Assembly: GCA_016217545.1 (NCBI GenBank)
Contig: JACRHT010000012.1
Location: 620,001-684,000 of the forward strand
Direction: 5' to 3'
Source of the DNA: Opitutia bacterium
GTDB lineage: Bacteria; Verrucomicrobiota; Verrucomicrobiia; Opitutales; Opitutaceae
Length of the DNA stretch: 64,000 nt
In this document: positions 1 to 64,000 of the stretch, piece by piece
How the letters are laid out: each line of letters starts with the position of its first letter
Numbering within the stretch: the first letter of the stretch is position 1
Notes under the pieces: model-generated
The model's input: only the letters and a program-made list of their open reading frames with translations
What the model was told of the DNA's origin: nothing
Databases searched by the model: none
Position numbers and translations under genes: made by a program

Positions 1-156
1 CCGTTCCAGCAACGCATGGACGCCGCCCTGCGCACGCTCGGCTACACCGAAGGCCGCGACTGGCTCACCAGGAAATTCCCCGGCGCCGAGCACAACGAGA
101 AAGCCTGGTCCGCCCGCGTCGATCTCCCGCTCGAATTCCTGCTCACCGCGCCGTAG
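1..156 (+). CDS. C-terminal end of a putative esterase (alpha/beta hydrolase), 5' truncated by window
   Basis: The first reading frame is open from base 1 to a TAG at 154-156 and gives the last 51 residues of a protein. The tail contains GAEHNEKAWSARVDLPLEFL. A His-Asn-Glu-x-x-Trp pattern followed by a short hydrophobic end is typical of the C-terminus of esterase-D/enterochelin-esterase-type alpha/beta hydrolases, where this His completes the Ser-Asp-His triad. The rest of the gene lies outside the window, so substrate and localisation cannot be judged. It converges on the DUF5989 gene at 238-429. Confidence 0.55.
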   Translation, partial: PFQQRMDAALRTLGYTEGRDWLTRKFPGAEHNEKAWSARVDLPLEFLLTAP

Positions 157-191
157 CGCCGGCTTCCCCCCGGTTCTTTTTCTCCGCCTGT

Positions 192-228
192 CATCGCGAG
201 CCCGACACCGTCGGGCGTGGCGATCCAG
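192..228. repeat. Palindromic intergenic repeat between convergent genes
   Basis: A perfect 7-bp stem (GCCCGAC, loop ACC, GTCGGGC, 200-216) sits inside a longer imperfect palindrome starting TCATCGCGAG and ending GTGGCGATCCAG. The flanks resemble a widespread class of bacterial intergenic palindromes. It lies between two convergent genes, so it could also act as a bidirectional terminator, although no clear T-tract follows the stem. Confidence 0.4.
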
Positions 229-237
229 CCGTCTTCC

Positions 238-429
238 TCAGAAAATCGTGTAGATGAACGGCGCCAGCCCGCTGCCGCCGAGCACCACGAGCACGCCGGC
301 CAGCAACAGCACGAGGATGATCGGCGTGAGCCACCACTTCTTGTTGTTGCGCGCGAAATCCCAGAACTCGCGGAAAAACCCGCGCTGCTCCTGTGCGGCC
401 TGTTGCTCGAATTCGTTCGGGGCTTTCAC
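238..429 (-). CDS. DUF5989 family small membrane protein (SxtK-like)
   Basis: A 63-residue protein with a charged amphipathic start, the block FARNNKKWWLTPIILVLLLA and a single membrane segment (about residues 33-51), ending in the family signature LAPFIYTIF. These are hallmarks of DUF5989, a mini-protein family found next to carbamoyltransferases and, from memory, represented by SxtK in saxitoxin clusters. It is the last gene of a minus-strand operon, only 3 bp after the SxtJ-like gene. Its biochemical role is not known; a membrane-anchoring or scaffold role is inference. Confidence 0.75.
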   Translation of the reverse strand: MKAPNEFEQQAAQEQRGFFREFWDFARNNKKWWLTPIILVLLLAGVLVVLGGSGLAPFIYTIF

Positions 430-432
430 GGT

Positions 433-846
433 TCAGTATTGACGGAAGTAGCTCGCGGCACGCGGCGTCCCATCCCGGCGGTGCCAGTAGGAATCGGCGC
501 GCGACGCGTCGGTTCGCTGCATGGCGTCGTGCCGGCGCAGGCGAAGGAGAAATCCGATCGGAGTCAACAACCCGAAATAGAGCGCCGCGAGCACCACGGT
601 AGACACGACCCAGCCGATCGGGAACGTCACCCACATCAGCAGGACGTAGAACCGCCGCAGACCCTCGCGCCACACCGCGCCCACCGCCGGCACCAGCGCC
701 GCCGCGATCCAGCACGCGACCGCGATGTTCGGCCGTTCCTCCAGCCATTGCAGCCAGCCCGCCACGCCCACGAACACCGCCCACGCCGCCGCGAACACCA
801 GCAACTGGCGCGGCTTGGGCTGACGATCGATGCGGACGAGGGCCAT
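433..846 (-). CDS. SxtJ-family membrane protein
   Basis: A 137-residue protein with about three to four hydrophobic segments: near residues 14-33, around the AVACWIAAALVPAV block, near LMWVTFPIGWVVSTVVL, then LLTPIGFLLRLRRHD. It ends in a basic soluble tail with repeated Arg and Tyr. Length, topology and the LLTPIGFLLR block fit the SxtJ family, named after a gene of unknown function beside the carbamoyltransferase of saxitoxin clusters. It lies 5 bp downstream of the carbamoyltransferase and 3 bp upstream of the DUF5989 gene, so it is co-transcribed and probably acts with them at the membrane. Confidence 0.7.
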   Translation of the reverse strand: MALVRIDRQPKPRQLLVFAAAWAVFVGVAGWLQWLEERPNIAVACWIAAALVPAVGAVWREGLRRFYVLLMWVTFPIGWVVSTVVLAALYFGLLTPIGFLLRLRRHDAMQRTDASRADSYWHRRDGTPRAASYFRQY

Positions 847-851
847 GGCGT

Positions 852-2684
852 TCAGTCGATTTCGAAGTTCTTCAAGTGCGCGCGCGCATCCACGCGGTTA
901 GCCGCGGGCTGCTCTTCCTTGCGCAGAATAAAATCTCCGACGACGAGCGCATCCATGTCCGTCGCCATGAAACACCGATACGCATCCGCCGGCGTGCAGA
1001 CGATCGGCTCGCTGCGCACGTTGAAGCTCGTGTTGATCATCGCCGGGCAGCCCGTCGCGCGCTGAAACGCCTCGAGCAGTCGCCGGAATCGCGGATGCCG
1101 CTCCATGTCGACCGTCTGGATGCGTGCGCTGTAGTCGACGTGCGTGATCGCGGGCAACTCCGACCGCACTTCGTTCACGCGCGCCAATCCCGCTGTCGCT
1201 GAACCCGCCGGCGCACGCCGCCGCTCCTCGCGCACCGGCGCCACGAGCAGCATGTAGGGACTCTCCACGCCACGCGGCAGCGCGAAGTGATCCGCCGCGT
1301 GCTCCGCCAGCACCACCGGCGCGAACGGCCGGAACGACTCCCGGAATTTAATCTTCAGGTTCATCGTCGACTGCATCTCCGCGCGCCGCGCGTCGCCGAG
1401 AATGCTGCGCCCGCCGAGCGCGCGCGGGCCGTATTCCATGCGGCCCTGCACCCAGCCGACGACTTTGCCGTCCGCGATCAGCCGCGCCGTCTCCTCGCAC
1501 AACGCCGCCTCGTCCGCCGCGCGCCGAAACACCGCGCCCGCACCGCGCAACGTCGCCTCGATCTCCGCCGCCGCAAAATCCGGCCCGAGCAGCGACCCGT
1601 GCTGACTGTCGCGCGCGGCCGGCACACGCGGTTTCTCCAACAGCTGATGCCAAACGAACAACGCCGCGCCGAGCGCGCCGCCCGCGTCGCCGGCCGCGGG
1701 CTGGATCCAGATGTTTTCGAACGGCCCCTCGCGCAGCAGCCGGCCGTTGCCCACGCAATTCAGCGCCACGCCACCCGCGAGACACAGGTTCTTCAAGCCG
1801 GTCTGCGCGTGGAGCTGTCGCGCCATGCGCAGATAAATTTTCTCGGTCACCTTCTGCACCGACGCCGCGAGATCGAACTCGCGCTCCGTCAACGGCGCTT
1901 CCGGCCGGCGCGGCGACCCGCCGAAGAGCGCGTCGAACTTCCGCGACGTCATCGTCAGCCCCGTGCAATAGTCGAAATACTCCAGCGCGAGCCGAAACGA
2001 GCCGTCCGGCCGCAGCTCGACGAGTTTTTCCAGAATGAGATCCACGTAGCGCGGCACGCCGTAGGGCGCGAGGCCCATGAGCTTGTATTCGCCGCTGTTG
2101 ACCTTGAAGCCGCAGAAATACGTGAACGCCGAATACAACAGCCCGAGCGAGTGGGGAAACCGCAGCTCATGCGTCAGCTCGACGCGATTGCCGCGCCCGA
2201 CGCCGAGGCTCGCCGTCGCCCATTCGCCGACGCCATCGACCGTGAGAATCGCCGCCTCCTCGAACGGCGAGGGGAAGAACGCGCTCGCCGCGTGCGACTC
2301 GTGGTGCTCCGTGAAAACGTAGGGCCGCCGATACGCGCCGCCGAGCCCGTCGTTCATCGCGCGCGTGAGTTGGAGCTTCTCGTGCAGCCACACCGGAGCC
2401 GCCTGGAAGAACGATTTGAAGCCGCGCGGCGCAAACGCGAGGTAGGTTTCGAGCAGTCGCTCGAACTTCAGCAGCGGCTTCTCGTAGTAAACGACGTGGT
2501 CGAGCTGCGCCGCCGTCAGTCCCGCGCGCCGCAGGCAAAAATCCACCGCGTGCTGCGGAAAGCGCGCATCGTGTTTCTTCCGCGTGAACCTCTCCTCCTG
2601 CGCCGCCGCGACGATCTCGCCGTCGACGACGAGCGCCGCCGCCGAGTCGTGGTAGAAAGCGGAGATGCCGAGGATCGCCGTCAT
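852..2684 (-). CDS. Carbamoyltransferase, NodU/CmcH (TobZ) family
   Basis: 610 residues. The N-terminal ASKHA-type domain begins ILGISAFYHDSAAAL with His12. The family motif HHESHAASAFF starts at residue 127, TVDGVGEW lies at 148-155 and CLAGGVALNCVGNGRL is near 305. The C-terminal half carries GRMEYGPRALGGRSIL (about 415-430) and NTSFNVRSEPIVCTP (about 548), typical of the YrdC-like carbamoyladenylate domain of O-carbamoyltransferases. Such enzymes transfer carbamoyl from carbamoyl phosphate, via carbamoyl-AMP, to a hydroxyl of sugars or secondary metabolites. Its ATG overlaps the stop of the SGNH/TPR gene (ATGA), implying translational coupling. The acceptor substrate here is unknown. Confidence 0.92.
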   Translation of the reverse strand: MTAILGISAFYHDSAAALVVDGEIVAAAQEERFTRKKHDARFPQHAVDFCLRRAGLTAAQLDHVVYYEKPLLKFERLLETYLAFAPRGFKSFFQAAPVWLHEKLQLTRAMNDGLGGAYRRPYVFTEHHESHAASAFFPSPFEEAAILTVDGVGEWATASLGVGRGNRVELTHELRFPHSLGLLYSAFTYFCGFKVNSGEYKLMGLAPYGVPRYVDLILEKLVELRPDGSFRLALEYFDYCTGLTMTSRKFDALFGGSPRRPEAPLTEREFDLAASVQKVTEKIYLRMARQLHAQTGLKNLCLAGGVALNCVGNGRLLREGPFENIWIQPAAGDAGGALGAALFVWHQLLEKPRVPAARDSQHGSLLGPDFAAAEIEATLRGAGAVFRRAADEAALCEETARLIADGKVVGWVQGRMEYGPRALGGRSILGDARRAEMQSTMNLKIKFRESFRPFAPVVLAEHAADHFALPRGVESPYMLLVAPVREERRRAPAGSATAGLARVNEVRSELPAITHVDYSARIQTVDMERHPRFRRLLEAFQRATGCPAMINTSFNVRSEPIVCTPADAYRCFMATDMDALVVGDFILRKEEQPAANRVDARAHLKNFEID

Positions 2685-5035
2685 GCGCCGCGTAGTTGTT
2701 TCAGCAATTCGTCGATCGACGCAATCGTCTCCGCGTCTCCCTCGATGACCGCGAGCCGCCGCGCGTCGGCGAGATGCTCGAGGCCTTCGAGAGGCCGCTT
2801 GAGATCGAACAACCGCCGCGCCAGCCGCAGCTCCAAGCCCGAATTCACCGGCCCGCTGCGCTCCGCCGCGCGCAGAAAACGCACCTGCGCCTCGGCATCG
2901 CCGCGCGCTTCGGCGAAAAGTGCCGCGCGCAGGTTGTTCGCCTGGTTGCGCGATTGGTGGTCGACGGTCGCGAGGGTGGCTTGCTCAGCCGCTTCGCGCT
3001 TTCCGGTCTCGAGCAGCAACGCGACGAGCTCCTCCTGCGCCGCCTGCTGCCCGGGATCGCGCTCGAGAATCGCCCGCAGCTCCCGCTCGGCGCCGGCGTT
3101 GTCGCGACCGCGCAATTCGCGCGCGCGGAAGAGCCGCGCGTTCGCGTCGTTCGGGACTAGCGCGAGCAGCGCGTCGAGATGCCGCCGGTAATCCTCCGGG
3201 CGCTTCGTCCGGGCAAAGAGATCGCCGAACGCCGGCGCCAGCGCCACCTGCTCGCGCGGCGTGCAACGCGCGGCTGTCGCGCGGAGCAGCTTTTCCGCCT
3301 CATCGTAACGACCAAGCCGCGCCAGCTTGATGGCCTCGTCGGCTGCGAGCGCGTAGCTGTAGGGCTGGAGCTTCTGCACGCGCTGCGACGCCGCCAGCGC
3401 GCCCGGCAAGTCGCCGAGATCGTCCGCGATTTCCTGTTCGAGCTTCGCGAGATCAGCACTCTCCGGATCCGACGCGACCGCTGCGACAATCACACGCTTC
3501 GCCGTCTGCAGCGCCGCCGGGCTTCGGCTCGCGACCTGCGCCATCGCCAGCTCGCGGCCGAGGCGCGCCATGTCTTCGGGGTAAGTGACCTGATTGGGAA
3601 ACGGCGGGCTCTGCACGATCGGCGCGAGGCGCTGCAGGACATTGAAGCGTTCGCGCGCCGTGTAGCCGAGCGCCGCGGCGGCGGCGTTCGCGTCGAGAAA
3701 CACTTTATTCTCCGGCGTCGGCAACAGCGCGACCGCGCCTTCGGCCATCGCGCGCGCGACGCGGGAATTGCCCTCCCAATCGAAATGCACGTGCTCGAAC
3801 AACAGTTCGCGCCCGGCGATCGGCGCCGTGGACTCCGGGTCGGCGCCGAGCAGCCGCGCCGTATCCACGAGCCGCACCTTGCCACCTTCCGCGGCGACGG
3901 CGCGCACGATGTCGTTGACGCGCGGATCGGGCCGGAAACGCAGCGCGTCCCAGTGCAGCGCCTCGACGAAGAACTTCCGCGCTTCGCTTTCGCGTCCGGC
4001 TTGGAGCTCGAGCGAACCGAGCAGGAAGAGCGTCTCGGCGTGGTGCGCATCGATCTGCCGCGCTGCCTCGAGATGCGCGCGCCCCGACGCCGTGTCGCCG
4101 AGCTTCCACGCCACGCGTCCGGCATCGAACTCGCGTTGCCAGCGCGCCAGCTCGTCGCCGGCGAGGTCCGCGCGATGCAGCGAGAGCAGCGGCGGACAAT
4201 CCTTCAGGTTCGCCACGACGGTCGTGAGCAGCACCGGCGCTCCGGCGTCGTTGGCCACGCGCACAATGTCGCGGAGGTTCTGCTCGAAGTTGCGATAGAC
4301 CGTCTCGAGCCGCGGATCGTCGCCTGCCACGGCTTGGTTCACGAACATGCTCATGCCGCCCCATTCGACGGCCTTGGAGCGCGTCGCGACTTTCGCGAAC
4401 AGCGCGCCGAGCAGTTGTCCGGTGCGCGTCGACTTCACCGCCACGCTCGCGCGGATGACCCACAGCGGCGGCGAACTCGACAGATACGCGCAGCCCGGGC
4501 CGTAGGGCCCGACGACCTCGTTGTTGCCGAGATAGACGACGAAGAGGTCAGGCGAAAACGCCGCGAAGCCGCGCGCGATCTGGTAAACCGCGTGCGAGTT
4601 GATCGCCACGACGCCGGCGTTGAGAACCTCGATGCGCCGGCCGGGATACAGCGCGCGGAGCTGCGCGCGCAGCTGCGGCGCGAAACCGAACATCGGCGCC
4701 GGCACGCCCTGCGCCGCCGATTCGCCGAGCACCACAACGCGCAGCGTGTTCGCGGGTTTTTCCCGCGCGACGCGGAAGTTCAGCGGCCGCAGGTCGAAAC
4801 TCTCCGGCATGAACAACCGCACGTAGTCCGGATTCGTGCGAAACATGCCTGGCTCGCGGTCCGGGATCAGAAATCCGGTCGGACGCCCGTAGCCCGCGAC
4901 GCGCAGCCCGATCTCCAATCCCACCACCAGCAACGCGGGCACCGCCACGAGTGCCAGCGCGCGGAACACCCACAGCCGCACGCCAGTGGTCGCGGACACG
5001 GACCGCAGCGGGGCATCGGGGCGGGGCGCACTCAT
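2681..5035 (-). CDS. Membrane-anchored SGNH/GDSL hydrolase with TPR repeats
   Basis: About 784 residues from the ATG at 5035; a TTG at 5080 would add 15 residues of non-membrane sequence. A single N-terminal membrane anchor (about residues 21-41) is followed by an SGNH hydrolase core: VVLGESAAQGV with candidate nucleophile Ser106, a conserved Asn block YLGNNEVVGPYGPG (168-181), and a late FEHVHFDWEGN that could supply the catalytic His. The rest is helical with TPR-like units (for example near the SYALAADEAIKLARLGRYDE segment). It overlaps the carbamoyltransferase by 4 bp. GDSL/SGNH proteins recur beside NodU-type carbamoyltransferases (sxtL in saxitoxin clusters). It probably acts outside the cytoplasmic membrane; the substrate is unknown. 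Confidence 0.85.
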   Translation of the reverse strand: MSAPRPDAPLRSVSATTGVRLWVFRALALVAVPALLVVGLEIGLRVAGYGRPTGFLIPDREPGMFRTNPDYVRLFMPESFDLRPLNFRVAREKPANTLRVVVLGESAAQGVPAPMFGFAPQLRAQLRALYPGRRIEVLNAGVVAINSHAVYQIARGFAAFSPDLFVVYLGNNEVVGPYGPGCAYLSSSPPLWVIRASVAVKSTRTGQLLGALFAKVATRSKAVEWGGMSMFVNQAVAGDDPRLETVYRNFEQNLRDIVRVANDAGAPVLLTTVVANLKDCPPLLSLHRADLAGDELARWQREFDAGRVAWKLGDTASGRAHLEAARQIDAHHAETLFLLGSLELQAGRESEARKFFVEALHWDALRFRPDPRVNDIVRAVAAEGGKVRLVDTARLLGADPESTAPIAGRELLFEHVHFDWEGNSRVARAMAEGAVALLPTPENKVFLDANAAAAALGYTARERFNVLQRLAPIVQSPPFPNQVTYPEDMARLGRELAMAQVASRSPAALQTAKRVIVAAVASDPESADLAKLEQEIADDLGDLPGALAASQRVQKLQPYSYALAADEAIKLARLGRYDEAEKLLRATAARCTPREQVALAPAFGDLFARTKRPEDYRRHLDALLALVPNDANARLFRARELRGRDNAGAERELRAILERDPGQQAAQEELVALLLETGKREAAEQATLATVDHQSRNQANNLRAALFAEARGDAEAQVRFLRAAERSGPVNSGLELRLARRLFDLKRPLEGLEHLADARRLAVIEGDAETIASIDELLKQLRGA

Positions 5036-5170
5036 GGGGGAAGGGCGCGGAGGATGCGCGACCCCGCGCAGCCGTGTCAACCGAACCGCCGCGCCCGCCG
5101 TTCAACATCCGGGAGTCCGCGAAAGCCGATGTTGCGTAATACGTATTTCGGCCGGGACGCCGCCCGGTCC

Positions 5171-5428
5171 TCAAAGCGCCGGCGGCCGGGACTCGGACTC
5201 CGCCAACTCCCGACGCGCCTCGGCCAACTGCGACACGATGCGCGCCTTCATCGTGTCATCCCACTGCTTCGCTTCGGCGTGAAGCTGACGGTCCTCCAGC
5301 CAGGCGATGTGCTCGCGCAGTCGTTGGAGCTCGGCCGGTCCGTGCGGCTTCTTCGTGCGCAGACGCAGCACGACCAACAGCGCCGTCGTCATCACGGCGA
5401 CGAAAAGGAGGGCCAAGGCTTCCGGCAT
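5171..5428 (-). CDS. Small membrane protein with coiled-coil tail (PspB-like topology)
   Basis: The ATG at 5428 starts an 85-residue protein: one membrane helix (MPEALALLFVAVMTTALLVV) followed by a basic stop-transfer stretch RLRTKK and a charged coiled-coil segment rich in Glu, Gln and Arg. An upstream in-frame start would add a Ser/Arg-rich stretch without features, so the internal ATG is preferred. Size and topology resemble PspB of the phage-shock response, but sequence similarity is too weak to name it. It is divergent from the NtrC-type activator at 5532, with about 100 bp between. Confidence 0.55.
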   Translation of the reverse strand: MPEALALLFVAVMTTALLVVLRLRTKKPHGPAELQRLREHIAWLEDRQLHAEAKQWDDTMKARIVSQLAEARRELAESESRPPAL

Positions 5429-5531
5429 CGAAAACCACCGTGCACGCGACCGGCCGCCCGGCAAGCCGCCGCTGCCCGCGCGGGAGCTTTGGCGTTGAAG
5501 TCGCGCGCAATCCGTCCGGCAATCGCCCGCG

Positions 5532-6944
<1,413 letters not shown>

Positions 6945-7109
6945 CCACCACCTGTGCGCGCCCGGGCACGGCGGGATTGGGTGTAGCCACCCAGCGCGAA
7001 GGCAGCGCCGCGCGGCTCGTTTTCCGCCAAAAATTTTCTAAGCTCATCTTCCGCAAGCATCTCGTGCCGCTCTTCGCCGGACGGCACGTTTCCGGCAATT
7101 GTCCTCCGC

Positions 7110-8765
7110 ATGAAATCGCTCTCCCCGCTGCCCCTTCTGCTCTCCGCGTTCGTGTTGTCGGCCGGCGCCGCCGACCAAACCAGCGCTCCAGCACCCTCGT
7201 CGTCCAGCGACACCGTGCGGGAAACGCCCCGCAGCTACACCGACCACACGTCGACCATCCAATACCGCGTCGACACCAACTTCCCGAACTATCATCCCTA
7301 CTACGGCTCGCACATCGGATCGCCGCTCATGAACAGCTATTCGGGAACGATCCAGATCGAGCGCCGGCGCATCTTCCTGCCTCCGACCCCGCCCGCACTC
7401 GGCGAACCTTTGCGCGGCGATAAAACCGGCCAAACGCTCGCCAGCCTCACGCTGCCTCCGACCCTGCGCAGCTACATCTACGAAATCTTCTACGCGCCGC
7501 TCAGCGCGCTGATGTTCTCGGAGGATCTCTCGCGCAAACGCCGCGAAACGCTCGACGCCTATCTCGCCGCGCGCACGCAGGCCGTGACCGCGCTCCGCGC
7601 CAAGCTCGACTCATTGGCCGGCGCCGATCCCGACACCCGCAGCCGCGAACTGACCGCGTTCGCGTCGACGCAAGCCGCCGCTCTCGCCTCCCTCGAAAGC
7701 ACCGCCGAGAGCATCCGCGACAACCTCGTCAACGGCTCCCTCTTCCAATCCGGCGTCGATTGGAACAACCTCCGCGACTGGCGCCTCGGCGACGACACCC
7801 GCTGGGAATCCCAGGCTGACGAGATCAAGGTCATCACCGGCTCGGTCTTCTTCCAGGAAGGCCTCTCCACGCCCCAGCGCCTGCTCCTGCGCGAACTCGC
7901 GATGGAGTTGTCCGACAGCCTCCGCTCACCCGATGCCGAGATCGCACTCAACGCGCCCGGACCGTATCTCTACTTCTCGCCCGCCGCCGCCCGCATCCGC
8001 CTCCCGGCCAATCTCCCGCCGGAACTCGACGCGAAGCTCGACGAATACCGTGCGAAGAAAACCGTCCTGAAAAAAGAGCTGCGCGACGCGCTCTATCGCG
8101 GCGACCGCGCTTTCTGGGAATCCACCCGCATCAACGCCCTCAAGTCCCTCGCCGCGAAACAAGCGCCTGAATTCGCCGCGATCGAACAGCTCGCCGAGGA
8201 GATCCGCGTCGGCCTTTCCGCCTTCCCGAATCCCGCGCGCCCCGCCGCGCTGCCCGTGCCGCCCGCGCTCCTGAAGCGCATCGCCGCCTACATCGGCGAG
8301 AAGGCCGCCTGGCAGAAGGCCATGGTCGAAAAACAATCCGCCCTGCGCGCCCTGTTCCCCGACGACCGCATCGAATTCTCCCGCTCCGAGGGCCGCCCCG
8401 CGCTGCAAATCGTCGCCAGCCGCCGCTCGAAGCCCGAGCTGAAGACCAAGCGTGAAGCCGCCCAGGCGGAGCTCGCCACCTTCAACGCCAGCCAGCGCAA
8501 ATCCTACGACGCGCTCGTGAAGGAGAAGGAACTCGTCAGCGCGGAAATCCTCCAAATCGCCGGCAGCCTCGCCAGCCGCGCCCCGGTCAAGAGCATCGAC
8601 CAGCTCCTCGTCGAATTCGGCCACTCGCTCGGCCAGCAGGAAAACTGGCTGCGCTACGCCGACTACGAGACCGCCGTGCTGCAACCCGGACTCTCGCCCG
8701 AGCAACGCCGCCTGCTCTTCGGCGCCGCGCTCGAGAAGCTCGACCTGCCGCTCACCGAACGCTGA
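7110..8765 (+). CDS. Secreted protein of unknown function, helical
   Basis: 551 residues. A clear signal peptide (MKSLSPLPLLLSAFVLSAGA, cleavage near the Ala-Ala-Asp) is followed by a Tyr/Pro/Asn-rich segment (about 45-75, VDTNFPNYHPYYGSHIGSP) and then long Ala/Leu/Arg/Glu-rich helical stretches with coiled-coil character (about 140-190, 320-360, 430-480). No enzymatic motif or known domain is recognised. It lies between an NtrC-type activator and a sensor kinase on the same strand, and its stop abuts the kinase coding region, so it may be part of a three- or four-gene signalling operon, for example as an extracytoplasmic component. That role is inference. Confidence 0.75.
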   Translation: MKSLSPLPLLLSAFVLSAGAADQTSAPAPSSSSDTVRETPRSYTDHTSTIQYRVDTNFPNYHPYYGSHIGSPLMNSYSGTIQIERRRIFLPPTPPALGEPLRGDKTGQTLASLTLPPTLRSYIYEIFYAPLSALMFSEDLSRKRRETLDAYLAARTQAVTALRAKLDSLAGADPDTRSRELTAFASTQAAALASLESTAESIRDNLVNGSLFQSGVDWNNLRDWRLGDDTRWESQADEIKVITGSVFFQEGLSTPQRLLLRELAMELSDSLRSPDAEIALNAPGPYLYFSPAAARIRLPANLPPELDAKLDEYRAKKTVLKKELRDALYRGDRAFWESTRINALKSLAAKQAPEFAAIEQLAEEIRVGLSAFPNPARPAALPVPPALLKRIAAYIGEKAAWQKAMVEKQSALRALFPDDRIEFSRSEGRPALQIVASRRSKPELKTKREAAQAELATFNASQRKSYDALVKEKELVSAEILQIAGSLASRAPVKSIDQLLVEFGHSLGQQENWLRYADYETAVLQPGLSPEQRRLLFGAALEKLDLPLTER

Positions 8766-8830
8766 AAACCGTCGCCCGCCAGCTCCTCCATTCGATCACC
8801 GCCCGGCCGGCCATCGTCGCCGCCGCGGCG

Positions 8831-10165
8831 GTGCTCGCGTTGACGGCGGTGTTCGCGGCGCTGCTCCTGCCGGCACGACGGGAGCTCCGCGAGGAGATGC
8901 AGCGCACACTGATCGAACGCGCCGGCGCGATGCTGCACCCGATCACTTTGCAGCGCTTCGGCACGGGCGCCCCGGCGGGCTCGCCCGCCGATGCGCTTCG
9001 CTCCGTGCTCCAAAGCGCCGATCAACCCGGGATGCTCGCCATGGCGGTGTTCGATGCCGACGGCACGCTCGTGCAGGCCGTGCCGGCTTCGCTGCCGTTC
9101 GTCGACCTGCCGCCCGCCGACTACCTCGAACTCACCAAACTCGAGCCGATCAGCCGCTATCACCCGGAGTTCATGCTGCACACCACCTTCGGACCCGACG
9201 ACACGCCGCTCGAGAGCGCACCGGTGCTCGAAGTGCTGCTTCCGTTGCATCGCACCGGCGACACGCAACTGGCGGGCGTCGTGCAGTGCTGGCTCGATGC
9301 CCGCGCGCTCGCGCAGGACCTCGCCGCGATCGAGCGGCGCATCGCCAGCCAAACCCGGACCACGCTCGCGATCGGCATCGCGCTCGTCGGCCTCGTGGTC
9401 GGCCTGTCCTACTGGCGGCTCGCGCACGCCCAGCGCGAAATCGCGGAGCGCAACGAGCGCCTGCTGCGCACCAACCTCGAGTTCTCGCTCGCCGCCAAGG
9501 CCTCGGTGCTCGGCCAGATCACATCGCACCTCTTGCACGGCTTGCAGGCGCCCGTCGCGGGCCTGCGCGCGGTGATGGCATCGCGCGGACGCGATGAAAC
9601 CAGCGACGACTGGCAAACCGCCGCCGACTACACCTCGCGCCTGCAACACATGATCCAGGACACCGTCGCGATGCTCGGCGAGCGCGACGCGCACGTTTCC
9701 TATGACGTCAGTGCGACGGAGTTCGCGGCGCTGCTGCAGGAGCGTCATCGCGCCAACGCCGCGACGCGCGGTGTGGCCCTCGCGTTCTCCGCCGCGGAGG
9801 CTTCCGGCGTCCTGCCGAGCCATCGCGCCAACTTGCTGGCGCTCGCCGCCTCCAACCTCATCGAGAACGCGATGGAAGCCAGCCCGCGCGGCGGGACGGT
9901 CGCGGTGTCGATCGGAGTGGAAGGCGACGCGTGGCGCGTGCAAGTGGCCGACACCGGCCACGGCCTGCCCGCCAACGTGCGCGCACGGCTGTTCGCGCCG
10001 GGCCAGACAACCAAAACCGGCGGCACCGGACTCGGGCTCGCCATCAGTCATCTCCTTGCCCGCCAGATCGGTGCGGAATTGACGCTGGTCGAAACCGGCG
10101 CGCACGGGACCCGTTTCGACCTCACGGTGCCGCTGCACCCGCCCACTGATTCATCTGGGGGCTGA
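8831..10165 (+). CDS. Membrane sensor histidine kinase
   Basis: Two-helix sensor architecture: an N-terminal membrane segment, an extracytoplasmic domain of about 160 residues, a second membrane helix (TTLAIGIALVGLVVGLSYW, about 178-195), a dimerisation segment with candidate phospho-His in TSHLLHGLQAPVAGL (His236 counted from the GTG), then the ATPase domain with N-box NLIENAMEA, G1 DTGHGLP and G2 GGTGLGL. The GTG at 8831 cuts the first helix in half. Reading the same frame upstream gives a full helix (PAIVAAAAVLALTAVFAALL) beginning at a CTG at 8762 that overlaps the previous gene's stop (CTGA). The true start is therefore probably 8762. Likely partners are the regulators at 5532 and 10325. 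Confidence 0.85.
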   Translation: MLALTAVFAALLLPARRELREEMQRTLIERAGAMLHPITLQRFGTGAPAGSPADALRSVLQSADQPGMLAMAVFDADGTLVQAVPASLPFVDLPPADYLELTKLEPISRYHPEFMLHTTFGPDDTPLESAPVLEVLLPLHRTGDTQLAGVVQCWLDARALAQDLAAIERRIASQTRTTLAIGIALVGLVVGLSYWRLAHAQREIAERNERLLRTNLEFSLAAKASVLGQITSHLLHGLQAPVAGLRAVMASRGRDETSDDWQTAADYTSRLQHMIQDTVAMLGERDAHVSYDVSATEFAALLQERHRANAATRGVALAFSAAEASGVLPSHRANLLALAASNLIENAMEASPRGGTVAVSIGVEGDAWRVQVADTGHGLPANVRARLFAPGQTTKTGGTGLGLAISHLLARQIGAELTLVETGAHGTRFDLTVPLHPPTDSSGG

Positions 10166-10324
10166 CCCACCTCTTCCGCCGTTCTTCTTCGGGTCATTAT
10201 CCCGAGATTCACCGGATATTTCCCTAATTTTTCGTGGAGGAGCGCGCTTGCTTGCCAAAGAGGTGACTTCCGGCGGTAAGTGCGGGGTTGTGATCCAGGC
10301 TCCCACAGCGCAGGCGATCGAAAA

Positions 10325-10714
10325 ATGAGCGGCGTGAAACGTCTCTCCGTGCTGATCGTGGACGACTCCGTGCCCATCCTGGAGTTCGTCTCCGAATTGC
10401 TGCGTCGGCAGGGCCACTCCGTCGTCACCGCGCGGTCCGGACGTGAGGCCGAAACCATCGTCGATTCCGTCGCGGTCGACGTGTTGATCACGGACATCCT
10501 CATGCCCGACGGCGATGGGATCGAGCTGCTCAACCGACTCCGGCGCGGCGGGAAGAAAATCGCCCGCATCGTGGCGATCTCGGGCGGTGGCCGCTACGTC
10601 GACTCGGAAAACTGCCTCTCGATCGCCACCGGTGCCGGCGCGCACGCCGTGCTGCGAAAGCCATTCACGGACGTCGAGCTGTTCGCCGCGATGGAGCCGG
10701 CGGCCACGGCGTGA
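10325..10714 (+). CDS. Single-domain response regulator (CheY-like)
   Basis: 129 residues from the ATG at 10325; an upstream GTG at 10280 only adds a Gly/Ser-rich stretch. A stand-alone receiver: acidic pair D13-D14 in LIVDDSVP, phospho-acceptor D57 in LITDILMPDGDG, S86 in the position of the conserved Thr/Ser, and K112 in VLRKPFTD. There is no output domain, so it works as a phospho-relay or protein-binding module. It follows the histidine kinase on the same strand after 160 bp and may receive phosphate from it. It converges on galM. Confidence 0.85.
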   Translation: MSGVKRLSVLIVDDSVPILEFVSELLRRQGHSVVTARSGREAETIVDSVAVDVLITDILMPDGDGIELLNRLRRGGKKIARIVAISGGGRYVDSENCLSIATGAGAHAVLRKPFTDVELFAAMEPAATA

Positions 10715-10738
10715 CCCGCGTCAGGAGCCACTTCCGGC

Positions 10739-11836
<1,098 letters not shown>

Positions 11837-11967
11837 GCGGAAGCGGAGGACAACGCAACCGCGAGTGTTCCGCACTCCCGGCGATCGTCAAACGCTAGCG
11901 CGAAATGCGCGCGTCAAGGCGGGAGCTGCGCCATTGACCGGAAGCGCTCGCCTCGCACCCTCGTCCC

Positions 11968-12270
11968 ATGCCTCCCGCCGCGCGCCTCACGGATTTCCAT
12001 CAATGCCCGATGCAGACTCCGGCGTTCCCCGCCCCCATCCCGCACGTCGGCGGACCGATCATCGGCCCCGGCGAGCCGACCGTTCTCATCGGCGGCCTGC
12101 CCGCTGCCAAAGTAGGCGACATGCTCGTCTGCGTCGGCCCGCCCGATTCGATCATCAAAGGCTCCTCCAACGTGATGATCGCTGGCATGCCGGCCGCGCG
12201 CATGGGCGATCAGACCGCGCACGGCGGACAGATCATGCTCGGAGACTTCACCGTGCAAATCGGCGGCTGA
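11968..12270 (+). CDS. PAAR-domain spike-tip protein
   Basis: A 100-residue stand-alone PAAR protein: MPPAARLTDFHQCP at the start, GGPIIGPGEPTVLIGGLPAA, then GMPAARMGDQTAHGG. PAAR proteins form the conical metal-bound tip on VgrG-like spikes of type VI secretion systems or extracellular contractile injection systems. There is no extension carrying an effector domain. It converges with a VgrG-like gene (12289-13119), stops only 18 bp apart. No sheath, tube or baseplate genes occur in the window, so the pair is an orphan spike set here. Confidence 0.85.
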   Translation: MPPAARLTDFHQCPMQTPAFPAPIPHVGGPIIGPGEPTVLIGGLPAAKVGDMLVCVGPPDSIIKGSSNVMIAGMPAARMGDQTAHGGQIMLGDFTVQIGG

Positions 12271-12288
12271 GTCCGCGCGCCGCGCGGC

Positions 12289-13119
12289 TCAGTTGATCCG
12301 CACCATCGCGCCGCGCACGACCGTCTCACCCGACGCCGAAAGCTCCGCGCTCGCGCTCCCGCGCGCCACCAAGGCGGTCTGCGCGGCGAGATTCACCGAG
12401 AGCCCGTTGACCGCGATCACTCCGGCGCTGTGGAGCGAAATGCCCTGCGCGTCGAGCCGGACGCTGTTGCCGTGCTCGTCGGTCAAACCCACCGCGACTG
12501 CCGCTGTGCCGAGTTCGAGCGTGGTGAGCCAATTTCCCTCGGCGATCAGATGCTCGACCCGCCGCACCGGCACGACTCCGCAAAATGCCGCCGCCAATCC
12601 GGCGAGCACGACGCGGTCGCCCGGCAGCACGCCGGCGCAGCCGCGAAATTTCAGCGTGCCTGTCGTGGCGAGCGACGCGCCGGTGGTGTTGGCGAGCTCG
12701 ACCGCTTCGAGGTCCTGGCCATAGGTCAACGTGAGCACCGGCTCGCCAGCGGACGCGACCGGGAGCGGCGCGCCGACACACGAAAAGCCGCACGTGGCGC
12801 CCGTCGCTTGCTGGAATTGAAATTCGAGCGCGTGAACGCGCCCGGAGAAAATCGGCTGGAGCGCGCCATCGTAGCCGGCGCTGACTTCGATCTCGTCGCC
12901 CACGCTCGCGCTGGGATTCTCCTCCGCGAAAACGAGCCGCGCTTTCGGCGCCGCTCCGAGCGCCGACTCGACCAAAATCGAACTCAGGCGCCTCTCGTCC
13001 GCCATGCGGCGTCCAGCCACGGACACGGCGAAATTTACGACGGCGCCCGCGCTCGGCCCCGCTGGCGGGAGAGGATTCTGTTTTTGCGGATCGGAGGGCG
13101 AGTCGGACGGAGTGGACAT
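12289..13119 (-). CDS. VgrG / phage late-control-D-like mini spike protein
   Basis: 276 residues from the ATG at 13119; the longer frame to 13434 has a low-complexity basic extension. The middle reads like VgrG/gpD spike hubs: SSILVESALGAAPKARLVF, ASVGDEIEVSAGYDG and IFSGRVHALEFQFQ. The C-terminal about 80 residues are short alternating beta-strand repeats (VRLDAQGISLHSAGVIAVNG, SVNLAAQTALV), as in the triple-stranded beta-helix needle of VgrG. Full-length VgrG proteins exceed 500 residues, so this is a reduced version. It faces the PAAR gene, consistent with a needle plus tip pair. Assignment rests on pattern recognition, not on a search. Confidence 0.6.
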   Translation of the reverse strand: MSTPSDSPSDPQKQNPLPPAGPSAGAVVNFAVSVAGRRMADERRLSSILVESALGAAPKARLVFAEENPSASVGDEIEVSAGYDGALQPIFSGRVHALEFQFQQATGATCGFSCVGAPLPVASAGEPVLTLTYGQDLEAVELANTTGASLATTGTLKFRGCAGVLPGDRVVLAGLAAAFCGVVPVRRVEHLIAEGNWLTTLELGTAAVAVGLTDEHGNSVRLDAQGISLHSAGVIAVNGLSVNLAAQTALVARGSASAELSASGETVVRGAMVRIN

Positions 13120-13445
13120 GCGTGTGCGGGGTGGGGATCGGTGCGCGCTGAGTGTCACCGCCGCCCCCGCGTCGTCAAACGCTGCCGCTACTATTTCGCG
13201 CCCCACACTGCCGCCGCGAAACGACGCGGAGCGCCCGCCTCGCGCGAACCAGGCGGGCATCCGAAGGCGTCTGGCCCGAACCGGAGTGAATCCGTGCAGA
13301 ACCCAGGCACGCCGCCACTCGTCACGTTTCCGCTCACTTGGTCGCAGGCGTCTGGCCTCGCAGGACGGGGAATCGCGTTCATTTGGCGGTCGGACCGGCG
13401 CGTGAATCGCCGAACCGGCTTTCGCCACATCCAACGATCCTCCCG
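13120..13445. other. Intergenic region between divergent genes
   Basis: 326 bp without a supportable gene. It must hold promoters for the VgrG-like gene (minus) and the Rid-family gene (plus). An 8-bp stem (GCCCGCCT ... AGGCGGGC, about 13231-13258) is visible, and GGCGTCTGGCC occurs twice. No convincing -10/-35 pair was identified. Confidence 0.4.
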
Positions 13446-14003
13446 ATGAAAAATTCGCTCCTCCGATCCTCGCTCCTCTCGCTTGGCCTCTTGTCCATGC
13501 TTCTGCTCCGCGCCAACGGCGCGCCCGTGGAAATCGCCACGCCGCACGGCAAGGTCGTTTCTCCCAACCCGGAGCTGCACCGGGTTTACTACGACGAGTG
13601 GCATTTCGCGCCGGTGCGCGTCGAAGGCGACATGGTTTACGCGGCCGGCGTGGCGGCGGTCGCGGGCGAGCGCCCGGACGAGATGGGCGTGCTCGATCTC
13701 CCTAAACTGGAGAATCTGTTCCGCCGCGCGTGGCGCGACATCCAGATGCATCTCGAGGCGGCCGGCAGCGGGACGGACTGCATCGTGGAGATGACGTCGT
13801 TCCATGTGTTCGACTCGCCGCATTTCAAGGGCAGCAAATGGGATCACATCAACGCGTTTCGCCGCGTGAAGGATGAGTTCGTGTCCGCCCCGTATCCCGC
13901 GTGGACCGGCATCGGCGCGGCCTCGCTTTTCCCCGACGGCGGCATCGTGGAGATCCGCGTCGTGGCGCGCCTGAAATCCGCCGCCGCCAAGCCGGCGCGG
14001 TAA
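13446..14003 (+). CDS. Secreted Rid-family (YjgF/YER057c/UK114-like) protein
   Basis: 185 residues from the ATG at 13446. An N-terminal signal peptide (MKNSLLRSSLLSLGLLSMLL ... ANGAP) is followed by a Rid-type fold: VVSPNPELHRVYYDEWHFAPVR, VEGDMVYAAGVAA, FRRAWRDIQMHLEAAG, IVEMTSFHVFDSPHF and the terminal AYPAWTGIG-type block (here PYPAWTGIGAASLFPDG, then VEIRVVARL). RidA deaminates reactive enamines in the cytosol, but exported family members exist with unknown roles. The canonical Arg that binds the substrate carboxylate is at VEIRVVA. Function outside the cytoplasm is unknown. Confidence 0.8.
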   Translation: MKNSLLRSSLLSLGLLSMLLLRANGAPVEIATPHGKVVSPNPELHRVYYDEWHFAPVRVEGDMVYAAGVAAVAGERPDEMGVLDLPKLENLFRRAWRDIQMHLEAAGSGTDCIVEMTSFHVFDSPHFKGSKWDHINAFRRVKDEFVSAPYPAWTGIGAASLFPDGGIVEIRVVARLKSAAAKPAR

Positions 14004-14366
14004 ACGTCGCGCGCCGGCGCTCAACCGAAGCGCGCGCGCAGTCCATCGGCAGCATGTCGTTGGTCGGCGCGAGGCGGAGAGGAAACAGACAGTTCCCGCC
14101 CGTGTTTTGACCAAATATTGTCCAGATATTTTGTCCAATTGGCGGATGGTATCGCGTTTTATTCTGGCTACTTGCGTGAGCCAACGGCGCGATTCTGACC
14201 AGATACTTTGTTCAATCTAGCGCGGCCAATCCAATGAAGCAGCAGATGCGAAGTGGTATGTCTGGACGGCTCGGACCGGCTCGCCACAAGATGGCTTTTT
14301 TCCCTAGGTTTCGCGTGGCCTGTGTTGCTCTTGTCGCGGGCAAACCGAGAGGCTATTCCCGGCGAC
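14004..14366. other. AT-richer intergenic region with direct repeats
   Basis: 363 bp, visibly lower in GC than its surroundings. An 18-bp motif occurs twice in direct orientation 77 bp apart: CCAGATATTTTGTCCAAT at 14122-14139 and CCAGATACTTTGTTCAAT at 14199-14216 (16 of 18 identical). A partial third copy (CCAAATATTGTCCA) lies just before the first. No gene is supported. The repeats may be regulator sites for the downstream gene. Confidence 0.45.
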
Positions 14367-14903
14367 ATGGACCCAGCGGAACTGCCTTTGATCGTTCGAA
14401 AGCCGATCTGGCCAGCGGCGGCCGTGGTCGTTGCGGCGACCGCCGGTGCCGTTTATTTGGTGAGACTCCCCAACATCTACTCGGACCCTTTGCGGTTTGG
14501 TGCGGTATTCGTGCTTTGGATGATCGTCTCAGGCGGTGTGGGACACATTTTTCAACGGAAACCCGCCCTCGAGATATCCGCCGACGGTATCGCCGCCGCC
14601 GAGTGGGGCAGCACATTCATTCGTTGGGAAGAAATTGATCGTGCGTTTGTCGTCAGCCGCAAAGAGGGCGACTACCTTTGCCTCACGTTGCTTCGCCCCG
14701 ACGATTATTGCGCACGCGGTGGTTCGTTGGTTCGGTTGCTGGTGACAGCTTCTCGCACTGCGGGACTGGGGGACTTGAATCTCAGGCCCTCAGCCTTGCA
14801 CTTGGATACGAACGAAACGCTGCGGTTGCTCAACCAACTCGCGAGCTGGCACCGTTCGGAACTAAAACCTCTCGCTTCCGCCGTGCGGTATCGCACGGAT
14901 TGA
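14367..14903 (+). CDS. Membrane protein with PH-like domain (STM3941-like), unknown function
   Basis: 178 residues from the ATG at 14367. Two N-terminal membrane helices (about WPAAAVVVAATAGAVYLV and LRFGAVFVLWMIVSGGVG) are followed by a soluble beta-rich domain containing ALEISADGIAAAEWG and STFIRWEEIDRAFVVSRKEG. An 'x-I-x-x-x-G-(I/L) ... (I/L)xWxEI' pattern is typical of bacterial PH-like domains in STM3941-type proteins. Base composition is lower in GC than neighbouring genes, hinting at acquisition. No partner genes are obvious. Confidence 0.5.
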   Translation: MDPAELPLIVRKPIWPAAAVVVAATAGAVYLVRLPNIYSDPLRFGAVFVLWMIVSGGVGHIFQRKPALEISADGIAAAEWGSTFIRWEEIDRAFVVSRKEGDYLCLTLLRPDDYCARGGSLVRLLVTASRTAGLGDLNLRPSALHLDTNETLRLLNQLASWHRSELKPLASAVRYRTD

Positions 14904-15009
14904 AGCAACGACCGCCGCTCGCGACGGTCGCTTCGACAACCCACCAAAATGCGATCTGGGCCAACAAAAAGCGCGACCGTTGCGGGCCGCGCTGAGGGGA
15001 AATGAGATC

Positions 15010-15029
15010 GCCTGCGGGCAGGCTCCTAC
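15010..15029 (-). repeat. GTAG-type REP palindrome
   Basis: GCCTGC-GG-GCAGGC stem followed by TCCTAC. Read on the minus strand it is GTAGGA then a palindrome, the head-plus-stem layout of REP elements. It lies immediately downstream of gnd. Confidence 0.6.
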
Positions 15030-15042
15030 AGTCGAGCCGAGC

Positions 15043-16551
15043 TCATGCTTCCAGCTGCGGTCTGGTCGCTTCCGGCCAGTCCACATGGAAGAACTTGCCG
15101 CGCGGCTGGTCCACGCGCTCGTAGGTGTGCGCGCCGAAGTAGTCGCGCTGCGCCTGGAGCAGGTTCGCCGGGAGGCGGGCCGAGCGGTAGCTGTCATAGT
15201 AGGCGAGGGCGGACGAGAACGTCGGCGCGGCGACGCCGTATTCGGCGGCGAGCGAGACGACTTTGCGCCAGTTTTCCTGCGCGGCCTTCACGGTCTTGTT
15301 GAAATACGGGTCGAGGAGCAGGTTCGCGAGGTCCGGGTTGCGCGCGTAGGCCTCGGTGATTTTTTGGAGGAACGCCGCGCGAATGATGCAGCCGCCTCGC
15401 CAGATCTGGGCGATCTCGCCGAAGTTGAGCTTCCAGTTGTATTCCTTCTGCGCGGTGCGCATGAGCTGGAAGCCCTGCGCGTAGGAGCAAATCTTCGAGC
15501 AGTAGAGGGCGTCGTGGATCGCTTGGATGAGCGCCTTCTTCGAACCGCGATACTGTTTCTTCGCCGGGCCTTTGAGAATCTTCGAAGCGGCGACGCGCTC
15601 CTCCTTGATGGCGGAGATGCAGCGGGCGAAGACGGACTCGGCGATCGTCGGGGCGGCGACGCCCATGTCGAGCGCGTTGACCGAGGTCCATTTGCCGGTG
15701 CCTTTTTGGCCGGCGGTGTCGAGGACGACGTCGACGAAGGCCTTCTTTTTGGTCTTAGGGTCCTTCTGCTGGAGGATGTCGGCGGTGATCTCGATGAGGA
15801 AGCTGTCGAGCGCGCCCTTGTTCCATTCGGCGAAGATCGCGGACTGTTCGGCGGCTTTGAGGCCGAGGAGGCCGGACATCAGCGCGTAGGCCTCACAGAT
15901 CATCTGCATGTCGCCATACTCGATGCCGTTGTGGACCATCTTCACGTAGTGGCCCGCGCCGTTCTCGCCGATGTAGGTCGTGCAGGGCACGCCGCCCTTG
16001 ACGGGCTGGCCGGGCTTGGCGCCGGGGATGGGCTTGCCGGTCTTCGCGTCCACCTTGGCGGCGACGGCTTCCCAGATGGGCTTCAACTCGGCGAAGGCCG
16101 CCGGATCGCCGCCGGGCATGAGCGACGGGCCGAAGCGCGCGCCTTCTTCGCCGCCGGAGACGCCGGAGCCGATGAAGCGGAAGCCTTTTTCCTTGAGCGC
16201 CTTTTCGCGACGGATCGTGTCAGTCCAGAGCGCGTTGCCACCGTCGATGATGATGTCGCCCGGCTCGAAGACCGCGGTGAGGCCGTCGATGACGGCGTCG
16301 GTGGCCTTGCCGGCCTGGACGAGGATGATGGCCTTGCGGGGCTTCGCGAGCGACGCGGCGAATTCCTGCAGCGTCTTCGTGGCGACGAGGCCGCCGGGCG
16401 TGTTCGGGTTATCGGTGACGAACTTGTCGGTCTTCTCGACGGTGCGGTTGTAGACCGAGATCTGGAAGCCGTGGTCGGCGATGTTGAGCGCGAGGTTCTG
16501 ACCCATGACGGCGAGGCCGATGAGTCCGATGTCAGAATGCGTCTTGGCCAT
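15043..16551 (-). CDS. gnd: 6-phosphogluconate dehydrogenase (decarboxylating)
   Basis: 502 residues. It oxidatively decarboxylates 6-phosphogluconate to ribulose-5-phosphate with NADP in the oxidative pentose-phosphate pathway. The N-terminal Rossmann motif is [15 protein letters not shown] and the 6PGDH signature block [20 protein letters not shown] is present, as is [16 protein letters not shown] with the catalytic Lys and the substrate-binding Asn-Gly. The C-terminal region [20 protein letters not shown] and [14 protein letters not shown]-type tail are typical of the long (about 470-500 residue) dimeric class. It follows a small membrane-protein gene on the same strand after about 140 bp. 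Confidence 0.96.
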
Positions 16552-16694
16552 AAGGGGAAGGAGTCGGACAAGGTAGTCCAGCCCCCGGCCAAGACCAAAT
16601 CAAAAGCCGGTCAACCCGTTGCTTTATTACGCGCGGGCACCCGGAAGTTCACCGGCGAACGACCCCGTGGCGCACCGCGGCCCGCGCCGCCTTC

Positions 16695-16994
16695 TCAGGG
16701 CGCCTTGTGCTGCTTGTTGGAGTAGGAGCCCGCGCTCGGGAAGAACGGCGCGATCTTGTCCACGACCGGCGTCAGCCACTTCGGCTCGTTGCGGTTATAG
16801 ACCCACGAGAAGAACACGATGCTCACCACCACGAAGACGATGACGCCGAGGACCACCTTGTTCATCTGCGCCACCTTGCGCAGGATGATGATCGCGATCA
16901 CGAACGCCGCGACGCCGATGCCGAGCTTCAGCCAAGTGGCGGGCGGGATCTTTTGCGCGGTCTCGAGAGCGGAGGCGGCAAGCGGGAGGAGCAT
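16695..16994 (-). CDS. Small two-helix membrane protein, unknown function
   Basis: 99 residues. A short N-terminal hydrophobic segment (possible signal), then two membrane helices (about 24-40, LGIGVAAFVIAIIILRK, and 47-64, VVLGVIVFVVVSIVFFS) and a soluble end. No domain is recognised. It precedes gnd on the same strand. Codon use matches neighbours, which supports a real gene. Confidence 0.55.
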   Translation of the reverse strand: MLLPLAASALETAQKIPPATWLKLGIGVAAFVIAIIILRKVAQMNKVVLGVIVFVVVSIVFFSWVYNRNEPKWLTPVVDKIAPFFPSAGSYSNKQHKAP

Positions 16995-17097
16995 GTTCCC
17001 ACCGCTAGCGCGAACGGCCGGCGAGACGAGCGGATTTTAGGGCGCCGGGGAGTTTCACCAGGCTTTGGCAAAGCACCACCGACGCCCCGCGCGCCGA

Positions 17098-17421
17098 CTA
17101 CCGAAACTCCGGCCGCGGCGGCGTGAAAACCTGCAACTCGTCCGCGTCCTCGAGGATTTCGATGCTGTGCTCGACTCCAGCCGGGATCGCGTAGCTGTCG
17201 CCCGGTCCGAGTTCGCGTGCGTCGTCGCGCGTCCGCACGCGCGTGCGACCGAAGAGGAGGTAGCCGATCTGCTCGTTGGGGTGCGAATGGAACGGGACCT
17301 GGTTGCCGACGCGGTAGTGCATCAGGGCCATCATGGATTGCGGCCCGCTCGCGAGCAGGTCGAACGCGACGTCGAACGATTTTCTTTTCAGCGCCTCTGC
17401 AGCGCGGGTGACGTGGATCAT
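17098..17421 (-). CDS. Cupin-domain protein
   Basis: 107 residues forming one cupin barrel. Motif 1 contains VPFHSHPNEQIGYLLFGRTRV with His-x-His ... Glu metal ligands, and motif 2 contains DSYAIPAGVEHSIEI with the second His. This is the RmlC-like small-molecule or metal-binding fold without a specific activity signature. It starts 27 bp after the PEBP-like gene on the same strand and probably shares its transcript. Confidence 0.85.
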   Translation of the reverse strand: MIHVTRAAEALKRKSFDVAFDLLASGPQSMMALMHYRVGNQVPFHSHPNEQIGYLLFGRTRVRTRDDARELGPGDSYAIPAGVEHSIEILEDADELQVFTPPRPEFR

Positions 17422-17448
17422 GGGAATTTTTCTTCCGCGCCGCGCGGC

Positions 17449-18057
17449 TCAGGGTTCGTAGTGCGCCGTCAGCGTCGCGCGGCCGAGCGAGTGCGTGTGC
17501 ACGAAAAAACCCACCATCGCCGCGCTCGCGTCATCGGGCAGATCCAAGCGCGCCACGTCGAGGGCGTGCACCGTGAAGATGTAGCGGTGCCTCTCGCCCG
17601 CCGGCGGCGCGGCGCCGCCATAGCCCGGCCGGCCGAAATCCGTGCGCATCTCCCGCGCGCCCGCGGGCAGCACGCCACCGGCGCGACCGAGCCCGCGCGG
17701 CAACGCGCGCACCTTCTCCGGCAGATCAATCACGACCCAGTGCCACCAACCCGAGCCGGTCGGCGCATCGGGATCGTAGAGCGTCACGACGAAACTCTTC
17801 GCGCCGGCGGGCGCGTTTTCCCAATGCAGCTCCGGCGAGAGATTGCCGCCGTGCCGACCGAAGCCGTCGAGCACCTGCGCCTCCGGGAGCGCGCCGCCGT
17901 CTTTCAGATCGGCGCTGAGCAACCGAAAGCTGTCGCTCGCGCCGGCGCTGGGCGTGAGATCCTTCGCCGCGAAGGAGAAGGCGATGAAGCCGATCGTGAT
18001 CGTCGCGACGAGCGCGCGACCCGCGAGGCCGGCGAGGGAGGGCAGGGGACATTTCAT
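17449..18057 (-). CDS. Secreted YbhB/YbcL-family PEBP-like protein
   Basis: 202 residues from the ATG at 18057; an upstream start at 18189 would add an Arg/Ala-rich segment before the signal peptide. N-terminal signal sequence GLAGRALVATITIGFIAFSF, then PEBP motifs: VTLYDPDAPTGSGWWHWVV (ligand pocket) and GYGGAAPPAGERHRYIFTVH, ending with a THSLGRATLTAHYEP-type tail. This is the bacterial Raf-kinase-inhibitor-like family (YbhB/YbcL), anion-binding pocket proteins whose physiological role is poorly known. It is probably periplasmic. Confidence 0.88.
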   Translation of the reverse strand: MKCPLPSLAGLAGRALVATITIGFIAFSFAAKDLTPSAGASDSFRLLSADLKDGGALPEAQVLDGFGRHGGNLSPELHWENAPAGAKSFVVTLYDPDAPTGSGWWHWVVIDLPEKVRALPRGLGRAGGVLPAGAREMRTDFGRPGYGGAAPPAGERHRYIFTVHALDVARLDLPDDASAAMVGFFVHTHSLGRATLTAHYEP

Positions 18058-18128
18058 GGCGGCGCGCAACGTAGCGCATCCCGCCGGATCGCGCGCGCCG
18101 GCTTCGCTCAAAACGCGCCCCGCCGCGC

Positions 18129-19007
18129 TCAATCCGGCCCGCCCGCGCGCAGCTCGCTCGGACTTTGCCGGAAGTGGCGGCGGAAACACGCGGCGAATTG
18201 CGAGACGCTGTCGTAGCCCACCTCGAGCGCCACCTGCACGACCGGCAGCTCGCTCGATTGCAGGAGCACGAGCGCGCGCCCCATGCGGACTTCCTGCAAC
18301 AGACGGCGGAAATTCGTGCGCTCCCGCTCGAGGCGGCGGCGCAGCGTGGCCTCGCTCATGCCGAGCTGTCGCGCCACCTCGCCCGCCCGCCAGCGCCGGG
18401 CGGCGTCGGAACCCACGAGGCGGCGCACGCGCGTGGAGACGCGGCTCAATTTACTCAGGTCGAACCGCAACCCGCACTCCGCCAGCCCGAGCAGCACCTC
18501 GCCGAGTTGGTGGCGCAGCAGGCGCGCGGGCACGGCGGAGGCCTCGTTGCACGACGCATGGGCGCGCGCGAAGGCTTCGCGGAGGAATGCCGGCGGCTGC
18601 GCGAGCACGCGCGCTCCTCCGACCGGCGTGAGGCGCTCGGCGGGCTGTTCGAGCTCGGCGCACAACGCGGAATCGATCGAGAGGCTTTGCCCGACGAAGG
18701 GCCCGCTCGCGGGCAGCGAATTCAGGACGCCGATCTCGCAGCCGCCGTCGAGCAACACCATCTCGCCCTCGCGGGCGACGATCTCGCGTCCGTCGAGCCG
18801 CAGGAGTTTGCCGCCGGCGCGGATGAGCACGAGCGTGGGGAACTCCACGAACACGCGCCACAGCGGGCAACCGCACTCCTGCACCACTTGCAGCGCGATG
18901 CCGAGGCCGGGGCGGACGTGGAGGACACGCCGTTGCTCCTCGGCGGACAGCCGGGGCGGACGCGCGGCGCCGGCGGGCGCGGGACGACGACGGGCGGGAG
19001 AGATCAC
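18129..19007 (-). CDS. AraC-family transcriptional regulator
   Basis: 292 residues. The N-terminal about 175 residues form an AraC-N-type sensor-like region with no named ligand motif (WRVFVEFPTLVLIRAGGKLL, REGEMVLLDGGCEIGVL). The C-terminal about 100 residues carry the double helix-turn-helix: WRAGEVARQLGMSEATLRRR then VVQVALEVGYDSVSQFAACF followed by RRHFRQSPSELR. It lies upstream of the PEBP and cupin genes on the same strand (72 bp gap) and divergent from the DUF5069 gene, so either may be its target. Confidence 0.9.
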   Translation of the reverse strand: MISPARRRPAPAGAARPPRLSAEEQRRVLHVRPGLGIALQVVQECGCPLWRVFVEFPTLVLIRAGGKLLRLDGREIVAREGEMVLLDGGCEIGVLNSLPASGPFVGQSLSIDSALCAELEQPAERLTPVGGARVLAQPPAFLREAFARAHASCNEASAVPARLLRHQLGEVLLGLAECGLRFDLSKLSRVSTRVRRLVGSDAARRWRAGEVARQLGMSEATLRRRLERERTNFRRLLQEVRMGRALVLLQSSELPVVQVALEVGYDSVSQFAACFRRHFRQSPSELRAGGPD

Positions 19008-19141
19008 GTCGCGGTTGTGCCCGGATTTCGCGGAGCTGGGAAGCCCGTGGTGCGTGCGCCGCGGGATTGAGCGTTTGCGGCGCGCGTTTGCGCGGAACGG
19101 GGCGGCGGCCGCGCGCGACTTCGGTTAGGGTGCGCGGCGTC

Positions 19142-19588
19142 ATGTCCCTACCTCCGCTTCGCCGTCCGCAAGCCACGCTCGGTGGCTGCATGTGGTTGCC
19201 TCGCTTCATCGACAAATGCCGGCTGCATCTCGCGAGCGAGTTGCCGGCGGATTTCCAACTGCCGTTCTGCAATCCGCTCGCGGTGGACGGGATTTTCCTG
19301 GCGCATTTCGAAATCGCGAAAGAGGAGATCATCGCCGCCGTGGCGCGGGCGGCGGACGACGCGGCGGTCCTCGCTTGGCTGACGGAGCGCGGCGGTTTCA
19401 CGGCGGAAAAAATCGCCGCGTGGAACGCGCTCGCACCGCAAATCGGCAAGCCGGGCCAGCCGGGCGCGCGCGGCCTCGCGTGGGCGCGCAAAGCGTATTT
19501 TCAGGGCGTCGTGGATCCACGCGCGGACAGCTCCTTCACCACCATCGCGTGGGACGAAGGCTACCTCGACGAACTCGTGCCGCGGTAG
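19142..19588 (+). CDS. DUF5069-domain protein
   Basis: 148 residues from the ATG at 19142; a start 25 codons earlier is Arg-rich and unsupported. The sequence LPRFIDKCRLHLASELP, then FLAHFEIAKEEIIAAV and WLTERGGFTAEKIAAWN fits DUF5069, a small soluble helical family common in Verrucomicrobiota and Planctomycetota. No function is established. Divergent from the AraC gene. Confidence 0.75.
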   Translation: MSLPPLRRPQATLGGCMWLPRFIDKCRLHLASELPADFQLPFCNPLAVDGIFLAHFEIAKEEIIAAVARAADDAAVLAWLTERGGFTAEKIAAWNALAPQIGKPGQPGARGLAWARKAYFQGVVDPRADSSFTTIAWDEGYLDELVPR

Positions 19589-19643
19589 GGCTGGGCGGCG
19601 AGGCCCTTCGCCGTCGCGATTATCACGCTCGCCGCGGCGGCGC

Positions 19644-19664
19644 GGCGCGGAGTCCGCGCCCTAC
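19644..19664 (-). repeat. GTAG-type REP palindrome
   Basis: GGCGCGG-AGT-CCGCGCC stem followed by CTAC (GTAG on the minus strand), between DUF5069 (plus) and the membrane protein gene (minus); convergent setting, so it could assist termination. Confidence 0.6.
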
Positions 19665-19681
19665 CAATCGCCGATGGCCGC

Positions 19682-20563
19682 TCAGTAGCGGCCGGCGAGG
19701 CCAAGGTAGTCGAGCTGCCAGGCCTCTTTCCAGATACGGAAGCGACCCTCGGGCGTGATTTTGCCGTGTTCCTCGCGCTCGGCGTGCGGGAGCAGGAAAC
19801 CGAGTTCGGTGTTCACCTGTTCCATGGCGAGCTGCTGGCGGTTGAGATCGTCGAGCGGTTCGATGTCCCACGCCACCGGTGTCTCGCCGGCGCGGGCGAG
19901 GCGCTTCATGTGGTGCGCGACGAGTTTCGGCAGCGAGCGACGCCACGGACTGCGATCGACATACCAGTTCTCTGGATAGAAGCCGCCGAAAGGCAGGAAG
20001 AAATTATCCGTCACGTAGCGGCGCCCGCCCTGCGTCTCGGTCGAGAGGCTGTAGCACACGGTGATCGCTCCGCTGTCCTGCGGCAGGAACGCGACCTGCA
20101 GGCGCATCTTGTGGTCCGCGCTCTGATAAATCGATACGCGCAGCCAGATGCCGCCACCGACCTCGGCCTTCAGCGCCTGCACGGGCGTGAAGCGGTTGTT
20201 GCGCAGCCAATCGCGCACGCGGAGCAAGCGCTCCTGCACCGGCCACTCGTCACCGCTCGTGTTGGCCGTGAAGCGCGGGAACAGCGGCAGCGGGCTCAGG
20301 CTGATTGCAGAGACGCGCAGCCAGTTGAAACCGGACTCGACGAGAAACCAGCCGAGGAACGCACCGAGCGCCACGACCCAAAGCGGTCGGTCGATCCATT
20401 CGAAGCGAGCGTTCGTCTCGCCGATGAAAAGCGCGAACAGCACCCAGCGGAGCCAGCGGATCGGGATCGCGAGCAGCGGCGACGCGACGCGCAGGTTGAT
20501 GTAGAACAGCAACAGCAGCAGCGCGGCGGCTGGCGCGAGGAAAAGCGTCAGCATCTCCGTCAT
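19682..20563 (-). CDS. Membrane protein of unknown function downstream of dnaN
   Basis: 293 residues. Three N-terminal membrane segments (about 5-23, 38-50, 61-77) are followed by a cytoplasmic domain of about 200 residues rich in Trp, Tyr and Arg (FYPENWYVDRSPWRRSLPKLV, read in two pieces). No domain is recognised. It starts 53 bp after dnaN on the same strand and may be read through from it. Confidence 0.65.
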   Translation of the reverse strand: MTEMLTLFLAPAAALLLLLFYINLRVASPLLAIPIRWLRWVLFALFIGETNARFEWIDRPLWVVALGAFLGWFLVESGFNWLRVSAISLSPLPLFPRFTANTSGDEWPVQERLLRVRDWLRNNRFTPVQALKAEVGGGIWLRVSIYQSADHKMRLQVAFLPQDSGAITVCYSLSTETQGGRRYVTDNFFLPFGGFYPENWYVDRSPWRRSLPKLVAHHMKRLARAGETPVAWDIEPLDDLNRQQLAMEQVNTELGFLLPHAEREEHGKITPEGRFRIWKEAWQLDYLGLAGRY

Positions 20564-20616
20564 GGCGCCTCAAGGAGGACACGGGCCCACGGCGACAAGC
20601 GCGCGGGCTCGCCGCG

Positions 20617-21741
20617 TCAGCTCAGCCGCACCGGCATGATCACGCACACGAAGCTCTCCAGCGTCTTGAACACGCCGGGGCTCACCTCGTCCTTCAGCTC
20701 GAAGAACACCTGGTCCTTCGTGAGGGCGCGGAGCGGATCCATGATGAATTGCGGGTTGAAAGCGACCTGGAGGTCCGGGCCGCTGTAGGCGATCGCCATC
20801 GATTCGTGCGACTCGCCGAAGTCCGGCGACGACGCGGTGATTTCGAGGAGGTTCGCGGAGAGTTTGATCTTCACCGAGTTCGACTTCTCGGAGGTGACGA
20901 GTGCGGCGCGGTGCACGCATTGGAGGAACAGCTCGCGCTCGAGCGCGATGCGCTGGTGCGTCTCCTTCGGGATGACCTGCTGGTAATTCGGGTAGTTGCC
21001 CTCGACGACTTTCGAGAACAGGTAGATCGCGTCGGTGAGGCCGGAGGTGTCCTTGTTCGTGTCGATCTGGAACGCGGCGCGGCGGTCGTTGAAGGCGATC
21101 TTCAGCTGGTCGCCCTTGCCGAGCAGGCGGAGCAGCTCGGAAACGGTCTTGGCGGGCAGGATGATCGCGCCGGCGCTGTTGGCGGGCACTGGCATTTCCT
21201 TCGCGACGAGCGCGAGGCGGCGGCCGTCGGTGGCGACGAGCGAGAGCTTGGCGTCCTTGAAGTTGAAGTAGACGCCGTTGAGGATGTAGCGCGTCTCGTC
21301 GGTCGACTGGGCGTAGGCGACGTTGCCGAGCATGCCGGCGAGCTCGCTTTGCTCGAGGGAGAAGGTCTTGTCGTCGCCGGTGTCGGGCAGCTTCGGGAAC
21401 TCCTCGGCGCCGATGCCCATGATTTTGAAATTGGAGCCGCCGGACGCGATCTTGACCTGGTGATTGGCGGAGGCGTCGACCGTGACGTCGACGTTGGGCA
21501 GCTCGCGGACGATGGTGGCGAGGCGCTTCACGGGAAGCGTGACGCTGCCGCCTTCCTTCACCTCGGCCTTGATTTTGCAGCGGATGCCGAGGTCGAGATT
21601 GGTGGTGGAGAGCGAGATTTGATCCTTCTCTGCTTCGATGAGCACGTTGCTCAGGATGGGCATGGCCGCCTTCGATCCCACGACGTTGAGGACCTGAGCC
21701 AGGCCGTTGCTGAAGTGGTCGCGATTGATCTTAAATTTCAT
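20617..21741 (-). CDS. dnaN: DNA polymerase III beta subunit (sliding clamp)
   Basis: 374 residues, the usual clamp length. It encircles DNA and tethers the replicative polymerase. Three clamp domains are evident: N-terminal [20 protein letters not shown] with [10 protein letters not shown], central [20 protein letters not shown] with [12 protein letters not shown] and ATDGRRLAL, and C-terminal end [10 protein letters not shown] (the normal 'x-MPxR(L/V)' terminus). It follows pssA after 196 bp of AT-richer sequence. dnaA is not in the window. Confidence 0.97.
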
Positions 21742-21937
21742 CGGGCGAGCAGGGTGTTAGGGTTTTCCCACAGAATGGATAGATAGAGAGGGATTCAATA
21801 AGGAAGTATCCGTATTATTATGGTCCAAGAATATCGCAGCAACTCCGGCGTTTTCCGAGGGAAAAACCGGCGGTCGGACAACTGCGAACAACTGAGGGGA
21901 ACGCGCGAATAAGTCCGCAGTTGTTCACACGAAAAAG

Positions 21938-22843
21938 TTATTCGGGGTTTTCCCCGCGCATCTTCACAACGCGCTTGCGAAGAACTCGCATGCGCGTGTG
22001 CCGCGCGGCGCGCTGGTAGTGGGCGAAGAGTCCGTAGCCGATGTAGCCGAGGAAAACGAAGAAGAACGCCACCTCGCGGAGCTTGATGACGAGCGCCCCG
22101 ATCACCACGAGCAGCACGAACGTCTGGAAACGCGTCTTCGTCTCCCAATTAACCTGCTTGAAGCTCGGGTAGCGCACCGTGCTGACCATGAGGAACGCCA
22201 CGAGGATGAGGAGCAGGGGCAGCGCGATCGTGATTTCGCGGAGCTCGCGGTCGTTCTTGGCGAAATTGACCAGCAGCAGCACCAGCGACGCCACCGTGCC
22301 GGCCGCCGCGGGGATGGGGAGGCCGACGAAATCCTTGTTCGACTCCGTTTCCGCGCGGTGGAGCAGGGGATTCGTGATGACGTTGAAGCGCGCCAGCCGC
22401 ACGGCACCGCACAACAGGTAGATGAACGCGATGAACCACCCAAGCTCGCGGAACCACTGGTATTCGCTCCGCGGCGCGAGGATCAGGAAGAACACCATCA
22501 GCGCCGGTGCCACGCCGAACGACACGACGTCCGCCAGCGAGTCGAATTCCGCGCCAAAGAGCGACGTGCGTCCGCCCATGCGCGCCAGCCGGCCATCGAG
22601 CGAGTCGAACACGACCGCGGCGAGGATCAGCCACACCGCCTGGGTGTAGAGTTCGAGGGCGTTTTGCCCGGCGTGCATCGCGGCGTATTCGCCCGCGTCC
22701 GTGATGAGGCGGGCCTGGATGCACCGGATGACCGCCACGAAGCCGCACAACAGGTTTCCGGCCGTCATCAGGTTCGGCAGGAAATAGATGCGGCTCGCCT
22801 GGGTGACGTTGTAGGGGTTCTCGCGATCGTCGAGATCGGGCAT
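21938..22843 (-). CDS. pssA: CDP-diacylglycerol--serine O-phosphatidyltransferase
   Basis: 301 residues, polytopic. It makes phosphatidylserine, the precursor of phosphatidylethanolamine, at the cytoplasmic membrane. The CDP-alcohol phosphotransferase signature is complete: D80 S L D83 G84 RL A87 R88, then G97, D101 and D105. N-terminal FLPNLMTAGNLLCGF is the usual first helix of the class II enzyme. It sits 15 bp before the RelE-like gene's end and upstream of dnaN on the same strand. Long C-terminal tail rich in Arg is unremarkable. Confidence 0.94.
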   Translation of the reverse strand: MPDLDDRENPYNVTQASRIYFLPNLMTAGNLLCGFVAVIRCIQARLITDAGEYAAMHAGQNALELYTQAVWLILAAVVFDSLDGRLARMGGRTSLFGAEFDSLADVVSFGVAPALMVFFLILAPRSEYQWFRELGWFIAFIYLLCGAVRLARFNVITNPLLHRAETESNKDFVGLPIPAAAGTVASLVLLLVNFAKNDRELREITIALPLLLILVAFLMVSTVRYPSFKQVNWETKTRFQTFVLLVVIGALVIKLREVAFFFVFLGYIGYGLFAHYQRAARHTRMRVLRKRVVKMRGENPE

Positions 22844-22858
22844 GGGCGCGGCGGGCGG

Positions 22859-23218
22859 TTACTTTTTCGCGGAGGTCAGGCTCTCGAGATACTTCCAGAA
22901 CTTCGAGTCCTGCTCGAACAACTGCTTCTCGGACACCGGCAGCTTCAACCGGAACAACGCGTCTTCCAGCGACGCCTTGTGCAGGATGTAGTGCGTGTGG
23001 AGCTTGTCGCCCTCGACCGTGAAATAGAACCGAAACTCCCCCGCCCGCAGCCGGTAGAAATCGACCCCGCCGCGGTTAAACCTGCCCAACGGCTCGCGCG
23101 GGTGAGCCAGATCGGACGGCTTCACCTTGCTGATCGGCTCGATGGCCTCCAGCTGGGCGAGTTTGTCGAGCCGGTTGAGCTCGCGCATGCTTTGATCGGA
23201 GAAAGTGACTTGGAACAT
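22859..23218 (-). CDS. RelE/ParE-like protein without an adjacent antitoxin
   Basis: 119 residues from the ATG at 23218. MFQVTFSDQSMRELNRLDKL at the start, then GRFNRGGVDFYRLRAGEFRFYF and HYILHKASLEDALFR match the RelE/ParE toxin fold (mRNA interferase or gyrase inhibitor class). No antitoxin-sized gene is adjacent; the next genes are pssA (15 bp downstream, same strand) and a divergent EF-hand gene. The C-terminal extension (KQLFEQDSKFWKYLESL) is longer than in typical toxins. It may be a domesticated RelE-fold protein co-expressed with pssA; toxicity is not shown. Confidence 0.6.
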   Translation of the reverse strand: MFQVTFSDQSMRELNRLDKLAQLEAIEPISKVKPSDLAHPREPLGRFNRGGVDFYRLRAGEFRFYFTVEGDKLHTHYILHKASLEDALFRLKLPVSEKQLFEQDSKFWKYLESLTSAKK

Positions 23219-23291
23219 GGCGTGAAAGACGCAGTAACCGCCGCGCAGGCTGGCCGTCTTGCCTGAAGTCGGCAATCCACCCAACACCGCT

Positions 23292-23750
23292 ATGGCGCCA
23301 AGGTCTCTAGCCCTCTCCCTGTTCGCAGCAACGTTAATCCCGGTCCTCGCCCCCGCGGCCGATCCCGCCCCCGCCCACTCGGCGCCGGCGCGCCCCGAAC
23401 TCAACCCGCGCCAGCGTGAACTTCTCGAAAAATTCGACAAAAACCGCGACGGCCGCATCGACGACGAGGAGAAGCTCGCCGCCCGCGCTTACATGCGCGG
23501 CATGGCCGGCGGACAGAAAGAGCACTACAAGAAAACGCTGAAGCTCTTCGACAAAGACGGTGACGGCAAACTCAACGACGCCGAGCGCGCCGAAGCCGAG
23601 AAAGCCCGCGAGGAATTCCAAGCCAACCGCGAGGCTGTCATGGCGAAGTTCGACAAAGACCACGACGGCGTCCTCAACGACGAGGAACGCGCCGCCGCCA
23701 TGAAGGCGCGCGAAGAGCGCCAGAAGCGCCGCTTGGATCGCAAGGACTAA
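23292..23750 (+). CDS. Secreted EF-hand calcium-binding protein
   Basis: 152 residues from the ATG at 23292 (a TTG at 23259 is less likely). Signal peptide APRSLALSLFAATLIPVLAP with cleavage near AADPA. Three EF-hand loops follow: DKNRDGRIDDEE, DKDGDGKLNDAE and DKDHDGVLNDEE, each with canonical Asp/Asn/Gly/Glu positions, separated by highly charged helices. Such secreted EF-hand proteins are frequent in Verrucomicrobiota. A calcium-sensing or buffering role is likely; the partner is unknown. Confidence 0.88.
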   Translation: MAPRSLALSLFAATLIPVLAPAADPAPAHSAPARPELNPRQRELLEKFDKNRDGRIDDEEKLAARAYMRGMAGGQKEHYKKTLKLFDKDGDGKLNDAERAEAEKAREEFQANREAVMAKFDKDHDGVLNDEERAAAMKAREERQKRRLDRKD

Positions 23751-23763
23751 CGCCATCGGGATT

Positions 23764-23786
23764 GCGCGCCGGGAAGCGCGCGCTAC
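23764..23786 (-). repeat. GTAG-type REP palindrome
   Basis: GCGCGC-CGGGAA-GCGCGC stem followed by CGCTAC (GTAG on the minus strand), directly after the EF-hand gene. Confidence 0.5.
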
Positions 23787-23850
23787 CGTCCGCCGCAAAA
23801 ACCCGCCGCCTGCCACCGCGCCCCGCGCGCCACGCAGCGTCTCTTCCCCC

Positions 23851-25068
23851 ATGCTTCCCGTTTCCCTCGCCGACATCCGCGCGGCCCGCCGCCGCATCCG
23901 CGGAGGCGTCGTCGTCACGCCCTGCCCCGAATCGATCCCTCTCTCCGAGATCACCGGCGCGCACATCTACTGCAAACTGGACAACCTCCAGCGCACCGGC
24001 TCGTTCAAGGAGCGCGGCGCCCGCAACGCCCTGCTGCAGCTCACACGCGAACAGCGCAAACGCGGCGTCATCGCCGCCTCCGCCGGCAACCACGCCGCCG
24101 CGCTCGCCTACCACGGCAAGCTCCTCGGCATCCCGGTGACCGTCGTGATGCCCGACTACGCACCGCTGATCAAAATCAGCACCTGCAAGCGACTCGGTGC
24201 GCACGTCCTCGTGCACGGCGTCGACTTCGCCGCCGCCCGCGCCAAGGCCGACACACTCGTCCGCGACGAGGGACTCACCTACATCCACGGCTTCGATGCG
24301 CCGGAAATCATCGCCGGCCAGGGCACGCTCGGCCTCGAAGTCCTCGAACAGGTCCGCGACGCCGACGCCGTCGTGTGCCCGGTCGGCGGCGGCGGCCTGC
24401 TCGCCGGCGTCGCCCTCGCGATCAAATCCGTGCGTCCGAAGGTGAAGGTCATCGGCGTCGAAAGTGTCGCCACCGGCAACCTCACCGCCGCGCTGAAGGC
24501 CCGCAAACCCGTCGTCGTGCCGCGCCGCGCCACGCTCGCGGACGGCCTCGCCACGCTCACCGTCGGCGCGAACTCGTTTTCCATTCTGCGCCAGCACGTC
24601 GACCGCGTCGTGCGCGTCACCGAGGAACAGATCTCCGTCGGCATCCTCCGCATGATCGAGATGGAGAAAATCGTCGTCGAAGGCGCCGCCGCCACGCCGC
24701 TCGCCGCCATGATGTCCGGTCAACTGCCCGAACTCGCCGGCAAGAACGTCGTGCTCGTCGCCTGCGGCGGCAACATCGACCCCGCCATCCTCAGCCGCGT
24801 CATCGAAAAGGGCCTCGTCAGCGACGGCCGCATCACGCGCTTCACCGTCACGATCAGCGACCGCCCCGGCGGCCTCGCCGCGCTCTCGAGCGTCATCGCC
24901 GAATCCGGCGCCAGCGTGAAGGACATCGAGCACGACCGCGCCTTCAGCGGCCCCGACGTCCACGCCGTCAACGCCGTCTGCACGGTCGAGACGCGCGATC
25001 AGGCGCACGTCCGCGCCCTGCACCGCGCGTTGCGCGCGGCGGGTTTCCCGGTCGTCGTCGCCAATTGA
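23851..25068 (+). CDS. ilvA: Threonine ammonia-lyase with C-terminal ACT domain
   Basis: 405 residues. A PLP enzyme that deaminates threonine to 2-oxobutyrate, feeding isoleucine synthesis or threonine catabolism. PLP Lys53 lies in RTGSFKERGARNAL, SAGNHAAALAYHG is the phosphate-binding/substrate loop and CPVGGGGLLAGVAL is the Gly-rich cofactor loop. Residues about 330-405 (FTVTISDRPGGLAALSSVI ... VETRDQAHVRALHRAL) form a single ACT domain. This short one-ACT form matches the tdcB/ilvA-short class rather than the about 510-residue two-ACT IlvA. Symbol is therefore tentative. Confidence 0.92.
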   Translation: MLPVSLADIRAARRRIRGGVVVTPCPESIPLSEITGAHIYCKLDNLQRTGSFKERGARNALLQLTREQRKRGVIAASAGNHAAALAYHGKLLGIPVTVVMPDYAPLIKISTCKRLGAHVLVHGVDFAAARAKADTLVRDEGLTYIHGFDAPEIIAGQGTLGLEVLEQVRDADAVVCPVGGGGLLAGVALAIKSVRPKVKVIGVESVATGNLTAALKARKPVVVPRRATLADGLATLTVGANSFSILRQHVDRVVRVTEEQISVGILRMIEMEKIVVEGAAATPLAAMMSGQLPELAGKNVVLVACGGNIDPAILSRVIEKGLVSDGRITRFTVTISDRPGGLAALSSVIAESGASVKDIEHDRAFSGPDVHAVNAVCTVETRDQAHVRALHRALRAAGFPVVVAN

Positions 25069-25073
25069 TGCAG

Positions 25074-25098
25074 GTAGGGCGGGACCGCTGGGCCCGCC
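25074..25098 (+). repeat. GTAG-type REP palindrome
   Basis: GTAG head followed by GGCGGG-ACCGCTGGG-CCCGCC stem, 5 bp after the ilvA stop. Nearly the same sequence recurs inverted at 41023-41050. Confidence 0.7.
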
Positions 25099-25159
25099 GC
25101 CTCCGCCGCCCGGTAGCCCGCGACCTCCGGGCGCGGGTCGAACCATGCCCGAAGCCGAG

Positions 25160-25185
25160 GTAGGGGCGGTTGCCCTCAACCGCCC
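25160..25185 (+). repeat. GTAG-type REP palindrome (second type)
   Basis: GTAG head and GGGCGGTT-GCCCTC-AACCGCCC stem. A near-identical inverted copy is found at 58020-58045. Confidence 0.7.
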
Positions 25186-25257
25186 TTTCATTTCCGCGCG
25201 CCTCCCTTGACGCAGCTCAAGGCGCCCGCGCGCCCGCTGCGCTACGTTGGCGGCGCA

Positions 25258-25989
25258 ATGAACACCGAATCCACGTCCCCCGTCTTCACCGTTGAAACCA
25301 CCGTCGGCGCCATGGTCGCCGCGCGCCCCGCGCTCTCGCGTTTGTTCGAGAAGCTCGGGATCGACTTCTGCTGCGGCGGCAAGAAACCCCTCGCCGAACT
25401 CGCCGCCGCCCGCGGACTCGATCCCGCCACCGTCCTCGCGATGATCGAGGCCTCCCTTGCCGTCACGCCCGGCGCCGACGACGTCAACCCCGCCACGCTC
25501 TCCCTCACCGCGCTCGCCGACCATATCGAGCACACCCACCACGAATACGTGAAAGCCGAGCTGCCGCGCCTCCTCGAGATGGCCGAGCGCGTCGCGCGCA
25601 AACACGGCTGGCGCGACGCCCGCCTGCCCGAAGTCGCCGCCACCGTCAGCGCGCTCACCGAGGAAATGTTCAGCCACATGGCCAAGGAGGAGCGCATCCT
25701 CTTCCCCTTCGTCCGCCAGATCGATGGTGGCGCCGCCGATGCCTTCCACTGCGGTTCCATCGCGAATCCGATCCGCCAGATGGAGGACGAGCACGAGTCC
25801 GCCGGCCGCGCTATCGCGCGCCTGCGCGAGCTGACCGACGGTTTCCGCCCCGATGCCGAAGCCTGCAACACGCACCGTGCGCTCCTCGGCGGCCTCGAGG
25901 AATTCGAGTCCGACCTGCACCGCCACGTGCACAAGGAAAACAACCTCCTCTTCCCCCGCGCCCTCGAGCGCGCTGCCGGGATGAGCTGA
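25258..25989 (+). CDS. ric: Iron-sulfur cluster repair di-iron protein (RIC/YtfE/ScdA)
   Basis: 243 residues from the ATG at 25258. The N-terminal ScdA_N domain carries VGAMVAARPALSRLFEKLGI followed by DFCCGGKKPL (Cys38, Cys39). The C-terminal hemerythrin-like di-iron domain supplies His/Glu ligands in DHIEHTHHEYVK, EMFSHMAKEERILFPF, MEDEHESAGRAI and LHRHVHKENNLLFPRAL. It repairs Fe-S clusters damaged by nitric oxide or oxidants in the cytoplasm. Stand-alone gene between REP elements and the CRISPR array. Confidence 0.93.
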   Translation: MNTESTSPVFTVETTVGAMVAARPALSRLFEKLGIDFCCGGKKPLAELAAARGLDPATVLAMIEASLAVTPGADDVNPATLSLTALADHIEHTHHEYVKAELPRLLEMAERVARKHGWRDARLPEVAATVSALTEEMFSHMAKEERILFPFVRQIDGGAADAFHCGSIANPIRQMEDEHESAGRAIARLRELTDGFRPDAEACNTHRALLGGLEEFESDLHRHVHKENNLLFPRALERAAGMS

Positions 25990-26020
25990 CGCAGGCAGAT
26001 GAATTTTGGGACCCACGTTT

Positions 26021-26041
26021 AAGGTCGCAAAATGCGACCTT
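26021..26041 (+). terminator. Hairpin after ric, abutting the CRISPR array
   Basis: Perfect 8-bp stem AAGGTCGC, loop AAAAT, GCGACCTT, 31 bp after the ric stop. It merges into the degenerate first repeat of the array. No T-tract follows, so terminator function is uncertain; it could alternatively be a leader or trailer structure. Confidence 0.4.
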
Positions 26042-26737
26042 GATTCCAAATCCTCGGCGGGGAGCATCCGACGAAAAGCACTACCGGCCGATCGTGGTGC
26101 TTTGCCTTGATTCCAAATCCTCGGCGGGGAGCATCGGTCCGGTCCGGGTTGATGTCGCGCGGGGTGCTTTGCCTTGATTCCAAATCCTCGGCGGGGAGCA
26201 TCTATGGCGGCGTTTGGCGTTCTCGGATTCGCGCTTTGCCTTGATTCCAAATCCTCGGCGGGGAGCATCGGCGCGGGCGCACGGGATGCGTCGTCGTTCG
26301 CTTTGCCTTGATTCCAAATCCTCGGCGGGGAGCATCGTCTCGCTCGCCGTCCCCTAAGTCATTCTCGCTTTGCCTTGATTCCAAATCCTCGGCGGGGAGC
26401 ATCAAGACCGTTTTACCATAGCCTGCCGGGCTAGCTTTGCCTTGATTCCAAATCCTCGGCGGGGAGCATCTCGCTACCTCGAATGACCCGCACCTTGATG
26501 CTTTGCCTTGATTCCAAATCCTCGGCGGGGAGCATCGCGCAGTAGATGAAACCGCGCGGGTTGAGTGCTTTGCCTTGATTCCAAATCCTCGGCGGGGAGC
26601 ATCGCGTGCTCATTCGAGGAGAAGAACCCGTTCGCTTTGCCTTGATTCCAAATCCTCGGCGGGGAGCATCGGTGAGCCGCGCGCGGAGGCCTTCGATGTC
26701 GCTTTGCCTTGATTCCAAATCCTCGGCGGGGAGCATC
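26032..26737 (+). CRISPR. Type II-C CRISPR array, 11 repeats and 10 spacers
   Basis: Ten identical 37-bp repeats begin at 26099, 26166, 26233, 26300, 26367, 26434, 26500, 26567, 26634 and 26701. Each starts GCTTTGCCTTGATTCC and ends CGGCGGGGAGCATC on the plus strand. A first repeat at 26032-26068 is intact from CTTGATTCC onward but has ATGCGAC instead of GCTTTGC. Spacers are 30 nt, one is 29 nt (26471-26499), and all differ. Plus-strand transcription is favoured because the anti-repeat candidates upstream of cas9 are best placed for that polarity and a T-tailed terminator follows the right end. The degenerate repeat at the left would then be the promoter-proximal one. Confidence 0.98.
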
Positions 26738-26746
26738 CGCCGAAGC

Positions 26747-26779
26747 GAAGGCCCTCCTTGCGAGGGCCTTCTGCTTTTC
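26747..26779 (+). terminator. Rho-independent terminator at right end of the array
   Basis: Perfect 10-bp stem GAAGGCCCTC, loop CTTGC, GAGGGCCTTC (26747-26771), followed on the plus strand by TGCTTTTC. No T-tract exists on the other strand, so the hairpin is best read as ending plus-strand (array) transcription before it meets cas2. It also falls right after the cas2 stop. Confidence 0.65.
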
Positions 26780-27114
26780 TACCAGAGCTGTATCTGCTCC
26801 GGCATGTCCTCGGGTGGCACCTCTTTGGCGGGGCTGCCGTAGATCACGAAGGCTCGTTCCCACTGCGCGCGGGTGACGTAGAAGGCTCGCACCTTCCCCT
26901 CCGGCGGGATGCCCTGCTTCACCCGGTCGAGGTGCGTTTGTTGCCGCGCGAAGCTCACGCACGGGCGCACATAGAGGCTGAACTGGATCATCTGAAATCC
27001 GTCATCGAGGAGGAATTTCCGGAAACCGGTCGCCTCCTTGCGCTGCTTCGGCGTGAGCACCGGCAGATCGAAGGCTACGACGAGCCAGCCCATTTTGAAT
27101 TTTTCCACATCCAT
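26779..27114 (-). CDS. cas2: CRISPR-associated endonuclease Cas2
   Basis: 111 residues from the ATG at 27114. The ferredoxin-like Cas2 start MGWLVVAFDLPVLTPKQRK includes Asp16 at the metal site position, followed by FRKFLLDDGFQMIQFSLYVR. The C-terminal part (VRAFYVTRAQWERAFVIYG) matches the Cas2 of type II systems. With Cas1 it forms the spacer-integration complex. It overlaps the cas1 3' end by 40 bp, and its stop lies 42 bp from the array. Confidence 0.93.
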   Translation of the reverse strand: MDVEKFKMGWLVVAFDLPVLTPKQRKEATGFRKFLLDDGFQMIQFSLYVRPCVSFARQQTHLDRVKQGIPPEGKVRAFYVTRAQWERAFVIYGSPAKEVPPEDMPEQIQLW

Positions 27115-28001
27115 GGCCGGTAGTGTCGGGAAGAGCTGTTGAGCACGGCTTGACGGAAGGAACGCACGTCGCCCTCGATCACGCCGCGGATGTCGAGGTC
27201 GAGGCCGAGATAGTCCACGCGCTGAATGGCGAAGCCCGTCACCCAACGGCGAAATTCCCCGTTCACGACGAAGGCCTCTTCGTGCGACCGGTCTTTCACC
27301 CACTGATAGACGCGCCAATCCACGCAGGGGCGAAACGGTTCCATCAGGTCGTAGGCGAGCGGCGCGCTGCGTTCACGGATGGCGTGCGAGATGCCGACGG
27401 TGGGATCGAGTCCGAAGCCGTAGAGCTTTTGCAGCACGGTCGAGAGCAGCACGGCGTAGCCGTAGTTGAGGAGGTCGTTCAGGCCGCCGAGCTTTCGACC
27501 GCGTGCGAAGCCTTCGATGCGCAATCCTTCGGTGAAGGCATCCCAAAACAACTTTGCGCAGCCTCCCTCCTTGCGCGCGGTGCGCGCTTGGGCGGCGCGG
27601 GCGAGCTCGCGGGTGGCCTCGCTCTTCGGGGCGACGAGCGCGGCGACGGCGGCTTGGTTAAGGCATTTGGCGTCGATGGTCTTCTCCCAGAGCCGGCGGC
27701 GCACTTTCTCGTCCAGTGTGAGGTGGCGGCGCGTGAGTAGCGTGTCGGCCGAGCGGCACGCGGGCAGGAGCAGGCTGACGGGCTGGAAGCGCTCGCAGAT
27801 GATGAGCGACACGCCGTGCTTGGCGGCTTCGAGGAACAGGTGGCTGTGGATGCGCGCGGAGAAACTCGTGACGACGATAGCCGCCACGTCTTCCAGCGGG
27901 AGCTGGCGCTTGACGCCCTTGTCGTCGGTGGAGACCAGCTGCCCGTCCCGACACGTCAGATCGGCTTGGGGTGAGTCGATGCTGACGATGTGGTAGGACA
28001 T
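27075..28001 (-). CDS. cas1: CRISPR-associated endonuclease Cas1 (type II)
   Basis: 308 residues from the ATG at 28001. N-terminal beta domain MSYHIVSIDSPQADLTCRDG; C-terminal helical domain with the catalytic metal triad: Glu145 in ARKEGGCAKLFW, His206 in GISHAIRERSAPLAYD and Glu/Asp in DLMEPFRP (Asp218, Glu221). It integrates new spacers with Cas2. It starts 17 bp after cas9 and overlaps cas2, so cas9-cas1-cas2 form one operon. No cas4 or csn2 is present, as expected for subtype II-C. Confidence 0.95.
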   Translation of the reverse strand: MSYHIVSIDSPQADLTCRDGQLVSTDDKGVKRQLPLEDVAAIVVTSFSARIHSHLFLEAAKHGVSLIICERFQPVSLLLPACRSADTLLTRRHLTLDEKVRRRLWEKTIDAKCLNQAAVAALVAPKSEATRELARAAQARTARKEGGCAKLFWDAFTEGLRIEGFARGRKLGGLNDLLNYGYAVLLSTVLQKLYGFGLDPTVGISHAIRERSAPLAYDLMEPFRPCVDWRVYQWVKDRSHEEAFVVNGEFRRWVTGFAIQRVDYLGLDLDIRGVIEGDVRSFRQAVLNSSSRHYRPWMWKNSKWAGSS

Positions 28002-28018
28002 GGCCGGTGTCGTGGCGC

Positions 28019-31000
28019 CTAACGCGGTGAGCCGCAGAAATTGGTTCCGGCTGGCGCGGCTTGATCGCGGACCAGGCTTTTCAACAGCACGTTGATCCAG
28101 TTCGGCTTGGTGGCGTCGAGCGGAGCCAAATCTAGTGCGAGTCCGCTGGTGTTGTTCTTGATGGAGCCGACGCGCCAGCGTCCCGGGCGCTTGCCTCCAC
28201 GAAGCTCGATGATCTGGCCGTTCCGCAGCAACCATGGGGCCTTGCCGCCGTTGCGCGCCTTAAGTTCCGCCAAGCTGCGCCACACTTGGCGGTGCGGCAC
28301 GATGATGAAGCGCTCTTCCGGTAGCAGCGTCGCGTCGTCAAGGATGGCGACGCCGAAATTGTCGGTCACGACGCGCACGCCCTTGAGCGCGGCAAGCTTG
28401 CCGCCGACCAGACCGAAGGCTTTCGCGGTCGGCTCGTTCGTGATCTTGGCGGTCGGCCGATTGCCGTCGGCATCGCGGGGAGCGCGCTGGCGCAGCTTCA
28501 CGCGGCCGTCGGCGGATTCGAGCACGCGGCGCGTGTTTTCCTCCAGTCGCAGCCCGCTCATGTCGGCGGGGACGTGCTGCACGACGCGGCGCTCGGCGAG
28601 GCGAGTGCGGATTTGCTTGTCCAGCGCCGGGTGGTTTTCGAGCAGGCCGCGCAAGCGCCACTTGCCCTCGGCGTCGATGTCCACGGGCACTTGCGAACGG
28701 AGCCAGTCGCGGTCGGCGGCGGCGATTTTGCGTTGCTGCAAGAGTGCGACGAGACGGGTCAGCAGGGCGCCGTTGTGGGGCAGGAGCGCGCTGGCGTAGC
28801 CGAGCGTGATGGCGTCCACGGCGTGGTGGAGATGGGTGATGCTGCGAATCTCGGACTTCTCGCGGAGCATCTTGCCGTCGGAGTCGAGCACCGTGGGGCA
28901 GACGGTCGCGAGGCAATCCATGAGGCGCCACTCCTTGCGCACGGCGCCGGTGACGCTGCCGGGCAACGCGACGAGATCGTGATCGGCGAGATGAGGCAGC
29001 GCGCGGCGCACGGCGATGCGCGCGAGTCGCGTGAGTTGCGAGGTCTGCGTGAGCTGACCGGGCGTGAAGTCGCGCTCTTTTTCGGTGTAGGATTCGAGGA
29101 GGAAGAATTCCTTGCGGCGGCGTTTGCGGCGCGCGTCGTCGTCGTGGCCGCGCGAGTCGAGTCGCGCGACGAACTCCTTGAACCGCTGCGGCGTCATGAT
29201 CGAGAGGTGCGCCGCGCCGGGCACGGGTTGACCGCCGCACTCCTGAATAAATTGCCACGCGGTGCGTTTGTCCTTCCAGCGGTTCACGGCGGGGAAGGTG
29301 ACAGCGAGCGAGTCGAGCGAATCGCTCGGGCGCATCGAACGCGGGATGATGTGGTCGAGGTCCACCACGCCGTCGCGCAGGTGGACGGCTTCGAACAACT
29401 CGCCGGTGTAGGGGCAGCGGCAGTCGAGATCGAGGGCGATGCGCGCTTTGCGGATGAGCGAGCCGTTGGGCTGGAGACCGGCGTCTTCGAGCCAGGTGAC
29501 GGCGTCGTGGTGGGACTTCAAGCGCAGGCCGAGGTCCTTGGCGATGTCCTGCGCCGTGAGCCCGGAGTGGTCGCGCAGTTCGCGATTCACTTCGATGGTC
29601 ACGCGGGTGAAGCGTGCGGCGTCACCGGCACCGTAGGCGGGATCGGCGACGAGGTCGCGGAGCAGGCGGCCGAGGATGAGGAGGCGGTGGCGGAGAAGAT
29701 GATTGTTGGTCTGCTGGTCGAAGGGGCGGCCTTCGCGATAGGCTTTCACCCGGTCGGTTTCCTCGAGGCAACCACCGCTGGCCTTCGGATCGCCTCCGGC
29801 GATGACCTCGTTGAAGGCCTTAGCGAGCAGCGGCCGCGCATAGGGCGCGCGGCCGCTGAGTGCGGCGAGGGCTTTGCCGAGATGCAGCGGCTGGGTGAGC
29901 GGATCGACGATGGCAGCGGGCTTTTTAGAGCGGGACTTCGCCTTGGCTGGCGCAGCGGTGGAGGCGGAGGCGAGCGTAGCGTCGAAGGCGGCGATGTCGC
30001 CGCTGTAGCTCGGGAGTTCCTCGCGTAGCGCGGCGAGCGTGGTGGAGTGCGCTTTGCCGTTGGCAGGATTGATGCGCCACCAGCGGTTGCGGGTGCGGGC
30101 GCGGAGTTTTTCCGGGAGCACGGGCCAGACAGCGCGGAGGTGCGGGTTTTCCTGGATCAGGGCTTGGACGGGATCGAGCACGAGGGCGCGCTCGGCGTCG
30201 GGGTGGAGGAAGAGATTGTCGAAGTTGTCGCGCTGGCGTCCGGGGAGCGCGCGCACGGCGTCGCGGAGTTCGGTCTTGGTGAGGCGTCCGTCGGCCGACA
30301 TGCGGGCGTGGAGCGTGGCGCGCTCGGCGACATTGAGCGGACGCAGCTGCGGATCGTCTCCCGTGGCGAGGCGGAGGTTGGCGAGCAGCATGGCCCAGCG
30401 GTAGCGGAGGAACTCAGGCGACTTCTTTGACGGGACCTTGGCGTCGCGCTCGGCGAGACGACGGGCTTCGGTCTCGGGGACACATTGCGCGCGCAGCTCG
30501 GCGTGGCGTGCGGCGGCGGTGTGCACGCAGCAGGCGATGATGCGGTTGTCGTAGCGCATCTGGAGTCGCCCGAAGAGCAGGCCGCCGCGAAAACGGCGTG
30601 GCAGCACGAGACCCGGAATCTTGGTGGCGCGGGCTTCATCCATCAGGGTGCGGATGAAGGTGTCGTCGAGGCCGGCGAGTTTGCCGACATGATGGGAGAG
30701 CAAGGTGCGGACTTCGGCGCGCACGATGTCGCGCGGGAAGGCGGCTTTTTGTTGGCGGAGATTCTTGGTCGGCTCGTGTGAGAGCGTGGCCGGGCCGTGC
30801 GGATCGACACCGAGCCAGCGGCAGACGGTTTCGGCCATGCTAGAGGTGCCATGTTTGGTCATCTCGTCTTTGGCGCGTTCGACTTTTTCGGTGTCATCGG
30901 CGGCGTCGGGATCGGAGGCGTCCGTTTCGCCCCAGGGTTCGTAGCCGCGATTATGCGCATACCAGCGGAGCACGGCCCACAATTCGGGCCAGATGAGGAG

Positions 31001-31336
31001 TGATTTGCCTTCGCTGGCGAGGACGCGCGCGGCCAGCTGCCAGGGCGCGGGGTGGCCGGTGCCGGGGGCATGGCGTGCGGCGAGGTCTGCCGTGGCGAGC
31101 GCGCCGAGGTGGGCGAGCAACTGCTCCATCCGACGGATGCGTGTCTTGGTGGCCCGGACGTGACGGCGCTGCTGGCGATGCAGACGGCGCTGCGAGGCGA
31201 GGGCGCTGTCTTTCTCGAACAGCACAACGCCGCAACCGACCAGATCGGGCGGAACGGCTGGGCCGTCGTTGGGTTGCAAGACGGCCCAGCCGATGGAGCT
31301 GTGGCCGATGTCTAACGCTAAACTTAACGTTTTCAT
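28019..31336 (-). CDS. cas9: CRISPR-associated endonuclease Cas9, type II-C
   Basis: 1105 residues, in the II-C size range. RuvC-I has Asp9 in SLALDIGHSSIGWAVLQ, then an Arg-rich bridge helix (RRLHRQQRRHVRATKTRIRR, about 53-72). RuvC-II Glu582 lies in VTIEVNRELRDHS. The HNH domain has CRCPYTGELF, catalytic His662 in DLDHIIPRS and Asn685 in NRWKDKRTAW. RuvC-III has His838 and Asp841 in HLHHAVDAITLGYA. All nuclease residues are present, so it should cut both strands. The C-terminal PAM-interacting region contains EERFIIVPHRQVWRSL and GRWRVGSIKNN. No Shine-Dalgarno sequence precedes the ATG; that stretch is instead occupied by a repeat-like motif. Confidence 0.98.
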   Translation of the reverse strand: MKTLSLALDIGHSSIGWAVLQPNDGPAVPPDLVGCGVVLFEKDSALASQRRLHRQQRRHVRATKTRIRRMEQLLAHLGALATADLAARHAPGTGHPAPWQLAARVLASEGKSLLIWPELWAVLRWYAHNRGYEPWGETDASDPDAADDTEKVERAKDEMTKHGTSSMAETVCRWLGVDPHGPATLSHEPTKNLRQQKAAFPRDIVRAEVRTLLSHHVGKLAGLDDTFIRTLMDEARATKIPGLVLPRRFRGGLLFGRLQMRYDNRIIACCVHTAAARHAELRAQCVPETEARRLAERDAKVPSKKSPEFLRYRWAMLLANLRLATGDDPQLRPLNVAERATLHARMSADGRLTKTELRDAVRALPGRQRDNFDNLFLHPDAERALVLDPVQALIQENPHLRAVWPVLPEKLRARTRNRWWRINPANGKAHSTTLAALREELPSYSGDIAAFDATLASASTAAPAKAKSRSKKPAAIVDPLTQPLHLGKALAALSGRAPYARPLLAKAFNEVIAGGDPKASGGCLEETDRVKAYREGRPFDQQTNNHLLRHRLLILGRLLRDLVADPAYGAGDAARFTRVTIEVNRELRDHSGLTAQDIAKDLGLRLKSHHDAVTWLEDAGLQPNGSLIRKARIALDLDCRCPYTGELFEAVHLRDGVVDLDHIIPRSMRPSDSLDSLAVTFPAVNRWKDKRTAWQFIQECGGQPVPGAAHLSIMTPQRFKEFVARLDSRGHDDDARRKRRRKEFFLLESYTEKERDFTPGQLTQTSQLTRLARIAVRRALPHLADHDLVALPGSVTGAVRKEWRLMDCLATVCPTVLDSDGKMLREKSEIRSITHLHHAVDAITLGYASALLPHNGALLTRLVALLQQRKIAAADRDWLRSQVPVDIDAEGKWRLRGLLENHPALDKQIRTRLAERRVVQHVPADMSGLRLEENTRRVLESADGRVKLRQRAPRDADGNRPTAKITNEPTAKAFGLVGGKLAALKGVRVVTDNFGVAILDDATLLPEERFIIVPHRQVWRSLAELKARNGGKAPWLLRNGQIIELRGGKRPGRWRVGSIKNNTSGLALDLAPLDATKPNWINVLLKSLVRDQAAPAGTNFCGSPR

Positions 31337-31344
31337 CGAGTTAA

Positions 31345-31360
31345 GGAATCAAAACAAAGC
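31345..31360 (+). other. Anti-repeat A / repeat mimic in the cas9 leader
   Basis: GGAATCAAAACAAAGC on the plus strand is complementary to the first 16 bases of the CRISPR repeat except for two C-A mismatches. Weaker similarity continues to TCGAG at 31336-31340, touching the cas9 start codon. On the minus strand the same bases form GCTTTGTTTTGATTCC, a near copy of the repeat, 8 bases before the cas9 ATG. It could be a second tracrRNA anti-repeat (plus strand) or a repeat mimic in cas9 mRNA (minus strand). Confidence 0.7.
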
Positions 31361-31385
31361 CCCAGAGCGTCTGTGAACTTGAGAA

Positions 31386-31445
31386 GGCTGTAGGTGAGAC
31401 TAGCGCTAGAGTTTGGACCTCTTTGATCAGCCCGCACCTACAGCC
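31386..31445. other. Long inverted repeat in cas9 upstream region
   Basis: GGCTGTAGGTG (31386-31396) and CACCTACAGCC (31435-31445) are perfect 11-bp complements separated by 38 bases that contain the palindrome CTAGCGCTAG (31400-31409). Either strand would form a stable stem: on the minus strand it lies in the predicted cas9 5' leader, on the plus strand it would follow anti-repeat A as a tracrRNA-like hairpin. Confidence 0.65.
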
Positions 31446-31466
31446 ATGTTTCAAGAAACGTGAAAA

Positions 31467-31495
31467 CTTACATTCCCTAGAGCAACTTAAGTCAA
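31467..31495 (-). promoter_or_regulatory. Putative cas operon promoter
   Basis: On the minus strand TTGACT (31490-31495) is followed after 17 bases by TGTAAG (31467-31472), a good -35 with a moderate -10. Transcription from here would give cas9 mRNA a leader of about 125 bases containing the 31386-31445 inverted repeat and the repeat mimic at 31345-31360. Confidence 0.45.
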
Positions 31496-31520
31496 TACCA
31501 ATCTGCATCGGAAACGAACG

Positions 31521-31574
31521 CAAGACGGCCGCCCAGCCGATGGAGCCGTGGCCGATGTCGAGTGAGAGGCTCAT
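31521..31574 (-). pseudogene. Duplicated 5' end of cas9 (RuvC-I fragment)
   Basis: Eighteen codons from an ATG at 31574 read MSLSLDIGHGSIGWAAVL, closely matching Cas9 residues MKTLSLALDIGHSSIGWAVL. Base identity is high from GACATCGGCCAC through GTCTTGC. After that the frame runs on to 31341 without any Cas9 similarity. The fragment is accompanied by its own copy of the anti-repeat-like motif (31619-31633), as the full cas9 is. It is best explained as a partial duplication or a recombination scar of an older cas9. Confidence 0.8.
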
Positions 31575-31604
31575 AGTTTGGGGTTGCGAAGGGAGGTGGC
31601 CGCG

Positions 31605-31730
31605 AGCTGACTGCCGTCGGAATCAAGACAAAGTAGTGAGCGCAGGCCGTTTCCCTGCCTTCGTTGGCACATCGGCAATACCAGCGCTTCAAGCTCAGGC
31701 GGCAGCAACACTGCCGCCTGTTGCGTTTCC
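31605..31730 (+). ncRNA. Candidate tracrRNA
   Basis: Anti-repeat core GGAATCAAGACAAAG at 31619-31633 pairs with the repeat start GCTTTGCCTTGATTCC with one mismatch and one G-U. It is followed by AGTGAGCGCAGG, a small hairpin GCAGG-CCGTTTC-CCTGC (31642-31658), a GTTGGCAC/CGGCAATACC region and a strong terminal hairpin AGGCGGCAG-CAACA-CTGCCGCCT (31697-31719) with TTGCGTTTCC after it. Anti-repeat, nexus-like hairpin and terminal stem in this order and about 110-125 nt total length fit type II-C tracrRNAs. Ends are estimated; no clear promoter is seen (a weak CATAGT -10 lies near 31573). Confidence 0.7.
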
Positions 31731-31894
31731 GGGGTCAGGCTTTCGAGGAAAGCGAAGGGCATTGTGACAAGCAGAGCGTTCCGCCTCGCTCTCGTGGGGG
31801 CGGCGGGATTCACGTGGCCCGTAGCCGCGGCAGGCTGAGGGTGGGCCGCCGAAGGGTCAAATCGGGAGTAGCCGGACGGCCACTGTGGCTCGTG

Positions 31895-31923
31895 TTGACT
31901 TTCAACAGGACGACCTGTTGATT
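31895..31923 (+). promoter_or_regulatory. padR promoter with embedded palindromic operator
   Basis: TTGACT (31895-31900) and TTGATT (31918-31923) are spaced 17 bp and form a plausible sigma-70 promoter. The spacer holds a perfect inverted repeat TCAACAGG-ACGA-CCTGTTGA (31902-31921) that overlaps the -10. This suits autorepression by the PadR protein encoded 7 bp downstream. Confidence 0.6.
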
Positions 31924-31929
31924 TCCAAC

Positions 31930-32271
31930 ATGAGCGAGCCCGACCGCACCGAACTCCTGCAAGGCACCCTCGACCTCCTGGTCCTCAAGACGCTCGCCAC
32001 GCTGGGCGAGCTGCACGGCTTCGGCATCGCGCGTCGCATCGAGCAGGTCTCCGGCGGCTCCGTGCTGCTCAATCAGGGCACAATCTATCCGGCGCTCGTG
32101 CGCCTCGAGGAGCAGGGCTGGATCGCCTCCGAGTGGGGCACGAGCGACAACAACCGCCGCGCGCGGTTCTACGCCATCACCGCGGCCGGCCGGAAACAGC
32201 TCAAGGAAGAGGTCGCCAACTGGCAGCGCGTCACCGCGCTCGTCGACGCCGTGCTCGCGGCGGAATCGTGA
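31930..32271 (+). CDS. PadR-family transcriptional regulator
   Basis: 113 residues from the ATG at 31930; a GTG at 31885 lies upstream of the predicted promoter, so it is excluded. Winged-helix start ELLQGTLDLLVLKTLATLGE and LHGFGIARRIEQVSGG, then NQGTIYPALVRLEEQGWIASEWG and RRARFYAITAAGRKQL are diagnostic of PadR. It precedes an ADOP-type permease on the same strand (58 bp, with a REP palindrome between), a frequent pairing in Acidobacteria and Verrucomicrobiota, and probably represses both. Confidence 0.93.
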   Translation: MSEPDRTELLQGTLDLLVLKTLATLGELHGFGIARRIEQVSGGSVLLNQGTIYPALVRLEEQGWIASEWGTSDNNRRARFYAITAAGRKQLKEEVANWQRVTALVDAVLAAES

Positions 32272-32297
32272 CCCCCGCACCGGATAAATCCACCTGA

Positions 32298-32319
32298 GCA
32301 GGCGGGACGCCTGCGCTAC
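32298..32319 (-). repeat. GTAG-type REP palindrome
   Basis: GCAGGC-GGGAC-GCCTGC stem followed by GCTAC (GTAG on the minus strand), placed between padR and the permease gene, where it may attenuate or stabilise the shared transcript. Confidence 0.55.
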
Positions 32320-32329
32320 TTTCCACGCC

Positions 32330-35029
32330 ATGAAACTCTGGACGAAACTCCGCCACCTCCTCGGTCGCCGCGCCCGCGTGGCGCGCCTCGAAGAGGAAAT
32401 GCGCACCCACATCGAGCAACTCACCGAGGAAAACGTCCGCCGCGGACTTGATCGCGTCGAGGCACGCCGCCAGGCGCACCTCGCGTTCGGCAACGTGCTC
32501 GCGACGCGCGAGGAGACCGAAGACGCGCTCGGCTGGCCCTCGCTCGAGGCCTGGGTGCACGATCTGCGCGTGGCGTGGCGCGGCCTGAGCCGGCGCCCGG
32601 CTTTCGCGCTCAGCCTGATTGCGGTGCTCATGTTGGGCACCGGGGCCACGACGGCGGTGTTCTCGCTCGTGCGCGGCGTGTTGCTCGAGCCGTTGCCAGT
32701 GCCGCATCCCGAGGAACTGCATCTCGTGTGCGCGCCGAATGGCGATCCCTTCGAACTCAGCGCGCCGACCGTCGATCGCCTCGGCCGCGAGGGCGTGCTC
32801 GCCGGTCGCGTGGCGGGCTACTCGTCGAATTCCCGCGCTGCGCTCCGCCTCGAAGGCGCGCCCGCGCAGCCGACGACGGTGCAATTCGTCTCCGGAAATT
32901 TCTTCGCCGCTCTCGGCGTTTCGACCGTGCGCGGTCGCGCGCTCAATCCCGCGGACGATGCGCCCGGCGCGCCGCAGGCGGTCGCGGTGGTCTCGCACGC
33001 GTTCTGGCAGAACAAGCTCGCCGGCGCCGCCGATGTGGTCGGCCGCGTGATCGATCTCAACGGCCAGAGCATCACCATCGTCGGTGTCGCGCCGAAATCG
33101 TTCACCGGCGTGTCGCTTGGCGACACGGGCGAATTGTGGCTGCCGCTCGGCTTGCACGCGCCGCTGCGCTGCAGTCCGTCGGCGTGGACGATTTCCGACG
33201 GACCGTTTCCGCTCGAAGCGTGGCGCCAATCCGACAATGCCGCGTGGCTCTCCGCGTTGGTGCGCCTGCCGGCCGGCGGCAGCGGCGCGCAGGGTCAGCT
33301 CGAGGCGGGGTGGCGGCCGCAACTCGACGCGGCGCTGCGCATCGTCACCGATCCGAAGACCGTGCAGGATTTCCGCAGTCGCGTGCCGAGCCTCGTGCCG
33401 AGCCCGCGGGGTTATTCGTCGACGCGCGACGAGTTTCGCCGCGTCGGCCTGACACTCACGTTGCTCGTCGCGGCGGTCGTGCTCGTGACGGCGGCGAATT
33501 CCGCGACGCTGCTGCTGCTGCGGGTGCTGTCGCGCGGACGCGAGCTGGGCGTGCGGCTCGCGCTCGGGGCGGGCCAATGGCGGCTCGCGCGCTCCGCGCT
33601 GATGGAGGGTCTGTTGCTCGCGCTGGCCGGCGCGACGGGCGGAGTGCTGTTGAGTTTGTGGCTGACGCCGCTGCTGACGACGTGGCTGGTGCCGTCGGCT
33701 TCCGGCAATCTGCCCGGAGTGGACTGGCAGCTCATCGGCGTGCTCGCCGCGCTCACGGTCGGGCTCGGACTCGCGATCGGTGCGGCGCCGGCGTGGCTCA
33801 GCGCGCGGCTGTCGCCGCAGAGCATCCTGCAGCAACGCGCGCTCGGCGCCGGCGGTTCGCTGCGGCTCGGTCGCGGCCTCATCGTGGCGCAGCTCGCGCT
33901 TTCGGTGATGTTGATTTCGATCGCGGGCGCGCTGGCGCTCGACCTGCGCCGGGTGTTGGCGGCGCATCCGGGTTACGAGCGGTCGACGGTCGTGCAGGCG
34001 TTCTTCAGCCTCCAGGCGGCGCGGATCCCGGCGGAAAAGCAGGACGCGGTCCTCGAGCACATTCGCCTGGCGGCGCGCGAGCTGCCGCAGGTGCGCTCCG
34101 TGGGCTTCGCCGCGAGCGGTGTGCTCAGCGGCAGCCGCTCGCGCAGCGGCACTTATTTCCGTGGCGAGGGCATCAACGCGCCGCGCGACAACATCCAGCA
34201 CGAGTGCATCGATGCCGGCTACTTTGAGGCGATGGGCATGTCGCTCCGGCGCGGTCGCGCGATCGCGGCGACGGACGACGCGGCGCATCCGCCGGTGGCC
34301 GTCATCAGCGAGCGGCTGGCGCGCGAGGTGTTTGGCGGCGCGGATCCGATCGGCCGCCGGTTCGGCTTCGACACGAACGCCGGTCCGGAGGACCGCGAGA
34401 TCGTCGGGATCGTGGCCGATGCGCGCGTGAATGGCGTGCGCGAGCTCCCGCCGGCGTTGATCTATACGCCGCTGGCGCAGTGGCAGTCACGACCGTCGTG
34501 CCTCGTGGTGCGGGTGGCGGGCGACGGCGTGGCCGCGCGCGTGGAATTGCAGAAGAAAATTTCGGCGGCGGAGCCGGGGATTTTGTTCACGCGTTGGGCG
34601 ACACTCGAGGAGCGGACCCAGCGTTGGATCGGCAACGATCTCGCCACGGTGCGGCTGACGGCGGGTTTCGGCCTGCTGGCGACGCTGCTGGCGGTGATTG
34701 GCGTGCTCGGCGCGCTCGGTTACCTGGTGGCGAGCCGCTCGCGGGAAATCGCCGTGCGACTCGCGATCGGAGCGGAGCCGGGCCGGGTTTGGCGCGGCGT
34801 GCTCCTGGATGCGGCGACGCTCGGTGTGCTCGGCGCGACGATCGGCGTGGGACTCGCGTTTCTCCTCCCGCGGTTGCTCGGCTCGTGGATGATGGCCGGC
34901 TTGCGCGCGGATGGGACGGCGATCGCGCTGGCCGCGGCGGCAGGATTACTCGCGGCGGTGATCGGCGGGCTGTTGCCGGCGCGACGGGCGGCGAAGGTCG
35001 ATCCGCTGGCGCTGCTCCGCGCGGAATGA
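32330..35029 (+). CDS. ADOP-type (MacB/FtsX-like) ABC transporter permease
   Basis: 899 residues. The N-terminal about 80 cytoplasmic residues (RVARLEEEMRTHIEQLTEEN, RRQAHLAFGN) are typical of acidobacterial duplicated orphan permeases. Two MacB/FtsX units follow: helix near 96-118 (FALSLIAVLMLGTGATTAVF), a large periplasmic MacB_PCD domain, three helices (about 375-495), then a second PCD domain and three more helices ending with a PARRAAKVDPLALLRAE signature. The ATPase subunit is not adjacent, hence 'orphan'. Likely role: tripartite-style export of peptides, lipids or toxins. Controlled by the PadR upstream; converges on the nitrilase gene. Confidence 0.92.
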   Translation: MKLWTKLRHLLGRRARVARLEEEMRTHIEQLTEENVRRGLDRVEARRQAHLAFGNVLATREETEDALGWPSLEAWVHDLRVAWRGLSRRPAFALSLIAVLMLGTGATTAVFSLVRGVLLEPLPVPHPEELHLVCAPNGDPFELSAPTVDRLGREGVLAGRVAGYSSNSRAALRLEGAPAQPTTVQFVSGNFFAALGVSTVRGRALNPADDAPGAPQAVAVVSHAFWQNKLAGAADVVGRVIDLNGQSITIVGVAPKSFTGVSLGDTGELWLPLGLHAPLRCSPSAWTISDGPFPLEAWRQSDNAAWLSALVRLPAGGSGAQGQLEAGWRPQLDAALRIVTDPKTVQDFRSRVPSLVPSPRGYSSTRDEFRRVGLTLTLLVAAVVLVTAANSATLLLLRVLSRGRELGVRLALGAGQWRLARSALMEGLLLALAGATGGVLLSLWLTPLLTTWLVPSASGNLPGVDWQLIGVLAALTVGLGLAIGAAPAWLSARLSPQSILQQRALGAGGSLRLGRGLIVAQLALSVMLISIAGALALDLRRVLAAHPGYERSTVVQAFFSLQAARIPAEKQDAVLEHIRLAARELPQVRSVGFAASGVLSGSRSRSGTYFRGEGINAPRDNIQHECIDAGYFEAMGMSLRRGRAIAATDDAAHPPVAVISERLAREVFGGADPIGRRFGFDTNAGPEDREIVGIVADARVNGVRELPPALIYTPLAQWQSRPSCLVVRVAGDGVAARVELQKKISAAEPGILFTRWATLEERTQRWIGNDLATVRLTAGFGLLATLLAVIGVLGALGYLVASRSREIAVRLAIGAEPGRVWRGVLLDAATLGVLGATIGVGLAFLLPRLLGSWMMAGLRADGTAIALAAAAGLLAAVIGGLLPARRAAKVDPLALLRAE

Positions 35030-35042
35030 GGACAGGAGCGAT

Positions 35043-35807
35043 TTACCGCAGCAGGGCGTAGCGCGGATAAGTGCGCTTGGCTTCCTCCGCGAGGGCGAGA
35101 TCGCAGTCGACCGTCGCGAACGGCCGGTCGGCGGACGTCGTGGCGAGGACGCGGCCGTCCGGATCGATAATCCACCCGCAGCCGCCGAAGCTCCCGTCGC
35201 TCGCGGCACGATTCGAGGAAACGGAAAATGCGCCGGAAACGATCGCGGCGACGCGGCCGCCGAGCAGCCACTTCTCCACGCTCTGCGAACCGGTGGCGCG
35301 CGGGGTGACCAGCAGATGAATGCCGGCGGCGGAGTAGGTGCGCGCGGCGTCCATGGCCCAGAGCTCGGTGCAGATGAGAAAGCCGAGGCGGGTGGCTCCG
35401 GCTTGGCCGGCCGTGAACACGTCGGGGCCGTGATGATACCACGAGGCTTCGTGGAAGCCTTCCTCCTCGGGGAGGTAGCGCTTGGCGTGGACGTCGGTGA
35501 GGCCGTGCTCGCGCGACCAAACGCAGCCGACGTTGAGGCGCGTGGCGCCTTGATTCACGGCGCGGGTGGTGAGGACGAGCGGAGCGTGCAGTTCGGCGAG
35601 TCGGTCGCGTCCGCGCTCGTGTGCGGCGACGACGTCGGCCCAGACCGTCGGCGAGAAATTCTGCTCGCGCGCGAACCACGAGTGAAACGGCAGCTCGGGC
35701 AGGACCACGAGTTCGCTGCGTTCGACGGCGGCATGTTCGGCGAGGGCGTGCCACGCGGTTTCGAACGCCGGGCGTTCGTCGGGGAGCTGGCAGACGGTGA
35801 TGCGCAT
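35043..35807 (-). CDS. Carbon-nitrogen hydrolase (nitrilase superfamily)
   Basis: 254 residues, the normal single-domain size. Catalytic triad Glu38 (LVVLPELPFHSWF), Lys109 (DVHAKRYLPEEEGFHE) and Cys146 (RLGFLICTELWAMDAART) is complete. It hydrolyses an amide or nitrile bond; the substrate class (amidase versus nitrilase) is not clear from sequence. It is the last gene of a three-gene minus-strand operon after a GNAT acetyltransferase and a cupin (24-bp gaps). Confidence 0.92.
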   Translation of the reverse strand: MRITVCQLPDERPAFETAWHALAEHAAVERSELVVLPELPFHSWFAREQNFSPTVWADVVAAHERGRDRLAELHAPLVLTTRAVNQGATRLNVGCVWSREHGLTDVHAKRYLPEEEGFHEASWYHHGPDVFTAGQAGATRLGFLICTELWAMDAARTYSAAGIHLLVTPRATGSQSVEKWLLGGRVAAIVSGAFSVSSNRAASDGSFGGCGWIIDPDGRVLATTSADRPFATVDCDLALAEEAKRTYPRYALLR

Positions 35808-35831
35808 GGAGGAGGGCGATGGGTGGCCGGC

Positions 35832-36191
35832 TCAGATCCGGGCGCGGCCGTCGCGGGTGAGTTCGCCGCGGGTGTTGCCGGTGTTGACGGTGCCGGCGGG
35901 CTCAAAGAGCAGAATGCTGCACTCCTGGGGGGCGACGGGCCGGTGCTCGACGCCGCGGGGCACGACGACCATGTCGCCCTCGCGCAGCTCGACGGTGCGC
36001 TCGCGGTATTCCATGCGGAATGAGCCGCGCAGGACGAGGAACAGCTCGTCCTCGTGGTCGTGGTGGTGCCAGACGAACTCGCCTTGGATCTTCACGAGTT
36101 TCACGTGCTGGCCGTTGAGTTCGGCGACGATCTGGGGATCCCAGTGGCGCGAGAAGAGGCTGAGTTTTTCGGCGAGGTTGATGCGGTCCAT
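35832..36191 (-). CDS. Cupin-domain protein
   Basis: 119 residues from the ATG at 36191. One cupin barrel: motif 1 [21 protein letters not shown] has His-x-His with Glu, and motif 2 [19 protein letters not shown] has the distal His. This is the mannose-6-phosphate-isomerase-like small cupin type ([20 protein letters not shown] start). It lies between the GNAT and nitrilase genes in one operon and may act on the same metabolite. Confidence 0.88.
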
Positions 36192-36214
36192 GTTGGAGGG
36201 AGGGGAAAATCGAC

Positions 36215-36745
36215 TCAGAGGTCGCGGTTGTAGGACAAATCGCAGCGGCAGGAGTGCACGCCGCTGCACTGGCGCTGGAAGCCGTGGCGTTCGTAGAGCG
36301 CGATGGCGTCTTTGAGCACGGTCGCGGTCTCGAGGGTCATGCTTCGGAAGCCGAGTTCGCGGGCGCGGGTGAGCGCCCAGTCGAGGAGTCGGCGGCCTTG
36401 GCCGTGGCCGCGCCAGGCCGGGACGAGATACATTTTGCGGAGTTCGACGACGCCGGGCTCGACGGGAAAAAGCCCGCACGTTCCGACGATCGTCCCGGTT
36501 TCGTCGACCAGCACCGCGAAATCGCCGCCGCGAGCCGCGTAGTGCGCCACGACGTCGGCGAGGTCGGCATCGGTGGCGGCGGGATCGGGCTGGAGGCCGA
36601 ATTCGGCGAGCACGCCGTTGACGAGTGCGCGACACGCGGCCGAATCCTCGGTGCGGGCGGGGCGGAGTTGGGCGGCGGGACGCACGATCGAAGCATCGGA
36701 GCGGACGGACGCGATGCCAACGGTGTTTCCGTCGCGGAGCGACAC
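36215..36745 (-). CDS. GNAT-family N-acetyltransferase
   Basis: 176 residues. [20 protein letters not shown] at the N-terminus, the acetyl-CoA-binding motif [24 protein letters not shown] (read in two parts) with R/Q-x-x-G-x-G/R, and motif [15 protein letters not shown]. It transfers an acetyl group from acetyl-CoA to an amine; the substrate is unknown. First gene of the GNAT-cupin-nitrilase operon, divergent from the Sel1-repeat gene. Confidence 0.9.
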
Positions 36746-36873
36746 AGCACGGAAGTTTTTATTGCCGCCGGCAGCTCGGCTGATGATCGCGGGAAAAATG
36801 GGTTTCGGCTCGCGGCAGCGCGCGGAGGAGGACTTTTTGGGAGTCCTGCGGGCGGGCCACTCGCGGATTCATC

Positions 36874-38196
36874 ATGATGAAACGACTGCGATTGCTGGTA
36901 GGAGGAATGGTTTTCCTGGCTGGGGTGCTCAGCCGGGCCGAAACGGCGCCCGAATGGCCCGACGCGCCCGCGGTGATCCTGCGGGAGGATATCTTCGGCA
37001 TCCGTTTCCGGCTTGCGCGAGAGGACAAAGGAGCAAAGGGCGCCGAGCGGTTTTTGCGCGAGGCGATGGCGCGCGGGATGACCTCGGAAGTGAAGGCCTA
37101 TGTGGCGTGGGTGAGCCTGTGGTCGGAAGCGTGGGGCTTGCCGCCGATCCTCGAGCCCCCGGCCTGCGAGGCGCTGTTGCGTTCCGCCGTGGAGGAGGGC
37201 AGCGGCCTCGCTGCGGATGTGCTGGGCCGCGCGATGATTTACGGGCAGGGCGGCATCTCGCGCGACGTGCCCCAAGGGATGAAATTGCTGGATCTGGCGG
37301 TGCAGCGGGGCTGCGCCCGCGCGCTGGCGCGGCGGGGTTTGTTTCGCATCACCGGATTCGGCGGGCCGCCGGACGTGTTGCGCGGCGCGCTGGAAGTGCG
37401 CGAGGCCGCGGCCAAGGGTTCGGCGATCGGGTTGATCGATTTGGCGGCGGGATTCGAATCGGGCCAAATCGGCGGCGCCCCCAATCTCACGCTGGCGCTG
37501 GAGCACTACTACCTCCTCGCACTCGAAAACGAGAACACCGGCTGGAAGAAGCTGGAGGAATTCGAACAGAAGGGCGTGCCCGGCGCGCGCTTCATGCGGG
37601 CGCTGGCTTACGTGCGCTTCGCGAACGAAGGCGGCTTCATCGCGCCGTCGGTGGTGAGCCGAAAGCTGGCGGTGTTGGAAGAGGAGCAAAGCGACTCGCG
37701 CGCCTGGGTGGAACTGGGTGTGGCGCGTCTGTTCGGCGTCGACTGGATCAAGCGCAACCCGGCGTTGGCGAAGAACTATTTCACGCGCGCGGAACTCGCG
37801 GGGAACCCCGAGGCGAAGTTCTTCCTCGCTTACATGCGCCTGCGGGGCCTCGCCGGCCCGCAAGAAACCGAGGCGGCGCTCGCCGAGATGACCGCACTGG
37901 CGGACGCGGGCGACGCGCGCGCGTGCGCACGGCTGGGCTATTACTACTATTGGGGCGCGTCGGAGGCCGGCAAATTGAAGAAGGATCCGGCCAAGGCGCT
38001 CCACTACAGCCGGCGGGGAGCGGAGCTGGGCTCGAAGAACGCGGCGCTCAACCTCGCGCACCACTACAAGCACGGCATCGGCACCGCCGAAAACCCGGTG
38101 TTGGCGGCCAAACTCTACTGGATCGCGAAGGAATACGGCGTCTACGGGGCGAAGGAAGACCTGGTGCGGCAACTCGCGTTCGCCCGCGTGCGCTGA
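36874..38196 (+). CDS. Secreted Sel1-repeat (TPR-like) protein
   Basis: 440 residues. Signal peptide RLLVGGMVFLAGVLSRAET, then Sel1-like repeats with A-x-x-x-L-G-x-x-Y pattern, for example AADVLGRAMIYGQGGISRDV, GDARACARLGYYYYWGAS and KDPAKALHYSRRGAELGS. Sel1 arrays mediate protein-protein contacts, often at the envelope. No enzymatic domain is present. It is divergent from the GNAT operon and its partner is unknown. Confidence 0.85.
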   Translation: MMKRLRLLVGGMVFLAGVLSRAETAPEWPDAPAVILREDIFGIRFRLAREDKGAKGAERFLREAMARGMTSEVKAYVAWVSLWSEAWGLPPILEPPACEALLRSAVEEGSGLAADVLGRAMIYGQGGISRDVPQGMKLLDLAVQRGCARALARRGLFRITGFGGPPDVLRGALEVREAAAKGSAIGLIDLAAGFESGQIGGAPNLTLALEHYYLLALENENTGWKKLEEFEQKGVPGARFMRALAYVRFANEGGFIAPSVVSRKLAVLEEEQSDSRAWVELGVARLFGVDWIKRNPALAKNYFTRAELAGNPEAKFFLAYMRLRGLAGPQETEAALAEMTALADAGDARACARLGYYYYWGASEAGKLKKDPAKALHYSRRGAELGSKNAALNLAHHYKHGIGTAENPVLAAKLYWIAKEYGVYGAKEDLVRQLAFARVR

Positions 38197-38265
38197 CGCC
38201 ATCCCTGCCGCCAGCGGGGCCCGGTTCGAAGACCGCGCCCCGCCGAGACGTGGGAGAAAGGAACG

Positions 38266-38718
38266 TTACCGCCCCAGGAGGGCGTCGATCGACCACTTGC
38301 CGCCGCCGAGCACGAGCAGCGCGAGCACCATGCCGAGCGCGAGGAGGTGAAATTCGATGCCTTCGCCCTTTTGGTTGCCGAACCAGTTCATGAAAAAGCC
38401 GTTTGAACGGTGCTGGAGCGCCGCCACCACCATGACGCCGCCGACGCCCAACGCGGCGACGCGGGTGCCTACGCCGGCGAGGAGCATCACGCCGCCGACC
38501 GACTCGGCGAGGATCGCGAGCAGCGCGAAGATCCACGGCGCGCCGACGGTGTTCGTCAGGTAGCCCATGGTGCCTTGGAAGCCATAGCCGCCGAACCAGC
38601 CGAGTGTTTTCTGCAGGCCGTGCGGCAGAATCATGATCCCGAGCGAAAGCCGCAGGAACAGCGGCGCGAAGGAGGCGCTGGTGGCGACGAGGGAAGCGAA
38701 GAGGGAATTTAGTTGCAT
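38266..38718 (-). CDS. DoxX-family membrane protein
   Basis: 150 residues from the ATG at 38718; a TTG two codons upstream overlaps the same operator. Four membrane helices typical of DoxX: FLRLSLGIMILPHGLQKTLG, IFALLAILAESVGGVMLLAG, VAALGVGGVMVVAALQH and HLLALGMVLALLVLGGG. Signature Gly-x-x-x-x-(H/K)G region near HGLQKTLGWFGGYGF is present. DoxX proteins are linked to quinone/thiosulfate redox and oxidative stress; the role here is not defined. Divergent from a marR gene with shared palindromic operators, so probably MarR-repressed. Confidence 0.9.
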   Translation of the reverse strand: MQLNSLFASLVATSASFAPLFLRLSLGIMILPHGLQKTLGWFGGYGFQGTMGYLTNTVGAPWIFALLAILAESVGGVMLLAGVGTRVAALGVGGVMVVAALQHRSNGFFMNWFGNQKGEGIEFHLLALGMVLALLVLGGGKWSIDALLGR

Positions 38719-38726
38719 ATGCAATC
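38711..38726. promoter_or_regulatory. MarR operator 1, overlapping the doxX start
   Basis: Perfect palindrome TTGCATATGCAA (38713-38724) covers the first codons of the DoxX gene. It shares its half-site with operator 2; the centres are 30 bp apart, close to three helical turns. Confidence 0.7.
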
Positions 38727-38740
38727 ATTGGACGGGGAAC

Positions 38741-38756
38741 AGTTGCCTATGCAACT
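38741..38756. promoter_or_regulatory. MarR operator 2 in the doxX-marR divergent region
   Basis: AGTTGCCTATGCAACT: 6-bp half-sites AGTTGC/GCAACT around CTAT, 22 bp upstream of the marR ATG and in phase with operator 1. Confidence 0.7.
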
Positions 38757-38777
38757 AAAAAGTGTAGGGTATCGGCC

Positions 38778-39275
38778 ATGAAGCAGCCTCACCTGCCCGA
38801 AACGCACCTCGAAGCCTGGCGGCGTTACTACGTTTCCTTCTGGCGAATCTTCGCGGCGATCGAAGCGGATCTGCAGGCGGCGGGGCTGCCGTCGCTGAGC
38901 TGGTATGATGCGCTCTACGAGCTCTACCTCGCGCCCGACCGGCACCTGCGCATGAGCGAACTGGCGCGGAGCGCGTTGCTCAGCCGCAGCGGATTGACGC
39001 GGCTCGTGGACAAGCTCGAGAAGGAGAAGCTCATCCTCCGCAAATCCTGCCCGAGCGACGGGCGGGTGCAGCATGCGCAATTGACGGACAAGGGCGTCGA
39101 AGTGCTGCGCAAGATCTGGCCCGTTTACCGCGCGGGCATCGCGAAGTATTTCGCTGCGCACCTGAGCGAAGCCGAGGCGCAGGAATTCGCGCGCATGATG
39201 AGCAAAGTCGTCACCGCGATGCAGGCGACCAGCGGTCCCGTGGCCTGCGAGAAGAACAAGAAGCTGCCGGAGTGA
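38778..39275 (+). CDS. MarR-family transcriptional regulator
   Basis: 165 residues. Winged helix: LSWYDALYELYLAPDRHLRM, SELARSALLSRSGLTRLVDK with the recognition helix, then LILRKSCPSDGRVQHAQLTD (the Asp-x-Arg wing) and a C-terminal dimerisation helix. It most likely binds the two TTGC-type palindromes in its own 5' region and controls itself and the divergent DoxX gene in response to a small ligand or redox signal. Confidence 0.93.
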   Translation: MKQPHLPETHLEAWRRYYVSFWRIFAAIEADLQAAGLPSLSWYDALYELYLAPDRHLRMSELARSALLSRSGLTRLVDKLEKEKLILRKSCPSDGRVQHAQLTDKGVEVLRKIWPVYRAGIAKYFAAHLSEAEAQEFARMMSKVVTAMQATSGPVACEKNKKLPE

Positions 39276-39354
39276 GCACCACTGCGGCTGCGACCAGCGG
39301 GACGCGTCGGAGCGCATGGAGTCGGCGAGCGGAGGTCGTGCCGCCGGGGCGGGT

Positions 39355-39465
39355 GTTTGAGGTCACCGATAGCACGGATGAAGGACACGGATAAAATGCA
39401 TGGACCGACTTAGTGTGCCCGTCCGCGTGATCCGTTTCCATCGGTGCAATCCGTGGCGAAATGAA
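39355..39465. repeat. Intergenic inverted-repeat element
   Basis: Left arm GTCACCGATAGCACGGATGA with ACACGGATAAAA (about 39361-39395) and right arm TGATCCGTTTCCATCGGTGC with AATCCGTGG (about 39428-39457) are imperfect complements about 33 bases apart. It resembles the 'CACGGAT/ATCCGTG' class of dispersed palindromes seen in many environmental genomes. The rest of the 39276-39564 gap holds no supportable gene. Confidence 0.45.
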
Positions 39466-39564
39466 ACCGCATCGCGCGGCACATGCACCACTCGCCACCT
39501 CGCACCCTCGACCGGAGTCGAGTGACTCACGTCGGCGGTGACTCGAGGGAAACTGACCCGCCTC

Positions 39565-40044
39565 TCACTTCGCCGGCGCGCTCAAGGCCGCGCCGACCGT
39601 GCGGCGCGCGTTCGTCGCCCAGTCGGCGAGCGTCTTGATCTCCGCGTCAGTCAGCTTGGCGTCGCGGTGCACCCACGTGTAGGAGCCCAGCGGCATCTCG
39701 CCCCCGCGCACCTCCTCGGCGGTCTCCTCGAGTTTGCGCGTGGCGCGCTTGAGTGTGTAGGTGGTGAACTCGGAGAAATTCAGGTGGCGCTTGCCGTCGC
39801 GCACGTGCTTTTCGAGCCACCAGCCTACGGGCTGGATGTTGGCATACCACGGGTAGTTCGTGGCGTTCGAGTGGCAGTCGTAGCAGGCGCGCTGGAGGAT
39901 CGATTCCACTTCCGCCGGGACGGGCGCGAGTTTGCCGATGTGGTTGGGGCCGGCGACCGTGCCGTGGTTGCCCATCGGGCGGACGGCCTGCGCGACGACC
40001 AGCACCGCGCCGAGGCCCAGGAGGATTTTGGCGGAAGTCTTCAC
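39565..40044 (-). CDS. Heme-binding-domain cytochrome-like protein
   Basis: 159 residues from a GTG at 40044, chosen because a signal peptide (KTSAKILLGLGAVLVVAQAV) begins exactly there. A c-type heme site CYDCH lies in LQRACYDCHSNATNYPWYAN, followed by IQPVGWWLEKHVRDGKRHLN, NFSEF and a distal GGEMPLGSYTWVHRDAKLT with a possible axial Met. This matches the heme_bd domain found in Bacteroidota and Verrucomicrobiota, a periplasmic mono-heme protein of uncertain electron-transfer role. Divergent from the acetylesterase gene. Confidence 0.88.
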   Translation of the reverse strand: MKTSAKILLGLGAVLVVAQAVRPMGNHGTVAGPNHIGKLAPVPAEVESILQRACYDCHSNATNYPWYANIQPVGWWLEKHVRDGKRHLNFSEFTTYTLKRATRKLEETAEEVRGGEMPLGSYTWVHRDAKLTDAEIKTLADWATNARRTVGAALSAPAK

Positions 40045-40126
40045 GGTCGGGAAATTTCCACGGCGGCGCGCCGCGGGCAAGACTTCTGCGCTCGCGCGCC
40101 GGGCCGTGGGCGGCTTCACTACGGCC

Positions 40127-40918
40127 ATGAATGTTCGGGCGAGAATCGTGATCGGTTTTCTCGGCGTGCTCACGGCGGCGGCGCCGTTGTCCGCCACCCA
40201 GCTCCATCTCGCGGGCGACTCGACGATGGCGACCAAAGAGCGCAAGACGCCCAATCCGGAATATGGCTGGGGCGAGGCGCTGCCGCGCTACTTCAGCGAA
40301 CGGCTCACGGTCGTGAACTACGCGTTGAACGGCCGCAGCTCGAAGTCGTTCATCGCGGAAGGCGTGTGGCGAAAGCTCGTCGATGCGCTGCAGCCGGGCG
40401 ATTGGGTGATCGTCCAGTTCGGCCACAACGACCAGAAACCCGACGCCGCGCGCCACACCGAGCCGCGCGGGGAGTTCGCCGGCAATCTCCGGCGCATGAT
40501 CGCCGACGTGCGCGCGAAAAACGCCACGCCGGTGCTCGCCACCTCGGTCGCGCGCCGCAAATGGGCAGCCGACGGCGCGCATCTCGTCGATACGCACGGC
40601 GACTACATCGTGGCGGTCCGCGAGGTCGGCGCGGCGGAAAAGGTGCCGGTGCTCGAACTCAACGCGCTCACCACCGCGCTGGAGCAAGCGCACGGCGTCG
40701 AAGGCTCGAAGCGACTGCACCTCTGGATTGCGCCCGGCGTCTACGCGCGCAACGCGAAGAAGGGCTGGCAGGACGACACGCATTACTCCGCCTACGGCGC
40801 GGATCGCGTGGCGGCGCTGGCGGTGCAGGAAATCATCCGCCTCGGCTTGCCGCTCGGGGAATTTCTCGCCGGCGATCCGCCGGCCGGCGCGCAGCCGGAC
40901 GGGAAGGCCGAACGCTAG
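40127..40918 (+). CDS. Rhamnogalacturonan acetylesterase-like SGNH hydrolase (CE12-type)
   Basis: 263 residues from the ATG at 40127. Signal peptide RIVIGFLGVLTAAAPLSA, then block I LHLAGDSTMATKE with nucleophile Ser32, block II region VVNYALNGRSSKSFI, block III VIVQFGHNDQKPD and block V DDTHYSAYGADRVAAL with the Asp-x-x-His dyad. It removes acetyl groups from pectic rhamnogalacturonan in the periplasm or outside, which fits a plant-polysaccharide-degrading lifestyle. No other pectinase gene is adjacent in the window. Confidence 0.9.
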   Translation: MNVRARIVIGFLGVLTAAAPLSATQLHLAGDSTMATKERKTPNPEYGWGEALPRYFSERLTVVNYALNGRSSKSFIAEGVWRKLVDALQPGDWVIVQFGHNDQKPDAARHTEPRGEFAGNLRRMIADVRAKNATPVLATSVARRKWAADGAHLVDTHGDYIVAVREVGAAEKVPVLELNALTTALEQAHGVEGSKRLHLWIAPGVYARNAKKGWQDDTHYSAYGADRVAALAVQEIIRLGLPLGEFLAGDPPAGAQPDGKAER

Positions 40919-41276
40919 CCCGCATCCCTCACACCGCGCAGTCGCTTCGGAGAATTTTCGCGGAAAAACTGTCTTGAGGTAGGGCGCGACCGCTGGGCGC
41001 GCCGAGTGGGTGGCATCACGTTCTCGGCGGGCCCAGCGGTCCCGCCCTACCCATGCCCTGCTGCGTCAGTCCGTCTTGGTGTGATTTATTCGTGGTAGAG
41101 GCGACCGGAAATCCCCGCGAGACGGAGGCGGGAGGCGGCGCCTTGGTCGCGCCCCGCAGCGCCGCGGGCGCGTGCTACGGTGGAGAGCGCGTGCAAGCAC
41201 GCGGCCTATGGTGGGGCCCGGCTCCCAATGGCCTCTAGCATTGCCAGCCGCCACGGCGCGTCGCACGCTCCGGCGC
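40919..41276. repeat. Intergenic region with paired inverted REP palindromes (BIME-like)
   Basis: A GTAG-headed palindrome at 40979-41006 (GGCGCG-ACCGCTGGG-CGCGCC) faces an inverted copy at 41023-41050 (GGCGGG ... CCCGCC, ending CTAC). Together they form a long cruciform of two arms about 28 bp each. The remaining about 200 bp up to the WYL-like gene contains only GC-rich sequence and a further weak palindrome ending GTGCTAC near 41177; no gene is supported there. Confidence 0.65.
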
Positions 41277-41693
41277 GTGACTCGCCGTGCGTTCATCCTG
41301 GCTGTTTTCCTCGCGGGTTTTTGTCAGCTGACCGGCACGGCCCACGCCGCGACGGCGAACGAAGTGGTGCGCGACGCGATCCAGCGGCAGCGGGTGCTCC
41401 GGGTGCGTTACGCGGGGCACATGCGGATGATCGAGCCGCACGCCATCGGCATCACCACCGGCGGGCATCGCGCCGTGCTGGCCTGGCAGATCGAGGGCGG
41501 CAGCCGCTCCGATCCGCCGAGTGGCTGGCGAACCTTTTTGTTGGAAGACATCAGCGAAGCCGCGCTCACCGTGCGCGGATTCACGCGGCGCCCGAATTAC
41601 AGCGGCGAGAAAGCCGGGCTGCACTCGATCGAAGTCGAGGTCACGCCGTCCGAGAACGCCGCCACCAATCCGACTGCAACAAGCCGCGACTGA
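41277..41693 (+). CDS. Exported WYL-like domain protein
   Basis: 138 residues from a GTG at 41277, where a signal peptide begins (TRRAFILAVFLAGFCQLTGT, cleavage near AHAATA). The mature part reads like a single WYL domain: VVRDAIQRQRVLRVRYAGHM, MIEPHAIGITTGGHRAVLAW and TFLLEDISEAALTVRGFTRR. WYL domains are normally cytoplasmic ligand sensors in transcription factors or CRISPR regulators, so an exported copy is unusual. Its 3' end overlaps the methyltransferase gene on the other strand by 53 bp. Confidence 0.65.
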   Translation: MTRRAFILAVFLAGFCQLTGTAHAATANEVVRDAIQRQRVLRVRYAGHMRMIEPHAIGITTGGHRAVLAWQIEGGSRSDPPSGWRTFLLEDISEAALTVRGFTRRPNYSGEKAGLHSIEVEVTPSENAATNPTATSRD

Positions 41694-42288
41694 AGGTTCG
41701 CCGGCCGGCCAGCGCGAAACCTCGCGCGGCGAGCAACTCGTCCGGCGGAGTGAGGCGGCGCGCCGGCAGCCGCGTCGCGAGGCGGAAGAACGCATACATC
41801 AGCGCGTGCACGGCGCGCGCCCGTTGGCGTGTCCATCCGCGGGGTGGCACGGCGAAATCGGTCACCAGCCACACGGCGTCCGGCGTCGCCGCATCGGCCA
41901 GTGACGCGACTACGGCGGCGAGCTCGCGCGGCGCGAAGCAATCGAGAAAGAAGTGCGTGGCGAGCGCGTCGAACTTTCCCGCGTCGGCGCGCCACTCGGG
42001 CAGACGCGCGTGGACGAACTGCACGCGCGTCACGTCGAGCCGCGCTTGGCGGGCGCGCTTTTCCGCTTCGCGCAACATGCCGGCGCTGGCGTCGACGCAG
42101 GTCACGTGCAGCCGGCAGTGCTGCGGGAGCAATTCGTGGAGAAACCGCCCGTGTCCGACGCCGGCGATCAGCAGGTGCTCGCGATCGGCCAGTTGGTCGA
42201 CCCACGCCGTCCGCGCGCGTTGCAGCAGGCGCCCGGCGAGCACGCGCTCCATCCAGCCGTAATGCGGAGCGAGGAGATCGAAGCTCAC
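41641..42288 (-). CDS. Class I SAM-dependent methyltransferase
   Basis: 215 residues from a GTG at 42288 (start SFDLLAPHYGWMERVLAGRL). Glycine-rich SAM loop LLIAGVGHGRFLHELL (about 40-54), acidic ribose position VTCVDASAGML, and motif IV-like ATHFFLDCFAPREL. Terminal GLLQSDWWRR is typical of a family of small-molecule methyltransferases. Start overlaps the upstream membrane-protein gene's stop (GTGA), so the two are translationally coupled. Substrate unknown. Confidence 0.82.
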   Translation of the reverse strand: MSFDLLAPHYGWMERVLAGRLLQRARTAWVDQLADREHLLIAGVGHGRFLHELLPQHCRLHVTCVDASAGMLREAEKRARQARLDVTRVQFVHARLPEWRADAGKFDALATHFFLDCFAPRELAAVVASLADAATPDAVWLVTDFAVPPRGWTRQRARAVHALMYAFFRLATRLPARRLTPPDELLAARGFALAGRRTFSRGLLQSDWWRRSRTA

Positions 42289-42644
42289 GCGAGGCTCCAC
42301 CACGCGCCGGCGCCGAGCGCGCCGACGGCGTAGGCGACGACATCGCGCCAGTCGCCGGTCGCGTGCGGGAAGACGTGCGGCGCGACCACCTCGGCGGCGA
42401 GAGACCAGGCGGCGAGATGGAATGCGATCTCGGGCCAAAGCGGGCGGCGGTCATGTTCGCGCAGGCCGAGGCGGCGCTGGACCCAGAGTGCAACCGGCAG
42501 CGCAGCCGGAATCAGGAGCAGGTCCGTGAACTGGTCGTGCCAGAAGCCGTGTGCGACGTGTGCGCGCAGCCACCAGCGTCCGAATGCGTAGGCCGCCACC
42601 GCGCCGACGCAGAGCGGATCGAGCGCGTAGCGGAAGCGTTTCAC
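42285..42644 (-). CDS. Small membrane protein coupled to a methyltransferase
   Basis: 119 residues from a GTG at 42644. Three hydrophobic segments (about 8-24, 38-55, 73-90) and a final AVGALGAGAWWSLA. It resembles small VanZ-like or DUF membrane proteins but no motif is diagnostic. It is flanked by GTGA overlaps on both sides: with the 29-codon ORF upstream and the methyltransferase downstream, forming a three-gene coupled operon. Confidence 0.6.
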   Translation of the reverse strand: MKRFRYALDPLCVGAVAAYAFGRWWLRAHVAHGFWHDQFTDLLLIPAALPVALWVQRRLGLREHDRRPLWPEIAFHLAAWSLAAEVVAPHVFPHATGDWRDVVAYAVGALGAGAWWSLA

Positions 42645-42730
42645 AACAGGCCGGCGATCAGCAGACCCGAGCCGACGGCGAGAGCGACGCGGACGAAGAA
42701 GTTCGCGCGGGGAGAGAGCGTGGAGAACAT
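42641..42730 (-). CDS. 29-residue single-helix mini-protein
   Basis: ATG at 42730 to TGA at 42641. Basic N-terminus FSTLSPRANFFVR, then a hydrophobic helix VALAVGSGLLIAGLL to the end. Its stop overlaps the next start (GTGA). The overlap arrangement and membrane-like composition favour a real gene, but the small size keeps confidence low. Confidence 0.4.
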   Translation of the reverse strand: MFSTLSPRANFFVRVALAVGSGLLIAGLL

Positions 42731-43055
42731 GCCGTCACGAAAAAGCGATTCGCGCACGGGGCAAACCGCGAAACCACGTGGCGCGCGTCACCATCGCGGC
42801 TCATGGCGATCAGAAGCGGGTGCGCGAAGGCGGAAAAATGGGTGCGGAGGAACGTGAAGGCGAGCGAGAGGTGGTTGCCGGCGTCCCGACGGCGACGGGG
42901 CGTGCCGCGGGCGTGGCGCCGCCGGGACGTCGGCGCCCACCTCGGCAAGAACGGTTTCGAAAATACCGTGGCCAGAGGCGGCGGACGCGGGCGGGATTTT
43001 TTCACGGCCCGTCAGGCGGACCGGGGACGGCCGGTGGGAAGCCGGCGCTATGCGC
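42731..43055. other. GC-rich region without a supported gene
   Basis: 325 bp. Open frames here are Arg/Gly/Pro-rich and look non-coding. A degenerate REP-like palindrome (GCCGGTGGGAAGCCGGCGCTA, about 43031-43051) lies beside the methyltransferase 3' end. Nothing else is seen. Confidence 0.4.
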
Positions 43056-43694
43056 TCACGCGACGGCCGGGCGGCAGAGCAGGTAGAGCCACATCGGCGT
43101 GCCGTCGGGATTTTTCTGCACGGCGCCGGAGATCGTCTCGAGGCCGGCGTCGGCGACTTGCGCGCGCCACCAGTCGACGGGTTGGACCGTGAGGTGAAGC
43201 GGCGCGCCGAGGACTTTGGGGCCGAAGGCGTCGGGAAAAAGCGCGATGCCGAGAAACACGCAGCGCGTCGCGGCGGCGCGCAGGTTGCGCAACACGGCGG
43301 GCACGTGCTCGGTGGGGATGTGCTCCATGACGTCGGTGCAGACCACGGCGTCGTTCGGCGCGGGGAGCGCGCCTTCGTCCCACATGCAGCCGAGCGTGAG
43401 GAAGCCGGGCGTCATCTTGTCGGCGAACCACGGGTCGAGGCAGTTGGCGGCGATGTCGAAGCCGCGGATGGAGAAGTCCGCCTGGTTGTGCTCCATGATG
43501 CGGCGCATGAATTTCCCGGAGCCGCAGCCGGCGTCGAGGATCGTGCGCACGCCGAGGTCGCGGAAGCGCGCGGCGAGATCGAGGCGCTCGAGGGCGTGGA
43601 GGCCGGGCGAGAATTTGCGGTAATCCTCGTGCTCCCACATTTGCTCGTATTTGGCGCGTTCGTGGTCGGCGGAGGGTTCGAGAGTGGCGGTCAT
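43056..43694 (-). CDS. Class I SAM-dependent methyltransferase
   Basis: 212 residues from the ATG at 43694. SAM loop TILDAGCGSGKFMRRI (about 51-66), FDIAANCLDPWF, and VVCTDVMEHIPTEHVPAVLR (motif IV with a Met-Glu-His-Ile block common in sugar or lipid methyltransferases). N-terminal YEQMWEHEDYRKFSPG is typical of enzymes acting near surface polysaccharide genes, but no such genes are adjacent. Divergent from the EamA transporter. Confidence 0.88.
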   Translation of the reverse strand: MTATLEPSADHERAKYEQMWEHEDYRKFSPGLHALERLDLAARFRDLGVRTILDAGCGSGKFMRRIMEHNQADFSIRGFDIAANCLDPWFADKMTPGFLTLGCMWDEGALPAPNDAVVCTDVMEHIPTEHVPAVLRNLRAAATRCVFLGIALFPDAFGPKVLGAPLHLTVQPVDWWRAQVADAGLETISGAVQKNPDGTPMWLYLLCRPAVA

Positions 43695-43914
43695 GGCGGT
43701 GAAGGCGGGCGCGATCGCAAACGATCCCCGCCCGGCCGCGGGAGGCCGGGAGGTGTTCGCCCAATCGGCACCATCGGCACGAACCGGGCGGACTTGCGTG
43801 CGAATTGTGGGACCGTCCGTCCGCGCTGTATGGGGAATTCGCCCTTGGCGCTGTGTCCGGGGAGCCAATTGACCGCTTGCCCGGGGCGGAGTGGAGGATT
43901 GTTTCGCTGCGCGC

Positions 43915-44829
43915 ATGAACAACCTCGGACTGTTTATCACCTCGGTGCTGATCTGGGGTTCCACGTGGCTGGCGATCACGTTCCAACTCGGGAAGGTGCC
44001 GCCCGAGGTGTCGGTCGCGTATCGTTTCGCCCTCGCGAGCGCGATGTTGTTCGCCTGGTGCGGCGTGCGGGGGCTGCGGCTGCGCTATTCGTGGGCCGAG
44101 CACCGCTGGATGGCGTTGCAGGGGTTGTGTCTGTTCGGGCTCAACTACCTGACGATCTACCTCGCGGAGGCGGAGATCAGCTCGGGGCTGGTGGCGCTGG
44201 TGTTCTCGTTGATCGTGTTCATGAACATCGTGCTGGCGCGGGTGTTCTTCGGGACGCCGATCCGGCCGGCGATGATGCTGGCGGCGTTGCTCGGCGTGGG
44301 CGGCGTGACTCTCGTGTTCCTGCCCGAGCTGGGTCATGGCGTCGGTCGCGGCAACGCCCTGCTCGGGCTCGGACTCGCGGCGGCTTCGACGTGCTTTGCC
44401 TCGCTCGGCAACATGATCTCGGCGCGGAATCAGCGGCAGGGATTTCCGGTGATGCAGACCAACGCCTACGGCATGGCCTACGGCGCGCTCTTCGTGGCGC
44501 TCTACGCGCTGGCGCTCGGGCGGCCGTTCGTGTTCGACGCGACGCCGGCCTACGTCGGGTCGCTGATCTACCTCGCGCTGTTCGGGTCGGTCATCGCGTT
44601 CGGCGCTTACCTGACGCTGATCGGCCGCATCGGGGCGGACCGTGCGGGCTACACGGGCGCGGTGATTCCGATCGTCGCGGTGGTGCTCTCGACGTTTTTC
44701 GAGGGATTGCAGTGGCACGCGACGACCTTCGTCGGCGTGGCGCTCTGCCTCGCGGGCAACGTCGTGGTGTTGCGCGGCAAGGCTGCGGCGGCGCGAGCGG
44801 CCGCGACCGGCGCGCCCGCGAAAACTTAA
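43915..44829 (+). CDS. EamA-family (DMT superfamily) transporter
   Basis: 304 residues from the ATG at 43915, about ten membrane helices in two EamA repeats. N-terminal FITSVLIWGSTWLAITFQLG and PPEVSVAYRFALASAMLFAW are classic first-repeat motifs; the second half includes SLIYLALFGSVIAFGAYLTL and ADRAGYTGAVIPIVAVVLST. It probably exports amino acids or other metabolites. Its stop overlaps the stop of the convergent DUF1643 gene. Confidence 0.92.
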   Translation: MNNLGLFITSVLIWGSTWLAITFQLGKVPPEVSVAYRFALASAMLFAWCGVRGLRLRYSWAEHRWMALQGLCLFGLNYLTIYLAEAEISSGLVALVFSLIVFMNIVLARVFFGTPIRPAMMLAALLGVGGVTLVFLPELGHGVGRGNALLGLGLAAASTCFASLGNMISARNQRQGFPVMQTNAYGMAYGALFVALYALALGRPFVFDATPAYVGSLIYLALFGSVIAFGAYLTLIGRIGADRAGYTGAVIPIVAVVLSTFFEGLQWHATTFVGVALCLAGNVVVLRGKAAAARAAATGAPAKT

Positions 44830-45383
44830 CGCTCTGTCGCGGGTGCGGCGGGCGGCCAGCGCACGAGCGGCTGCTTGGCGGCGACGTAGAGCGGGTGGCG
44901 CGGATGGCCGTCTTGCGTCGTGCCGAGGCACCACAGTTCGCGGCCGGAGAAGAGTTTCACGACCGCCTCCGCGCGCGCCTGGTAGACGCCGCTGACGCCC
45001 CACGCGGCGACGATCTTCTCGCACCGCGCGGCGGCGGCGAGGAGCGAGGTGTCGTTTTCCGCGCCGACCGGGTCGGGGTCTTTCATCATCTCTTCGGGGT
45101 AGGGCGTGCGCAGGCCGAAGAGATTGGCCATGAGGAAGCCGTCGAAGCCCTCGCGTTTCGAAAAATCCGCGATGCGCGTGAGCGTCGGGTCGAGCTGCGA
45201 CTCGTCGGCCGTGGAGGGATTGAGCCCGATCCACATGATCAACCGGTCGCCGAAGAGCGGGTTCCACTGGTGCACCAGCGAGTAGCGGTGCCGGCGGTCG
45301 GGCGAGAAGTGACAGACGTTGTCCAAGGCACGGCATGGTTGCCTCAGCGAGAGCCCCGAGCGCAAGACCGGCGTTGCCGACAC
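44826..45383 (-). CDS. DUF1643-domain protein
   Basis: 185 residues from a GTG at 45383; the precise start is uncertain because the first 25 residues are poorly conserved-looking. HRYSLVHQWNPLFGDRLIMW, then IGLNPSTADESQLDPTLTRI and FDGFLMANLFGLRTPYPEEM match DUF1643, often found with restriction-modification or phage genes. No biochemical role is established. It is divergent from mod (62 bp), so it may belong to the defence island. Confidence 0.82.
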   Translation of the reverse strand: MSATPVLRSGLSLRQPCRALDNVCHFSPDRRHRYSLVHQWNPLFGDRLIMWIGLNPSTADESQLDPTLTRIADFSKREGFDGFLMANLFGLRTPYPEEMMKDPDPVGAENDTSLLAAAARCEKIVAAWGVSGVYQARAEAVVKLFSGRELWCLGTTQDGHPRHPLYVAAKQPLVRWPPAAPATER

Positions 45384-45445
45384 GGGTCGATTGCGCCACG
45401 GCTATTGACGCCGCGCCGGGCCAGCGCGCTAAATCCCGCCTGCGC

Positions 45446-47371
45446 ATGACCTCACCCGCTTCGCCCGAGCGCCTGCCGCTGTCCTCCCCCGATCTCGCCG
45501 CCGAGCGCCTTGCCCGCCTGCGCGAGCTGCTCCCGGGCGCCTTCACCGAAGGCAAACTCGTCCCCGCGAAACTCGCCGAGCTCGTCGGCGCCGCGGCGCT
45601 CTCCGCCACGCCCGAGCGCTACGGGCTCTCCTACGCCGGCCGCGCCGAGGCGCTGCGCGAGATGCTCGCGCCCAGCCCCGGCACGCTGCGGCCCGACCGC
45701 GAAAAATCCGTCGCGTGGGACGCCACCGAAAACCTCATCGTCGAGGGCGACAATCTCCACGTGTTGAAGCTCCTCCAATCGGCCTACGCCGGGGCGGTGA
45801 AGCTCATCTACATCGACCCGCCCTACAACACGGGCAACGACTTCGTCTATCCCGACGATTTCCGCGCCGGCGTGCGGCACTACAAGGAGCTGACGCAGCA
45901 AACGCTCAGCACGAACGCCGAGACGAGCGGCCGCTACCACAGCGACTGGCTGAAGATGATGCACCCGCGCCTCGCCCTCGCCCGCAACCTCCTGCGCGAC
46001 GATGGCGTGATCTTCGTCTCCATCGACGACCACGAGGTCCAAAGCCTCCGACCGATAATGGACGAAGTTTTCGGAGAAGAGAATTTCGTGGCGCAACTCA
46101 TCTGGAAGCGAATGGACAGCCCGAGTCGCAACGATGAAGACCGGAAGTTCTCAGCCTATCACGAATACCTTCTCGTCTACGCTCGCGGTGACGCGGAAGT
46201 CGGCATCACGCGAGAACATCGCCCGGGGATTGTTGATGCCTATCCGCTGACTCTTCCCGATGGCCGAAAGGCGCGTCGTCGCCAACTTCGGAAGAACGGT
46301 AAAAGCGCGGCGCGCGAAGATCGTGAAACCATGTGGTATGATCTGACAGCGCCGGACGGCACGCAGGTTTGGCCGAAAGATCCGGTTGAAGGCTGGGAAG
46401 GTCGGTGGGCTTTGTCGCGAAAGACATGGGACGATCGAACCGCAGATGGAATGACCGAGTGGATCAAGCGGGACTACGGTTGGGTGCCCTACTACATTGA
46501 GACTGCTCCCGACGCTCCCACCGCACCCTGGTCCACTATCTGGGACGACGTTGACCAAAACCGACAAGCGAAGGCCGAGTTGAATGAACTGATGGGTTCG
46601 GTGACGGCAGACATGACGCCGAAGCCAACATCTTTGCTAAGGAAATTGATTGGATTAGCGGCCGGCCCGTCCGACCTCATCCTCGACTTCTTCGCCGGGA
46701 GCGGGACGACGGGGCAGGCGGTGCTGGAGTTGAACCGGCAGGACGGCGGGAACCGGAAGTTCATCCTCGTGCAATTCCCGGAGCCGACCGGCCGCGCGGA
46801 TTTCCCCACCATCGCCGACATCACTCGCGAACGCGTGCGGCGGGTCATTAAGAAATTAAACACAGAGGACGCGGAGAACACAGAGAAGCAGAAAGCCGAG
46901 TTGCCACTCTCTGCGACGTCCGTGGCCTCTGGGTTGAAAAAATCCGTCCCCGGTTTCCGCGCCTACCAGCTCGACGACTCCAATTTCAAACTCTGGGACA
47001 CCGATGCCGCGCCCACCGACGCCGCGGCGCTGGCCAAGCAGCTCGAATTGATGGCGCACAACGTCCTCGACGGACGCGGCGACGACGACTTGCTGGCCGA
47101 GCTGCTCCTGAAGTGCGGCCACCCCGGCGTCACGCTCACCAGCGCCGTGGAGACGCGCGAAGTCGCCGGCGCGCCGGTGCACTTGCTGGCGGAAGGCCGG
47201 CTGGCGCTGTGCCTCGCCCGCGCGCTGACGCAGGAGGTGTTGCGCGGCATCGTGGCCCTGAAGCCGCAACGCGTGCTGTGCCTCGACGTGGGTTTCCACG
47301 GCAACGACCAGCTCAAGACGAACACCGTGCTGGAGATGAAGAGCCACGGCGTGCAGTTCCAGACGGTCTAG
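45446..47371 (+). CDS. mod: Type III restriction-modification methyltransferase (Mod)
   Basis: 641 residues from the ATG at 45446. Beta-class N6-adenine or N4-cytosine methyltransferase: motif IV DPPY at 124-127 in IYIDPPYNTGNDFVYP and SAM motif I LDFFAGSGTTGQAVLELN (about 413-430) in the beta order. The target recognition region lies between. It methylates its asymmetric site and guides Res. The stretch coding KLNTEDAENTEKQKAELP and onward (about 471-500) is an in-frame palindromic repeat insertion. Part of the middle (46080-46640) is lower in GC than the flanks, which suits an exchanged specificity domain. Confidence 0.93.
   Translation: MTSPASPERLPLSSPDLAAERLARLRELLPGAFTEGKLVPAKLAELVGAAALSATPERYGLSYAGRAEALREMLAPSPGTLRPDREKSVAWDATENLIVEGDNLHVLKLLQSAYAGAVKLIYIDPPYNTGNDFVYPDDFRAGVRHYKELTQQTLSTNAETSGRYHSDWLKMMHPRLALARNLLRDDGVIFVSIDDHEVQSLRPIMDEVFGEENFVAQLIWKRMDSPSRNDEDRKFSAYHEYLLVYARGDAEVGITREHRPGIVDAYPLTLPDGRKARRRQLRKNGKSAAREDRETMWYDLTAPDGTQVWPKDPVEGWEGRWALSRKTWDDRTADGMTEWIKRDYGWVPYYIETAPDAPTAPWSTIWDDVDQNRQAKAELNELMGSVTADMTPKPTSLLRKLIGLAAGPSDLILDFFAGSGTTGQAVLELNRQDGGNRKFILVQFPEPTGRADFPTIADITRERVRRVIKKLNTEDAENTEKQKAELPLSATSVASGLKKSVPGFRAYQLDDSNFKLWDTDAAPTDAAALAKQLELMAHNVLDGRGDDDLLAELLLKCGHPGVTLTSAVETREVAGAPVHLLAEGRLALCLARALTQEVLRGIVALKPQRVLCLDVGFHGNDQLKTNTVLEMKSHGVQFQTV
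46857..46940. repeat. Palindromic repeat inserted in frame within mod
   Basis: Left arm AACACAGAGGACGCGGAG with AACACAGAG (46859-46886) and right arm CTCTCTGCGACGTCCGTGGC with CTCTGGGTT (46907-46935) are imperfect complements, about 20 bases apart. The sequence class (CACAGAG ... CTCTGTG) is a common dispersed intergenic palindrome, but here it is translated inside mod without breaking the frame. Confidence 0.7.
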
Positions 47372-47413
47372 GAAGTCAGTTGTCGCCTAAAACCCTATCA
47401 AAGAATAACTCCG

Positions 47414-47442
47414 AACTATTAGGAAATTCCGAATAGTTGCCC
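47414..47442 (+). promoter_or_regulatory. Palindromic element before the AlbA/ATPase gene
   Basis: AACTATT (47414-47420) and AATAGTT (47432-47438) flank a central GGAAATTCC palindrome. The tail GAATAGTTGCCC just before the ATG is shared with the DUF3800 gene (GGATAGTTGCCC), as is the central GGAA(A/T)TTCC. It is probably a shared promoter/operator. Confidence 0.55.
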
Positions 47443-47445
47443 GCC

Positions 47446-48903
47446 ATGAGTGAATCATCTCTTCAAGAAACGATCCGTAGCCTGACGGCGTTGCCGCGGG
47501 AGACGGAGTGGATCGAGTTCAAAGAGAATGACGCCCGTGAAGACGAAATCGGGGAGTATATCAGCGCGCTGGCGAATGCCGCGGCCCTGCTGGAGAAGGA
47601 TGCGGCGTTCTTGGTGTGGGGTATTGAGGATGCCACCCATCGCGTCGTCGGCACGAGCTTCGATCCGAAGCAGGCGAAGGTCGGCAACGAGGAACTGGAA
47701 AACTGGCTGCACCGGCAGCTGCATCCTGCGGTGGATTTTGTTTTTGACGAGGGAGTCGTCGACGAGCGCCGGGTCGTGCTGCTCACCATTCAGCCGTGTC
47801 GGCACAGCCCGGTGCGGTTCCGGGAGACGGAGTTCGTGCGGATCGGCACCTACAAGAAGAAGCTGAAGGAGTATCCGGAAAAGGAGCGGGCACTGTGGGC
47901 GAAGCTCTCGGCTAAGTGTTTCGAGGAAGGAATCGCGGCCAGCGGCGTCTCGGATGACGAGGTGCTGACGTTGATCGATTATCCGTCGTTTTTCGAGCTG
48001 ATGCAGGCGCCATTGCCGGCCAACAAGGCAGCGATCCTGGAGCGGCTGGCGGCGGATGAGTTGGTGGTTGCGAAGACTGGAGGACGCTACGACGTGACGA
48101 ATCTCGGAGGGGTTTTGTTCGCCAAGGAGCTACGGGCGTTTGGGCGTCTGGCGCGAAAAGCGATTCGCGTGGTGCAATACAAGGGCCACGACCGGCGCGA
48201 AACCGTCCGGGAGCGCGAGGGAACGCTGGGCTACGCGGCGGGATTCCGGCGTTTGCTGCGCTACATCAACGACAGCCTGCCGGAGAACGAGATCATCGGG
48301 GAAGCGTTGCGGCAGAGCGTCAAACTCTACCCGGAGCTGGCGATACGCGAGTTGGCGGCGAATGCGCTCATCCATCAGGACTTCTCCATGAGCGGCACGG
48401 GACCGATGATCGAGCTGTTCAGCGATCGGCTGGAAATCAGCAATCCCGGACGGCCGCTGATCGATCCGCTGCGTTTCATCGACCACTCCCCGCGTTCGCG
48501 AAACGAGAAATTGGCCGACCTGATGCGCCGCGTGCGGATTTGCGAGGAGCGGGGCAGCGGATTCGACAAAATCGTGGCGCAGGTCGAGGCGTTCCAATTG
48601 CCGGCGCCGGACATCAGCGTGGACGACACTCACACACGGGTGTGGTTGTTTGCAGCGCGGCCATTTTCGGAGATGGACCGGGCGGATCGCATCCGGGCCT
48701 GCTACCAACACTGTTGCCTGCAGTGGGTTTCGCGCCAGGTGATGACCAATTCGTCACTCCGCTCGCGTTTCAAAATCGAAGAAGAGGACTACGCGGTGGC
48801 GTCGCGGATCATCCGCGATGCGATCGATGCCGGGCTCGTCAAGCCCGAGGACCCTGAAAACCGGTCCCGGAAGCACGCCAAATACATCCCGTTCTGGGGC
48901 TAA
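47446..48903 (+). CDS. Schlafen AlbA_2 domain protein with C-terminal ATPase-like domain
   Basis: 485 residues from the ATG at 47446. N-terminal AlbA_2 domain (about 8-130): ETEWIEFKENDAREDEIGEY, ISALANAAALLEKDAAFLVW and RIGTYKKKLKEYPEKERALW. The C-terminal half has a HATPase_c_4-type block: LAIRELAANALIHQDFSMSG, FSDRLEISNPGRPLIDPLRF and CEERGSGFDKIVAQVE. These proteins are predicted DNA-binding transcriptional regulators or defence components, and are frequent cargo of type I/III R-M loci. It lies 74 bp after mod on the same strand and is GC-moderate. Confidence 0.88.
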   Translation: MSESSLQETIRSLTALPRETEWIEFKENDAREDEIGEYISALANAAALLEKDAAFLVWGIEDATHRVVGTSFDPKQAKVGNEELENWLHRQLHPAVDFVFDEGVVDERRVVLLTIQPCRHSPVRFRETEFVRIGTYKKKLKEYPEKERALWAKLSAKCFEEGIAASGVSDDEVLTLIDYPSFFELMQAPLPANKAAILERLAADELVVAKTGGRYDVTNLGGVLFAKELRAFGRLARKAIRVVQYKGHDRRETVREREGTLGYAAGFRRLLRYINDSLPENEIIGEALRQSVKLYPELAIRELAANALIHQDFSMSGTGPMIELFSDRLEISNPGRPLIDPLRFIDHSPRSRNEKLADLMRRVRICEERGSGFDKIVAQVEAFQLPAPDISVDDTHTRVWLFAARPFSEMDRADRIRACYQHCCLQWVSRQVMTNSSLRSRFKIEEEDYAVASRIIRDAIDAGLVKPEDPENRSRKHAKYIPFWG

Positions 48904-49051
48904 TCTTATGTGCATTTCATGGTCCTGCGGTTGGCTTGACGGAACTGAGGTTGAGGGCATCGGTAGTCACATAATGCTATTATTCAGTATCTTGCGTAGA
49001 TCTTCTGCCGCCTCCGGCTTATATGTGCCTCATGTGCACAGTGTGCATGGG

Positions 49052-49111
49052 CAGGGATTCGAACCCCCGATGGCGGCCGGACACCCAGTTGTTGCAAAAA
49101 GTGCAACAACT
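49052..49111 (-). repeat. tRNA-like fragment, copy 1
   Basis: On the minus strand GGGGGTTCGAATCCC carries the tRNA T-loop signature TTCGAAT. Upstream of it lies a stem GCAACAACT partner AGTTGTTGC with a 7-base loop. No matching acceptor or D-arm is found, so it is not a functional tRNA. Confidence 0.55.
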
Positions 49112-49134
49112 CAACGGACAGAGGCCCTGACCGC

Positions 49135-49185
49135 ATGAAAATCCTCTTCGATCCTGCGCAGGAATTCCAGCTCCACGCCGTTCGC
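49135..49185 (+). pseudogene. Truncated duplicate of the res 5' end
   Basis: Seventeen codons MKILFDPAQEFQLHAVR match the start of Res (MKILFDPAQDFQLHAIR). Similarity stops abruptly after that and continues into the DUF3800 upstream region. Its 80-bp leader is also duplicated. This marks an insertion of the DUF3800 cassette at the res start. Confidence 0.85.
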
Positions 49186-49210
49186 GTGAGCTGCAACCAG
49201 GTCGACCCCT

Positions 49211-49233
49211 CCGGAATTTCCGGATAGTTGCCC
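49211..49233 (+). promoter_or_regulatory. Palindromic element before the DUF3800 gene
   Basis: Perfect palindrome CCGGAATTTCCGG (49211-49223) overlapping GGATAGTTGCCC, 4 bp before the ATG at 49238. It matches the element before the AlbA/ATPase gene in both centre and tail. Confidence 0.55.
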
Positions 49234-49237
49234 TGCC

Positions 49238-49867
49238 ATGCTGGTCTTCATCGACGAATCAGGCGATCCCGGCATGCCGCCCGGCGGCAGTCGCTCCGAG
49301 TATTTCACGGTGACGTTGGTCACGATTCAGGACCACGAGGAAGCGACCGCCATCGAGCAGCGGATCGCCCTTCTGCGGCGCGAACTCAACCTGCCGGACA
49401 CCTTTGAATTTCATTTCAGCAAGCTGAAGCAGGCGTGGCGGGAGGAGTTCCTCCGGACGCTGTCGCGCTACGAGTGGTTCTACTTCGCGGTGGTGCTCAA
49501 CAAGGCGAAGCTGACAGGCAAAGGATTTCAGTTTCCCGACCCGTTCTACAAATACACCTGCGGCCTGGTTTTCCAGAATGCGAAGCCCTACCTGGAAGAC
49601 GCCATCGTGGTGATCGACGGGAGCGGCGGCCGGGAATTTCGCACGCAACTCAGCACCTATCTCCGGAAACGCGTCAACGAGGCCGGCGAGGGACCCAAAT
49701 CGATCCGCAAGGTGAAGCTGCAAGACTCGCGGCAGAACTCGTTGCTTCAGCTGGCCGACATGGTTTGTGGGGCGGTCGCACGCAGCTACACGGTGCCCGG
49801 CGAACAAAGTGCCTTGAGAAAGTTGATCTCCCACCGGGAGATGCAGGTGCAATTCTGGCCAAAATGA
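49238..49867 (+). CDS. DUF3800-domain protein
   Basis: 209 residues. MLVFIDESGDPGMPPGG at the start gives the DUF3800 acidic signature (Asp6-Glu7-Ser-Gly-Asp10), followed by FEFHFSKLKQAWREEFLRTL, AIVVIDGSGGREFRTQLSTY and a late SLLQLADMVCGAVARSY with the conserved Asp. The family is predicted to have an RNase H-like fold and is common in mobile and defence contexts. It sits as a cassette between the truncated and intact res starts. Its nuclease activity is predicted, not demonstrated. Confidence 0.88.
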   Translation: MLVFIDESGDPGMPPGGSRSEYFTVTLVTIQDHEEATAIEQRIALLRRELNLPDTFEFHFSKLKQAWREEFLRTLSRYEWFYFAVVLNKAKLTGKGFQFPDPFYKYTCGLVFQNAKPYLEDAIVVIDGSGGREFRTQLSTYLRKRVNEAGEGPKSIRKVKLQDSRQNSLLQLADMVCGAVARSYTVPGEQSALRKLISHREMQVQFWPK

Positions 49868-49978
49868 AAATCCCCCCGACCTATCCTTGCGGAAAGAGCA
49901 CCATACGGAGCCGGTTCGGTCTGGGGGGCAATTCCGCTGTCACTATCGGCACGACCACCTCGAAAATCAAGTCGGCAT

Positions 49979-50048
49979 TGTGCCACGTGGCACAGGGGGA
50001 TTCGAACCCCCGAGGGTCCGGCGATCCAACTGTTGCACAAAATGCAAC
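49979..50048 (-). repeat. tRNA-like fragment, copy 2, in the res leader
   Basis: On the minus strand a complete T-arm GGGGGTTCGAATCCCCC (49995-50011) is preceded by a 5-bp stem GTTGC/GCAAC with 7-base loop ATTTTGT (50032-50048), anticodon-like. A perfect 16-bp palindrome TGTGCCACGTGGCACA (49979-49994) abuts the T-arm. No acceptor or D-stem match exists, so it is a remnant or a structured leader, not a working tRNA. Confidence 0.6.
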
Positions 50049-50075
50049 TGTTCAACGGACTGAGGCCCTGACCGC

Positions 50076-52745
50076 ATGAAAATCCTCTTCGATCCCGCGC
50101 AGGACTTTCAGCTCCACGCCATCCGAGCCGTGGTGGAGGCGTTTGCCGGGCAGCGACCGGCCGGCGGAGCTTTCGAATGGCAGGCGGATGCGCTCGCGGG
50201 CGACCTCTTGACCGAGCTCGCCGCCGGCAACCGGCTCGATCTCACCGAGGCGCAGGTCGAGGCCAATGTCCGCCGCGTGCAGGCGGAGAGTTTTCGCGAT
50301 CATCCCGAGGCCGCGCGCGCCGACGTGCTCGGCGCGCCGTGGGCGGGCATGAATTTCTCCGTCGAGATGGAGACGGGCACGGGCAAGACCTACGTCTATC
50401 TCCGCACGATCCTCGAGCTGCACGCGCGCTACGGTTGGCGGAAATTCATCGTCGTCGTGCCGAGCGTCGCGATCCGCGAAGGCGTGATGACGAGCGTGGA
50501 GCTGATGCGCGACCACTTCCGCGCGCTCTATGCCAACGTGCCCATCGAGGCGTGGACCTACGACTCGGCGCAGGTGTCACGGCTGCGGCATTTCGCCACC
50601 AGCCCGGCGCTCCAGCTCCTCGTCATCAACATCCAGGCCTTCGACAAGACGACGAACATCCTGAACAACCCGAACGACCGCCTGAGCGGCCGCCGCCCCA
50701 TCGAGTTTCTCCAGTCGGCCAATCCGGTCGTCGTGCTCGACGAGCCGCAGAACCTCGAAAGCGAGCGCGCCCGCGCGGCCATTGCGAGCCTCGGGCCGCT
50801 CTGCACGCTGCGCTACTCGGCCACGCACAGAAACGTTTACAACCTCCTCTACCAGCTCGACCCCGTGCGCGCCTTCGAGCTGAAGCTCGTGAAGGCCATC
50901 GAGGTGGACAGCGTGCGCGAGGAAGGCGATTTCAACCGGCCCTACGTGCGCTTCAAGAAAGCCAGCCCCGGCGCGCGCGGCATCACAGCCAAGGTCGAAC
51001 TCGACGTGCAGACCGCCACCGACGGCGTGCAGCGCAAGGACGTGACGTTGAAACACGGCGACGATCTCGCGGCCAAGACCGGCCGTGCGCTCTACGCCGG
51101 CCTCGTCGTGCGCGGCATCAACGCCACGCCCGGTGCCGAGCGGCTCGACCTCGGCCAGTTTTCCCTCGGCCTCGGCGAAGGCAGCGGCGTGCTCGACGAC
51201 GCCATCCAGCGCGTGCAGGTGAGACAGACGATTTTGAAGCACTTTGAAAAAGAGCTGACCGTCGCGCGGCTGCCCGCCGGCCAGCGCATGAAGGTGCTCT
51301 CGCTCTTCTTCCTCGACCGCGTGGCCCACTACGCAGCCGACGACGGCAAGGTGCGCGGCTGGTTCGCCGCGGAATACGAGGCGGCGCGCGCGATGCCGCG
51401 CTTCGCGCCGCTCACGCTCCCGCCGGTGGAGCAGGTGCACGCCGGCTATTTCGCGTCGCGCGACGGCGTGGCGATCGACTCCAAGGAGAAGAGCACGCAG
51501 GCCGACGAGGCGGCCTTCGAGCTGATCATGCGCGGCAAGGAGCGGCTGCTGTCGCTGGAGGAGCCGGTGCGCTTCATCTTCAGCCACTCGGCGCTGCGCG
51601 AAGGCTGGGACAACCCCAACGTGTTTCAAATCTGCTCGCTGCGCGAAATGAGCACGGAGCGCGAGCGTCGGCAGACCATCGGCCGCGGCCTGCGCCTGCC
51701 GGTGCGCGAGGACGGCACGCGCTGCCACGACGCCACGCTCAACCGGCTCACGCTCGTGGCCAGCGAGGCATTCGAGGATTTCGCGCGCGGCCTGCAGGCT
51801 GAGTTCGCCGACGCCGGTGTGCGCTTCGAGACCAAGCTCGTGCACAACGCGCGCAAGCGCCGGAAACTGACGCTGCGCAAAGGCTGGGACGCCGATCCGG
51901 AATTCCTCGCGCTGTGGGAACGCATCAAGCACCGCACGCGCTACTCGGTGACCTACGAGACCACGCGCCTCGTCACCGAGGCGGCAGCGGCGATCCGCGC
52001 GCGCCCCGACACGATTTCGGAGGGACGCATCGCGGTGACCTCGGCGAGCGTGAGCGTCACGCGCGAAGGCGTGGCGGAGCAGGTGCAGTCGGCCTACACG
52101 GCGGCGACCGTGGAGGCGCCGCGCCGCGTGCCGGATCTGCTGAGCGAGCTGCAGAAGCGCACCGAGCTGACGCGCACGACACTCGCCGCGATCCTCGCGC
52201 AGAGCGGCCGGCTCGGCGACGCGTTGGTGAACCCGCAGCAATTCGTCGAACTCGCCGCCGGCGAGATCGAGCAGAAGAAACGCGAGCTGCTAGTGCAGGG
52301 CGTGCAATACGAGAAGCTCAGCGGCGCCGAAGCGTCATGGGAGATGATGTGGTTCCGCGACCGGGAGCTGGAGCCGTATCTCGAACGCATCCAGGACACA
52401 CCGCAGCGCGGACTCTACGACGGCGTCGAGTTCGACTCGGCGGTGGAGCGGAGATTTGCCGAGCAGCTCGACGCGCGCACCGAAATCAAGCTTTTCGTGA
52501 AGCTGCCGTGGTGGTTCCGCGTCGAGACGCCGGTCGGCGACTACAATCCCGACTGGGCCATCGTGCGCGAAGTGCCGGGAGAGCCGCCGCGGCTGTATCT
52601 CGTGCGCGAGACGAAGTGCACGGACAACTTCGCCAAGCTCGGGAAAGAGGAGCAGGACAAGATCGCGTGCGGGAAACGCCACTTCAAGGCGCTGGGCTTC
52701 GCGCCGGGCGGCTATGACTGGATAGAGTCTGCGGCGAAGGTCTGA
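50076..52745 (+). CDS. res: Type III restriction enzyme, Res subunit
   Basis: 889 residues. Superfamily 2 helicase with Walker A METGTGKTYVYLRT (98-111), motif II VVLDEPQNLES (about 219-229), and motif VI RRQTIGRGLRLPVRED (about 531-546). The C-terminal PD-(D/E)xK nuclease has NPDWAIV (about 823-829) and LVRETKCTD (about 843-851). It translocates or diffuses on DNA and cleaves between head-to-head unmethylated sites with Mod. It is separated from mod by 2.7 kb of cargo genes, whereas mod and res are usually adjacent. Confidence 0.95.
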   Translation: MKILFDPAQDFQLHAIRAVVEAFAGQRPAGGAFEWQADALAGDLLTELAAGNRLDLTEAQVEANVRRVQAESFRDHPEAARADVLGAPWAGMNFSVEMETGTGKTYVYLRTILELHARYGWRKFIVVVPSVAIREGVMTSVELMRDHFRALYANVPIEAWTYDSAQVSRLRHFATSPALQLLVINIQAFDKTTNILNNPNDRLSGRRPIEFLQSANPVVVLDEPQNLESERARAAIASLGPLCTLRYSATHRNVYNLLYQLDPVRAFELKLVKAIEVDSVREEGDFNRPYVRFKKASPGARGITAKVELDVQTATDGVQRKDVTLKHGDDLAAKTGRALYAGLVVRGINATPGAERLDLGQFSLGLGEGSGVLDDAIQRVQVRQTILKHFEKELTVARLPAGQRMKVLSLFFLDRVAHYAADDGKVRGWFAAEYEAARAMPRFAPLTLPPVEQVHAGYFASRDGVAIDSKEKSTQADEAAFELIMRGKERLLSLEEPVRFIFSHSALREGWDNPNVFQICSLREMSTERERRQTIGRGLRLPVREDGTRCHDATLNRLTLVASEAFEDFARGLQAEFADAGVRFETKLVHNARKRRKLTLRKGWDADPEFLALWERIKHRTRYSVTYETTRLVTEAAAAIRARPDTISEGRIAVTSASVSVTREGVAEQVQSAYTAATVEAPRRVPDLLSELQKRTELTRTTLAAILAQSGRLGDALVNPQQFVELAAGEIEQKKRELLVQGVQYEKLSGAEASWEMMWFRDRELEPYLERIQDTPQRGLYDGVEFDSAVERRFAEQLDARTEIKLFVKLPWWFRVETPVGDYNPDWAIVREVPGEPPRLYLVRETKCTDNFAKLGKEEQDKIACGKRHFKALGFAPGGYDWIESAAKV

Positions 52746-52799
52746 AGGACTTCCAAGCGTCTACCGGGGCGGTTTCGACACGCGCGGAACGGGTTGGGG

Positions 52800-53390
52800 T
52801 CAACTCGTTCCACCCAGCGCTTCGCGCACGAGGGCGGCGATGGCTTCGGGGAGCGGCAGGGCGAGCGCGAGGTCGTGCGCGCGCAGGCTCATTTTTTTCC
52901 AGGTCTTGCGCAGGATCTCGATGAACTTCGCGCGCGGGTAGTCGGCGTGTTGCGCGGCGAAATCGGCGATCTCGTTCTCGAGGAACACGAGGCACGCGGC
53001 GTCTTCGAGGGCTTGCGTGCCGGGGTTGGTCTTCAGGGCGGTCTTCGAGACCCACGTGTAGACTTCGTCCGCCTCGGCGGCGGCGACTCCGGCTTGGAGC
53101 AGCAACTCCTTCGCGCGCGCGGCTTGTTTCACGTAGAGCGATTGGCGCCACTTCAGGTAGCCGACCTTGCCGTCGGGGAACGTCGTGCGCGGCACGCTCC
53201 AACGCTCGAGATGCTGGCAGCGCGCGGCGAGGCGCAGCAGCGGCGACGCGTCGGACACGACGCGCGCGACCCACGCCTCCATGCGCTCGGCGTAGACGAG
53301 TTCCGCGGCGCGTCCGTCGACCGCGCGTTTAGGATCGGCGGCGTGAGCGGCGTCGATGAGCGAGCGGGCGGCGGCGTAGGCGTCGGACAT
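52800..53390 (-). CDS. DUF4202-domain protein
   Basis: 196 residues from the ATG at 53390. AARSLIDAAHAADPKRAVDG, YAERMEAWVARVVSDASPLL, LAARCQHLERWSVPRTTFPD and GYLKWRQSLYVKQAARAKEL match DUF4202, a helical, HD-like soluble family of unknown function (His residues in CQHLERW could bind metal). It converges with res (54 bp between stops) and is divergent from the next gene. Confidence 0.85.
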   Translation of the reverse strand: MSDAYAAARSLIDAAHAADPKRAVDGRAAELVYAERMEAWVARVVSDASPLLRLAARCQHLERWSVPRTTFPDGKVGYLKWRQSLYVKQAARAKELLLQAGVAAAEADEVYTWVSKTALKTNPGTQALEDAACLVFLENEIADFAAQHADYPRAKFIEILRKTWKKMSLRAHDLALALPLPEAIAALVREALGGTS

Positions 53391-53506
53391 GCGGGGAAGG
53401 GAGACGCGCGCGCCGCGCGGCGGCAAGCGGCCCCTGCGTCACCGCCGGAGCGAAGGAGGGGAGAACCGGCTGGCGCGCGACCGTTTCGCCCCCACACTGC
53501 GCGCGC

Positions 53507-54763
53507 ATGGCTTGGCGCATCGACCAGCACGTAGTCCGGGGCGAGATCGACAATCGCATGCGCGGGCGCACGGTCGGACGCATCTGGTTCGCCGGACGCG
53601 CGGAGCCGATGGAACTGGAACTGCGGGGCGATTGCTGGCGCGATCTGGCGGGGCGGCGGCTGGAATTCGTCAATCCCGAGCCGCAGCCGGGTTTGCCGGC
53701 GAATTTCGCCGCGCGGCAGGCGGGCGAGGTCGGCGACATCACGGCTTCGCGCAAGGTGAAGGTGCGGGGCATTCCCTTCGAGGGACTGCGCGGCGACGAG
53801 GAGGGCGCCCGGGAGGTGCCGTGGCATTGGGGCAACGCGCTGCGGCTGGAGTGGTTTTCCGAAACCAACGGGCGCGTGGTGATCGAGAGCGTGGGTTTCG
53901 AGCTGAAGATCGTGGGTGAGCCGACGTGGGAAATGTCGGCGGCCGAGGAGGAGCGGCAGAAGCACGCGAACGCGGCGGCGCGCGACGGCTACATGGCGCA
54001 GCAGGAGGAGGCGTGGTTGAACGACCGCGCGCGCGACAATCCGGGGAAGCGCCCGGCCGACGTGCACGGCGATGCCGCGGGCCGGCCCGGCCAGCCGATG
54101 ACGGAGGCGGAGGCCGACGCGATGCAGGCGCGCAGCGATTTGCTCAACGACCGCGTGCAGGCGCGCATCGAGCGCGAGGGCGACGCGGCGGACCACGCGA
54201 AGATCCTCGAGGAGGAGATCGAGCGCTTGAATCGCGAGTATCCCGCGCCGGAGCCGACGCCGGAGCAGCGCGCGCGGAACGAGGCATGGTTGGAGGAGTT
54301 CAATCGCGCGCCGGATGCGGACGAGGATTTGGATCATCCCGACGCGGAAGCGGAAGACGACCAGCCCTACGAGCACCCGCTGGTGGCGCGCATCACCGAT
54401 TTGCTCGACACCTGGCGTGCGCAGGCGGAAGCGGAGGAATGGATTCCCGAAGACGCGGTCCCGGAGCACCCGGCGCAGGAGCTGATCCACGCGGTGTGGC
54501 GGGCGACCGTGAAGCTCGCCGTCGCGCTGAACGGGCGGAGATGGCCGCCGGATCTGGATTTCTGTGCGCTGACGATCGTGCAGTTGAAAAAGGCGCGCGA
54601 GTATCTCGACGACGCGTTGCGCGCGACCGAGTCCTGCCACGAGGAGAAGCTGCTGACGCCCGAGCAACTGGGGCCGATCCTCGTGGACCTGATCGACCTC
54701 GCGCACGACGCCAACGCGCTCATCGCGGAGCTGCGGGAGAAGCTGGAGCGCGGGACGGATTAG
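53507..54763 (+). CDS. Unknown protein with acidic linker and helical C-terminus
   Basis: 418 residues. The first about 145 residues are beta-rich (MAWRIDQHVVRGEIDNRMRG, GRIWFAGRAEPMELELRGDC). A long Glu/Ala/Arg-rich helical, partly coiled-coil region follows (about 148-270), then an acidic stretch (about 275-295, PDADEDLDHPDAEAEDD) and a helical C-terminal domain (about 300-418). No catalytic motif is recognised. Codon use is normal for the window and the frame is long, so a real gene is likely. Divergent from DUF4202. Confidence 0.7.
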   Translation: MAWRIDQHVVRGEIDNRMRGRTVGRIWFAGRAEPMELELRGDCWRDLAGRRLEFVNPEPQPGLPANFAARQAGEVGDITASRKVKVRGIPFEGLRGDEEGAREVPWHWGNALRLEWFSETNGRVVIESVGFELKIVGEPTWEMSAAEEERQKHANAAARDGYMAQQEEAWLNDRARDNPGKRPADVHGDAAGRPGQPMTEAEADAMQARSDLLNDRVQARIEREGDAADHAKILEEEIERLNREYPAPEPTPEQRARNEAWLEEFNRAPDADEDLDHPDAEAEDDQPYEHPLVARITDLLDTWRAQAEAEEWIPEDAVPEHPAQELIHAVWRATVKLAVALNGRRWPPDLDFCALTIVQLKKAREYLDDALRATESCHEEKLLTPEQLGPILVDLIDLAHDANALIAELREKLERGTD

Positions 54764-54824
54764 GCCTCGGCTCGGAATCGAAAACGTCAAAACCACTCGG
54801 ACGGCTGGCTCTTCGCACGGTCCT

Positions 54825-55748
54825 GTGTTGAATGGCGGGGTGATTCCCGTCCCGTCGTCCACCTCCATCGAGGCTTTTGAAAAATACGTGGGCGGGACGT
54901 GCGTGAAGGCGGGAACGGGCGCCGCGTGGCAGGGCGTCAAGGCGTGGAGCATCCTGCCGCCGCGCGTGTGCGACGGACGCATGATTCCGGCCGTGAACGA
55001 GCCATTCCTGGCGTGGACCTATTCCGGCGACGTGGTCTTCGAGGAGCGCGAGACGGGCGGCCCGTGGAAAGCCTGTCGGTTGCGGCGCGGCTCGTTTTTC
55101 CTGACCAACGGCGGGGACGCCTACGAGTGCCGCTGGCGCTCCGTGGGGCGCGAAGTGTTCGACACGCTGGCGGTCTTCATCGAACTGCCGCTGCTGAAAA
55201 GCGCGTTCGAGGAGGTCTTCGGGGCCGATGCGCCGCGGGCGCGGTTGCGCGACCTCTCGGCGTTCACGGACGAGACGCTGGATTTCTACATGGTGCGCCT
55301 GCGCGAGGAATTGCTGCGCAAGACCGGCAGCCCGATCCTGATTCGCGGGCTCGGCGAGGTCATCGCGATCCACCTCGCGCGCCACTACGCAGAGGCGATC
55401 GACGACCCGCGCGGGACGGCGCCGTCGTTGCCGGGCTTCAAACTGAAGCAAATCACCGCGGCGATGGCGCGAAACCTCGCCGAGGACTTCAGCCTCGAGC
55501 GCCTCGCGGCGCAGGCGCAGCTGAGCAAGTTTCACTTCAGCCGGCTCTTCAAGGCGGCCACCGGGCGCTCGCCGTCGCGCTACCAACTCGACTTGCGCCT
55601 CAACACCGCGCGCCGGCTCCTGCGCGAGACCGACCGCAGCATCATCGAAATCGCGCTCGAGGTGGGCTACCGCAACCCGAGCCGTTTCGCCCAGCTCTTC
55701 CGGCGCGAGACCGGCCTGACGCCCAGCGAATATCGCCGTCGGCGCTGA
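54825..55748 (+). CDS. AraC-family regulator of the adjacent reductase genes
   Basis: 307 residues from a GTG at 54825. An N-terminal cupin-like sensor region (about 40-190: RMIPAVNEPFLAWTYSGDVV, CRLRRGSFFLTNGGDAYECR) is followed by the AraC double helix-turn-helix: DFSLERLAAQAQLSKFHFSR and IIEIALEVGYRNPSRFAQLF, then RRETGLTPSEYRRRR. It is 85 bp upstream of an aldo/keto reductase and an alcohol dehydrogenase on the same strand. By analogy with E. coli yqhC-yqhD-dkgA it may activate them in response to reactive aldehydes; this is inference. Confidence 0.9.
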   Translation: MLNGGVIPVPSSTSIEAFEKYVGGTCVKAGTGAAWQGVKAWSILPPRVCDGRMIPAVNEPFLAWTYSGDVVFEERETGGPWKACRLRRGSFFLTNGGDAYECRWRSVGREVFDTLAVFIELPLLKSAFEEVFGADAPRARLRDLSAFTDETLDFYMVRLREELLRKTGSPILIRGLGEVIAIHLARHYAEAIDDPRGTAPSLPGFKLKQITAAMARNLAEDFSLERLAAQAQLSKFHFSRLFKAATGRSPSRYQLDLRLNTARRLLRETDRSIIEIALEVGYRNPSRFAQLFRRETGLTPSEYRRRR

Positions 55749-55824
55749 CGGCACGCGCGCTTTCGCGCAAAATCATGACAGGTCGCGCAAGGGGTTGGGC
55801 GACGGATCGGGCGCGAAGAGATAG

Positions 55825-56847
<1,023 letters not shown>

Positions 56848-56876
56848 ACCACCGCGTCATTCTCCGCGCCTCGCCC

Positions 56877-57932
56877 ATGAAACCTGTCGCCTACAAAGTA
56901 AAAGCCTACTCCGCCACTTCCGCACAGTCACCGCTTGCGCCCGCGCTCATCGATCGCCGCGAGCCGACCGACAACGACGTCCAGATCGAGATTCTCTACT
57001 GCGGCGTCTGCCACTCCGACATCCACTTCGCGCGCAACGAGTGGAAATACACCGTCTATCCCGCCGTGCCCGGCCACGAAATCGTCGGCCGCGTCACCAA
57101 GGTCGGCCCCAAGGTCACGAAAATGAAAGTAGGCGATCTCGCCGGCGTCGGCTGCATGGTCGGCGGTGATCTGAGCTGTCCGCATTGTCGCGCGGGCAAC
57201 GAGCAGTTTTCGCCCACGATGGTCGGCACCTACATGGCGACCGAGCCGGTGATCGGCGGACCGACCTTCGGCGGCTACTCGCAAAACATCGTGGTGCAGG
57301 ACCACTTTGCGCTGCGCATCCCGCAGAACCTCGACCTCGCCGGGGTCGCGCCGCTGCTCTGCGCCGGCATCACCACCTACTCGCCGCTGCGCCACTGGAA
57401 AGTCGGCCCCGGTCAGAAGGTCGGCATCGTCGGCCTCGGCGGTCTCGGCCACATGGGCGTGAAATTCGCCCGGGCCTTCGGTGCGCACGTCGTGGTCTTC
57501 ACGACCTCGCCCGGCAAGAAGGCCGACGCGCTCCGCCTCGGTGCGCACGAGGTGATCGTCTCCAGCAACGCGGCCGAGATGCAGGCGCACGCGGGCAGCT
57601 TTGATTTCATCCTCGATTGCGTGTCCGCGCAGCACGACCTCAACGCCTACCTCGGGATGTTGAAGGTCGACGGCAACCTCACGCTGGTCGGCGCGCCGGA
57701 GCATCCGTTGCCGGTGGCCGCGTTTCCGTTGATCATGGGTCGGCGCAGCCTCTCGGGCTCGATGATCGGCGGTATTCCGGAGACGCAGGAGATGCTCGAT
57801 TTCTGCGGTCAGCACGGAATCACGGCCGACATCGAAATGATCCGCATGGACCAGATCAACGAAGCCTACGAACGGATGCTGAAGAGCGACGTGAAATACC
57901 GCTTCGTGATCGACCTCGCGACGCTCAAGTAA
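56877..57932 (+). CDS. Zinc-dependent alcohol dehydrogenase (cinnamyl/YahK-like) with altered structural-Zn site
   Basis: 351 residues from the ATG at 56877. MDR fold: catalytic zinc ligands Cys45 (YCGVCHSDIH), His67-Glu68 (PGHEIVG) and a Cys near 159 (PLLCAGITTYSPL); NADP Rossmann motif VGIVGLGGLGHMGVKFA. In this family a structural zinc is held by four Cys in a C-x2-C-x2-C-x7-C loop. Here the loop reads GGDLSCPHCRAGNEQFS: only Cys101 and Cys104 remain, the first and fourth are Asp/Ser-like replacements. It therefore probably lacks the structural zinc. It reduces aldehydes to alcohols with NADPH. Confidence 0.92.
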   Translation: MKPVAYKVKAYSATSAQSPLAPALIDRREPTDNDVQIEILYCGVCHSDIHFARNEWKYTVYPAVPGHEIVGRVTKVGPKVTKMKVGDLAGVGCMVGGDLSCPHCRAGNEQFSPTMVGTYMATEPVIGGPTFGGYSQNIVVQDHFALRIPQNLDLAGVAPLLCAGITTYSPLRHWKVGPGQKVGIVGLGGLGHMGVKFARAFGAHVVVFTTSPGKKADALRLGAHEVIVSSNAAEMQAHAGSFDFILDCVSAQHDLNAYLGMLKVDGNLTLVGAPEHPLPVAAFPLIMGRRSLSGSMIGGIPETQEMLDFCGQHGITADIEMIRMDQINEAYERMLKSDVKYRFVIDLATLK

Positions 57933-57980
57933 GCGCGCCACGCCGCGAACTTATTGGGGTCGGGCGGCGATAAACGAAAA

Positions 57981-58045
57981 GGGCCGGTCGGAGACCGGCC
58001 CTGCGAGGCGTGCTGAAAAGGGCCGTTGAGGGCAACGGCCCCTAC
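57981..58045. repeat. Hairpin plus GTAG-type REP between convergent genes
   Basis: A perfect 9-bp hairpin GGGCCGGTC-GGA-GACCGGCCC (57981-58001) likely terminates transcription from one or both sides. It is followed by a REP palindrome GGGCCGTT-GAGGGC-AACGGCCC ending CTAC (58020-58045), a near copy of the element at 25160-25185 in inverse orientation. Confidence 0.65.
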
Positions 58046-58057
58046 CGAAAGCGTGGC

Positions 58058-59713
58058 TCAGTAGACTTGCTCTTCGAGGAGCGCGAAGAGCTCCGCTTCC
58101 GTGATGCGCTTCTGGCTCATGCTGTCGCGCTCGCGGAGGGTGAAGGTGTCGCCGGGCTTTTCGATGGTGTCGAAGTCGATCGTCACGCACCACGGCGTGC
58201 CGGCTTCGTCCTGGCGGCGGTAGCGTTTGCCGATGGCGCCGCCGTCGTCGTATTGCACGGCGTAGCGCTTCTTGAGTTTCGTGTAGAGGGCCTTGGCGCG
58301 GGTCGTGAGGACGTCCTTGTTCTTGAGGAGCGGGAGCACGGCGACCTTCGTCGGCGCGATGCGCGGGGAGAGGCGGAGCACGGTGCGTTGCTCGACGTTG
58401 CCCTTCTCGTCCTTCACGTCCTCGACGGCGTAGGCCGACGCGAGCACGGCGAGGAAGATGCGATCAACACCGACCGCGGGCTCGATGACGTGCGGGACGA
58501 CCTTGGCCTTCGCGGCTTCGTCGAAGAACACCTGCGGCACGCCGGAGAATTTCTGGTGCTGCTGGAGATCGTAGTCGGAACGCGCGGCGATGCCCCAGAG
58601 TTCCTGCACGCCGAACGGATACTTGAACATGATGTCCACCGTGCGGCGCGAGTAGAACGCGAGTTTCTCCTTCGGGTGCTCGTGCAGCGAGAGGTGCGAC
58701 TCGGGCAGGCCGATCGACTTCAGCCAGTCCTGACACCACTTGAGCCACTCTTCGTGGCAGGCGAGCCAGTCGGCGTCGGGGTGGATGAAGTATTCCATCT
58801 CCATCTGCTCGAATTCGCGGGAGCGGAAGATGAAGTTGCGCGGCGTGATCTCGTTGCGGAACGACTTGCCGATTTGCGCGATGCCGAAGGGGAGTTTCAC
58901 GCGCGTCGTGTCGACGACGTTCTTGAAATCGACGAACATGCCCTGTGCGGTCTCGGGGCGGAGGTAGGCGACGGACGAAGCGTCCTTGAGCGCGCCGACG
59001 TTCGTTTCGAACATCATGTTGAAGGCGCGCGGCGGCGTGAGGCTGCCGGGTTCGCCGGTAGCGGGCGACGGGATGAGCGGGATCTCGGCCTCGGTGGCTT
59101 CGGTGAACTCCTTCGCAGGCAAGACGACCCAGACGGACCGACCACCCGAGATAAACGTCGGCATGTTCAGATCGGCGAGTTTGACAACTGCGCCGGCGAA
59201 CTTGCGCGACTTCGCGAGTTTTTGGGCGGCCTCGAACAGTTTCCCCTCAGTGTCAGATTCTTCTAGATGTGACACGTAGCCCACGAGAATGCGCTCTTCT
59301 TTGACCTCCAAGTTCACCGGCTTACCCGGCTCATTAAATGGATCGGGCGTGACCAACGGCACCCATTGTTCGACTCGGGCATAAAACAACTGATCCGCGC
59401 GGTAGCGCTGCTTGCTCACCTTGCAGTCGACGAGCGGGTCGGTGAAGCCGGCGACGTGGCCGGAGGCTTCCCAGACTTTCGGGTGCATGATGATCGAGGT
59501 CTCGATGCCGACGACGTCGTCGCGGCGGTGCACCATGTCGCGCCACCAGCATTCGCGGATGTTGCGCTTGAGCTCCACGCCGAGCGGACCGTAGTCGAAG
59601 AATCCGTTGAGGCCGCCGTAGATTTCGGACGACTGGTAGATGAAGCCGCGGCGCTTCGCGAGCGACACGAGGGCTTCCATGAGATTCGGGTTTTCGGTGG
59701 AGCTGGTGGACAT
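58058..59713 (-). CDS. glyQS: Glycyl-tRNA synthetase (homodimeric type)
   Basis: 551 residues. Class II synthetase charging tRNA-Gly. [20 protein letters not shown] and [20 protein letters not shown] at the N-terminus; motif 2 [20 protein letters not shown] with MEMEYFIHP; motif 3 [17 protein letters not shown]-terminal anticodon-binding domain [20 protein letters not shown]. This is the alpha2 type, without the alpha/beta glyQ-glyS split. Converges with the alcohol dehydrogenase. Confidence 0.96.
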
Positions 59714-59834
59714 GGTGATGATTTCCGCCCTGCACTGGATGTGACGAGCGGTCGGCCAACAAAGCCGGCGCGCCGAGGGCGGTCAATGCCGCTGTCGGTC
59801 AGCGCACGGCGCCAAGCGCACCCCGCGGTCGCGG

Positions 59835-60698
59835 CTACTTTTGCGCGGTTGCGGTTTGCGTGAGGATTTCGCGGATGGCGGCGATCACGAGAGCGGGGCG
59901 CTCTTTTTGGATGTAGTGTCCGCTGTCGGGCACGAGGCGGAATTGCGTGCTCGGCGTGCCGGCGACGAGTTCGCGCTGATGGCGGACTTTGAAGGCCACG
60001 AATGCGGCGGACTCGCCCATTTGCGGCTGTTGGGCAGAGAGCAGGATGGCCGGGCAGGGCGGCGTGGGGGCGGCGTGCCATTGGCGCGAAGTCTCGGGGA
60101 GCGAGCGGAACTCGGCTCCGCCGGTCGTGGCGACTTGGAGCGTGCGGATGGTTTGCAGCAGGGCGTATTGCGCGGGCTGCTCGGCTTTCATGTTCGTGGT
60201 GTGGTCGGGCGGCGTGGGATCGACCAGCACGAGGCCGGCGACTTCGTCGGGATGGAGTTTGGCGAACAAGTGCACGTAGAGCCCGCCGAGCGAGTGGCCG
60301 ACGAGCACGTAGGGCGGACGCAGCCCCTCGGCGCGCAGGCGCTCGCGCAGTTCCTCGATGGCGCGTGCGCCGCTACGGTCGCCGAGAGCGGGCAGGCTCA
60401 CGCCGTAGCCGCGCCGGCTGTAGGTGTAGATGCGCGTGTCGTTCGCGATGGCGGGTGCGACTTGGCTCCAGACCGAGGCGCCGTCGCCCAGGCCCGCTTC
60501 GAAGACCACGGTCGGGCGGCCGGTGTCGCGGCCCGCTGTGCCGGCGCCGGAGTCGGCTGCGGCGCCGTCGGCGGTGGCGGTTTGGCAGCCGCCCAAGGCG
60601 AATGCGAGCAGCGCGACGCCGCCGAGAAAAAGGCCGCGCGCCACGCGGGCGCGGGTGAATGGGACGCTGGCGACGGACGCCGCGGAAAAACGCTTCAT
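59835..60698 (-). CDS. Lipoprotein alpha/beta hydrolase
   Basis: 287 residues. Lipoprotein signal with lipobox LGG-Cys38 (GVALLAFALGGCQTATA). Alpha/beta-hydrolase core: oxyanion region FEAGLGDGASVW, nucleophile elbow VGHSLGG with Ser136, acid in LVLVDPTPPD (Asp160) and His in PDSGHYIQKERP (about 267). It is a membrane-anchored esterase, lipase or peptidase-like enzyme; substrate unknown. It starts 94 bp downstream of the paralogue pair on the same strand. Confidence 0.9.
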   Translation of the reverse strand: MKRFSAASVASVPFTRARVARGLFLGGVALLAFALGGCQTATADGAAADSGAGTAGRDTGRPTVVFEAGLGDGASVWSQVAPAIANDTRIYTYSRRGYGVSLPALGDRSGARAIEELRERLRAEGLRPPYVLVGHSLGGLYVHLFAKLHPDEVAGLVLVDPTPPDHTTNMKAEQPAQYALLQTIRTLQVATTGGAEFRSLPETSRQWHAAPTPPCPAILLSAQQPQMGESAAFVAFKVRHQRELVAGTPSTQFRLVPDSGHYIQKERPALVIAAIREILTQTATAQK

Positions 60699-60793
60699 AG
60701 CTAGTGGTGTAGGACACGCTGCGACCCGCGCGTCCGCGAAAGGTTGCCTGAAGAAGCGAATGCGTCCGCGCGCGCTGCGCCGGTCGCGGCGCG

Positions 60794-61687
60794 CTAATTT
60801 TTCTTCGGGGCGGGATGCGCCGAGCGACCGGAGCGGTCGCGCGCTTCCGGGGAGGAGTTGCCGAGGTATTCGACGACCTGCAATTCGCCGTAGCTCACCG
60901 TGCCCTGCCGGCCGAAGGGCGTGACCGTGCGCACCGGGCGCGGGGTTTCGCGGCCGAGGTGCGGGCCGGCGATGGCGAGCATGGCGGGCAGCACGTCGGG
61001 CAGCGTCACGCCGTTGGTCGGACAGGCGATGCGCGTGATCCAGAGGTGGTCGAGCGACACGGTCGGGTTGCGCTCCATCGCGGCGAGATCGTAGGCGGTG
61101 ACGACGGCGATGTAGTAGCTGTCGGTGCCGGCGGCGTAGAAATCCCGCGCCTCGTGATCCATCAGCCGCATGGAGAACGACGACGGCATCAGGCTGCCGT
61201 TGTAGTTATCCTTCGTGATGCCGAGTTTCTCGCCGCCGAGGAAACGGACGATCTGCTGGCGGTTCGTTTGCGCGCTCGGGAAGCCGCGGGTCATCGACGG
61301 GCGGATGTCGGCGTTGAGCGTGCCCCAGGCGAACACGAGGACGAGCGTGGGCGGAGGCGTTTTTTCAGAGGCGGGGAGGTAGCCGAGTTTGGCGAGTTCG
61401 CGCGCGATGATTTGCACGGCGACGTCTTCCGGGAGCGTGGGATCGCCGGCGATGGCGGCACCGATGTCGCGGTGGCCGAGGCTGACGGCGCGGTAGTATT
61501 GCGGCTGTTGCGGCGTGGGCGCGGGGCAGGCGCGGCCGCTCTCCGTCGTGTCGGTGACGGTGTAGACGTCGAGGTTGCGCGGGGGGCGGGTGAAATCGAA
61601 CAGGCCAGCGTGCGCGACGAGTGGAGCCACGGCGGCGAGGCAGAGCGGGGCGAGTTTTCCGGCGAGGGTTTGGAGGGAGGCGCGCAT
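60794..61687 (-). CDS. Exported protein, paralogue of the adjacent gene, unknown function
   Basis: 297 residues from the ATG at 61687. Signal peptide (TLAGKLAPLCLAAVAPLVAH), then shared family blocks: NLDVYTVTDTTESGR, QYYRAVSLGHRDIGAAIAGD, LAKLGYLPASEKTPPPTLVL, NRQQIVRFLGGEKLGIT, AYDLAAMERNPTVSLDHLWI, LPAMLAIAGPHLGRET and LQVVEYLGNSSPE. The downstream neighbour 61711-62565 shares every block. No known domain was recognised. Tandem duplication is evident; the two start-stop gap is 23 bp. Confidence 0.75.
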   Translation of the reverse strand: MRASLQTLAGKLAPLCLAAVAPLVAHAGLFDFTRPPRNLDVYTVTDTTESGRACPAPTPQQPQYYRAVSLGHRDIGAAIAGDPTLPEDVAVQIIARELAKLGYLPASEKTPPPTLVLVFAWGTLNADIRPSMTRGFPSAQTNRQQIVRFLGGEKLGITKDNYNGSLMPSSFSMRLMDHEARDFYAAGTDSYYIAVVTAYDLAAMERNPTVSLDHLWITRIACPTNGVTLPDVLPAMLAIAGPHLGRETPRPVRTVTPFGRQGTVSYGELQVVEYLGNSSPEARDRSGRSAHPAPKKN

Positions 61688-61710
61688 GGGGCAGGGGGCG
61701 ATCGCTTGGT

Positions 61711-62565
61711 TCAGCGCTTCGGTTTCTTGGCGTCCTTGGAATGATCGAGCACTTCGAGCGGCGAGTCGCCGAGGTATTCGACGAGCTGCAATTCGCCGAG
61801 CTTCACGTTCGGTTTGAATTTCTCCGAGGCCGACATCCAGACGGGGCGCTCGGTCTCGCGGCCGAGGTGCGGGCCGGCGATCGCGAGCATCGCGGGCATG
61901 GATTCGTCGAGGGCGAAGCCCAGCGATGGAGTGGCGATGCGCGTCATCCAGAGCAGGCGCTTCTGTTTGTCCTTCAGCGCCGCGAGGTCGTAGGCGCTGA
62001 CGACGATGACGTAGAAATCCTCCTGCGCGATCTCGTAGAGGTTCTTCGCGTCGTAACTCATCGTCATGAGGCCGGTGGCGGGTGCGGTGAGCGGATCGAA
62101 GAAATCCCGGGTCAGGCCGACCTTCGCGCCGCCGAGGAAGCGCACGATTTGGGGGCGGTTGCGGACGGTGCCGGGGAGGTCGGGGTCGCGCCGGTCGAGG
62201 TCGGCGTTGAGCGTGCCCCAGGTGTAAGCGAGCACGAGCGTCGGCGGCGGGGATTTGGGCGTGGCGGGCAGGTAGCCTTGTTTGGCGAGTTCCGCCGCGA
62301 TGAAGCGGAGCGCATCCGACGGGGGCGGTTCCTTGATGCCGCCCATGGTCGCGCCGAGATCGCGGAAGCCGAGGCTGACGCCGACGTAGTATTGCGGGTG
62401 ATCCTTCGAGGCGGCGGGCATCTTTTTGCCCGCGGGAGTCATGTCGGTGACGGTGATGACCTCGAGGTCGCGTCGCCCGAGGAGCAAATTGAAGAAGCCG
62501 CGAGCGCGCAGCTCGACGCCGGTGAACAACAGGACCGCGACGGTAACAGACCGGACCCAAGGCAT
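61711..62565 (-). CDS. Exported protein, paralogue of the adjacent gene, unknown function
   Basis: 284 residues from the ATG at 62565 (a start at 62619 adds a charged stretch before the signal). Signal-like helix SVTVAVLLFTGVELRARG, then the same ordered blocks as its neighbour: DLEVITVTDMTPAGKK, QYYVGVSLGFRDLGATMGGI, LAKQGYLPATPKSPPPTLVL, NRPQIVRFLGGAKVGLT, AYDLAALKDKQKRLLWMTRI, MPAMLAIAGPHLGRETERPV and LQLVEYLGDSPLE. The repeated TLVLAYTWGTLNAD strand pattern suggests a beta-rich envelope protein. Confidence 0.75.
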   Translation of the reverse strand: MPWVRSVTVAVLLFTGVELRARGFFNLLLGRRDLEVITVTDMTPAGKKMPAASKDHPQYYVGVSLGFRDLGATMGGIKEPPPSDALRFIAAELAKQGYLPATPKSPPPTLVLAYTWGTLNADLDRRDPDLPGTVRNRPQIVRFLGGAKVGLTRDFFDPLTAPATGLMTMSYDAKNLYEIAQEDFYVIVVSAYDLAALKDKQKRLLWMTRIATPSLGFALDESMPAMLAIAGPHLGRETERPVWMSASEKFKPNVKLGELQLVEYLGDSPLEVLDHSKDAKKPKR

Positions 62566-62706
62566 GGCTGGAGGAGATTGACGGCGGCGATCTTCCTCCG
62601 GTTTCGCAAGCGACGCCATCCTGAACGTGCCGGGTCGACGGCGCGGGACTTGCCAGCGCGGACCGGCCCACTACGGTGGCGCACGCGCTTTGGGCCGAGC
62701 GCACGC

Positions 62707-64000
62707 ATGACCTCTCGTCTCCGGTTTGCTCCGCGATTTGTCGCGTTCTGCCTCGCTTGTCTTTCTCTGCCGGCTTCCGGCGCCGATGCGCCTGTGGCCG
62801 TCGACGCCGCGCTCGCGGTGACGGGAGATCCGTTGCTCCGTGCCTGGGTGCCGCCCGTCTACCCGGAAGCGGCGCGCGCCACCAAATTGGAAGGGCGCGT
62901 CATCGTGGACATGCTCGTGGACGAGCACGGCGTCGTGACCGAGGCGCGCGTGGCGCACTCGGACAACGCGGTGTTCGACGAAGCGGCGCTCGCGGCCGTG
63001 CGCCAGTGGCGTTTCAAGCCGGGCCTCGATGAGGGCAAGCCGGTGCCGTTCGGTCTGGTCGGACCGGTGGAGTTTCGACTGGCGCCGAAGGAGAAGATCG
63101 CGCCCGGCGCGCTGCCGCCCGAGCGCCTGTGGCCGACGCCGGCGAAGCGCAAGGCGGCCAAGATCGTCAATGCGATCGATCCGGACTACCCGGAGGAGCT
63201 CGATCCGCGCAAGTTGCCCGGCCGCGTCGATCTGCGGATCCAACTCGGCGCCGACGGCAAGATCTCCGGCACGCGCGTGCTGTGGGCGTCGCACGCGGCG
63301 TTGGTGGCGGAAGCGCTGCGCGTGTCGCGCACGTGGACGTTCGAGCCGGCGCGGCAGGGTTTGCTGGCGATCCCATCGGAGATGGAGGCGCCGGCGGAAT
63401 TCGTCAGCGTCGGTGCGAACCGCGCGGAAATTCTCGCGGCGAACGGCATTCGCGTCGTCGACGCGGAGCCGGAAGTGTTGCCGGAGCCTTTCGTGATCAC
63501 AGAGCCGGTTTTCCCGCTGGAAAAACTGCTCGCGGGCGAGGAGGGCACGGCGGAGGTGGCGTTCACGGTCGACGCGCGCGGCGTGGCCACGGCCCTCGCG
63601 CTCACGTCGTGTTCCGCGCCGGAGTTCGGCGCGGCGCTCGTGGCGGCGGTCGATGGGTGGACGTTCCGCCCGGCGATGCAAGGCGGGGCGCGCGTGCCGG
63701 TGAAAGTCGCGGTGACGTGGAGCTTCGCGCGTCCGGCGGAAGGCGCGTTGAAGCGGCTCGCGGACGCGTTGGCGCCGGGCGGCGGGGGCGTGCCTGCGGC
63801 GAAGGGCCTCGATCGTCCGCTGGCGGTCGTCTGGCGCGGGTTTCCCGTTTATCCGAGCGCGCTGGTGGAGTCGGCGGCGAGCGGGAAGGCGGACATCGAG
63901 TTCATCATCGATCGCGACGGCCGGGCGCGGTTGCCGCGGGTGTTGTCGGCGACGCAGCCGGAGTTCGGCTGGGCGGCGGCGACAGCAGTGAGCCAGTGGG
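62707..64000 (+). CDS. Periplasmic protein with tandem TonB C-terminal-like domains (3' truncated)
   Basis: The ATG at 62707 opens a frame that runs to the window end (431 codons seen). Signal peptide FVAFCLACLSLPASGA, then at least four TonB_C-like units, each with a Pro-x-Tyr-Pro start and a G-x-(V/A) strand: VPPVYPEAARATKLEGRVIV (about 48), DPDYPEELDPRKLPGRVDLR (about 158), VFPLEKLLAGEEGTAEVAFT (about 268) and FPVYPSALVESAASGKADIE (about 378). No TonB transmembrane/Pro-rich linker precedes them, so it is probably a periplasmic array binding partner proteins rather than an energy transducer. Divergent from the paralogue pair. Confidence 0.82.
   Translation, partial: MTSRLRFAPRFVAFCLACLSLPASGADAPVAVDAALAVTGDPLLRAWVPPVYPEAARATKLEGRVIVDMLVDEHGVVTEARVAHSDNAVFDEAALAAVRQWRFKPGLDEGKPVPFGLVGPVEFRLAPKEKIAPGALPPERLWPTPAKRKAAKIVNAIDPDYPEELDPRKLPGRVDLRIQLGADGKISGTRVLWASHAALVAEALRVSRTWTFEPARQGLLAIPSEMEAPAEFVSVGANRAEILAANGIRVVDAEPEVLPEPFVITEPVFPLEKLLAGEEGTAEVAFTVDARGVATALALTSCSAPEFGAALVAAVDGWTFRPAMQGGARVPVKVAVTWSFARPAEGALKRLADALAPGGGGVPAAKGLDRPLAVVWRGFPVYPSALVESAASGKADIEFIIDRDGRARLPRVLSATQPEFGWAAATAVSQW

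Follow-up and report, generated by a model that had tools for sequence, protein, structure and literature searches.

A single degenerate CRISPR repeat ahead of cas9 in an Opitutia bacterium and its possible part in feedback on Cas9

The type II-C locus and its cas9-tracrRNA gap

The window, by which we mean the whole 64-kb stretch of DNA analysed here, is part of contig C12 in a genome of 5.1 Mb (G000) and holds a CRISPR-Cas system of type II-C, a class assigned from contiguous cas9, cas1 and cas2 frames together with a tracrRNA that was found by a model and runs divergently from cas9 (Table 1). Between the array and the tracrRNA no further cas gene was noticed. The cas9 ATG occupies 31336-31334 on the minus strand, and the encoded protein is 51-57% identical to its nearest relatives. 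The array gave no match to a phage collection, and four of its ten spacers, searched as exact 21-nt ends, gave none to viral contigs, so that these searches yielded no protospacer from which a PAM could be read.

Table 1. Features of the window between the CRISPR array and the end of the tracrRNA
Feature	Position	Strand	Remarks
CRISPR array	26032..26737	+ (crRNA orientation +)	first repeat degenerate, then 10 intact repeats of 37 nt
cas2, cas1	26779..28235	-	ORFs 26779-27318, 27075-28235; TIGR01573, TIGR03639
cas9, 1105 aa	28019..31336	-	TIGR01865, E 2.4e-52
Lone CRISPR repeat of the cas9 leader, degenerate, crRNA orientation	31345..31360	-	GCTTTGTTTTGATTCC; the leader motif of the earlier note
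Pseudo-spacer, 24 nt 5' of the lone repeat	31361..31384	-	defined by position only; putative guide part of a Cas9-bound crRNA-like RNA
Leader hairpin	31386..31445	-	outer stem of 11 bp without mismatch, arms 38 nt apart; ends 25 nt before the repeat
Possible cas9 promoter, TTGACT-17-TGTAAG	31467..31495	-	by eye, weak
Stub of a second cas9 start, MSLSLDIGHGSIGWAAVLR...	31520..31574	-	ATG at 31574, 44 nt from the tracrRNA anti-repeat
tracrRNA	31619..31720	+	anti-repeat 31619-31634, body to 31700, terminator 31696-31720

The tracrRNA call of the earlier note was right, since a covariance model built from 27 other tracrRNAs, with that of the window left out, places the RNA at 31619-31700 with 54.7 bits, and the anti-repeat, conserved body and terminator are all present there on the plus strand. 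The anti-repeat reads GGAATCAAGACAAAGT and pairs with the start of the crRNA repeat at 15 of 16 positions, which agrees with the single mismatch described before. By eye, TTGCGA stands 35 nt upstream of it, at the position of the family's -35 box.

To place this arrangement among its relatives, we collected Cas9 loci from 189, 384, 387 and 372 genomes (overlapping sets of relatives, class, phylum and order). Of 129 loci in an alignment-based contig scan 80 were kept, and 40 of these duplicated earlier loci; a contig scan with a single Cas9 protein as query found no relative. The scoring set comprises 88 loci with a tracrRNA recognised by pattern, and 16 more lacked a pattern match or a start. 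Fourteen of these 16, together with locus L103, were inspected by alignment and by eye, which brought out locus L158, while the rest of the pattern-missed loci were judged by eye to have short gaps, apart from L031, whose tracrRNA shares the strand of cas9. L089 and L123, available without their cas9 start, were not scored, and the distant Cas9 loci L038-L041 were left out.

In this Cas9 family, the anti-repeat of the tracrRNA is found close to the start of cas9 on the opposite strand. Its distance to the ATG is 7-28 nt in 20 of 42 relatives, and the gap between cas9 and tracrRNA has a median of 46 nt over the 88 loci. The tracrRNA has a -35-like box some 35 nt ahead of its anti-repeat, which in loci with a short gap overlaps the start region of cas9 (by eye). 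Where a cas9 leader exceeds the gap in length, it is complementary to the tracrRNA by overlap, so that complementarity of this kind may be frequent among these loci rather than peculiar to the window.

The window's own gap is composite. The cas9 codons at 31276-31312 recur at 31520-31559 (40 nt, 90% identity, one 3-nt gap) in what looks like the stub of a second cas9 start, and the spacing between stub and tracrRNA equals that of the cas9-tracrRNA junction in relatives, which gives the pair the look of an ancestral junction. The earlier note had left this duplication beside the tracrRNA unremarked. No such stub was found in six other longer-gap loci (L032, L056, L097, L158, L034 and L151; p 0.13 or more). 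About 207 AT-rich bases (31313-31519; 44% GC against 67% in cas9) separate the true cas9 from the stub. They contain the new cas9 start, the lone repeat, a strong hairpin and perhaps a promoter; residual homology with the tracrRNA side was sought in them and rejected beyond the motif described below. A repeated or mobile element was likewise rejected, the 183-bp leader (31337-31519) having itself as sole match in its own genome and no match below E 0.012 in 188 other genomes.

The leader hairpin folds in cas9 sense at -31.4 kcal/mol, a value that none of 200 mononucleotide shuffles reached (plus strand, z -2.15). The putative cas9 promoter was not detected by a consensus promoter scan. Between its boxes, GCTCTAGGG (31475-31483) resembles the pseudo-spacer end GCTCTGGGG, the best upstream match that the window offers and not a significant one. 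No terminator was found in the gap after the lone repeat and before cas9.

A repeat-like motif able to pair with the tracrRNA

Eight bases (31337-31344), as stated previously, separate the cas9 ATG from a 16-nt motif that reads GCUUUGUUUUGAUUCC in cas9 sense (31360-31345) and GGAATCAAAACAAAGC on the plus strand. Read from the letters, motif and tracrRNA anti-repeat pair at all 16 positions (14 Watson-Crick, 2 G-U), which bears out the earlier statement that the motif pairs slightly better than the crRNA repeat does, with one position more. The interaction computed with RNAduplex consists of 16 consecutive pairs at -22.7 kcal/mol, whereas mononucleotide shuffles average -8.9 kcal/mol and none of 200 was as good; the pairing is not a product of chance.

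At up to three mismatches, the motif has 12 matches in the 64-kb window where 1.4 are expected, and these are the ten intact array repeats, the tracrRNA and the leader copy. It is identical at 14 of 16 positions to the start of the array repeat and, by eye, at 14 of 16 to the complement of the tracrRNA anti-repeat, and is thus equally distant from both. At 31345 the covariance model recognises an anti-repeat alone and scores it at 11.5 bits, slightly below the array repeats of the window (12.7 to 15.5 bits), and an unfiltered rescan replaces 70 model positions by 2 nt, so that no conserved tracrRNA body was found beside it. Scoring like an array repeat and having no such body, the leader copy resembles a repeat and not a second tracrRNA. 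To us it looks like a lone degenerate CRISPR repeat, a crRNA-like element, and not like a site for covering the start codon.

Lone repeats in relatives with long gaps

Gaps above 200 nt occur in six of the scorable loci, and five of the six hold a lone repeat (the window, L032, L056, L097 and L158). Among the 88 loci of the scoring set, a second repeat-like segment on the cas9 strand reaches a score of at least 11 in just four, namely the window, L032, L056 and L097 (alignment scores 12, 13, 11 and 14, respectively; gaps of 241-348 nt), and in a gapped search one of 2000 shuffles did as well for L056 and none of 2000 for each of the other three. The element is identical at 14 of 16 positions in L032 and at 15 of 16 in L097 (read from the sequence), while that of L056 is gapped. 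L158, a Rubritalea MAG with a gap of 424 nt by the tracrRNA model, has a perfect 16-nt repeat start and was found only after the long-gap rule had been noticed in the other four loci. The sixth long-gap locus, L103 (gap 633 nt), has a 120-aa ORF in its gap and a score of 9, and was not counted; nor was L063, which scores 9 at a gap of 122 nt (p 0.0085), and loci with gaps of 166 and 180 nt showed no lone repeat. An exact test of the element in 5/6 long-gap loci against 0/90 others gives 1e-7, a guide only, as the 90 is rounded and the loci are related.

The analysis shows the lone repeat, the tracrRNA, their potential to pair and the return of this arrangement at five loci from different lineages. 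Four of these, the window, L032, L056 and L097, belong to four families (f1, f3, f55 and f20); locus L097/L143 is that of Cerasicoccus maritimus NBRC 105382, a culturable relative. In addition, short-gap sister species without the element were seen in L030, L093 (beside L097) and L156 (beside L158). Bearers in separate families with sisters that have no element suggest that the lone repeat was gained repeatedly. Within the families of two bearers, the four genomes searched for relatives of L056 yielded only G776 (L089), whose Cas9 match starts at residue 106-116 and so offers no leader for comparison, and the two searched for relatives of L032 yielded none. The earlier note had named loss of the motif in close relatives that keep the tracrRNA as telling against its reading; such loss was largely seen, only 4 of the 88 loci scoring at least 11, but none of these relatives is close (Cas9 identity of 57% or less).

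The company of the repeat differs between bearers:

(i) The distance from lone repeat to cas9 ATG is 42 nt in L032, 44 nt in L056, 73 nt in L097 and 61 nt in L158. In L032, L056 and L097 a terminator-like hairpin (stems of 10, 11 and 12) lies between the two, and stems of this kind were reached in 1 of 100 shuffles for each locus; the window and L158 have no such hairpin after the repeat.

(ii) The pseudo-spacers of the same three relatives match sequence further upstream in exact runs anchored at the repeat, of 10-11 nt in L032, 8 nt in L056 and 9 nt in L097. Dinucleotide shuffles gave equally good exact runs in 0/500 cases for L032, 11/500 for L056 and 4/500 for L097, as against 246/500 for the window and 49/500 for L158, and a separate shuffle set gave 2/2000 for L032 and 795/2000 for the window. 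When wobble and two boundaries were allowed, the counts were 11/1000 (L032), 94/1000 (L056), 1/1000 (L097) and 128/1000 (window). The scored upstream match of L158 was equalled in 125/500 shuffles, and this locus has no significant target. The three candidate target sites are followed by the 3' flanks GACGTTTA, CATATAGC and AGTTTTGC.

(iii) Ranked among all leader ends, the true spacer end comes 1st of 319 in L097, 30th and 8th of 290 in L032, 72nd and 104th of 212 in L056, and 84th and 44th of 253 in the window. This control is inflated by hairpin arms, and the ranking clearly supports L097 only. The pseudo-spacer of L097 overlaps the T-run of the preceding hairpin, which would be awkward for transcription.

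Taken together, L032, L056 and L097 appear to have the anatomy of a crRNA-like repressor of cas9, similar to a scaRNA or a CreR, a reading for which these three loci offer fair evidence.

Possible feedback on Cas9, its rivals and its precedents

Our best guess is a feedback on Cas9 that involves pairing with the tracrRNA. The form of it that we prefer, while giving it somewhat less than an even chance, is that a crRNA-like RNA from the leader feeds back on cas9 through the tracrRNA and Cas9 itself. The cas9 leader transcript would carry the pseudo-spacer followed by the repeat and would pair with the tracrRNA like a pre-crRNA, and because it pairs in this manner it could load Cas9 as a crRNA-like guide; the resulting complex would use a short seed match to bind DNA close to the promoter of cas9 and would lower transcription, an effect to which RNase III processing of the leader may contribute. 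Transcription, processing, Cas9 loading and repression, as well as the window's target, are steps that we infer, and the case for the window rests on the repeat, its position and the company of similar loci. Because the window copy has no terminator and its target match is not significant, a relic or a pairing between tracrRNA and leader retains a share of the probability.

The main rival is a functionless relic of a duplicated junction, which we regard as less likely. The cas9-tracrRNA junction would have been duplicated or recombined, the stub and the tracrRNA (31520-31720) being the old junction and the anti-repeat at the present start having no function. The duplicated codons fit this, as do the presence of both repeat copies upstream of a cas9 start, the 8-nt distance, which falls within the range of family anti-repeats (7-124 nt in 52 of 57 loci), and the AT-rich insertion. 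Against it, no tracrRNA body is left beside 31345, and shuffles match the sequence after the motif to that after the tracrRNA anti-repeat as well as the real sequence does in 458/500 cases (local) and 334/500 (global). A remnant preserved at 14 of 16 positions next to a fully diverged body would be odd for neutral decay, although recombination with its breakpoint at the motif would account for it; and the four other long-gap loci have their lone repeat without a cas9 stub.

The earlier note had proposed a mechanism at the RNA level, in which base pairing of the tracrRNA with the leader sequesters the start region of cas9 or couples the amount of Cas9 to free tracrRNA. The full pairing so close to the AUG, better by one position than that of the crRNA repeat, was its foundation, and this part of the proposal holds. 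The covering of the start is less favoured, since in four relatives the repeats lie too far from the ATG to cover it, and in three of these beyond a terminator-like hairpin. The note was also correct that no ribosome-binding site is visible before the window's cas9, but the oddity it implied disappears because only 16 of 97 family cas9 starts have a Shine-Dalgarno-like match (4 nt, -20 to -4). A translational model of this kind is possible and not favoured, and its probability seems to us small.

Smaller again is that of a scaRNA-like function in which the leader-derived guide would send Cas9 to genes other than cas9. The element shares core parts with a scaRNA, and besides its origin one site in its own genome is identical to the pseudo-spacer end at 14 of 16 positions (G000:C2:397755), but 33 sites turn up when three mismatches are allowed, against 16 with the pattern reversed, an excess of which a good part may be due to base composition. 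A second tracrRNA made from the plus strand at 31345 would have its anti-repeat in place there, but it is left unsupported by the covariance model, which finds that anti-repeat and nothing else of the RNA, and the family -35 box TTG is absent from the expected place upstream (by eye), so that we give this reading almost no credence.

Parallels to the crRNA-like feedback that we prefer are found in several known systems, of which the present element would be a variant. ScaRNAs, known from the type II-B system of Francisella novicida and predicted in types II-A and II-C by Guzina et al. 2018, are described in passages of that paper as repeat-like RNAs that pair with tracrRNA (PMC6199352). The lone repeat resembles them in being a repeat-like segment outside an array, in array orientation, within the cas locus and able to pair with tracrRNA. 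According to the same passages, scaRNAs are bounded by transcription signals, mostly adjoin the array, in one case (Mycoplasma gallisepticum II-A) stand immediately before cas9, and are tied to virulence (PMC6199352), whereas the present element belongs to the leader of cas9 in Verrucomicrobiota-type loci, and its copy in the window was found without a terminator and, by the consensus scan, without a promoter. The stem 'autoregul' is absent from the main text of that paper, and a Neisseria scaRNA is described, in part of another source, as a post-transcriptional regulator (PMC13431127).

CreR, a cas-regulating RNA of types I and V-A, resembles a crRNA, and with it, according to passages of a review, the Cas effector is directed to its own operon's promoter (PMC12737573). 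The likeness lies in a crRNA-like RNA proposed here to guide the effector to its own cas promoter; the window differs in being type II, with Cas9 and a tracrRNA, and in having a target that is only putative. A CreR mini-array usually has two repeats, and the window element has one partial repeat, a repeat start only. With tracr-L of Streptococcus pyogenes II-A, an 11-nt match lets Cas9 repress the promoter of its own cas genes, as parts of two papers describe (PMC8616872, PMC11417352). The same autorepression of a cas promoter by Cas9 is proposed for the present element, but tracr-L is a long tracrRNA acting as a single guide, and here guide and tracrRNA would be separate molecules. In Campylobacter jejuni II-C, noncanonical crRNAs derive from mRNAs, in passages of PMC8224270 from various host mRNAs, unlike the present element, which lies in the cas9 leader, is recurrent and has an upstream match in three relatives. 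Among the matches listed, with the subscription literature mostly outside the scope, no report of a crRNA-like cas9 autorepressor in type II-C was recognised.

We tentatively suggest, giving it a little under an even chance, that II-C systems of Verrucomicrobiota and their relatives may have evolved a crRNA-like autorepressor between tracrRNA and cas9 several times, and that in the window this would be fused to the cas9 leader, making each cas9 mRNA a potential guide precursor. If true, several II-C lineages with a crRNA-like element before cas9 would add a further branch of Cas9 to the systems described as having RNA-guided self-repression of cas genes, with a clear prediction that a reporter could test. 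A repeat before cas9 would then not have to be a second tracrRNA, which is relevant to the mining of such loci, and native cas9 levels may depend on the supply of crRNA and on anti-CRISPR proteins. The stray repeats in four distant relatives may mean that some bacteria use Cas9 to reduce its own production.

Repeat:anti-repeat pairing

At position 10 of the anti-repeats of this Cas9 family, a duplex mismatch with the repeat is retained at the same place in most loci, with an anti-repeat A or T opposite a repeat C. The solitary degenerate repeat in the cas9 leader of the window abolishes this mismatch. At one relative's locus (L090, genome G990) the array repeat is GCTTTGTCTTGATTCC and the tracrRNA anti-repeat has one base fewer, so that the two look as though they had changed jointly.

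Lone repeats and gene order near cas9

Lone CRISPR repeats, with long gaps to the tracrRNA, lie upstream of cas9 in four relatives (L032, L056, L158 and L097, the last being the Cerasicoccus maritimus locus, also numbered L143). In L032, L056 and L097 the lone repeat is accompanied by a terminator-like hairpin, and the pseudo-spacer, the sequence 5' of the repeat, has a match upstream. At L031 the tracrRNA is inverted, in contrast to the other loci examined.

Features in the window and in loci of Cas9 relatives
Feature	Position	Strand or direction	Remark
Stub of second cas9 start	window 31520-31574	-	adjoins tracrRNA
PadR-family regulator, then 899-aa ORF	window 31885-35029	+	adjoins tracrRNA
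DUF3800-IX RNA	window 49867-49929	-	Rfam RF02968, 52.9 bits
Inverted tracrRNA, L031	reoriented 8771-8786 (locus 4716-4801)	cas9 direction	
120-aa ORF, L103	3886-4248		between tracrRNA and cas9

Possible spread of the family and the duplicated cas9 start

Two cas9 genes of this family (L110 and L115) come from contigs whose MAGs are assigned to Myxococcales and Desulfocapsa, a placement that reflects either horizontal transfer or mis-binning. In the window, the cas9 stub is a sign of a duplicated or recombined cas9-tracrRNA junction, and it may persist because the tracrRNA promoter is held within it.
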